Positions 1 to 36,135 of a DNA stretch of 36,135 nt are shown piece after piece (position 1 is the stretch's first letter; each line of letters begins with the position of its first letter). The DNA lies in the NCBI GenBank assembly GCA_020722945.1, contig DYJV01000022.1, positions 1 to 36,135 on the forward strand, in the 5' to 3' direction. The position numbers and the translations under genes were made by a program. Source of the stretch: Candidatus Methylomirabilis sp. Lineage in GTDB: Bacteria > DYJV01. The notes under the pieces were generated by a model. That model was not told the origin of the DNA and made no database searches. It saw nothing but the letters and a program-made list of their open reading frames with translations.

Positions 1-41
1 TAAAAAACTATTTCCCCTTTTTTTAAATCTTTGTTGTCCAT
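1..41 (-). CDS. Start of an unidentified gene, cut by the window edge
   Basis: An ATG on the minus strand at 39-41 opens a frame reading MDNKDLKKGEIVF before the window ends. It begins 5 bases after the stop of the AlbA-type gene at 47-49, on the same strand. An AGGAG at 55-59, inside the end of that gene, sits 13 bases from the ATG, somewhat far but usable. The spacing suggests one operon with the upstream gene. Thirteen codons are too few to name a family, so no function is proposed. Confidence 0.5.
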   Translation of the reverse strand, partial: MDNKDLKKGEIVF

Positions 42-46
42 AAATT

Positions 47-1219
47 TTATTTACTCCTATGAATTATTACAACAAATTCATTATGCTGAAGTTCAAGTAT
101 TGGTTCTTTTCCTGTATGGTCTTTAATGAGTTTTATCATTCTTCTTACACCACTTCCTAAGTCAGTAACCATTTTGTATTTTACGAGCATATTGTATATA
201 GTTGGGTTTCTTAATACATGCGAGCCGCCAACTTTTATACTTTCTATGGTTACTGTGTTTGGCAAAAGACCGGGGCTCCTTATTTCAATTCTATCTGAAA
301 AAATAAGTATTCTAATTGGGGCATTTATCGTATAATCTCTATGGGCAATAGTATTGACAATACCTTCTCGTAAGGCGGTTAAAGGCAATTCCTCAAAGCT
401 TTCTTTATCAAAGCCGCTGATTTTGTGCCTTGTTTGTAAATGGATTTTTAAAAATCTTTCAATGTCTTCTATCATTTCAGGTATTGTCCCATTTATTTCT
501 TTTTTATCAAATGGTTCAATAGCAATGTCAGTTCCCTTAATGGCAGCGGCAATAATTCGTGCCTGTGGTAAAAATTTTTGTGGTTCATTACCAAAAAAAA
601 GAATACCTGTAATAGTGGGAACTTGATTTTCATCTAATAAATGAAAGTTTTTAGCATAATTAGATAAATCTGTTTCATCTTCGATTTCTAATATGAAATA
701 GTTTTTGATAAATTTTTTAAAACTCTCAAAGTTAAATTCTGAAATTCCAGCACTAACAGGTGTTTCATCAAAGAACATACTTTTTGATGATTGAAATATT
801 CTTAATAATTCCTCTCTTGAAGCATCTCTGCATACATTAGATGAACGAATATAATATTTTCCGTTATTTGTTCTGTATGGTCTTTGAGTTCCTTTTGGAA
901 CATTGACAATAATGATAGTTTTATCATTAATCGTTATAGTTTCTTGAATAATAGTGATTGGTGGTTCGCAGTTGTTGTAAGCAATATTGCCTATTCTTTG
1001 CATTACTAAATCGGCATTAGATACTCCTGCAATGGTTCCATCATCTTTAACTCCGATAAGAATTTTCCCTCCATCGGTATTGGCAAAACTTACTATGGTT
1101 TTAGCAAAATCATTATTATTTTCATCTTCTTGTTTAAACTCAAGATGGTGCCCTTCACCTTTGTTTATCAGCTCTTTTAATTCAAACTCATTCATAGGAA
1201 ACTCTGTATTTTTGTCCAT
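47..1219 (-). CDS. ATP-binding protein with AlbA_2 (Schlafen-like) domain
   Basis: The protein has about 390 residues. The N-terminal part (about 15-130) shows the AlbA_2/AAA_4 signature: LEFKQE, then SFANTDGGKILIGV and a basic RS-rich stretch. The C-terminal part (about 270-375) looks like a GHKL-type ATPase domain of COG2865 proteins, with REGIVNTIAHRDY, RIEIRSPG and a Gly-rich LGSGVRRM. Family members are annotated as putative transcriptional regulators or nucleic-acid-associated proteins and often occur near defence or toxin-antitoxin genes; the exact role is unknown. The ATG at 1217-1219 is preferred over the upstream TTG at 1234 because GGGAG lies 5 bases before it. It sits downstream of vapBC on the same strand and just upstream of another gene that starts 5 bases after its stop. 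Confidence 0.8.
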   Translation of the reverse strand: MDKNTEFPMNEFELKELINKGEGHHLEFKQEDENNNDFAKTIVSFANTDGGKILIGVKDDGTIAGVSNADLVMQRIGNIAYNNCEPPITIIQETITINDKTIIIVNVPKGTQRPYRTNNGKYYIRSSNVCRDASREELLRIFQSSKSMFFDETPVSAGISEFNFESFKKFIKNYFILEIEDETDLSNYAKNFHLLDENQVPTITGILFFGNEPQKFLPQARIIAAAIKGTDIAIEPFDKKEINGTIPEMIEDIERFLKIHLQTRHKISGFDKESFEELPLTALREGIVNTIAHRDYTINAPIRILIFSDRIEIRSPGLLPNTVTIESIKVGGSHVLRNPTIYNMLVKYKMVTDLGSGVRRMIKLIKDHTGKEPILELQHNEFVVIIHRSK

Positions 1220-1290
1220 ACTTACTCCCACCAAATTAATGGTTTTATTAATTTATAATCCATATTTTTGGTATTGATTTTTGTTCCATC

Positions 1291-1374
1291 TTCAAACTCC
1301 ACCTCACTTGGAACAAAAAATTTATTTTTACTAAGTGAGTTTTGGGTCGGTGTTGAAACGCTGGTTAGCATTAC
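1291..1374 (-). repeat. Bulged imperfect hairpin with attC-like left half
   Basis: Three short stems nest here: 1291-1295 with 1353-1357, 1300-1303 with 1349-1352, and 1304-1309 with 1333-1338, separated by unpaired segments. Read on the minus strand it begins TGCTAAC (1370-1364), followed by CAGCGTTTCAACACCGACC, which resembles the left simple site of integron attC elements (RYYYAAC plus a TTCAA-containing box). The right half keeps the TTGAA box but has no GTTRRRY core where one is expected, so it is degenerate or not a true attC. It lies between vapC and the AlbA-type gene, where a cassette attC would sit. Confidence 0.4.
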
Positions 1375-1382
1375 ACTAAATT

Positions 1383-1766
1383 CTATATTTCTACTAATTC
1401 CAGATCAATATATTCACTTATTAATTTAAAATGTTTGTCCATAGAAAATAAAATAAGATTATTTTGAATCGCATTGTCGACAATTATCAGATCAGGGATA
1501 CCAACTTTGTTACCTCCATTTTTCAGACAAATCGTCTGCTACTCAATTATCTTATGCCAATTAATATTTAGTGGGATTTTTGATACTTCCGTGAGTAAAT
1601 CTATTAATTTATTTTCTTTTCTGATTCTGAAGATTGGAATAAGTTCGGATAAAATTAAATGGTTCGTGCAAATTATGTTTTCATCAATGTGTGAATCCAT
1701 TATCTCAGAGTTATTCCCGCCCCGAAAATAATCAATCCAAATTGAACTGTCAACCAATATTTTCAT
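1383..1766 (-). pseudogene. vapC: vapC PIN-domain toxin interrupted by an in-frame amber codon
   Basis: The reading frame starts MKILVDSSIWIDYF with the PIN-domain Asp6 and Glu41 (LILSELIP), then meets TAG at 1541-1539 after codon 75. The same frame continues without shift for 51 more codons to a stop at 1385-1383. The distal part carries the second acidic pair of PIN nucleases, in GIPDLIIVDNAI (Asp92, Asp97), and the usual LILFSMDKHF near the C-terminus. Total length of about 127 residues matches normal VapC ribonucleases. It overlaps vapB by 4 bases (ATGA). A single base change thus separates the two halves of the active site. It is most likely an inactivated toxin, unless the amber is read through or is a sequencing error. 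Confidence 0.85.
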
Positions 1767-1957
1767 TGTCTTTTTCTTAATGTATTTAAATCAATATCAA
1801 GATCTATCTTCCCCCTATATTTTTTCAAACCCATTATCTTATTTTTTTGGATAATATTTTCCAAGGCAAGTTTGATTAGTTCTGTTTTTGTCCGACTTTG
1901 TGTTATTCTTAATGCTTTGTTTATAAGTTCTTCGGGAATATCTAATGTTGTTCTCAT
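1763..1957 (-). CDS. vapB: VapB-type ribbon-helix-helix antitoxin
   Basis: This 64-residue protein opens MRTTLDIPEELINKAL, the beta-strand and first helix of a type II VapB ribbon-helix-helix DNA-binding domain, followed by SRTKTELIKLALENII as the second helix. The C-terminal tail (about 40-64, KKYRGKIDLDIDL) would wrap the toxin. A GGGGG Shine-Dalgarno sequence lies a few bases before the ATG. The stop overlaps the vapC start, the normal coupling of antitoxin and toxin. VapB proteins usually repress their own promoter; two palindromes overlapping the predicted promoter at 1972-2009 fit that. With vapC broken, the antitoxin may persist as a solitary repressor. Confidence 0.85.
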   Translation of the reverse strand: MRTTLDIPEELINKALRITQSRTKTELIKLALENIIQKNKIMGLKKYRGKIDLDIDLNTLRKRQ

Positions 1958-1971
1958 TTTCTGCCCCCAAG

Positions 1972-2009
1972 CTTATGCATAAGATAATTGATTATTTGTG
2001 AATAATCAA
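1972..2009 (-). promoter_or_regulatory. vapBC promoter with two overlapping palindromes
   Basis: On the minus strand TTGATT (2009-2004) and TATCTT (1986-1981) are 17 bases apart, a good -35/-10 pair. A 9-bp inverted repeat with a 4-base spacer (1988-1996 and 2001-2009) covers the -35 and spacer. A perfect 12-bp palindrome, CTTATGCATAAG (1972-1983), overlaps the -10 edge. Such sites are what a VapB ribbon-helix-helix dimer would bind, so they are likely operators for autoregulation. Binding itself is inference. Confidence 0.6.
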
Positions 2010-2040
2010 GAATAAAACTTAGGAATCTGTTTATATACAA

Positions 2041-2118
2041 GTAATGCTAACATAAGATTAGGTGTGTTAATGAAATAAGCAAAGGTTGCTCTTCATGACT
2101 ATCTAATCTTTGTTGCTT
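2041..2118 (-). repeat. Long bulged hairpin ending in GTTAGCATTAC
   Basis: The outer arm pairs 2046-2061 with 2103-2116: 14 base pairs interrupted only by single unpaired T residues at 2048 and 2053, both on the same strand. An inner stem pairs 2071-2074 with 2092-2095 and 2078-2082 with 2086-2090. On the minus strand it ends GTTAGCATTAC (2051-2041), and the exact reverse complement of those 11 bases recurs at 1364-1374 beyond vapBC. One-sided extrahelical bases next to an AAC...GTT base are typical of integron attC sites, but the core is GTTAGCA rather than the strict GTTRRRY. Confidence 0.5.
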
Positions 2119-2201
2119 GTTAATTGTTATTTATTTACTATTATTGCATTTCATCATCTTTTATCCTTGTTTTATTTCCTTGTATATGTTGCTCATATTG
2201 G

Positions 2202-2284
2202 CAACCTAAACTAAAAATTGGCAGGACTTCTTACCCTCTTACCACATTGATTAAGTGTCAGGTCCTGTAAGATTAGTAGGATTG
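2202..2284. repeat. Second bulged imperfect hairpin, no gene attached
   Basis: Four stem segments pair in order: CAA 2202-2204 with TTG 2282-2284, CCTA 2205-2208 with TAGG 2277-2280, CTAA 2211-2214 with TTAG 2273-2276, and CAGGAC 2222-2227 with GTCCTG 2262-2267. Small bulges and an internal loop separate them. The shape is like the hairpins flanking vapBC, and it shares the sequence CTAATCTTA (minus strand) with the one at 2041-2118. It could be a further attC-like site, a decayed one, or an RNA structure. Confidence 0.4.
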
Positions 2285-2475
2285 GTTAAAAACAGTTCAG
2301 AGTTCAAGATATAATATTATAATATTCTTACAATTTTTGCATAGGAGTTTATGTCTTAATGTCTTTTGGGAAATAACATTAAGATATATTTCTTTATATG
2401 TCAATAAGGTTTCTTTTATCTTTTGTTTGACAAATTTATTTATCCTTCAGTATTTCAAAGTCAAATAATAATATG

Positions 2476-2503
2476 TTGACTTTTTAATTGTAAGTTGTAT
2501 AAT
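2476..2503 (+). promoter_or_regulatory. Sigma70-type promoter for the HIT gene
   Basis: TTGACT (2476-2481) and a consensus TATAAT (2498-2503) are 16 bases apart, 50 bases upstream of the HIT start. This is one of the best promoter matches in the window and probably drives the HIT and metallo-beta-lactamase-fold genes together. Confidence 0.65.
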
Positions 2504-2552
2504 TATTTTTTGAAGGGGTTTTGTTTGAAATACTCAATTTAGGGGGTTCAGT

Positions 2553-2939
2553 TTGCAACAGTCAAAGTGTCCTTTCTGTGAGATTAATAGCGATGAGATT
2601 ATATTTAAAGATAAGTTTTGTTATGTTATATATGATAGATACCCTGTTAATAAAGGGCACCTACTAATTATCCCTTTCAGGCATTTTTCAAGTTTCTTTG
2701 ATTCTACAAAGGATGAGAGGGAGTCTATTCTTCAACTAATTGATATTTCAAAAGATTTTATTGATAGACAGTATATGCCTGATGGTTATAATATTGGGGT
2801 AAATATTGGCAAAGATGCAGGTCAAACCATTATGCATCTTCATTTTCACCTTATTCCAAGATTCAAAGGTGATATTGCTGATCCTACTGGTGGAGTGAGG
2901 GGGGTTATCCCTGAAAAGAGAGTTTATAAAATAAATTAG
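2553..2939 (+). CDS. HIT family nucleotide hydrolase/transferase-like protein
   Basis: This 128-residue protein has the histidine triad HLHFHLIPR near residues 96-104; its middle His is the expected nucleophile for nucleoside-phosphate cleavage. The N-terminal CPFC pair, with other residues, often binds zinc in this family. The NIGVNIGKDAGQTIMHLH stretch is typical. Substrate cannot be told from sequence. The start is TTG with AGGGGG (2541-2546) 6 bases upstream; no ATG fits better. The Shine-Dalgarno sequence of the next gene overlaps its stop codon, so the two are cotranscribed. Confidence 0.9.
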   Translation: MQQSKCPFCEINSDEIIFKDKFCYVIYDRYPVNKGHLLIIPFRHFSSFFDSTKDERESILQLIDISKDFIDRQYMPDGYNIGVNIGKDAGQTIMHLHFHLIPRFKGDIADPTGGVRGVIPEKRVYKIN

Positions 2940-2952
2940 GAGGGAGATGAAT

Positions 2953-3786
2953 ATGGAGTTGAGAGTTACAATATTATGTGAAAATAGTGTTATTGTCCCA
3001 TTTTCTGTTATTGGAGAGCATGGTTTTTCAGCTTTTGTGGAGACTCCGTCTGGCAATTTTCTATTTGATACAGGTCAGGGTAAAGGTTTGCTCAATAACA
3101 GTATGGTTTTAAAAAAAGACCTTAAAAGTGTAAAATGGCTCTATATTTCGCATGGTCATTACGATCATACATTGGGTATTCCGATGTTGCTTCTTGAAAA
3201 ATCTCCAATTGATGTATATGCTCATCCAGATATTTTTGTTGACAGGTTTTGGATAAAGGAGGGGACTCCTCCCAAATTCATAGGTATCCCTTACAAAGAG
3301 AGTTACCTTAAAAGCCTTGGTGCTAACTTTAAATATATAAAAGATTTTACTGAGATAGAGAGGGGTATTTACTCTTCAGGTGAAGTTCCTATGGTTACAG
3401 ATTTTGAAAATATAGATGCAAATATGAAAGTTTTGCGGGATGGTTCTTTTTATCAAGATAAATTAAATGATGATTTTTCGATGGCTATTGATACATCCAA
3501 AGGACTTGTAATAATACTCGGTTGTGCTCATGCAGGGATTATAAATATTATAAATCATTTTATTCAAAAAACAGGTAAAGATAAAATATATGCGGTTTTA
3601 GGGGGGACACATTTAGGTTTTGCTGATCCAAAGCAGATGAATGCGACATTAGAAATTATAAAAAATTATAAAATTGAGAAAGTGGGTGCATCTCACTGCA
3701 CAGGTCTTGCTAATAGTGCAACACTTTTTAATCATTTAAAAGATAAATTTTTCTTTGCTTCAGTTGGACAGGTCTTGGAAGTATAG
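2953..3786 (+). CDS. Metallo-beta-lactamase-fold hydrolase (COG1237-like)
   Basis: About 277 residues. The metal-binding signature SHGHYDHTLG is near residue 70, followed by a later GCAHAGIIN and a C-terminal GASHCTG that supply further ligands. This pattern fits the COG1237 group, whose archaeal members are linked to methanopterin precursor synthesis; in bacteria the substrate is generally unknown. AGGAGG (2938-2943) is 9 bases before the ATG at 2953 and only 3 bases before the alternative ATG at 2947, so the downstream start is chosen. It is directly coupled to the HIT gene. Confidence 0.85.
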   Translation: MELRVTILCENSVIVPFSVIGEHGFSAFVETPSGNFLFDTGQGKGLLNNSMVLKKDLKSVKWLYISHGHYDHTLGIPMLLLEKSPIDVYAHPDIFVDRFWIKEGTPPKFIGIPYKESYLKSLGANFKYIKDFTEIERGIYSSGEVPMVTDFENIDANMKVLRDGSFYQDKLNDDFSMAIDTSKGLVIILGCAHAGIINIINHFIQKTGKDKIYAVLGGTHLGFADPKQMNATLEIIKNYKIEKVGASHCTGLANSATLFNHLKDKFFFASVGQVLEV

Positions 3787-3791
3787 TTTGA

Positions 3792-3822
3792 TTGACAAAA
3801 ATCGGTTTGAAATTAATTTATA
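3792..3822 (+). promoter_or_regulatory. Possible promoter for the HAD gene
   Basis: A consensus TTGACA at 3792-3797 lies in the 100-base gap before the HAD gene. The best -10 candidates are TAATTT (16-base spacer) and TTTATA (19-base spacer), both imperfect, so only the -35 is convincing. Confidence 0.3.
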
Positions 3823-3886
3823 TATGGAAAGCTATTTTTACTATTTTTAATAATGGTTTTGTTAATATTGAGAGAGAGGATAGATT

Positions 3887-4357
3887 ATGCTTTTTATAGA
3901 TATCCCTGGTGGTAAGAATCTTAAATTGGATTATGCTATTTTTGATATGAATGGGACACTCTCTGTTGATGGTCATATAAAAGAATCTACAAAAGCTCTT
4001 TTGGTTAGATTGGCTGACTATTTAAAAATATTTGTTATGACCTCAGATACTTTTGGAGTTGCTTCAAAAGAGCTTGAAGGGTTGCCTATAGAGTTGAAGA
4101 TAATATCTTCAAATGGTAGCAGAGAGATTAAATACAAATTTCTGCAAGAGCTTGGTCAAGAGAATTGTGTCGCCGTAGGTAATGGCTTTAATGATTCACT
4201 TATGCTAAAAAATGCTGCTCTTTCAATAGCTGTAATGATGGAAGAGGGTGTATCTTCAATAAGTCTATTAAATTCAGATATAGTCGTAAAAAATATTGAA
4301 AATGCAATATCTCTTCTACTAAATTATAAAAGAGTTGTTGCAACATTGAGAGATTAG
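3887..4357 (+). CDS. Small HAD-superfamily phosphatase (soluble P-type ATPase-like, COG4087)
   Basis: This 156-residue protein is a minimal HAD domain without a cap. Motif I is FDMNGT, with Asn in place of the second Asp usual in phosphatases, in the manner of P-type ATPases (DKTGT). Motif II is the VMTSD stretch, and the GNGFNDSLML near residue 98 is motif IV. COG4087 proteins have this layout; their physiological substrate is not established. The start has GAGAGGA 6-7 bases upstream. It stands alone between two gaps, so it may be transcribed independently. Confidence 0.8.
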   Translation: MLFIDIPGGKNLKLDYAIFDMNGTLSVDGHIKESTKALLVRLADYLKIFVMTSDTFGVASKELEGLPIELKIISSNGSREIKYKFLQELGQENCVAVGNGFNDSLMLKNAALSIAVMMEEGVSSISLLNSDIVVKNIENAISLLLNYKRVVATLRD

Positions 4358-4446
4358 GAAAGTCTAATTTATTAAGCAAAAGTTTATATTTATCCAAAAG
4401 TAACTTTTACTTTAACAAATTTATATTTATTTATAAGGGGGGTTAT

Positions 4447-4623
4447 ATGCCATTATTTGAATATAAGTGTGAAAAATGTGGAAAGGTTTTTGAAAAATTA
4501 ATTTTTTCCACTGATAAAGAACCTATTCGTTGTCCTGTATGTAATTCAGAGAGCGTTAGCAAAATTTTATCATCATTCTCTTCTAATTTAAGTTGTCCAT
4601 CAAGTGGTTCGGGGTTTAAGTGA
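4447..4623 (+). CDS. FmdB-type zinc ribbon protein
   Basis: A 58-residue frame starts MPLFEYKCEKCGKVFEKL, with a second pair CPVCNSESVSK about 20 residues on, giving the CX2C...CX2C zinc ribbon of the FmdB/CxxC_CXXC_SSSS family. The tail is rich in Ser, typical of the group, and holds one further Cys. GGGG upstream at 4438-4442 acts as Shine-Dalgarno. The role of these proteins is poorly defined; regulatory roles have been suggested for FmdB. No ambiguity in the frame is seen. Confidence 0.85.
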   Translation: MPLFEYKCEKCGKVFEKLIFSTDKEPIRCPVCNSESVSKILSSFSSNLSCPSSGSGFK

Positions 4624-4985
4624 GCTTCATAAATTATAGCACAGTTTTGCTGCTATTGAGACTTTTTATTCACTTTTGAAAAATCTTATTTCCCATAATA
4701 TAGGTTATTTTTGCTGTTTGCTATTAAGGTATTTTTTTTGCTTATCTTAAAAGCCTTTTGGAGATATTTTGGGAATCTTGTTTCTTGATTTAAAATATTT
4801 TAATTTTTAAAACATTAATTTCTATGTTAAGGAAACTCCTTTAAAATTAATTTATAGTTTCTTCTTTTTTGATGTAATAAAATTTCCAAAAATATCTAAC
4901 TTACCTTTAAGTTGTTTTATATATTGACAATATTACCTATTTGTAATACTAAAGCTCTCCAATTTTTATAATATGAGGAATTTAG
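4624..4985 (+). other. Gene-free spacer before the DUF177-rpmF operon
   Basis: No open frame of note. A small hairpin at 4636-4656 (ATAGCA/TGCTAT, 9-base loop) followed by CTTTTT could be a weak terminator for the preceding gene. TTGACA at 4924-4929 is a consensus -35, but the -10 is unclear (TACTAA at 17 bases or TAATAC at 14). The promoter of the long housekeeping operon probably lies here. Confidence 0.45.
4636..4667 (+). terminator. Weak candidate terminator
   Basis: A 6-bp stem at 4636-4641 and 4651-4656 is followed 6 bases later by a run of five T. The short stem and delayed T run make it only a tentative end for the FmdB-like transcript. Confidence 0.3.
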
Positions 4986-5465
4986 ATGAATACCTTAATA
5001 CTACACAATTTTGTCCCTATTAATCTCTCAGATATTGATAAAGAGAAGAGGGTAGAGGGTGTAATTGAACCCTACAAGTTGAGTAATGATAACTTTACCT
5101 TTATTGACGATTTAAAATTTTTTCTAAATATATCAAGGAAAAGGGATGAATACCTAATTGAATTAAACTTTTCCACTAAAATATCACTACCTTGTGACAG
5201 ATGTCTTCTTGAATATCAGTTTCCGATAGATTCTACACTATCTTTTTTATATTCAGCAAAAGACGAAGAGATTGAGTATATTAGTCAAAATATGATCAAT
5301 CTAAAAGATATGATATTTGGAGAGATATACCTAAATATCCCATTCAAGAAGCTTTGTTCGGAGCAGTGTAAGGGGTTATGTCCTCAATGTGGGGAGAATC
5401 TCAATATAAGAAATTGTAAATGTAAAAGTGAAGATGTTCAGGAGCATACTCTAAATTTTAAATAA
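4986..5465 (+). CDS. DUF177 (YceD) family protein
   Basis: This 159-residue protein has a first Cys pair, CDRCLLEY, near residue 73. A C-terminal cluster, CSEQCKGLCPQCGENLN, runs from about residue 123, followed by another Cys pair. That is the typical layout of DUF177/YceD proteins, which sit immediately upstream of rpmF in many bacteria and are thought to be connected with 23S rRNA or ribosomal protein expression. It is the first gene of the rpmF-plsX-fab run, about 50 bases before rpmF. The identification rests on both the Cys pattern and the gene order. Confidence 0.88.
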   Translation: MNTLILHNFVPINLSDIDKEKRVEGVIEPYKLSNDNFTFIDDLKFFLNISRKRDEYLIELNFSTKISLPCDRCLLEYQFPIDSTLSFLYSAKDEEIEYISQNMINLKDMIFGEIYLNIPFKKLCSEQCKGLCPQCGENLNIRNCKCKSEDVQEHTLNFK

Positions 5466-5517
5466 ACACTCAATTAATTATCAAAATCTTAAAATGTAAA
5501 AGTAAAAGGAGATTATT

Positions 5518-5703
5518 ATGGCAGTTCCAAAGAAAAAAACATCAAAAAGTAAAAGAGACATGAGAAGGGCACACGACGCAGTTCCACTCCCTCCTCAATC
5601 CAAATGCTCCAATTGTGGAGAGGCAAAACTTCCTCATTCATTATGTTTGAAATGTGGATATTACAACGGGAAGAAGATAATAGACCTTAAAGAAAAAGAT
5701 TAA
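5518..5703 (+). CDS. rpmF: 50S ribosomal protein L32
   Basis: The 61-residue protein opens [19 protein letters not shown], the hallmark of L32. It contains CSNC and CLKCGYYNG, so this is the four-Cys zinc-binding (C+) form of L32. AAAGGAG precedes the start. Its TAA stop shares one base with the plsX ATG, so rpmF and plsX are translationally coupled, the conserved arrangement. Confidence 0.98.
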
Positions 5704-6749
5704 TGAGAATTGCTGTCGACGTAATGGGTGGGGATTTAGGTCCTCAACCTATTATTGAAGGTGCATTACTTGCTGCAAAAGAGAGTATAGAGGTTATTTT
5801 GGTTGGAGATAAAGGGGTAATAAATAATACCCTTAAAAACCATAAAATCAAGAAACTACCTATATTTATACAAGATGCAAGTGAAGTTGTTGAAATGACA
5901 GATAGCCCTTCTAAAGTTGTCAGAAGCAAGAAAAATTCCTCTTTATCTGTGTCAATTAATTTATTAAAAGATGGTAATGCTAAGGCGTGTCTTACTGCTG
6001 GTAATACTGGAGCTGCACTTGTTTATGGGATGCATCTCCTTAAAGGGGTAGCGGGGATACAAAGACCTGCTATTGCAGTAATATTGCCTACTCTTAAAAA
6101 GAGAGTAATCCTTCTTGATGTTGGCGGGAATGTTGATTGTAAACCTATCCATCTTTTCCAATTTGCTATTATGGGAAGTTTACTTTCAAAAAATCTATTT
6201 TCAGTAAAGTCTCCATCTGTTGCTCTCCTATCTAATGGTGAAGAGGAGAACAAAGGTAACGAAATAGTCAGGCATACCTCAGAGATGTTGCAGAAATCCT
6301 CTCTTAATTATATAGGGTTTAAGGAGGGGCGAGATATTTTTGAAGGTGCTGCTGATGTATTTGTATGTGATGGCTTTGTAGGTAATATATGCCTCAAACT
6401 TTCTGAAAGTCTTGGTGCAAACCTCCTCAATTTATTTTATCATGAGATCAATTCATCTTTTCTGAGTAAAGTAGGTTCTCTTTTTATGAGGAAAAGTTTA
6501 TCAAAAATAAAAGAACAGATTGATTATAGAGAGTATGGGAGTGCCCCCCTTTTAGGATTAAATGGAACAATATTTGTTAGTCATGGGACTTCTGATGCTA
6601 TCTGTATATACAATGGTATAAAGCACGCATCTGAATTTGTGGGGAGAGATTTTAATCTTCAACTCTCAAAAGAGCTTGGATATTATGGCGATATAGAAAA
6701 AAGAGGATTTTGGACAAATATTAAAGAGAGGATAAATTTTCCTAAATAA
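5703..6749 (+). CDS. plsX: Phosphate acyltransferase PlsX
   Basis: PlsX converts acyl-ACP and phosphate to acyl-phosphate, the first step of bacterial phospholipid synthesis in the PlsX/PlsY pathway. The 348-residue sequence begins with the family signature [14 protein letters not shown] and carries SVSINLLKDGNAKACLTAGNTGA, VCDGFVGNI and YGSAPLLGLNG, all characteristic. Length is normal. It starts one base inside the rpmF stop and is followed 15 bases later by fabH, linking ribosome, phospholipid and fatty acid synthesis in one operon. Confidence 0.97.
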   Translation: MRIAVDVMGGDLGPQPIIEGALLAAKESIEVILVGDKGVINNTLKNHKIKKLPIFIQDASEVVEMTDSPSKVVRSKKNSSLSVSINLLKDGNAKACLTAGNTGAALVYGMHLLKGVAGIQRPAIAVILPTLKKRVILLDVGGNVDCKPIHLFQFAIMGSLLSKNLFSVKSPSVALLSNGEEENKGNEIVRHTSEMLQKSSLNYIGFKEGRDIFEGAADVFVCDGFVGNICLKLSESLGANLLNLFYHEINSSFLSKVGSLFMRKSLSKIKEQIDYREYGSAPLLGLNGTIFVSHGTSDAICIYNGIKHASEFVGRDFNLQLSKELGYYGDIEKRGFWTNIKERINFPK

Positions 6750-6764
6750 TAAAGGTAGTTATCT

Positions 6765-7772
6765 TTGAAAGGAAATATATTGAATGCAAATAATTCATTA
6801 GGTGTTGAAATTATAGGGATAGGCAGTTATGCTCCTCAAAAAGTATTGAGTAATTTTGACCTTGAAAAAATAGTAGATACTTCTGATGAATGGATACAGA
6901 AAAGGACAGGGATTAAAGAGAGGAGAGTTGTATCTGAAGGTCAAAATACATCTGATTTAGCATATATGGCTTCTTTGAATGCTCTGAAAATGGCTAATAT
7001 TTCACCTGAGGAGATTGATGGAATAATAGTAGGGACAGCAACTCCTGATTATCTCTTCCCTTCAACTGCTTGCATTTTACAGGATAAACTTGGTGCTGCA
7101 AATGCGTTTGCTTTTGACTTAAGTGCTGGATGCACGGGTTTTATTTACAGCCTTTCTGTAGCAGAGTCTTTCATAAAAAGTAGCAAATGTGAAACTTGTC
7201 TTGTAGTTGGTTCAGAGCTGATTTCACGTTTTTTAAATTGGAGAGACAGAACATCTTGTGTTTTATTTGGTGATGGTGCGGGTGCATTTATTTTAAAAAG
7301 AGGGGTGAAAAACTCTATTAAAAGTATAGATATTAAGAGTAATGGTAAGTATGCTCCACTCCTTTATATGCCAGCAGGTGGATCAAGTATGCCTGCTTCA
7401 GAAAAGACAGTTTCAGATAATCTTCACACTGTTCATCTTAAAGGTAAGGAGATTTTTAAAATAGCTGTTCACTCACTCTCTAATTCAGCGTTGAGTCTTC
7501 TTTCAAAAGCGTCTATGTCGATAAATGATATCGATATGTTTATTCCACATCAGGCAAATAAAAGAATTATTGATGCAGTTGCTGAAAATCTTAAAATTTC
7601 TGAAGATAAAATTTATATTAATATCCAAAGATATGGTAATACTTCTTCAGCATCTATTCTGTTGGCTCTTGATGAAGCTTACCAAAAAGGTCTGATAGGG
7701 AAGGGGTCAACCATATTAATGACTGCATTTGGTGCAGGGTTAACTTGGGGTGGTGCAATAGTTGAATTATAA
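6765..7772 (+). CDS. fabH: 3-oxoacyl-ACP synthase III (FabH)
   Basis: FabH condenses an acyl-CoA primer with malonyl-ACP to start fatty acid chains. The catalytic triad is visible: Cys in DLSAGCTGF, His in FIPHQANKRI and Asn in RYGNTSSAS. The N-terminal SYAPQKVLSNFDLEK and WIQKRTGIKERR are family hallmarks. No ATG start is available. TTG at 6765 has AAAGG 9 bases upstream. TTG at 6780 has AAAGGA 6 bases upstream and trims five extra N-terminal residues, so it is an equally good or better start. The gene order plsX-fabH is classic. Confidence 0.96.
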   Translation: MKGNILNANNSLGVEIIGIGSYAPQKVLSNFDLEKIVDTSDEWIQKRTGIKERRVVSEGQNTSDLAYMASLNALKMANISPEEIDGIIVGTATPDYLFPSTACILQDKLGAANAFAFDLSAGCTGFIYSLSVAESFIKSSKCETCLVVGSELISRFLNWRDRTSCVLFGDGAGAFILKRGVKNSIKSIDIKSNGKYAPLLYMPAGGSSMPASEKTVSDNLHTVHLKGKEIFKIAVHSLSNSALSLLSKASMSINDIDMFIPHQANKRIIDAVAENLKISEDKIYINIQRYGNTSSASILLALDEAYQKGLIGKGSTILMTAFGAGLTWGGAIVEL

Positions 7773-7786
7773 ATTAAGGGGGAGTT

Positions 7787-8734
7787 ATGTTTAAATCTAA
7801 AGTTGCAGAACTTTTAGGTCTTAAGTATCCTATATTTCAGGGAGGTATGGCATGGGTTGCTACTGCTGAGCTTGCTGCAGCTGTGAGTAATGCTGGTGGT
7901 CTTGGAATTATCGGTTCTGGAAATATGAATGGAGAGTTACTTAAAAAAGAGATAGATAAAGCGAGGAAACTTACTGATAAGCCTTTTGGCGTCAATTTAC
8001 TTCTTCTTAATCCATTTATTGATGAGCTTGTTGCTCTGCTGGAGAAGGAGAAGGTTTCTGTTGTTACTACCGGTGCTGGCAATCCCGGTAAATATGTTGA
8101 AAGATTTAAAGCAGTAGGAACTAAGATTTTTCCTATTGCACCTACTGTTGCACTTGCTAAAAGATTAGAGAGACTTTCTGTTGATGGGATTATAGTTGAA
8201 GGTGGAGAAGCTGGTGGACATATTGGAGAGATCAACAGCTTTGTCCTAACTCCACTTGTAGAGGAGAATATATCATTACCTGTTATTGCAGCAGGTGGGA
8301 TAACTGATGGAAGGGGAGTTGTAGCTGCTATGGCACTTGGTGCTGATGCTGTCCAGATAGGGACAAGGTTTGTGGTTGCAACAGAGTGTATAGTTCATCC
8401 TAACTACAAAAAAGCTATAATTGATTCTGATGCAAGAGATGCTGTTGTAACTGGAAGAAGCACAGGACATCCTGTTAGATGCCTCAAAAATAAGCTCACT
8501 CGAGAGTTTGATAGGTTGGAGAAAGAGGGTAGCTCAAAAGAAGAGATAGAGAGATTAGGCACTGGTAAATTAAGAGCGGCTGTTGTGGATGGTGATATTG
8601 GCTGGGGGTCAGTAATGATGGGGCAATCAGCGGGTTTGGTCAAAAAGGAGCAGAGTGCTAAAGAGATTATAGAGGAAATTTTTTCTGAAGCAGAGAAAAT
8701 TATTTATAACCTTCAGAGTAAGATTGTAAAATAA
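7787..8734 (+). CDS. fabK: Enoyl-ACP reductase II (FabK), FMN-dependent
   Basis: FabK reduces trans-2-enoyl-ACP in the last step of each elongation round, using FMN and NAD(P)H. The 315-residue TIM-barrel protein begins with KYPIFQGGMAWVATAELAAAVSNAGG and contains EGGEAGGHIG, PVIAAGGITDGRG and GADAVQIGTRFVVATEC, the nitronate monooxygenase/FabK fold with its phosphate-binding glycines. Location inside a fab cluster argues for FabK rather than nitronate monooxygenase. No FabI-type reductase is in the cluster, and FabK enzymes are typically insensitive to triclosan. AAGGGGGAG precedes the ATG. Confidence 0.93.
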   Translation: MFKSKVAELLGLKYPIFQGGMAWVATAELAAAVSNAGGLGIIGSGNMNGELLKKEIDKARKLTDKPFGVNLLLLNPFIDELVALLEKEKVSVVTTGAGNPGKYVERFKAVGTKIFPIAPTVALAKRLERLSVDGIIVEGGEAGGHIGEINSFVLTPLVEENISLPVIAAGGITDGRGVVAAMALGADAVQIGTRFVVATECIVHPNYKKAIIDSDARDAVVTGRSTGHPVRCLKNKLTREFDRLEKEGSSKEEIERLGTGKLRAAVVDGDIGWGSVMMGQSAGLVKKEQSAKEIIEEIFSEAEKIIYNLQSKIVK

Positions 8735-8755
8735 TTTAATATAGGGGTGTTGGAA

Positions 8756-9697
8756 ATGAATAATTATGGATTTTTATTTCCAGGACAAGGTTCACAATAT
8801 ATTGGGATGGGTAAAAATTTATACGATAATTTCCAAATAGCTAAAGATATTTTTAATGAAGCTAATGAAGCTTTACAATTTAATATTGCTAAATTGTGTT
8901 TTGAGGGACCTGTTGAGCAGCTTAATCTTACTGAAAATTCTCAACCTGCGATACTTACAGTCAGTTATGCAGCATATCAGGTTTTTAGATCACTTTTTGC
9001 CATAAATCCATCATTTATGGCAGGACATTCTTTAGGAGAGTATACTGCTCTTGTTTCAGCAAAATCTGTGAAGTTTTTTGATATGGTAAAGGTAGTAAGG
9101 GCAAGGGGTAGGTTTATGCAATCTGCTGTTCCGATAGGGCTTGGTGCAATGGCGGCGATACTTGGTCTTGCAAAGGATAAAGTGGAGGAAGCTTGTGAAG
9201 AAGCTGCAAGAGATTCCTATGTTCAGCCTGCAAATTATAATTGTCCCGGTCAAATAGTTATATCAGGTTATACAAAGGGTGTTGAAATAGCTGTGAATCT
9301 TGCACGGTTAAAGGGAGCTTTTAAAGCTATTCAGCTTGCAGTAAGTGCACCTTTTCATTCAAAATTAATGGAACCTGCTGCAAAAAAACTTGCAGATGAG
9401 TTTAATTATGTTGAAGTTAGTGACCCTATTATCCCTGTTTTTTCAAATGTGAGTGCAGAGCCTAATTATAAAAAAGATAATGTCAGAGAACTTCTAATAA
9501 AGCAGGTTAGCAGTGCAGTGAGATGGGAAGAGTCAATGACCAAAATGCTTCAACTTGGAGTTGATTCAGTTATAGAGTTTGGACCAGGAAGAGTGTTATC
9601 AGGGCTTATGAAAAAAATTAATAAAAATGTAAATATTACAAATATAGAAAATGTTGCAAATCTTAACAAGATTGAAAACGAGGTGAAGAATGCTTAA
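8756..9697 (+). CDS. fabD: Malonyl-CoA:ACP transacylase (FabD)
   Basis: FabD moves malonyl groups from CoA to acyl carrier protein. The sequence shows FLFPGQGSQYIGMG at the N-terminus, the nucleophile motif GHSLGEYTALV, APFHSKLM with the catalytic His, and VIEFGPGRVLSGL at the C-terminus. The length of about 313 residues is normal. The ATG at 8756 is preferred over the GTG at 8747, because that GTG overlaps the TAGGGG that serves as Shine-Dalgarno. Its end overlaps the fabG start by 8 bases. Confidence 0.95.
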   Translation: MNNYGFLFPGQGSQYIGMGKNLYDNFQIAKDIFNEANEALQFNIAKLCFEGPVEQLNLTENSQPAILTVSYAAYQVFRSLFAINPSFMAGHSLGEYTALVSAKSVKFFDMVKVVRARGRFMQSAVPIGLGAMAAILGLAKDKVEEACEEAARDSYVQPANYNCPGQIVISGYTKGVEIAVNLARLKGAFKAIQLAVSAPFHSKLMEPAAKKLADEFNYVEVSDPIIPVFSNVSAEPNYKKDNVRELLIKQVSSAVRWEESMTKMLQLGVDSVIEFGPGRVLSGLMKKINKNVNITNIENVANLNKIENEVKNA

Positions 9698-10427
9698 AGA
9701 TAAAGTGAGCTTCATTACAGGGGCATCAAGGGGTATTGGGAGAGGTATTGCCTTAAAATTTGCCCAAAACCACTCCAAATTAATACTTAATGCAACAAAA
9801 ATCTCCAATTTAAATAGCGTAGAAGATGAGATAAAAACTTTTGGTATCGATTATTTACTTGTCGAGGGTGATGTTTCCAAACAGGAAGATGTAAAAAGAA
9901 TGGTTAAAGAGGGGTTAGATAAATTTCAAAAGATAGATATCCTTATTAATAATGCTGGAATTACAAGGGATAATCTTATTTTCAGGATAAAGGAGGAGGA
10001 TTGGGATAAAGTTATTGATGTAAATCTCAAAAGTGCTTTCCTTATGATTAAAGAAGTTGCAAGGATTATGTTAAAAAGTAGAAGTGGAAAGATAGTTAAC
10101 ATAACCTCTGTTGTTGCTCAGAGTGGAAATCAGGGACAAGCTAACTATGTTGCTTCTAAATCTGGGTTGATTGGTCTCACCAAAGCAGTTGCTAAGGAGC
10201 TCGCATCAAGAAACATTAATGTCAATGCTATTGCTCCAGGTTTTATTGAAACCGAAATGACTGCAAAGAGTGATAGTAAAATACTTGATGAGATAAAGAG
10301 CAGTATCCCCCTTGGAGTCATAGGGTCTGCTGAAGATATTGCTAATGGTGCTCTGTTTCTTGTATCTGATATGTCAAAATATATAACGGGCCATGTTTTA
10401 AATGTTAACGGTGGTTTATATGTTTAA
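9690..10427 (+). CDS. fabG: 3-oxoacyl-ACP reductase (FabG)
   Basis: FabG is the NADPH-dependent ketoreductase of fatty acid elongation. The 245-residue short-chain dehydrogenase has the Rossmann motif TGASRGIGRG, the structural NNAG, the catalytic Ser in NITSVVAQSG and YVASKSG (YxxxK), and the C-terminal YITGHVLNVNGG typical of FabG. It overlaps fabD by 8 bases. In most bacteria acpP and fabF follow fabG; here aroQ starts 24 bases later instead, so those two genes must be elsewhere. Confidence 0.95.
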   Translation: MLKDKVSFITGASRGIGRGIALKFAQNHSKLILNATKISNLNSVEDEIKTFGIDYLLVEGDVSKQEDVKRMVKEGLDKFQKIDILINNAGITRDNLIFRIKEEDWDKVIDVNLKSAFLMIKEVARIMLKSRSGKIVNITSVVAQSGNQGQANYVASKSGLIGLTKAVAKELASRNINVNAIAPGFIETEMTAKSDSKILDEIKSSIPLGVIGSAEDIANGALFLVSDMSKYITGHVLNVNGGLYV

Positions 10428-10451
10428 CCCATATTTTTTGTCGGTGGTTGT

Positions 10452-10883
10452 ATGAAAATAATTGTTATAAATGGACCTAACCTCAATTTACTTGGACAGA
10501 GAGAGACTTCTATCTATGGCACTCTTACATATAGTTTGTTGTGTGATAAAATTATTGAGGAGTCAAAAAATCTAAATTTATCTACTGAGATATTTCAATA
10601 CAATAGTGAGGGTGATATTGTCAGTAAAATACACGATTGTATTGGCAATTTTGATTTTATAATTGGTAATTTTGGTGCATATACCCATACAAGTATAGCT
10701 ATAAGAGATGCAATACTTGCGGTAAATATTCCATTTATTGAAGTTCATATCTCTAATATTTTCAAGAGAGAAGATTTTAGGCATAACTCTTTTTTTTCAG
10801 ATATTGCTGTTGGGTGTATCTCTGGTTTTGGGGTTAACAGTTATCTTCTTGCTCTTAGAGCTGCAAGGGAATATTTTAAGTGA
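10452..10883 (+). CDS. aroQ: Type II 3-dehydroquinate dehydratase
   Basis: AroQ dehydrates 3-dehydroquinate in the shikimate pathway. The 143-residue protein carries INGPNLNLLGQRETSIYG with the catalytic Tyr and the flexible loop, IIGNFGAYTHTSIAIRDA and FIEVHISNIFKREDFRHNS with the active-site His; IAVGCISGFG closes the domain. Length fits type II enzymes. Its TGA overlaps the GTG of the next gene by 4 bases (GTGA), the aroQ-M24 peptidase pair being a common arrangement. Confidence 0.96.
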   Translation: MKIIVINGPNLNLLGQRETSIYGTLTYSLLCDKIIEESKNLNLSTEIFQYNSEGDIVSKIHDCIGNFDFIIGNFGAYTHTSIAIRDAILAVNIPFIEVHISNIFKREDFRHNSFFSDIAVGCISGFGVNSYLLALRAAREYFK

Positions 10884-11935
10884 ATCTTTTTCATATAAAA
10901 GATTTTTTAAACAGAAAGAAGTTAGATGCTCTACTTATTACTAACATCAAAAATGTAAGATATCTTTCCTCTTTTTCAGGTTCAAATGGTCAGATCTTGA
11001 TCTCAAAAGATAAAAATTACTTTCTTACAGATGGAAGATATTCTGAACAATCAAAAAACCAGATTGCTAAAGATTTTCAAATTTTGATTTATAAAAAATT
11101 TGAAAATACTTTAAAGAAATTGATAAAAAAAGATAATATAAAAAAAGTTGGTTTTGAATCAAAGAATCTTACCTATGCACAATTTTTAAAATACAGCAAA
11201 TTACTTGGAATTGAATTAGAGCCTTGCATTGATGTTGTAGAAGATGGAAGAGCGAAGAAAACTCCTCAAGAGTTTGATAAAATTAAATCTGCAATCAAAG
11301 TAGCAGAGAAGAGCTTGACAATATTGACAAATCAACTTTTTTCAGGGATGAAGGAGATTGATTTTGCTCGGCTTCTTGAAAATGAGATGATAAAAAATGG
11401 AGCAGATTCAATATCTTTTCCAACAATTGTTGTATCAGGTAGTAGAAGTTCACTTGTTCATGGCACTCCTTCTGATTTTCCAATAGATAAAAGTATTATA
11501 CTTATCGATTTTGGTGCACTCTATGAAGGTTACTGCTCAGATAAAACAGTTACTTATATGTCAAAAGATTCTGACAAAGAGAAGAGAGATATATACAACA
11601 TTGTAAAAGATGCAAAAAATTATGCTATTGAAAATATTAAACATGGAGTAAAAGGTAAAGATATTGATAAAGTTGCAAGAGATTATATCCATTCAAAAGG
11701 TTATGGCAAATATTTTCTCCATTCACTTGGACATGGAGTTGGTATAGAGGTTCATGAAGAGCCGTATCTCTCTTATCAGAGTAAAAGTGTTATCAAAGAG
11801 GGGATGGTGTTGACTGTTGAGCCGGGAATTTATATTTCAGGGTATTGCGGTGTAAGATTAGAGGATATGGTTTTGGTCAAGAGTGACGGTGTTGAGCTCC
11901 TCACAGAACCTGCTGAAAAATTTTTTACTCGGTAG
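10880..11935 (+). CDS. M24 family Xaa-Pro aminopeptidase/dipeptidase
   Basis: This 351-residue protein has an N-terminal creatinase-like domain (about 1-120) and a C-terminal pita-bread metallopeptidase domain. The five metal ligands can be read: two Asp in LIDFGALYEGYCSDKTVTY, His in HSLGHGVGIEVHEEP, Glu in LTVEPGIYI and Glu in VRLEDMVLV. Such enzymes release N-terminal residues before proline or cleave X-Pro dipeptides. It starts with GTG inside the aroQ stop, so it is translationally coupled. A second M24 enzyme with a complete ligand set is at 31566. Confidence 0.93.
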   Translation: MNLFHIKDFLNRKKLDALLITNIKNVRYLSSFSGSNGQILISKDKNYFLTDGRYSEQSKNQIAKDFQILIYKKFENTLKKLIKKDNIKKVGFESKNLTYAQFLKYSKLLGIELEPCIDVVEDGRAKKTPQEFDKIKSAIKVAEKSLTILTNQLFSGMKEIDFARLLENEMIKNGADSISFPTIVVSGSRSSLVHGTPSDFPIDKSIILIDFGALYEGYCSDKTVTYMSKDSDKEKRDIYNIVKDAKNYAIENIKHGVKGKDIDKVARDYIHSKGYGKYFLHSLGHGVGIEVHEEPYLSYQSKSVIKEGMVLTVEPGIYISGYCGVRLEDMVLVKSDGVELLTEPAEKFFTR

Positions 11936-11960
11936 AAAATTAATATATCGGAGTTAATGT

Positions 11961-12617
11961 TTGTTTACAGGGATAATTGAAGAGATTGGTCAGGTAAAGG
12001 GTGTTCTTAAACTTGCTGATTCTTTGCAGATTATGATATCTGCTTCTGAAATTCTCAAAAATGTATCGTTAGGTGATAGTATTGCTGTAAATGGAGTATG
12101 TCTCACAATTACATCTTACGACTCTAACTCTTTTACTGCTGATGTTTCCCCTGAAACATACCGTGTTACTAATCTAAAAGATATAAAGATTGGTAGTAAA
12201 GTTAACCTTGAAAGTGCTTTGACTCTTTCTAAATTCCTTGGTGGACACATTGTTTCTGGTCATATTGATTTTGTTTCGAGGATATTAAAGAAAGAGTTAC
12301 TAAGTCAGTTTGTAAGATTCTCTTTTGAAGTAGCTGAAGGAATGAGGAAGTATTTTATCAGTAAAGGTTCTGTTGCTATTGATGGTGTTAGTCTTACTGT
12401 AAATAGTGTTACGGATAATGAATTTGATGTTATGATAATTCCTCATACACTTAGTAACACGATCTTAAACTTTAAATCAGCAGGGGATTATGTTAATGTA
12501 GAGAGTGATATTATTGGTAAATATGTTGAAAATTTTTTAAGATATGGTGATAAAACAAAAATTGATAAAAAAGATGATTTAACCGAAGATTTTTTAAAAA
12601 AGCATGGATTTATATAG
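11961..12617 (+). CDS. ribE: Riboflavin synthase, alpha subunit
   Basis: Riboflavin synthase dismutates two 6,7-dimethyl-8-ribityllumazines into riboflavin. The protein starts MFTGIIEEIGQV, the invariant family N-terminus, and shows the internal duplication: SIAVNGVCLTI in the first barrel and SVAIDGVSLTV in the second, with GGHIVSGHID between. Length, 218 residues, is normal. The start codon is TTG with GGAG 7 bases before it; a nearby ATG at 11957 is out of frame. It is followed by ribBA after an 18-base gap. Confidence 0.96.
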   Translation: MFTGIIEEIGQVKGVLKLADSLQIMISASEILKNVSLGDSIAVNGVCLTITSYDSNSFTADVSPETYRVTNLKDIKIGSKVNLESALTLSKFLGGHIVSGHIDFVSRILKKELLSQFVRFSFEVAEGMRKYFISKGSVAIDGVSLTVNSVTDNEFDVMIIPHTLSNTILNFKSAGDYVNVESDIIGKYVENFLRYGDKTKIDKKDDLTEDFLKKHGFI

Positions 12618-12635
12618 ATTTAAGAGGAGTTTATA

Positions 12636-13838
12636 ATGAGTGAGCATAGAATTGCAAAGGCTGTTGAAACTTATAAAAATGGAGGTTTTGTTATCCTTGT
12701 TGATGATGAGGATAGAGAAAATGAGGGTGATCTTACTATTGCTGCTGAAAAAGTTACCCCTGAAGCGATAAATTTTATGGCAAAGCATGGGCGTGGACTT
12801 ATATGTCTTGCGATGTCAGAAGATATGGCTGACAAACTAAATTTACCATTGATGGTCCAAGACAACAGCTCCAAATTTGGGACAGCATTTACGGTCTCTA
12901 TTGAGGCAAAGAGGGGAGTTACTACTGGAATATCTGCACATGATAGAGCTACCACTATACTAACTGCTATTGCAGATGATACTACACCTGATGATATTGC
13001 AAGACCGGGGCATATCTTCCCATTGAGAGCAAAAAAGGGTGGAGTTTTGGTAAGAACAGGTCAAACAGAGGGTTCTGTTGATCTTTCAAAAATTGCAGGG
13101 ATGAAGCCTGCTGCGGTAATATGTGAAGTTATGAATGATGATGGGACTATGTCAAGAATGCCTCAGCTTGAAGAATTTTCAAAAACACATAATATTCCAA
13201 TACTTACAGTTGCTGATATTATAGAGTATAGATTAAAAAAAGAGATATTTGTCAGGAGAGTATCAGAAGCGAATATTCCTACTGCCTATGGTGGGGTTTT
13301 TAAAATCATACTATATGATAATGATGTTGACAAATTCCAGCATATTGCTCTTGTGAAGGGTGATATAAAATCTGATGAGCCTATTTTGGTGAGAGTTCAC
13401 TCTGAGTGTTTTACAGGTGATGTTTTAGGTTCTATGAGGTGTGATTGTGGGGAGCAGCTTCATAAAGCAATGGAGATAATTGACAAGGAGGGTAAAGGTG
13501 TTATTATTTATATGAGGCAAGAGGGTCGTGGGATAGGTCTTGCCAACAAGCTCAAAGCTTATTGTCTTCAAGATAAAGGGGTTGATACTGTTGATGCAAA
13601 TATCCAACTTGGATTTGCACCTGATCTGAGAAATTATGGTCTTGGTGCACAGATATTAGTTGATCTTGGGGTCAAAAAGATAAGGTTAATGACTAATAAT
13701 CCTAAAAAGATCAAAGGATTAGAGGGTTATGGGATAGAGATGGTGGAAAGAGTCCCCATTCAAGTTAAACCTAATGAAATAAATTATGATTATCTACATA
13801 CCAAAAAAGAGAAGATGGGACATATTTTAGAAATATAA
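12636..13838 (+). CDS. ribBA: Bifunctional DHBP synthase / GTP cyclohydrolase II
   Basis: The N-terminal half (about 1-200) is 3,4-dihydroxy-2-butanone 4-phosphate synthase, with [17 protein letters not shown] holding the acidic metal-binding residues. The C-terminal half is GTP cyclohydrolase II, with the zinc site [15 protein letters not shown], then [14 protein letters not shown] and [10 protein letters not shown]. The two domains supply both inputs of lumazine synthesis. The 400-residue length is that of standard RibBA. It follows ribE; ribD and ribH are not in this window. AGAGGAG precedes the ATG. Confidence 0.97.
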
Positions 13839-13853
13839 TTATTGGAGTTTTGT

Positions 13854-14456
13854 ATGAATAGTAGTGATGAGCCAAAATTAAAAATTTATAAAGAACTTGG
13901 ATTTGCCTATTTTAAACTTGGTAATTTTCTTGAATCTGAAAAAAATCTTGAAATTGCTCTTGAGTTGTCTCCAGATGATATTGATGTAAATATTACTCTT
14001 GGAGATATAAATTTTATCAACAAGAATACAAAAAAATATGAATCTTTTTATAATAAGTGTTACAAGATTGCCCCTGATGATGCAAGAGTATTGACAAGAC
14101 AGGCTTTTATTTCTTACTCTAAAAACAGTAAAGATGATGCTTTTGAAAAGATTTTATCTGCTCTTGATAAAGATATCGACAATATAAAAGGATTAGAGCT
14201 GCTTCAAACTTTGTGTTACGATTTGGGAAAATTTGAGATACTTGATACTTATCTTCAAAAATATCTAACAATTTTTCCAAATGATGCACATATCTATTTT
14301 GCAATGGCTGCATCTATGTATATGCAGGATAAGTTAGATAAAGCCCTTGAATATATTGAAAATACTTTAAGTTGCAGTAGTAATTTTGATAAAGCTATTG
14401 AGCTTAAAAATATTATTCTTGAGAAAAATAAAGTTCTTGAAACGATTAATTCTTAA
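13854..14456 (+). CDS. Tetratricopeptide repeat protein
   Basis: About 200 residues made of TPR-like helix pairs. The first repeat is clearest ([31 protein letters not shown]); weaker copies follow with [26 protein letters not shown] near the C-terminus. There is no signal peptide or membrane helix, so it should be a cytoplasmic scaffold. The partner is unknown. The ATG at 13854 is chosen because GGAG is 6 bases upstream; the upstream TTG at 13842 lies before that site. It sits tightly between ribBA and icd, 11 bases before icd. Confidence 0.8.
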
Positions 14457-14467
14457 GTGGAGGGTAT

Positions 14468-15613
14468 ATGGAGTGTTTTAAGATTGGGTTTATAGAGGGT
14501 GATGGGACTGGCAAAGATATATGGAAAGCTTCAAAGTTGGTATTCGATGAAGCATTTAGAAAAGTTTATAATAATAGTAAGATTATTGAGTGGGTAGAGC
14601 TTCTTGCTGGAGTGAAAGCTTTCAAAGAGTATGGGGATTATCTCCCTCAAAAAACACTTGATGATATTAAATTTCTTAAAATTGCAATTAAGGGACCACT
14701 TGAAACTCCTATTGGTGAAGGTTTTAGAAGCTTAAATGTTACATTGAGACAATATTTTGATCTCTATGCTTGTATTAGACCTGTAAAGTATTATCAGGGT
14801 GTTCCCAATCCTATGAAAAATCCTGAGAAACTTGATGTTGTAATATTCAGAGAAAATACTGAGGATCTTTACGCTGGGATAGAGTGGAGTGCTGGTTCAA
14901 AGGAAGCTCTGATGCTGCTTGATTTTTTAAAGGATAAATATTCTGTTGATTTACCAAAAGATTCAGGTTTGGGAATTAAACCTATCAGTAGAGAGAAGAG
15001 TTATAGGATAGTTAGAAGAGCAATACAGTTTGCTCTTGATAATAGAAGAAAGAGTGTAACTATTGTTCATAAAGGGAATATAATGAAGTATACTGAGGGT
15101 GCTTTCAGAAAGTGGGGTTATGAGATTGCTGAAAAGGAATTTAAAGAGCATATATGTTTGGAGAAAGATATTCAGCAGGGTAAGATAATTTTAAAAGATA
15201 GAATTGCGGATGCTATGTTCCAGCAGCTTCTTCTAAGGCCTGACGAATATGATGTGATAGTGACTCCAAATCTCAATGGTGATTACCTTTCAGATGCTTG
15301 TGCTGCACAAGTTGGAGGTCTTGGGATTGCCCCTGGTGCAAATATTGGTGATGAAATAGCAATTTTTGAAGCTACACATGGTTCAGCTCCCAAATATGCT
15401 AACCTTAACAAAGTTAATCCAGGTTCATTGATACTCTCTGGGGTAATGATGTTTGAATATATAGGTGAGAGTGAAGTTGCATCAATCATTGAAAAAGCTT
15501 TTCAGAAAGCTATTTTGAGTAAAAAAGTTACTTATGACCTTGCAAGGCAGATGGATGGTGCAGTAGAGGTCAGTTGTAGTAGTTTTGCTGAAAATGTATG
15601 CTCTTTAATGTAG
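14468..15613 (+). CDS. icd: NADP-dependent isocitrate dehydrogenase
   Basis: The 381-residue protein aligns by eye with E. coli Icd but lacks part of its N-terminal extension. Substrate residues are in [37 protein letters not shown] and [12 protein letters not shown] are also characteristic, and [17 protein letters not shown] is the cofactor loop. The Lys-Tyr pair and the later TYDLAR (Tyr and Arg) correspond to the residues that set NADP specificity in E. coli Icd, so NADP rather than NAD is predicted. It oxidises isocitrate to 2-oxoglutarate in the TCA cycle. The stop is followed immediately by the next ATG. Confidence 0.93.
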
Positions 15614-16798
15614 ATGAAGAGGGTTTTTTTAAAAAAAGGGAGAGAGAAGAGTTTACTACTTAGGCATCCGTGGGTGTTTTCAGGTGCTATTGAAAATATC
15701 CAAGATAGTATTGATGATGGGGAGCTTGTAGGGATCTTTGATAGTAAAAAAAATTTTTTGGCAAAAGGTCATTACAGTTCAAAAAGTCAGATAGCTTTGA
15801 GAGTTTTTGATTGGGATGCTGACTCTTTACCAGAAGATGCAATGATTGTTGAAAGATTAAAAAGAGCTTTTCAGTTTAGGGCAAAATATATAGACACATC
15901 TTTAACAAACTGTTTTCGTATTTGTAACTCTGAAGGTGATTTTCTTCCTGGACTAATTGTTGATAAATACTCTGATACCCTTGTTATCCAGATAAATAGT
16001 GCTGGAATGGATAGAGTTAGGAACATTATATTGGAGAGTTTAAATACCCTATTCTCTCCAAAGTGTGTTTATGAAAGGGGTGATTCAGATACTCGTTTAA
16101 AAGAGGGACTCAAGAAAATCAAAGGGGTTTCTCTTGGTAATTATCTTGATAGAGTAAATGTATCTGAAAATAGTATCAAGTTTTTAGTGGATATTGAAAA
16201 TGGTCAGAAAACAGGGTTTTTCCTTGACCAGAGAGAAAATAGATTTGAGCTTACTCATTTTTCAAAAGGTGCATCTATATTAAATTGCTTTTCATATACA
16301 GGTGGATTCTCTCTTTATGCATTGAAGTATGGGGCAGATGATGTTCTCAATGTTGATACATCACCAAATGCACTTGATCTTGCAAAGGAGATATCAGATA
16401 TAAATGATATCCCTTCTGGGAAACAAAATTTTTTAGAAGCTGATGTTTTTGAATTTCTACGAGAGTGTAAAAAGAGTGGTAAACAATTCGACATAGTTAT
16501 TTTAGACCCTCCAAAATTTGTAAAGAATCAGTTAGAGCTAAAAAAGGGAATCAGAGGTTACAAAGATATAAATATGCTTGCTATGCAACTTGTCAGAAAA
16601 GGTGGTTTTCTTTTTACTTTTAGCTGTTCGGGTCATGTTGATAAAGAACTTTTTTGTAAAATTGCCACATGGTCAGCAATGGATGCAAAAAGAGATATAA
16701 GAGTTATAAAGTGGCTTGGTTTACCTCTGGATCACCCATTTTTGGCAAGTTTGTATGAATCTGAGTATCTAAAAGGTCTTATTTTGCAGGTGTTGTGA
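15614..16798 (+). CDS. RlmI-like 23S rRNA (cytosine-5) methyltransferase
   Basis: The 394-residue protein has an N-terminal PUA-like domain (FLKKGREKSLLLRHPWVFSGAIENI), a central insertion domain and a C-terminal class I SAM-dependent methyltransferase. The last shows ILNCFSYTGGFSLYAL as the SAM-binding loop, DIVILDPPKF as motif IV, and SCSGHVD with the catalytic Cys. This is the RlmI/RlmK-type architecture that modifies 23S rRNA. It starts directly at the base after the icd stop (TAGATG), without its own Shine-Dalgarno spacing gap, so it is probably translated by coupling. Confidence 0.9.
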   Translation: MKRVFLKKGREKSLLLRHPWVFSGAIENIQDSIDDGELVGIFDSKKNFLAKGHYSSKSQIALRVFDWDADSLPEDAMIVERLKRAFQFRAKYIDTSLTNCFRICNSEGDFLPGLIVDKYSDTLVIQINSAGMDRVRNIILESLNTLFSPKCVYERGDSDTRLKEGLKKIKGVSLGNYLDRVNVSENSIKFLVDIENGQKTGFFLDQRENRFELTHFSKGASILNCFSYTGGFSLYALKYGADDVLNVDTSPNALDLAKEISDINDIPSGKQNFLEADVFEFLRECKKSGKQFDIVILDPPKFVKNQLELKKGIRGYKDINMLAMQLVRKGGFLFTFSCSGHVDKELFCKIATWSAMDAKRDIRVIKWLGLPLDHPFLASLYESEYLKGLILQVL

Positions 16799-16805
16799 TT
16801 CAAAT

Positions 16806-16843
16806 AAAATATGATAGCTGATTTTGGATTTTAATCATATTTT
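16806..16843 (+). terminator. AT-rich hairpin after the rlmI-like gene
   Basis: A perfect 10-bp inverted repeat, AAAATATGAT with its complement, spans 16806-16815 and 16834-16843, starting 7 bases after the stop, with the T-rich TTTT CTTCT at its end. The stem is AT-only apart from two pairs and the loop is 18 bases, so it would be a weak terminator. Confidence 0.4.
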
Positions 16844-17094
16844 CTTCTAAATTAGGAGAAATTCCTGCTATTATTGAATTTCCAATTTTCTATTCTAATC
16901 TAAATATTTTTTCAGTTACTATTTGTAGAGATTTTATATTTAGCTGACAAACTCGGGCAAAGAACCTTTGATTGCAAATGCAGGGAAGTTTTGATGGTTG
17001 GAGGAAAGAGAAAAATTCCGAGATCTACCTGCCTATTTTCAAAATCATACTCTCCCTTATAGATTAAACTTATTGATATGAAATGAAAATTTTA

Positions 17095-17138
17095 AAAAAT
17101 ACCCGCAAGAGATACATTAGCTGTTACGGGCATTTTTT
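17095..17138. terminator. Candidate bidirectional terminator
   Basis: Arms AAAAATACCCG (17095-17105) and CGGGCATTTTT (17127-17137) pair with one mismatch and end in an A run on one side and a T run on the other. It lies 10 bases beyond the stop of the minus-strand gene at 17148, as expected for a terminator serving convergent transcripts. Confidence 0.5.
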
Positions 17139-17147
17139 AAAAGGTTC

Positions 17148-17864
17148 TTATTCATTAATCAAGTCAAAATTTTTACCATTATACTTAAGTTTGGCTTTGT
17201 ATTCCATTCCATCCATTAAAAAGAGAGAGGGAATACTTAATACTTTTTCCCCATTGTAAGATGGAATCTCCTCTATATAAAATTTGTCTACCAATGGAAG
17301 TGTTGCTAAATTTATTATTGCCTGTTTTTTAATAACATTTTTGAAAAGATTTTTCTGCTCTGAAGTAGCTGCTCCACTTTTTATAAGTGTTCGATATTTG
17401 AAAAATTCATCAGAATGAATATTGTTACCCCAAACTTTCCAAACCTTATTACTTGATTTCTGAACAAAGTAGAAAACCATATCTTTAGATGTTAGGTATG
17501 CTGTAGCCGTTGCATTAAGAGTGAAAGACAAATCTTCAGATGGCCATCCCATTTCCTCTATAAAAAGTTCTTCAGGTCCATCAGTAGTCCAACCTGTAAA
17601 AATTTTAATATCATCTTTTGGGATAGTAGCATTATCAAATTTTTTAGCAACAACTTGCAAAGCCCTAAAAGACAACATTCTACATGGACAATAATCTACA
17701 GCACCTGTCGCATCGCTCTCCAGTGCTACTACATCAATATCATAATTAATCACCTGATCCCCACTCTTAACTTTAACATAATTATCCATAATTGTGTCTG
17801 CAAAGAGATTAGCATTCATAAAAAAAATAGAAACAACAAAAAATTTAATAAAAATTTTTACCAT
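17148..17864 (-). CDS. Secreted protein with CPCR motif, weakly FmdE-like
   Basis: The 238-residue precursor starts with a clear signal peptide (MVKIFIKFFVVSIFFMNANLFA, cleavage expected after about residue 22), so it is periplasmic or exported. After it comes YCPCRMLSFRALQVVAKKF and then DIKIFTGWTTDGPEELFIEEMGW. The CP followed by a helix and the TGW...G stretch resemble the substrate or metal-binding fold of FmdE-type proteins, but I cannot confirm this by eye. No catalytic assignment is made. AGGAGG is 6 bases before the ATG. It follows the DUF2325 gene by 32 bases on the same strand, so the two are likely one transcript. Confidence 0.65.
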   Translation of the reverse strand: MVKIFIKFFVVSIFFMNANLFADTIMDNYVKVKSGDQVINYDIDVVALESDATGAVDYCPCRMLSFRALQVVAKKFDNATIPKDDIKIFTGWTTDGPEELFIEEMGWPSEDLSFTLNATATAYLTSKDMVFYFVQKSSNKVWKVWGNNIHSDEFFKYRTLIKSGAATSEQKNLFKNVIKKQAIINLATLPLVDKFYIEEIPSYNGEKVLSIPSLFLMDGMEYKAKLKYNGKNFDLINE

Positions 17865-17896
17865 TTTTCTCCTCCTATTTTACTATTTTTTTAACA

Positions 17897-19159
17897 CTAA
17901 AAATTATCTTTTAAATTTGCGACCTGTTCAATACCCTTGCTTAAAGCAGATATACTTGAGGTTTGAATAGGTAAAAGTGGTTTCTTCAACTGTTTGCATA
18001 TACTTTTTATCTTCATACACGCTTCATGGCTTACACAATTTATAGGAAACAAAACAACGTCAGACTGTTTAGTAAGATTTTCAAGAACATTATGCCCCTC
18101 CTCTTTACAGCCATCATGATGAAAAAACTTTCCGCCATACTGTTCAACAATTTTACGGTAATGTGGGACCAAAGAATGCTGCCCACCAACATAGAGAAGA
18201 CAGCGCCCAGATAGTAAATTGTTGGGACACAAACAATTTACTTCACCTTTACTATCAGTAACACTTAAAGGGCACTCTGCTTTTATATTGTAATTTTGGA
18301 TCCTACTTTTTAAAAGAGAATTTTCATTTTCCAATTTTTTATAACTCTTTTCGAGAAAAGAATATTTAAAGTTTATCTCTTTGTTTTGGAAAATTAATTT
18401 CTCATAATTATTCTTTATTGCAAGATACATTTTATTTTTTAGCTCAAGCTGATTTTTGATATTTTTTATATTGTCTTCACTCTCCTTATCTACACCCTCC
18501 TCAAATTTTTTTATTATCCTATTAGCTTCATCCAATTTGATTGATAAAAATTTGCACTCATTTTTATATTTAATCAGTTCCACTATCTCTCTATTTTTAT
18601 TCTCTATCTCTTTTTTAAATTGCTCACGATTATCTTTGGTTACTTTTTCAACCAATTCAAGTTGCTGGGTCAAATCTTTTATCTTTTGTTCACTTTTTTT
18701 TGCTGAAGCCACTGACAGATGGGAGAGCATATGCACTTCTCCAAAAATTTCTATGTTTAATTTTTCAGATGAATATGGGTGAGTCAAAATAGCCCAATAC
18801 GCACCAGATAATCTTCCATCACTCTTTGAAGATTTCCAAAATTTTATAAGATCATCTTCATTTTTACAATGACTCGAGAGTTTAATCGAAAGTTCAAATT
18901 TCCTATTTAAACTTTTATTTACCATTCGACTAAAATCATTACAGTTAAAACACTTCTCTACAAAATATTGATGAAGCTCAAAATCAGAAAAAGTTGAGAT
19001 AGAGACATCCATCTTTTTGGCAATTTTTCTTAACTCATCTAAAGTAAGACAAGTGCCAATAATTGAGCAGATAAAAGAATCTTGGACATCCCAAATTTTT
19101 AGAGGGATATTATGTTTATTTTCCTGCTCTTTCTTATCTTTTAACTCTTCTTTAAGCAT
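17897..19159 (-). CDS. DUF2325 domain protein with central coiled coil
   Basis: This 420-residue protein has three parts. An N-terminal globular region runs to about 155. A long Lys/Glu-rich coiled coil covers about 160-270. The C-terminal DUF2325 domain has LYVGGQHSLVPHYRKIVEQYGG, FFHHDG, VVLFPINCVSHEA and the late QTSSISALS. DUF2325 is a Rossmann-like domain of unknown biochemical function. Several Cys (CPLSV, CLCP, CLLY) cluster just before it and could bind metal. A GGAGG Shine-Dalgarno and a promoter at 19182-19209 lie upstream. It leads the transcript with the secreted CPCR protein. Confidence 0.85.
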   Translation of the reverse strand: MLKEELKDKKEQENKHNIPLKIWDVQDSFICSIIGTCLTLDELRKIAKKMDVSISTFSDFELHQYFVEKCFNCNDFSRMVNKSLNRKFELSIKLSSHCKNEDDLIKFWKSSKSDGRLSGAYWAILTHPYSSEKLNIEIFGEVHMLSHLSVASAKKSEQKIKDLTQQLELVEKVTKDNREQFKKEIENKNREIVELIKYKNECKFLSIKLDEANRIIKKFEEGVDKESEDNIKNIKNQLELKNKMYLAIKNNYEKLIFQNKEINFKYSFLEKSYKKLENENSLLKSRIQNYNIKAECPLSVTDSKGEVNCLCPNNLLSGRCLLYVGGQHSLVPHYRKIVEQYGGKFFHHDGCKEEGHNVLENLTKQSDVVLFPINCVSHEACMKIKSICKQLKKPLLPIQTSSISALSKGIEQVANLKDNF

Positions 19160-19181
19160 ATAAACACACCTCCAAATTTAT

Positions 19182-19209
19182 TTTATAATGTAAATATATT
19201 TGTAATCAA
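19182..19209 (-). promoter_or_regulatory. Promoter for the DUF2325 gene
   Basis: On the minus strand TTGATT (19209-19204) and TATAAA (19187-19182) are 16 bases apart, ending 22 bases before the start codon. This is a reasonable sigma70-type promoter for the two-gene transcript. Confidence 0.5.
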
Positions 19210-19333
19210 ATCACTTTATGCTCAACACACTATTAAAGCTGCCTTTATTTATACACTAAACTATTTTTCATAGAATATACTATAAAAAAGGGTAAAAAAA
19301 TTTAAATAACAAGATATTGGTAAAACTAAAAAA

Positions 19334-20017
19334 TCATAATACACTCTCTTTCAACTGTTCTGAAATATCTAATACAACTTTGACAATATATGGATCAAGC
19401 TGTGTCCCTGAAGATATATCTATCTCTTTCATCGCAGATTCAATAGAGCAACCTTTTCTGTAAGGTCTATTCTGAATAAGAGCAGAAATAGTATCTGCAA
19501 CAGATATAATCCTTGCACCTATCGGAATATTCTCACCTTTCAAACCGTATGGGTAACCCTTACCGTCAAATCTTTCATGATGATAAAGTACCATATCTCT
19601 CAATCCGCCTTCAAAATTTAATGCTTCTATAGGTTCTACTATTTTACTCCCAATAAGTGGATGCCTCTTCATTACCTCCCACTCTGAGGGAGAAAATTTT
19701 CCAGTTTTATTTAAAACAGCATCAGGGATTCCAATTTTTCCAACATCGTGTAAGTGTCCCCCAATATGTATAAATGCTGATTCCCTACCACTAAATCCAA
19801 GGGCATTAGCTATAAGATAACTTATATTTGCAACTTGTTCAGAATGTTTTGCAGTATAAGGATCTTTTGCATCAACAGTATTTCCAAGTATTTCAGATAA
19901 ATCGTGAATATTTAGAAACTGATTATCCAAATCTTTAACAAAATAAGAGAACTCTTTATTGATAAAAAAATTTATATCTCTTTTTTCTCTCTCTATTTGA
20001 AGATTAAAAACTTCCAT
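19334..20017 (-). CDS. HD-GYP domain cyclic-di-GMP phosphodiesterase-like protein
   Basis: About 227 residues, mostly one HD-GYP domain. Visible motifs are the first metal His in YTAKHSEQVANIS, HLHDVGKIGIPD (the HD pair), the MKRHP His, YHHERFDGKGYPYGLKGENIP (the HHExxDGxGYP signature), and ISVADTISAL. All residues needed for cyclic-di-GMP hydrolysis appear present. The N-terminal 45 residues form a helical lead without a receiver, PAS or membrane domain, so there is no visible sensory input. The ATG at 20017 is preferred to the preceding TTG, with AGGTAGGGA upstream. Confidence 0.92.
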   Translation of the reverse strand: MEVFNLQIEREKRDINFFINKEFSYFVKDLDNQFLNIHDLSEILGNTVDAKDPYTAKHSEQVANISYLIANALGFSGRESAFIHIGGHLHDVGKIGIPDAVLNKTGKFSPSEWEVMKRHPLIGSKIVEPIEALNFEGGLRDMVLYHHERFDGKGYPYGLKGENIPIGARIISVADTISALIQNRPYRKGCSIESAMKEIDISSGTQLDPYIVKVVLDISEQLKESVL

Positions 20018-20099
20018 CAATCCCTACCTTTTTTAATAACAACAGAGCAACCTTTTCACATAAATGAGAAGATTAAAAATTAACTATTTTAAAATCGTT

Positions 20100-20124
20100 A
20101 AAAGGAGTGGGGAATACCCACCCC
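20100..20124 (-). terminator. GC-rich intrinsic terminator after the LbtU-like gene
   Basis: On the minus strand GGGGTGGG (20124-20117) pairs with CCCACTCC (20111-20104) over eight base pairs including one G-T, with a 5-base loop, and TTTTAA follows. It begins 14 bases after the stop at 20138. This is the most GC-rich hairpin in the region and should end the iron locus transcript. Confidence 0.65.
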
Positions 20125-20137
20125 TGCCATAATAAAA

Positions 20138-21451
20138 TTAAAAAGTAGCTGATAACTGAAGAGTAATAGAATCTCTTGAGTCAATAGATTCTCCAAGTAG
20201 TTTGACAATATCTTCGTCAGCCTCACCATGGAGATATTCAAGACTGAGACCCAATTCTGTCCCCCACTTCTCATTACTCAATAAATTAGTTGAAAAAACA
20301 ATTCCATACTCCTCTTCCATAAAAACTATAGGGTCAATAAATGCAGCTTCATTACTCCCGCCATATTTTAATGCAACTGTAAGCTCTCTCTCATAAACAA
20401 ACGGGAATGTGTATCCAAGCTCAAAATTCCATGTTTCAGGTTGAAATTTTTTACCTATCTCACCAAAATCTGTTTGGTCAAAATCATCAACAGCGGATAA
20501 ATATTCAGCAATAAAATTAAAACTAAAAAATTCAGCCATCAAGAATGCATGAAATCCACCCACATAATCTTTTACACTACTACCCCAATCATTATCAGAC
20601 ATAGCATCTTTAAAACTATCTCCATCTGAAATATTGTTAATGTAAGAGATTTGAATATTAAGACTCGTTTCTTCAGGCAATACATTTAGCACCTTATTTG
20701 CATATTCAGGCTTTGCCTCACTTCCTGACTCTTTTTCAGAAGAATTTCCAAACTCTACACTTAAAGTAGCTCCCCAAGATTTAATGATATCAGCATTACT
20801 ATCCCTATTCTCATCAATATCGGGATTGAAAAAATATGTTGATAAATCTATACCTCTGTATGAAACACCAAATTGAACGGCTGATTCTCTTGTTTCACCA
20901 ATCTCTAATGTTAGAGGGTCACTAATAAAATTACTCTCAAAATTTCCAAATGGAACATACATTTTCCCAGCCTTTAAATATATAGGGACAGTATCACTCC
21001 CACCAAGAGTGAGATACCCTTCATCAATATCAACAGGTTCTGTATCATCCTCTTCCCAGAGAAAAACCAATTTTCCTGAAGCATACTCATTGAGAGTTGC
21101 TTCAATATCTATTTCAGCAGTGGCAAGTGTTATATCGCTGCTATGCTCACTCTTTTCATCTTTTTTACTAAATTTACTATAATTTGTTTCAACTTCAAGA
21201 GCTCCACTAATAGCAATATGCTCTTTTAAGGTTTTCAACATATCTGAAGCCTCTTTTACATCTTTTTGTGCATCTTTTGTTTCTTGGATAGTCGAACTCT
21301 GCTGCTCTACTTTCTTTTCAAGCTCTTGCAATTTATTTTGTAAACTCTTGATCTGCTCCAACAAATCTTGGTTCTGTTCAGCCTTTAAAAGATCCGGCAT
21401 AAAATTAAAAAGAAACGTAACCGCCAATAAAATCAAAAATTTCTTAATCAT
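20138..21451 (-). CDS. LbtU-like outer membrane porin with N-terminal coiled coil
   Basis: The 437-residue protein has a signal peptide (residues 1-24, ending DLLKA). A coiled coil (about 28-60, LLEQIKSLQNKLQELEKKVEQQ) precedes a beta-barrel of alternating strands that ends in ...LQLSATF, the terminal Phe recognised by the outer-membrane assembly machinery. The AISGALEVETNYSKF, YLTLGG, LKAGKMYVPFGNFES and ESAVQFGVSYRG stretches match the LbtU siderophore-porin group. Ligand transport for LbtU was described for Legionella legiobactin; the ligand here is unknown. GGAG lies 6 bases before the ATG. It follows the ferredoxin and Feo genes on the same strand, suggesting iron uptake. Confidence 0.8.
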   Translation of the reverse strand: MIKKFLILLAVTFLFNFMPDLLKAEQNQDLLEQIKSLQNKLQELEKKVEQQSSTIQETKDAQKDVKEASDMLKTLKEHIAISGALEVETNYSKFSKKDEKSEHSSDITLATAEIDIEATLNEYASGKLVFLWEEDDTEPVDIDEGYLTLGGSDTVPIYLKAGKMYVPFGNFESNFISDPLTLEIGETRESAVQFGVSYRGIDLSTYFFNPDIDENRDSNADIIKSWGATLSVEFGNSSEKESGSEAKPEYANKVLNVLPEETSLNIQISYINNISDGDSFKDAMSDNDWGSSVKDYVGGFHAFLMAEFFSFNFIAEYLSAVDDFDQTDFGEIGKKFQPETWNFELGYTFPFVYERELTVALKYGGSNEAAFIDPIVFMEEEYGIVFSTNLLSNEKWGTELGLSLEYLHGEADEDIVKLLGESIDSRDSITLQLSATF

Positions 21452-21586
21452 CTTTCTCTCCTTTTTCCTTTATTATAATTTAACTCTTTCTCTTAAACTT
21501 TATTCACCTCGAAAAAACATTACTTTAATCTTGGAAAGTAACGGGTTAGACAGTTACTCCATTTTTAAAAATTATAAATCATAAAT

Positions 21587-21672
21587 TTACCGAACTTTCT
21601 TTACCATACCTAAAGGGCATACTCCTTGCATAAGTCCCGCAAGATTTGAATTCATTGCTTTGTTTTATGCAC
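21587..21672 (-). pseudogene. Remnant of a duplicated ferredoxin gene
   Basis: This segment aligns with the ferredoxin at 21870-22037 at both ends but is only half as long. The 5' part matches the first cluster (TCTTGCGGGACTT) and the 3' part matches the second (TATGCCCT...GTAAAGAAAGTT). About 80 bases are lost between the two internal Cys-cluster repeats, consistent with recombination between them. There is also a one-base insertion near the start, a GTG instead of ATG, and a Cys-to-Tyr change. It cannot encode a functional 2[4Fe-4S] protein. Confidence 0.75.
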
Positions 21673-21869
21673 GGGTCATCACCCCCCTCCTGCCCTTTTT
21701 GCTTCCCCTCATAGAAAAATTTATTCTCCTTTTTCCTTTATTATAATTTAGCTTTTTTTATTAAACTTTATTTAATTTGTTAACCTTTGCCAAAACCAAA
21801 TATATTTTGAGAGGGGGGTAACGGTTTAGGCAGTTACTCCATTTTTAAAAATTATAAATCATAAATTTA

Positions 21870-22037
21870 CTAAACTTTCTTTACTGCACTTACAGGGCAT
21901 ACCTCTGCACAAGTCCCACAATCCGTGCACTTCTCCTGATCAATTTCATACTTATTTTTAGATTCTGATATTGCATCAACAGGACAATTATCTGCACAAG
22001 TCCCGCAAGATGTGCATTCATCGTTTATTTTATACAT
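21870..22037 (-). CDS. 2[4Fe-4S] ferredoxin
   Basis: This 55-residue protein starts MYKINDECTSCGTCADNCP. It has Cys at 8, 11, 14 and 18 and at 37, 40, 43 and 47, two perfect CX2CX2CX3C clusters, each followed by V-A type residues. It is a classical bacterial low-potential electron carrier. GGGGGTGAT lies 6 bases before the ATG. The gene sits after feoB, the Cys-rich peptide and DUF2023 on the same strand, so it may supply electrons for reducing imported iron or respond to iron supply; that link is inference. Confidence 0.92.
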   Translation of the reverse strand: MYKINDECTSCGTCADNCPVDAISESKNKYEIDQEKCTDCGTCAEVCPVSAVKKV

Positions 22038-22078
22038 AGTTTATCACCCCCTTCCCTTTCTCCCCCTCTTATAAAAAT

Positions 22079-22432
22079 TTATCCTACTAACTCCTGCCTT
22101 AAAGTAAGATTAAGTTTCCCATTTTTCCTTCCTACATATCTTTCACACTGTTTCAACCTATCGTATCCAAGCATAATCCCAAGCATAAAATCCTCTTCAT
22201 CAGAAAGAGTTGATAAATCGGAAGTTTTGATATACTTTAAAACATCTATACAAATGCTATTACCAAAGAATATATTTATGCTTTTTTCACCTACTTTTTC
22301 AATAATATATGGGATCTCATGTTTTTCAAGTCTACTAATAACTACATCTTCAAGCATTGCATCAGTAGTATGAAGAACTAAATTTCGAAGACCCTTCTTA
22401 TATTCATAAATATGGTGTGTAAGAACTTCCAT
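22079..22432 (-). CDS. DUF2023 family protein
   Basis: The 117-residue protein begins MEVLTHHIYEYKKGLRNLVLHT and has the GYDRLKQCERYVGRK ending typical of DUF2023. Members commonly occur beside feo genes or flavodoxins; their function is unknown. The ATG at 22430-22432 has GGAGG 6 bases upstream, so the longer frame from 22447 is rejected. The Shine-Dalgarno sequence lies within a degenerate repeat of the preceding gene's tail. It is downstream of feoB and before the ferredoxin. Confidence 0.85.
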   Translation of the reverse strand: MEVLTHHIYEYKKGLRNLVLHTTDAMLEDVVISRLEKHEIPYIIEKVGEKSINIFFGNSICIDVLKYIKTSDLSTLSDEEDFMLGIMLGYDRLKQCERYVGRKNGKLNLTLRQELVG

Positions 22433-22437
22433 TTTTA

Positions 22438-22556
22438 ACCTCCACAATCATTTTAAATTGATTACAACATTTACCCAAACAAGATTTACAAATTCTACTT
22501 TTGATCTCCATGATCATTTGATTGATTACAAAAATTACATTTCCCTGAACAAGATT
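22438..22556 (-). repeat. Degenerate tandem repeat of the Cys-rich tail
   Basis: The segment 22503-22556, coding the Cys-rich end of the small FeoB-associated peptide, has a diverged copy at 22438-22487. The copy would read CKSCLGKCCNQ in another frame, after the stop. It also provides the GGAGG of the DUF2023 gene. Confidence 0.6.
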
Positions 22557-22650
22557 CACTACAACTTCCATTTTTGAATGACTTTTTAAAATATTTTATA
22601 ATATAAAATATTGTAATTAAAAGCCCTAAAGCTAATATAACACTCTCCAT
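22495..22650 (-). CDS. FeoB-associated Cys-rich membrane protein
   Basis: A 51-residue peptide starts MESVILALGLLITIFYIIKYF, one membrane helix (about 4-20), then a basic stretch and a cytoplasmic or periplasmic tail with Cys at 30, 34, 38 and 41 (CSESCSGKCNFC). This matches the small FeoB-associated Cys-rich membrane proteins found after feoB in many bacteria, some of which are called FeoC-like, with no firm function. GGGGGGTG precedes the ATG. It starts 18 bases after feoB ends, so it is in the same operon. Confidence 0.88.
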   Translation of the reverse strand: MESVILALGLLITIFYIIKYFKKSFKNGSCSESCSGKCNFCNQSNDHGDQK

Positions 22651-22668
22651 AGCACCCCCCTTTTCTAT

Positions 22669-24804
22669 TTACAGAATTATACGACCTATCTGATAGGCAA
22701 TTAAAGTTATGAAATATGCAAGAACAGTAAGGCCAAAAAACTGGTAAAAAGCATATTTCCAAGAACCTGTTTCTTTTTTAGTTATTGCAAATGTTGCTAT
22801 ACATGGTGCAGAGATCAATCCCCACAGAAGTATACAAAAACCTATTAATGGGTTGTAATCACTCTTTATTTTTTCAATTAAACTTTCAGACTCTTCATCA
22901 GCTTCTCCAACTGAATTAATTATACCCAATTGTGCTACAAAAACCTCTTTGGCTGCTAAAGCTCCTAAAATTGCAGTAGATATCTTCCAATCAAAACCTA
23001 AAGGTTTAAAAATAGGTTCAAGTGTCTTACCTATCTTACCCATATAACTTTTTTCTACCTCTTCTGCACTTCTCAAATTCTCTATCTCAGATATTTTGCT
23101 CTCTTTCTCCTCATCTTTCAACAACTGATTGGATTCAACCTTACTAATCAAGGCTTCATAATCTTGGGAGTAGTTAGTGACCTTTGGAAAACTACTCAAA
23201 AACCACAACAATATTGATACAGCAAGAATAATTGTCCCAGCTTTTTTTAGATAAAGATAACCTTTCTCCCATACATAGGTTAAAAGAGCTCTGAATGTAG
23301 GAATCCTATATGGTGGTAGCTCCATTACAAATGGGGCACTTTCACCTTTGAAAATTGAGAGTTTAAGAACTTTGGCAACAACAATAGCCAAGATTACACC
23401 AAAAATATTAATACCCCATAAAATTGCACCATGATAATTTTCAGGGAAGAAAGCCTGAATAATGAGTATATAAATTGGAAGTCTTGCACCACAGCTCATC
23501 AAAGGTAAAACTAAAATTGTCAAAAATCTCTCTTTTTTTGATTCAAGAGTTCTTGTTGCCATTATCCCTGGGACACTACAACCAAAACCTATAAGCATTG
23601 GGATAAAACTTTTACCATGCAACCCTATATGATACATAAGTTTATCAACTATAAATGCAGCACGAGCCATATATCCACTATATTCAAGTATACCAAGTGC
23701 AAGAAACAGTATAAGAATATTTGGAAGAAATATTACAACAGAACCAACTCCACCAATCACCCCATCAATTAGAAGTGATTTAAAAATTGTATCTTCAGGC
23801 AATATAGAGCCAACTTTCTCCGACAAAAATCCAAAAAATGCATCTATCCAATCCATTGGGTAAGAACCTATCGTAAATGTAAGCCAGAAAACAATATAGA
23901 GGAGAATTAGGAATATAGGAATCCCAACTAATCTATTTGTCAAAACCATATCTATTTTGTCAGAAATTTCATGTTTTTTCTCAATAGTTGCTTTTAGACA
24001 TTGGGTAGAAACTCCCGAGATAAATCCATACCTCTTCTCTGCTACAATTGTTGCTACATCATCATTATAAAAATTCTCTATCAATCTTCTCTCTTCATTT
24101 AACGCCTTAAAAAGAGCGGAATTTTCAGGGAAAAACTTTTTTATATAATTTATCTCTTCAGAGTCATTCTCGAGAAGTTTTAAACTTAACCATTCAATAT
24201 TTTTTTCTCTCTCCACATCTGACTGCACAAGCATATTACTCAATCTTGTGATAGCACTACTTATCTCTTTACCATATTCAACTCTTTTAAAATCTGTTTT
24301 CAATCCATTAATAGAAACATCCACTACTTTATTTTTTAACTCAACAATCCCTTCCCCTTTATGACCAACTGTTTTTACAATAGGAACTCCAAGTAATTTT
24401 GAGAAACATTCATACGAAATATCAATCCCTTTTTTCTCTGCTTCATCACTCATATTGAAAACAAGAATCAAAGGAATCTTCAACTCCATTATCTGAACAG
24501 CGAGATAAAGGTTCCTTTCAAGATTACCTGAATCAAGTATATCAACCACAACATCAGGTTTTTCATTGATAATGAAATTTCTTGCTATAATCTCCTCAGG
24601 CGAATAAGCTGTCAAAGAGTATGTCCCAGGTAGGTCAAATACTTTTACATTTCTACCTTGATGCTCAAAAGAACCCTCTCTTTTTTCAATTGTAACACCC
24701 GGATAATTACCTACATGCTGCCTTAATCCTGTCAAACTGTTAAAAATTGTGCTTTTACCGGTATTTGGATTCCCCATGAGTGCAATATTAATCTCTTTCT
24801 TCAT
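22669..24804 (-). CDS. feoB: Ferrous iron transporter FeoB
   Basis: FeoB imports Fe(II) across the inner membrane, gated by its N-terminal G domain. The 711-residue protein shows G1 GNPNTGKST (about residue 11), G3 DLPGTYS and G4 NMSD, a helical GDI-like region to about 270, and then a polytopic membrane part. There the two Gate motifs are visible around IGFGCSVPGIMATRTL and LAAKEVFVAQLG. Conserved Cys is present in GCSVPG. Length is typical. It follows feoA by 54 bases and is expected to be controlled by the DtxR-type regulator at the head of the operon. Confidence 0.97.
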   Translation of the reverse strand: MKKEINIALMGNPNTGKSTIFNSLTGLRQHVGNYPGVTIEKREGSFEHQGRNVKVFDLPGTYSLTAYSPEEIIARNFIINEKPDVVVDILDSGNLERNLYLAVQIMELKIPLILVFNMSDEAEKKGIDISYECFSKLLGVPIVKTVGHKGEGIVELKNKVVDVSINGLKTDFKRVEYGKEISSAITRLSNMLVQSDVEREKNIEWLSLKLLENDSEEINYIKKFFPENSALFKALNEERRLIENFYNDDVATIVAEKRYGFISGVSTQCLKATIEKKHEISDKIDMVLTNRLVGIPIFLILLYIVFWLTFTIGSYPMDWIDAFFGFLSEKVGSILPEDTIFKSLLIDGVIGGVGSVVIFLPNILILFLALGILEYSGYMARAAFIVDKLMYHIGLHGKSFIPMLIGFGCSVPGIMATRTLESKKERFLTILVLPLMSCGARLPIYILIIQAFFPENYHGAILWGINIFGVILAIVVAKVLKLSIFKGESAPFVMELPPYRIPTFRALLTYVWEKGYLYLKKAGTIILAVSILLWFLSSFPKVTNYSQDYEALISKVESNQLLKDEEKESKISEIENLRSAEEVEKSYMGKIGKTLEPIFKPLGFDWKISTAILGALAAKEVFVAQLGIINSVGEADEESESLIEKIKSDYNPLIGFCILLWGLISAPCIATFAITKKETGSWKYAFYQFFGLTVLAYFITLIAYQIGRIIL

Positions 24805-24858
24805 AACAACTCCTTTTCTATGAATTATAGTATTGTCTATATTTTAAGACAAAAAAAA

Positions 24859-25086
24859 TTAAATTTTTTCTACAAATATCTTTGCAGCCATTCCAAAACC
24901 TAACCCTATCTTGCTATTATCTTTACTGATAATTATACCACTGTTATTTTTCCCACTATTTACAATTTCACATACAGAACCAACCATCAAACCTAAACTA
25001 TTTAATCTCTGGTTCAACAACTTCCCCCCATCAATTCTGCTTATCCTGACCTTTTCACCATTACCTATAAGAAATATAGGGAGCAT
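24859..25086 (-). CDS. feoA: FeoA, stand-alone SH3-like protein
   Basis: The 75-residue protein has the FeoA pattern: an N-terminal strand, GGKLLNQRLNSLGLMVGSVCEIV as the helix-and-loop core, and a final IGLGFGMAAKIFVEKI. FeoA is a cytosolic partner required for FeoB activity in several species. It starts 2 bases after the regulator gene's stop, with GAAGG upstream inside that gene. A second, related FeoA domain is fused to the regulator, so the operon encodes two FeoA domains. Confidence 0.93.
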   Translation of the reverse strand: MLPIFLIGNGEKVRISRIDGGKLLNQRLNSLGLMVGSVCEIVNSGKNNSGIIISKDNSKIGLGFGMAAKIFVEKI

Positions 25087-25088
25087 AA

Positions 25089-25742
25089 TTACACCTTCTC
25101 AATAATAATAGAATCTGCTTCACTTTTTCTAAGTGATAAATGGGAATTTTTGAGTAAAAAATCTATAGGATCACCCAAAGGAGCAACTTTTTCAACAGTA
25201 ATAATCTCCCCCGGAACTATCCCCATACTTAGAAATCTCTGTTTCATGGAACTATTAGCAGTTATCTCCTTTATTACTCCTCTCTCCTCTTTTAACAAAT
25301 TTGATAATTTCATTTTTTTTCCCCCTTTATTTTTAAATTCATTCCACTTTTCATAACAACCTTCACACTCAGTCTCTATAAAATTTATAAAAGCAAAAAG
25401 TTTTTCAAAAGTTGAGTTACTGATATAGTGCTCAATATTACACGCATCAATTTTGCTCACTTCATCTTCAACTCCAAGGACATTTGTAAAAAAATTATGA
25501 AGCATTTTATGTTTGTTGTATATTTTTTGAGCAATTTCAGCTCCTTGGGGAGTCATATCTATATATCCATACCTTTCATATTCAATAAGATTTTTTTGAG
25601 CGAGAGTTTTTAATGCATTGTTAACCGAGGAGACCTTATAACCGAGTAATTTCATTATATCTTTAACTCTGACAACCTTCTTTTCTAAACTTATTATCCA
25701 TATAGCTTCAAGATAATCTTCTATACTGTGAGTTAATTCCAT
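25089..25742 (-). CDS. DtxR-type metal regulator fused to an FeoA domain
   Basis: 217 residues from the ATG at 25742, which has GGAGG 5 bases upstream; the longer frame from 25772 is rejected. Residues 1-63 are a winged helix (SIEDYLEAIWII...), and 64-140 are the dimerisation domain. Metal ligands Asp9, Glu12, His78, Cys101, Glu104 and His105 follow the DtxR/IdeR pattern (Cys rather than the Glu of MntR), favouring iron sensing. A CEGC pair lies at 126-129. From Met144 the sequence is a complete FeoA domain (MKLSNLLKEERG...). An A8 tract precedes Met144 (see findings). It heads the feo operon and probably represses it when iron is plentiful. Confidence 0.9.
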   Translation of the reverse strand: MELTHSIEDYLEAIWIISLEKKVVRVKDIMKLLGYKVSSVNNALKTLAQKNLIEYERYGYIDMTPQGAEIAQKIYNKHKMLHNFFTNVLGVEDEVSKIDACNIEHYISNSTFEKLFAFINFIETECEGCYEKWNEFKNKGGKKMKLSNLLKEERGVIKEITANSSMKQRFLSMGIVPGEIITVEKVAPLGDPIDFLLKNSHLSLRKSEADSIIIEKV

Positions 25743-25762
25743 TATAGCCTCCAAAAGAAAAG

Positions 25763-25798
25763 ATAGTCTCAACTATAATATGAGAAATTTTTTGTCAA
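25763..25798 (-). promoter_or_regulatory. feo operon promoter with a small inverted repeat
   Basis: On the minus strand TTGACA (25798-25793) is followed after 15 bases by TATAGT (25777-25772). An inverted repeat ATAGT-ctca-ACTAT (25763-25776) overlaps the -10 and the expected start of transcription, a suitable operator position for the DtxR-type product. It is not a clear copy of known DtxR or MntR boxes, and the 15-base spacer is short. Confidence 0.5.
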
Positions 25799-25872
25799 GA
25801 AAAATTTTAAAAATTTTATCATTTATACTTTAATATCTCTGTTTTACCACCTGTGAGAAGTAATTAATTTGT

Positions 25873-25901
25873 TTGACATAAAAACCCTTAGATGGTAAAT
25901 A
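25873..25901 (+). promoter_or_regulatory. Promoter for the DHH-alr transcript
   Basis: TTGACA (25873-25878) and TAAATA (25896-25901) are 17 bases apart. The promoter overlaps an in-frame ATG at 25892, which therefore would not be in the transcript, supporting the downstream TTG start of the DHH gene. Confidence 0.55.
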
Positions 25902-25927
25902 AAATTAAAAATTTCAAGGAGATTTAT

Positions 25928-26941
25928 TTGCTTTCCAAACTTTTATCCACAATTAACAACCGAAAAGATTGGGTTCTTTTGACACACAACAATCCTGACC
26001 CTGATACAATAGCAGGAGCTTTTGCATTCTCCAATCTTCTCCACCAGCTTGGGAAACGTTCCAAAATTTACTACTCTGGAGTGATAGGTCGTGCAGAAAA
26101 CAAAGAGATGATAAAACTTCTCAAGATCAAGCTCAATCATATATCAAATATAACATTAACCAACAGGATGAACATAGCACTCTTTGATTCTCAGCCACTC
26201 AATGGCAATCAGCCAATACCTCACTCAATTATACCAAAGATTGTAATTGACCACCATCCATTCAAAAAATCAACCACCAAATCACAATTTTACGATGTAA
26301 AAGATAATGTAGGGAGCACTTCCACCATCATAGCAGGCTATTTTAACGAACTCAAATTAGAAATGAAACAAGATATTGCAACAGCCCTCTACTATGGGCT
26401 CAAAACTGACACTAACAACTTCACAAGAGATTGTAGTAGTAAAGATATCGAAATTTTTAGATTCCTAAACGAAAACACATCTTTTAAGATAATTGGCAAG
26501 ATAGAAAATCCTTTATTATCAAAAGAGTATTACAAAACAATGTCAATAGCTCTCCAAAATATCAAAATATTGGGGAAAGCTGCTTTTTCAGACCTACTAA
26601 AAGTCCCATACCCTGATCTATCCGCAGAGATAGGGGATTTTTTTATAAAGAGAAAAGGGATTAATTGGGTATTAGTCTTCTCATACTACTGTGACAATCT
26701 ATACTTCTCTATCCGAACCAAAAGCAGACAAAAGATAGCAGGAGATCTCGCAGTTTATCTTGTAAAAAATCTTGGCAGCGGTGGTGGACACGATCACTCT
26801 GCAGGTGGTATGATAAATGTAAAAAATTTTGATTCTTACATAGCAACAAAAGATATATTGATTAATAGATTCATAAACAAACTCAACTTAAACAAGGCTG
26901 GCACTGGTGATTTATTCACGTCCGACAAAGATAAAAATTAA
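25928..26941 (+). CDS. DHH/DHHA1 phosphoesterase (nanoRNase/pAp phosphatase-like)
   Basis: About 337 residues. The DHH domain shows LLTHNNPDPDTIAGAFAF and VIDHHPFKK, both metal-binding motifs, and the C-terminal DHHA1 domain ends in GGGHDHSAGG. This is the NrnA/Orn-like group that degrades very short RNAs or 3',5'-bisphosphate nucleotides; the exact substrate is not decided by sequence. The TTG at 25928 is chosen: AAGGAG (25916-25921) is 6 bases before it, while the ATG at 25892 sits inside the predicted promoter and lacks a Shine-Dalgarno sequence. Its 3' end overlaps alr by 35 bases. Confidence 0.88.
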   Translation: MLSKLLSTINNRKDWVLLTHNNPDPDTIAGAFAFSNLLHQLGKRSKIYYSGVIGRAENKEMIKLLKIKLNHISNITLTNRMNIALFDSQPLNGNQPIPHSIIPKIVIDHHPFKKSTTKSQFYDVKDNVGSTSTIIAGYFNELKLEMKQDIATALYYGLKTDTNNFTRDCSSKDIEIFRFLNENTSFKIIGKIENPLLSKEYYKTMSIALQNIKILGKAAFSDLLKVPYPDLSAEIGDFFIKRKGINWVLVFSYYCDNLYFSIRTKSRQKIAGDLAVYLVKNLGSGGGHDHSAGGMINVKNFDSYIATKDILINRFINKLNLNKAGTGDLFTSDKDKN

Positions 26942-28019
26942 ATTAAACAATCTTCTCCACAATCTCTCCATAATCAAAAAACTTACTCCAAAAAGTCAGA
27001 TTATGGCAGTAGTCAAATCAAATGCTTATGGACATGGCAGCATTAAAGTTGCATCAACTCTTAATATGAATGGTGTCAATTTCTTTGCTGTTGCTTGTGC
27101 TTATGAAGCTGAAAAATTATTTAAAAGTGGATTGAACGCCGAAATACTCTCACTTGGCAAAATTTATAGAGAAGATATAGAGTTAGCACAACACTACCGT
27201 TATACACTCACTATAAGTTCTATTGATGATATTACAAATATCCAATCTGGAGATAGCAGAGTATCAGTTCATCTAAAAGTTGACACAGGTATGGGTAGAT
27301 GCGGTGTCTGGGAAAAAAATTTAAAAGAGATAATCCATCTAATCAAAAACAGCAGCAAAATCAACCTAAAAGGTGTGATAACTCATTTTCCTGCTGCTGA
27401 TACTGATATAGACTTTACTAATAAGCAGATCGAAAATTTCAAATTTATAAAAAAGTTATTTTATGATAACGATTACAAAAATTTACTTTTTCACTGTGCA
27501 AATAGTGATGCAATCATTAATTTTGATAACTCTATATTTGATTTTGTGAGACCGGGTCTTATGCTTTATGGTGCATATGGAGATATTGCAAAGAAAAGGG
27601 ATCTGGGCTTGAAGCCTGTCATGGAATTTGTTTCAAAAATTGTGGACATTAAAAGTTTCAACAAAGGTGACTCTATTGGCTACGGGAGAAGCTATATTGT
27701 TACCAAAGATTATCAAAAATTTGGGTTAATCCCAGTAGGCTATGCAGATGGCTTTAGTAGGTTTTTTTCAAATAAAGGGGTTGTCCTCACAAATGGGAAA
27801 ATATCCAAGATTGCAGGGAGAGTGAGTATGGACTGGTCAATGATAGAACTTGAGGGTGATAATTCAAAAGTAGGAGATGATGTAATACTCTTCGGTGATG
27901 ACAACAACATAATGGACGTAGATCTTATTGCCAAAACAATCGGGACAATTTCTTACGAAATTTTATGCAATGTTGGTCAAAATTACAGAAAAGAGATTGT
28001 GTATCTAAATTCTGACTAA
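26907..28019 (+). CDS. alr: Alanine racemase
   Basis: Alanine racemase makes D-alanine for peptidoglycan with pyridoxal phosphate. The 370-residue protein has the PLP lysine in IMAVVKSNAYGHGS, GMGRCGV, the RPGLMLYGAYG strand, the catalytic Tyr in SIGYGRSY, IPVGYADGF, and GRVSMDWSMIEL. It starts with GTG and overlaps the end of the DHH gene by 35 bases, so initiation inside that gene is required. Length is normal. Confidence 0.95.
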   Translation: MIYSRPTKIKIKLNNLLHNLSIIKKLTPKSQIMAVVKSNAYGHGSIKVASTLNMNGVNFFAVACAYEAEKLFKSGLNAEILSLGKIYREDIELAQHYRYTLTISSIDDITNIQSGDSRVSVHLKVDTGMGRCGVWEKNLKEIIHLIKNSSKINLKGVITHFPAADTDIDFTNKQIENFKFIKKLFYDNDYKNLLFHCANSDAIINFDNSIFDFVRPGLMLYGAYGDIAKKRDLGLKPVMEFVSKIVDIKSFNKGDSIGYGRSYIVTKDYQKFGLIPVGYADGFSRFFSNKGVVLTNGKISKIAGRVSMDWSMIELEGDNSKVGDDVILFGDDNNIMDVDLIAKTIGTISYEILCNVGQNYRKEIVYLNSD

Positions 28020-28179
28020 TCAAACCATCAAGAAAAATTATAAAAAAATCTAACCTACCTACAGTTTTTGTATGCTATAGGCATTAAAGGATAAAGTTGA
28101 AAAAATATAAAAATTCTCTCAGATAAAAACCAAAATAGTGGTTAGTAGAAATGACCAGCAATACAAAATATTTCAAATA

Positions 28180-28206
28180 TTGCTTTTATTCAACTTTTGA
28201 TATAAT
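28180..28206 (+). promoter_or_regulatory. Extended -10 promoter for the aminotransferase-ligA transcript
   Basis: A consensus TATAAT (28201-28206) is preceded by TGA, making an extended -10. A weak -35, TTGCTT (28180-28185), is 15 bases upstream. It lies 42 bases before the aminotransferase start, after a 228-base spacer. Confidence 0.55.
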
Positions 28207-28247
28207 CACAATTGAACTTTATAATAATTTTAATTAAGGAGTGAAAC

Positions 28248-31470
<3,223 letters not shown>

Positions 31471-31565
31471 CAACTATCAACATCATAAATTCAATTTGTT
31501 TTTTAACTTTATATCTAAAATTTAATTTCTCATTTTTATAATTGAGATAAATAAAGGGGATTAAT

Positions 31566-32747
31566 ATGTTTTCTGAATACCTTACTATTCCAGCAGAGGA
31601 ATTAAACCTCAGAATCAAAAACCTCCAAATAAAATTAGAGCAAAAAGGAATAGATTACGCTATTATTTTACAAAATACAGATATAATCTATTTTACAGGG
31701 ATACTTCTTCAAGGGATAGTAGTTATCCCATCAAATAAAGAAGCAACTTTTTTAGTCAGGAAAAATATTCAACTTGCAAAAGCTACCTCAAAACTTAAAA
31801 ATATAACTCTTATAAAATCTATCAAAGATATCGCAGACTTTGTCAAAAGCAATTCAGTGATAGGTTTTGAGCTTGATGTTGTCCCATACAGTAACATTGA
31901 ATATTATAAAAATCTTCTATCTCCAACCTCAATCATTGATATATCAGAGGATATCAAAAACATAAGATCGATTAAATCAAACATTGAGATTGATTACATA
32001 AAAAGAGCATCTTCACAACTTTACACCCTCTTTGATAATCTCAAAAATTATATCCAGCCGGGACTAAAAGAGGTAGATATCTTTATAAAAGCAGAAGAGA
32101 TACTCCAAAAAAATGGACATCAGGGCTTTATGAGGATGCGAGGTTTCAACCAAGAGATGTTTTTTGGTCATATAATATCAGGGAAAGAGAGCCTCCAAAA
32201 TACTTATCTTGATGCACCTACATCAGGGAAAGGGCTCTACCCTTCATTCCCACAGGGAAGCTCAACCAGAGTATTACAAAATAATGATATTTTGAGCGTT
32301 GACCTTGTTGGATGTTTCAATGGATACCACTCTGATGAGACAAGACCATTTTCTCTTGGAAAAATTGATAAAGATTTTGAAAAAGGTTTCAAATGTATGC
32401 TCCAAATTCACAATGAAGTTGTCAATTTTATCAAACCGGGAATATTGCCAGAAGAAGCTTACTTTAAAGCTCTTGACACTGCAAAGAAATTGGGTGTTGA
32501 AGATTCCTTTATGGGTAGTCAACATAAGGTAAAATTCATAGGTCATGGGATAGGTCTTGAAGTTGACGAACCACCATTCTTGGCAGCAGGATTCAAAAAA
32601 CCTTTTGCAGAATCGATGGTTTTTGCAGTAGAGCCAAAGATATTTATTCAAAATAAAGGTGTTATTGGAATAGAGAATACCTTTATAGTAACTAAAAATG
32701 GATGTGAAAAACTCACCTTATCACCTGATGAAATCATTGCTGTTTAA
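31566..32747 (+). CDS. M24 family Xaa-Pro peptidase, second copy
   Basis: A 393-residue relative of the enzyme at 10880, with only the fold and ligands clearly shared. The N-terminal creatinase-like domain is followed by the metallopeptidase domain with all five ligands: two Asp in LSVDLVGCFNGYHSDETR, His in KFIGHGIGLEVDEPP, Glu in MVFAVEPKIF and Glu in GVIGIENTFIV. The QGFMRMRGFNQEMFFGH insert is characteristic of a subgroup with unknown preferred peptide. AAGGGG precedes the ATG, and a TATAAT at 31537-31542 may belong to its promoter. Confidence 0.9.
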   Translation: MFSEYLTIPAEELNLRIKNLQIKLEQKGIDYAIILQNTDIIYFTGILLQGIVVIPSNKEATFLVRKNIQLAKATSKLKNITLIKSIKDIADFVKSNSVIGFELDVVPYSNIEYYKNLLSPTSIIDISEDIKNIRSIKSNIEIDYIKRASSQLYTLFDNLKNYIQPGLKEVDIFIKAEEILQKNGHQGFMRMRGFNQEMFFGHIISGKESLQNTYLDAPTSGKGLYPSFPQGSSTRVLQNNDILSVDLVGCFNGYHSDETRPFSLGKIDKDFEKGFKCMLQIHNEVVNFIKPGILPEEAYFKALDTAKKLGVEDSFMGSQHKVKFIGHGIGLEVDEPPFLAAGFKKPFAESMVFAVEPKIFIQNKGVIGIENTFIVTKNGCEKLTLSPDEIIAV

Positions 32748-32819
32748 TTTTTTGAAGGATAATTAGCTGCTGCAATAATTTTTTAGAATTATCAAATTTA
32801 GATACAAAAGGAGAATATT

Positions 32820-33521
32820 ATGAAAATTTTAGGAATTTCAGGGAGTCCAAGAAAGAAAAAAATTTCAAATGTTTACAAACTTGTCAAGATAGTCCTCGAA
32901 TCAACAGGTATTGATTACGAGCTTGTCTCTCTCAGAGGTAAAGATATCAGTGGCTGTATGGCTTGTCTTGCCTGTGCCTCAAATAATATCTGCAAACTAA
33001 ATGACGATATGAAAGATTTGAGAAGTAAGATAGTCGAAGCTGATGCTTATGTTATAGGTGCACCAAATTACTATTCAGGGATTAACTCAATTACGCACTC
33101 ATTCCTTGAAAGATGGTATCAATTTAGGCACAACGAAGGGCAGTTTCTCTGGGGGAAGCTCGCTGTTGCAGTTGGAGTAGGTGGGACGAGTGGTAGTGCA
33201 GTTACCGATCAGATCAAAAAATTCCTCTACTATAATTTTATAGAACCTGTAGCAGAAGTTACAGGTATTGGACCAGCTTCATGCTATTCGTGCGGATATG
33301 GGGAGAGTTGTAAAGTAGGGATACCTTACTTTATACATGGTGAAGGTGTTAAAATAACAGACGATATCATCCCCGATATCAGTAAACAACCAGATGTTAT
33401 TGAAAATGCCAAAAAAGCAGGTGAGCTTCTCGGAAATAGATTAAAAAACAACTGGGACAGAAAAGAGGTTACATTAAAGATGCAACAGAAGATGATGCAG
33501 CTTTTTAAAGAGGGGAGTTAA
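32820..33521 (+). CDS. Iron-sulfur flavoprotein-like FMN reductase
   Basis: The 233-residue protein has the flavodoxin-like N-terminus MKILGISGSPRKKKIS with the FMN phosphate loop. Cys at 46, 49, 52 and 58 follow in GCMACLACASNNIC, the compact CX2CX2CX5C [4Fe-4S] motif of Isf-type proteins, then GAPNYYSGINSI. A second Cys group (SCYSCGYGESC, about 156-166) is unusual and could bind another metal. Isf proteins are electron carriers in anaerobes. It starts with AGGAG upstream and is followed at once by the QueG-like gene, suggesting an electron transfer pair. Confidence 0.85.
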   Translation: MKILGISGSPRKKKISNVYKLVKIVLESTGIDYELVSLRGKDISGCMACLACASNNICKLNDDMKDLRSKIVEADAYVIGAPNYYSGINSITHSFLERWYQFRHNEGQFLWGKLAVAVGVGGTSGSAVTDQIKKFLYYNFIEPVAEVTGIGPASCYSCGYGESCKVGIPYFIHGEGVKITDDIIPDISKQPDVIENAKKAGELLGNRLKNNWDRKEVTLKMQQKMMQLFKEGS

Positions 33522-33522
33522 G

Positions 33523-34239
33523 ATGCCTAAAGATTTAAAAAAATCTCTGAAAGAGAGTGCTTTTAATTTGGGGATAGATGTTTTTGGTGTTGCTGATCTT
33601 AATAATTTTGACTTTACTAACTCTCCAACAGCACCAAATGACCTTACCTCAAACTTTACACGAGGAGTATCTGTGGCTATGGCTCTTCCAAAAGGGATAT
33701 TCAAGAAAATAAAGGATAAACCTACCCCAGAGTATGCAAAATATTATACGATTGTCAATGAACAGCTTGACTTAATCACACTCAAACTCGCAAAACATAT
33801 AGAGAGATATGGATACACTGCTCTACCTATCCCAGCATCTCAGAAAATTGTAGTTGAAGGGTTATTTGGTTCTGCTATCACACACAAAGCAGTTGCACGG
33901 CTTGCAGGAGTGGGATGGCAAGGTAAGAGTCTTCTGATAATCTCACCTGAATTTGGACCAAGAATACGAATTGCAACAATCCTTACAGATGCACCACTTG
34001 AAGCAGACACACCTATCGAATTTCAATGCGGCAAATGTCAAAAGTGTAAAAAAGCATGTCCATCAGATGCAATAAAGGGTGTTCCACCAGCAGAGAGTTT
34101 TTATAAAAATAGGGAGGAAGCACTCTATTTTGACAGATGCTTCAATAAACTCGTCAATGAATTTTCAAATTTACCATCAGTTTCTCAGAGTATCTGTGGA
34201 TTTTGCATTAAAGCATGTCCGTATTCAGGAATAAAATAG
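33523..34239 (+). CDS. QueG-like 4Fe-4S double-cluster protein
   Basis: The 238-residue protein has a ferredoxin part with Cys 169, 172, 175 and 179 and Cys 206, 225, 228 and 232, the two-cluster pattern of epoxyqueuosine reductase and reductive dehalogenase relatives. An upstream region around residues 120-145 (HKAVARLAGVGWQGKSLLIIS) is shared by that family, including the corrin-interacting part of QueG. It is much shorter than typical QueG (about 300-380 residues) and may lack domains, so the epoxyqueuosine activity is doubtful. It follows the iron-sulfur flavoprotein with almost no gap. Confidence 0.75.
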   Translation: MPKDLKKSLKESAFNLGIDVFGVADLNNFDFTNSPTAPNDLTSNFTRGVSVAMALPKGIFKKIKDKPTPEYAKYYTIVNEQLDLITLKLAKHIERYGYTALPIPASQKIVVEGLFGSAITHKAVARLAGVGWQGKSLLIISPEFGPRIRIATILTDAPLEADTPIEFQCGKCQKCKKACPSDAIKGVPPAESFYKNREEALYFDRCFNKLVNEFSNLPSVSQSICGFCIKACPYSGIK

Positions 34240-34240
34240 T

Positions 34241-35473
34241 ATGCTACATAACAAATGGTTTATATTTAGCATAGTTATCACTCTATACTTTTTATCCTAC
34301 TTTTACAGAGTATCAACTGCAATAATATCACCCGATCTTATGAGAGAATTCAATATCGGGGCAGAGAAACTTGGTCTTCTGAGTAGTATCTACTTTTATA
34401 CCTTTGCTCTTGCACAATTCCCATTAGGACCACTACTTGACAGAGTTGGACCAAGAAAGGTTATAACTTCACTCGGTCTGATTGCAGCCGTAGGAGCACT
34501 GATATTTGCTATTGGGAGCAGTTATAATTACTCTATAATTGGCAGGGGCTTGATAGGTCTTGGTGTATCAGTGGCATATATGGGGACACTCAAAATAGTC
34601 GCAAATTGGTATAGAGCTGATGAATTTGGGATGATGTCTGCAACTGCTATGGCAATTGGGAATGTAGGAGCAATTGTAGCAACTACTCCACTTGCTTTGA
34701 CAGTTGCATTAATAGGTTGGAGGATGACATTTGTATCAATTGCTGTTTTTAACTTTATTGTAGTTTTTCTCATTTACAAATTTGTAAAAGATTCCCCCAA
34801 CGAGCATCACCATTTTAATAATCCGACAAAAAGTGATATATCTGTATTAGATAGTTACAAAATGATCCTGATAAATAAAAATTTCTGGCTGATATCAGTT
34901 TTAACATTCTTCTGGTTTGGTGCATTTATAGGTATTCAAGGATTATGGGGCGGACCATATCTTATGGATATATTCAATATGTCAAAGCCTGAAGCTGGGA
35001 AAATATTAAGTATGATAGCTTTCGGATTTATTGCAGGTGGTCCTACTCTTGGAAGGTTATCTGACAGAGTTTTAAAATCAAGAAAGAAACTTATCTTAAT
35101 AACCCTTACTATCTTTACATTTATAATAATAATATTTGCATATTCACCTGCCCCCCTTACAAAATCTACTCTTTATCTACTCTTTTTCCTTTTGGGGTTT
35201 TTTGGCAGCAGCGGCATTATTACTTATGCACACCTAAAAGAGCTCTTCCCTCTCTCTATTTCAGGGACAGCTATGACAAATCTTAATTTTTTTGCCATTA
35301 TAGGTGCTGCAATTGTTCAACATCTTATGGGTATAATAATTGAAAATTTCGAAAAACTCCCATCAGGGGCATACCCATTTTCAGCTTATAGGGGAGCATT
35401 TCTACTATGCATAGCAGGAATGATTATAAGCCTTGTTTTATACACCTTCTCTGACGAGAAGAAGAGTATATGA
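34241..35473 (+). CDS. MFS transporter
   Basis: The 410-residue protein has twelve predicted membrane helices and the MFS signature between helices 2 and 3, GPLLDRVGPRKVIT (the GxLaDrxGxRk motif). A second related site, GRLSDRVLKSRKK, lies after the central loop. Its sequence family is that of nitrate/sugar-phosphate-like or general MFS carriers; the substrate is not predictable. It starts one base after the QueG-like gene, and its TGA overlaps the ATG of the next gene (ATGA), so all are one operon. Confidence 0.9.
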   Translation: MLHNKWFIFSIVITLYFLSYFYRVSTAIISPDLMREFNIGAEKLGLLSSIYFYTFALAQFPLGPLLDRVGPRKVITSLGLIAAVGALIFAIGSSYNYSIIGRGLIGLGVSVAYMGTLKIVANWYRADEFGMMSATAMAIGNVGAIVATTPLALTVALIGWRMTFVSIAVFNFIVVFLIYKFVKDSPNEHHHFNNPTKSDISVLDSYKMILINKNFWLISVLTFFWFGAFIGIQGLWGGPYLMDIFNMSKPEAGKILSMIAFGFIAGGPTLGRLSDRVLKSRKKLILITLTIFTFIIIIFAYSPAPLTKSTLYLLFFLLGFFGSSGIITYAHLKELFPLSISGTAMTNLNFFAIIGAAIVQHLMGIIIENFEKLPSGAYPFSAYRGAFLLCIAGMIISLVLYTFSDEKKSI

Positions 35474-36135
35474 TCAACAAATTTGCAAACTATCTTGCTG
35501 ATTTAACTTTAAAACGAGCAAAGACAAAAAAGAGTGCTTGTATATATGAGGGGTTTGTAAGCCTTTTTGTAAATCTTTTTATCTTTCTAATAAAAATAGT
35601 TGCAGGATTGTTGATCCATAGTATAGCTCTGATAAGTGATGCGTTCCACTCTTTATCTGATTCACTCTCATCTATTGTAATAGTGATAGGCTCTTTCCTC
35701 TCATCCAAACCAGCCGACAAAGAGCACCCTTTCGGTCATGCACGCTCAGAAAATATTACAGCCCTGATAGTTTCAATAATGCTTTTTATAATAAGTTTCG
35801 AATTTATAAAAGATTCAATATTCAGACTTCTAAATCCTCAAAAAGTTGAATTTTCAATACCTGTGATTATTTTAATAGTTGCTACAATTTTAATCAAAGA
35901 TCTACTTGCAAAATACGCTTTTATATTGGCTGGGAAGGTTGGTTCAATAGCACTTGAGAGTGACGGCTTCCACCATAAATCTGATGTATATGCCACATCT
36001 TTAGTAATTGTTTCACTTATTGCTTCAAAATTTGAATTTTATCTAATTGATGCTATAATCGGGTTTATCATATCGTTATATATCGGGGTTATTGCCTTTC
36101 GCCTTGCTAAAAAATCTATAGATCCTATACTTGGG
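35470..36135 (+). CDS. Cation diffusion facilitator family transporter, 3' end outside window
   Basis: The frame opens at ATG 35470, overlapping the MFS stop by 4 bases, and runs open to the window end (222 codons). It carries the CDF metal site in helix 2, LISDAFHSLSDSLSSI, then HPFGHARSENI, and the second site in helix 5, SDGFHHKSDVYAT. These Asp and His residues bind Zn(II), Fe(II) or related ions for export driven by protons. The cytoplasmic C-terminal domain is missing because of the window edge. Its metal is not decided. Confidence 0.93.
   Translation, partial: MINKFANYLADLTLKRAKTKKSACIYEGFVSLFVNLFIFLIKIVAGLLIHSIALISDAFHSLSDSLSSIVIVIGSFLSSKPADKEHPFGHARSENITALIVSIMLFIISFEFIKDSIFRLLNPQKVEFSIPVIILIVATILIKDLLAKYAFILAGKVGSIALESDGFHHKSDVYATSLVIVSLIASKFEFYLIDAIIGFIISLYIGVIAFRLAKKSIDPILG

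Follow-up and report, generated by a model that had tools for sequence, protein, structure and literature searches.

A single gene at the head of a feo operon in Candidatus Methylomirabilis sp. probably gives rise to two proteins, a DtxR/MntR-FeoA fusion and, by internal initiation at the domain joint, a free FeoA. The gene is located in a stretch of 36,135 nucleotides, which was analysed as a whole and is referred to as the window. The notable feature of the joint is a Shine–Dalgarno sequence in front of an in-frame ATG, rather than the run of eight A residues (A8) found there. Ribosomes starting at the ATG at 25742 would produce a repressor that senses metal and ends in a FeoA domain, and ribosomes entering at GGGGG-A7-ATG (25325-25311) would produce a free FeoA of 74 residues. 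Judging from the operon, this FeoA would serve the FeoA-FeoB transporter encoded next; the A8 tract would mainly form the A-rich spacer of the internal ribosome-binding site. We infer both the use of the nested start and the supply of free FeoA as its purpose. The features of the region are:

22669-24804, minus strand: feoB, 711 amino acids (TIGR00437, 625.7 bits)
24859-25086, minus strand: separate feoA, 75 amino acids (Pfam FeoA, 50.6 bits)
25089-25742, minus strand: dtxR/mntR-feoA fusion gene, 217 amino acids (Pfam matches, open reading frame, and own ribosome-binding site)
25742, minus strand: ATG start of the fusion gene, with the ribosome-binding site TTTTGGAGGCTATA-ATG
Residues 2-59 of the fusion: DtxR helix-turn-helix domain (Pfam PF01325, 45 bits, above cut-off)
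Residues 64-128: metal-binding/dimerisation domain (PF02742, 61.4 bits, above cut-off)
Residues 144-216: FeoA domain (PF04023, 70.2 bits, above cut-off), complete (model positions 1-74 of 74)
25321-25328, minus strand: internal Shine–Dalgarno sequence AAAGGGGG (anti-Shine–Dalgarno duplex −10.7 kcal/mol), ending 7 nt before the ATG
25313-25320, minus strand: A8 tract, consisting of the 7-nt A-rich spacer and the A of the ATG
25089-25313, minus strand: nested feoA open reading frame, Met144 to stop, 74 amino acids
25763-25776, no strand assigned: ATAGT-N4-ACTAT palindrome in the promoter, a candidate operator of the regulator

The minus-strand reading frame of the fusion runs from the ATG at 25742 to 25089 (217 codons) and stays open through the domain joint. 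The protein belongs to the DtxR/MntR family, as both the N-terminal helix-turn-helix and the metal-binding/dimerisation domain were matched, and the best PDB match was MntR (1on1). By its scores it is not classed as MntR proper, since both equivalog models stayed below their cut-offs (NF003025, 85.5 vs. 138 bits; NF008273, 77.8 vs. 153 bits). Its mixed ligand set (D9, C101, E104, H105) is of the same Asp/Cys/Glu/His kind as that of PgMntR from Porphyromonas gingivalis, which also has the same domain order but carries two FeoA domains instead of one (PMC4805248). The available part of the PgMntR report mentions no internal start (PMC4805248), and searches of an open-access library on DtxR proteins with FeoA domains showed no report of one. 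In a comparison of sequence with structures, the matched DtxR/IdeR chains aligned mainly with the N-terminal part of the fusion. The interpretation of the C-terminal part as the ordinary SH3 domain of DtxR was rejected, because this part matches free FeoA proteins from their first residue: Met144 corresponds to position 1 of the Pfam FeoA model and aligns to residue 1 of the free FeoA structures 2k5i, 2k5f, and 7r7b.

The linker of GGGGG, eight A, and TG, with a frame running on into FeoA, had been described in the first-pass annotation and was found again in the minus-strand reading frame at 25325-25311, the sole match in the window (GGGGG 25325-25321, A8 25320-25313, ATG 25313-25311). The perfect Shine–Dalgarno sequence reported 7 bases before the internal ATG is likewise real. 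Its pairing with the 16S rRNA tail (−10.7 kcal/mol) is stronger than that of the gene's own start (−9.3), the separate feoA (−6.6), and feoB (−8.2), and it exceeds that of all 222 further internal in-frame ATGs examined in 48 genes of the genome (best −9.3). Synonymous shuffling did not single out the window site (p = 0.69), because its residues already force the signal.

To what extent such a signal is shared was assessed with 101 distinct DtxR-FeoA fusions collected by a genome scan and genome searches, many of them from metagenome assemblies. The position of the FeoA anchor is defined by alignment and thus approximate. ATGs at the joint (n = 43) had a mean pairing energy of −8.7 kcal/mol, and 67% of them were at or below −8 kcal/mol, a cut-off for strong sites that was chosen after the first table had been seen; for the remaining in-frame ATGs in these genes (n = 517), the mean was −3.1 kcal/mol, with 7% at or below the cut-off (Fisher p = 3e-20). 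As in all of these comparative tests, related genes were counted as independent and the p-value is too small. Mean upstream pairing was strongest at codons −7 to −4 from the FeoA anchor. When the seven upstream codons were shuffled synonymously, the mean pairing weakened to −7.1 compared with the observed −8.7 kcal/mol, with individual p-values of about 0.02-0.06 for many carriers. Twenty further fusions gave a similar picture, with strong sites at 4/4 joint ATGs and 12/88 others (p = 7e-4), and additionally contained two strong GTG starts in the phylum of genome G022. Judged by these predicted sites, related genes from many bacterial phyla carry the same nested signal.

The protein sequence of the joint fits this pattern. 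In many fusions FeoA is immediately preceded by Gly-Gly and then Met, encoded as GGAGG...ATG, for example CAGCAAGGAGGTCGGAAAGCGATG in L040; the L180-type joint reads AAGGAGGTCAGAAAGCGATG. A test of the glycine codons in genes preselected for a strong Shine–Dalgarno sequence is circular, and it was therefore repeated with genes chosen by protein sequence only (Gly-Gly, then Met). The first Gly codon was GGA or GGG in 21 of 22 cases, compared with 176 of 334 other Gly codons (p = 3e-5), a bias that points to selection at the nucleotide level. The arrangement resembles Cas11b, which is also a C-terminal part made separately from an internal in-frame Met, in that case within cas8b (PMC11899642). 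As in Cas11-type genes, the in-frame start and its ribosome-binding site lie at a domain boundary and are kept in relatives, L031 and L038 excepted. Cas11b, however, belongs to a CRISPR system and is backed by protein evidence (PMC11899642), whereas the separate product proposed here from sequence would be derived from a transcription factor and act as the partner of a transporter.

The nested start was found only in fusions with feoA or feoB directly downstream on the same strand (35 of 35 carriers, compared with 43 of the 66 fusions lacking it; Fisher p = 1.2e-5, with related genes counted as independent). In 34 carriers feoB was found, and the remaining one has feoA at a contig end; 23 of the 66 fusions without nested start are not directly upstream of either gene. 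After correction for relatedness the association was not significant, with only six independent contrasts on well-supported branches. The gene set itself is familiar from operons with two feoA genes followed by feoB, which nested FeoA, the next feoA, and feoB would reproduce; unlike in those operons, the first feoA here is inside the regulator gene. The separate feoA adjoining the fusion and the many fusions upstream of feoB without nested start count against the use of the internal site.

It is rather unlikely, though worth serious consideration, that an overlapping, translationally coupled pair of dtxR and feoA genes gave rise to the fusion, and that the Shine–Dalgarno sequence and ATG are leftovers without function. 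Two-gene relatives that overlap and possess the same kind of Shine–Dalgarno sequence are present (L008/L036, GTG, −10.8 kcal/mol; L136/L137, ATG, −12.1/−12.5 kcal/mol), and of the two sister genes L097 and L101, the first is fused and the second split, the difference being a stop codon at the joint. Fused and overlapping states therefore interchange, which in principle supports the first-pass annotation. The tree requires at least five changes between fused and separate states, and the nested start is patchy, with a minimum of 17 changes on the best tree, six of them on well-supported branches. The window gene is placed in a supported group with L031 and L038, of which it alone carries the nested start; L031 and L038, its two closest relatives, have no in-frame start with a strong Shine–Dalgarno sequence at the joint. 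In one clade of 20 rows (support 95), however, 15 keep the strong site, the glycine codons of the Shine–Dalgarno sequence are held at GGA/GGG, and carriers occur only upstream of feoA/feoB, all of which argues against mere leftovers. Some of the nested sites could nevertheless be left over from a former arrangement of two genes.

Internal initiation is also to be preferred to slippage on the A8 tract, by which RNA polymerase or ribosome would turn part of the product into a 143-residue regulator, with an A count that may vary between cells. We consider this improbable in the window. The calculation behind it is correct: with seven A, the codons would read GGG GGA AAA AAA TGA, giving a stop after residue 143 and a 74-residue FeoA from Met144, close to the 75 residues of its neighbour. 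In the second dtxR-feoA copy of the assembly, which also has A8 at the joint, the frame reached after loss of one A stops at once as well (TAG; TGA in the window). The shortened regulator might be inactive, by analogy to PgMntR, in which removal of the last FeoA domain abolished Mn and DNA binding (PMC4805248). Exact A8 runs, however, number 693 in the 2.5-Mb genome and eight in the window, and the sense strands of 44.8 kb of coding sequence contain eight A8 and one A9; on its own, the A8 is thus ordinary in this genome. According to published work, A runs in bacterial genes are most often selected against from a length of nine onwards, and slippage may be suppressed in some AT-rich genomes (PMC1088944). 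In dnaX of Thermus thermophilus, an A9 run inside the gene likewise allows a full-length and a shorter product by transcriptional slippage (PMC1088944). Compared with dnaX-type sites, where an A/T run of about nine or more is kept in relatives, the window has only A8 in an A8-rich genome.

The near relatives L038, L002/L033, L151, and L039 all carry the fusion, and their joints contain no A8; the fusion in this lineage is therefore independent of the tract. The claim that a single A decides between fusion and two genes is not supported, and the A8 was rejected as the main reading, being frequent and missing from the joint of near relatives. Against its view, the first-pass annotation had set an invariant fusion in all relatives with an interrupted A tract and no internal start signal; these relatives are indeed fused without A8, but three of the four possess an internal start, located at GTG or ATG in L002, L151, and L039, where no A tract is present. 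The suggestion that both products could coexist stands with respect to initiation at Met144, which is favoured by the strength of the site and the comparative evidence, and is weakened with respect to A8 slippage. Most simply, the A-rich stretch is the spacer between the Shine–Dalgarno sequence and the ATG.

A better candidate for slippage is a Thermodesulfobacteria-like clade, in which the fusion gene, oriented divergently to feoAB, lacks the nested start. Exactly A9 is located at the joint in 7 of its 10 members (L118-L123 and L125; genomes G060-G064, G086, and G095, about 50% GC), in two different phases. A9 is rare in those genomes (23-47 per genome), Lys codons inside the A9 tracts are AAA in 14/14 cases compared with 59/172 elsewhere, and the lineages share only 34-43% codon identity at identical residues. 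The A9 is thus a possible site of transcriptional slippage, more dnaX-like than the A8 of the window, although its occurrence at the same joint lends some plausibility to the latter. In several of them (L047, L050, L053, and L057), the frame reached after loss of one A stops within a few codons. A run of A10 was observed in the linker of L130.

The second copy belongs to another dtxR-feoA/feoA/feoB operon of the same assembly (C168, L031) and is fused as well, with 54% identity:

L031 3608-4282, minus strand: second dtxR-feoA copy, 224 amino acids; the joint keeps AGAAGGAG and has no in-frame start codon

This copy could belong to another organism because the assembly has 5.8% contamination. 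The ATAGT-N4-ACTAT palindrome is found before it, too (L031 4307-4320, a candidate operator), and exact matches of the extended motif ATAGTN4ACTATAATAT occur in the genome only there and in front of the window gene. Judged from the second copy and the nearest relatives, both fused, the fusion is old; a recent accident or error was rejected on the same grounds. Homopolymers are error-prone on some sequencing platforms, yet a sequencing or assembly error hiding a true A7 and two separate genes is very improbable, as the 224-residue copy and the near relatives L038, L002, L151, and L039 are all fused. Two other fusions were observed: L032 (2021-2587, minus strand) in the same genome combines DtxR dimerisation and FeoA domains, and no helix-turn-helix was recognised in the upstream frames; L034 (2301-2984, minus strand) encodes a Fur-FeoA fusion directly upstream of feoB. 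The latter was rejected as an independent case of a nested start, since the Shine–Dalgarno sequence of its Met154 is weak (−2.9 kcal/mol).

A more far-reaching and tentative proposal is that dtxR-feoA is a widespread device for making two proteins from one gene. At the head of feo operons, an internal start would provide free FeoA and couple the levels of regulator and transporter partner; where gene and feoAB are oriented divergently, one clade without the start would use A9 slippage to obtain a regulator devoid of FeoA. A gene annotated as a single fusion would conceal an internally made free FeoA. If made, this protein ties the stoichiometry of iron sensor and Feo transporter together via one mRNA and explains the common Gly-Gly...Met joint, whose codons spell GGAGG...ATG, and the exchange of a single internal start codon would allow the role of FeoA to be tested. 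The gene also illustrates how regulator and transporter genes join and separate in a way that allows the second product to be retained.
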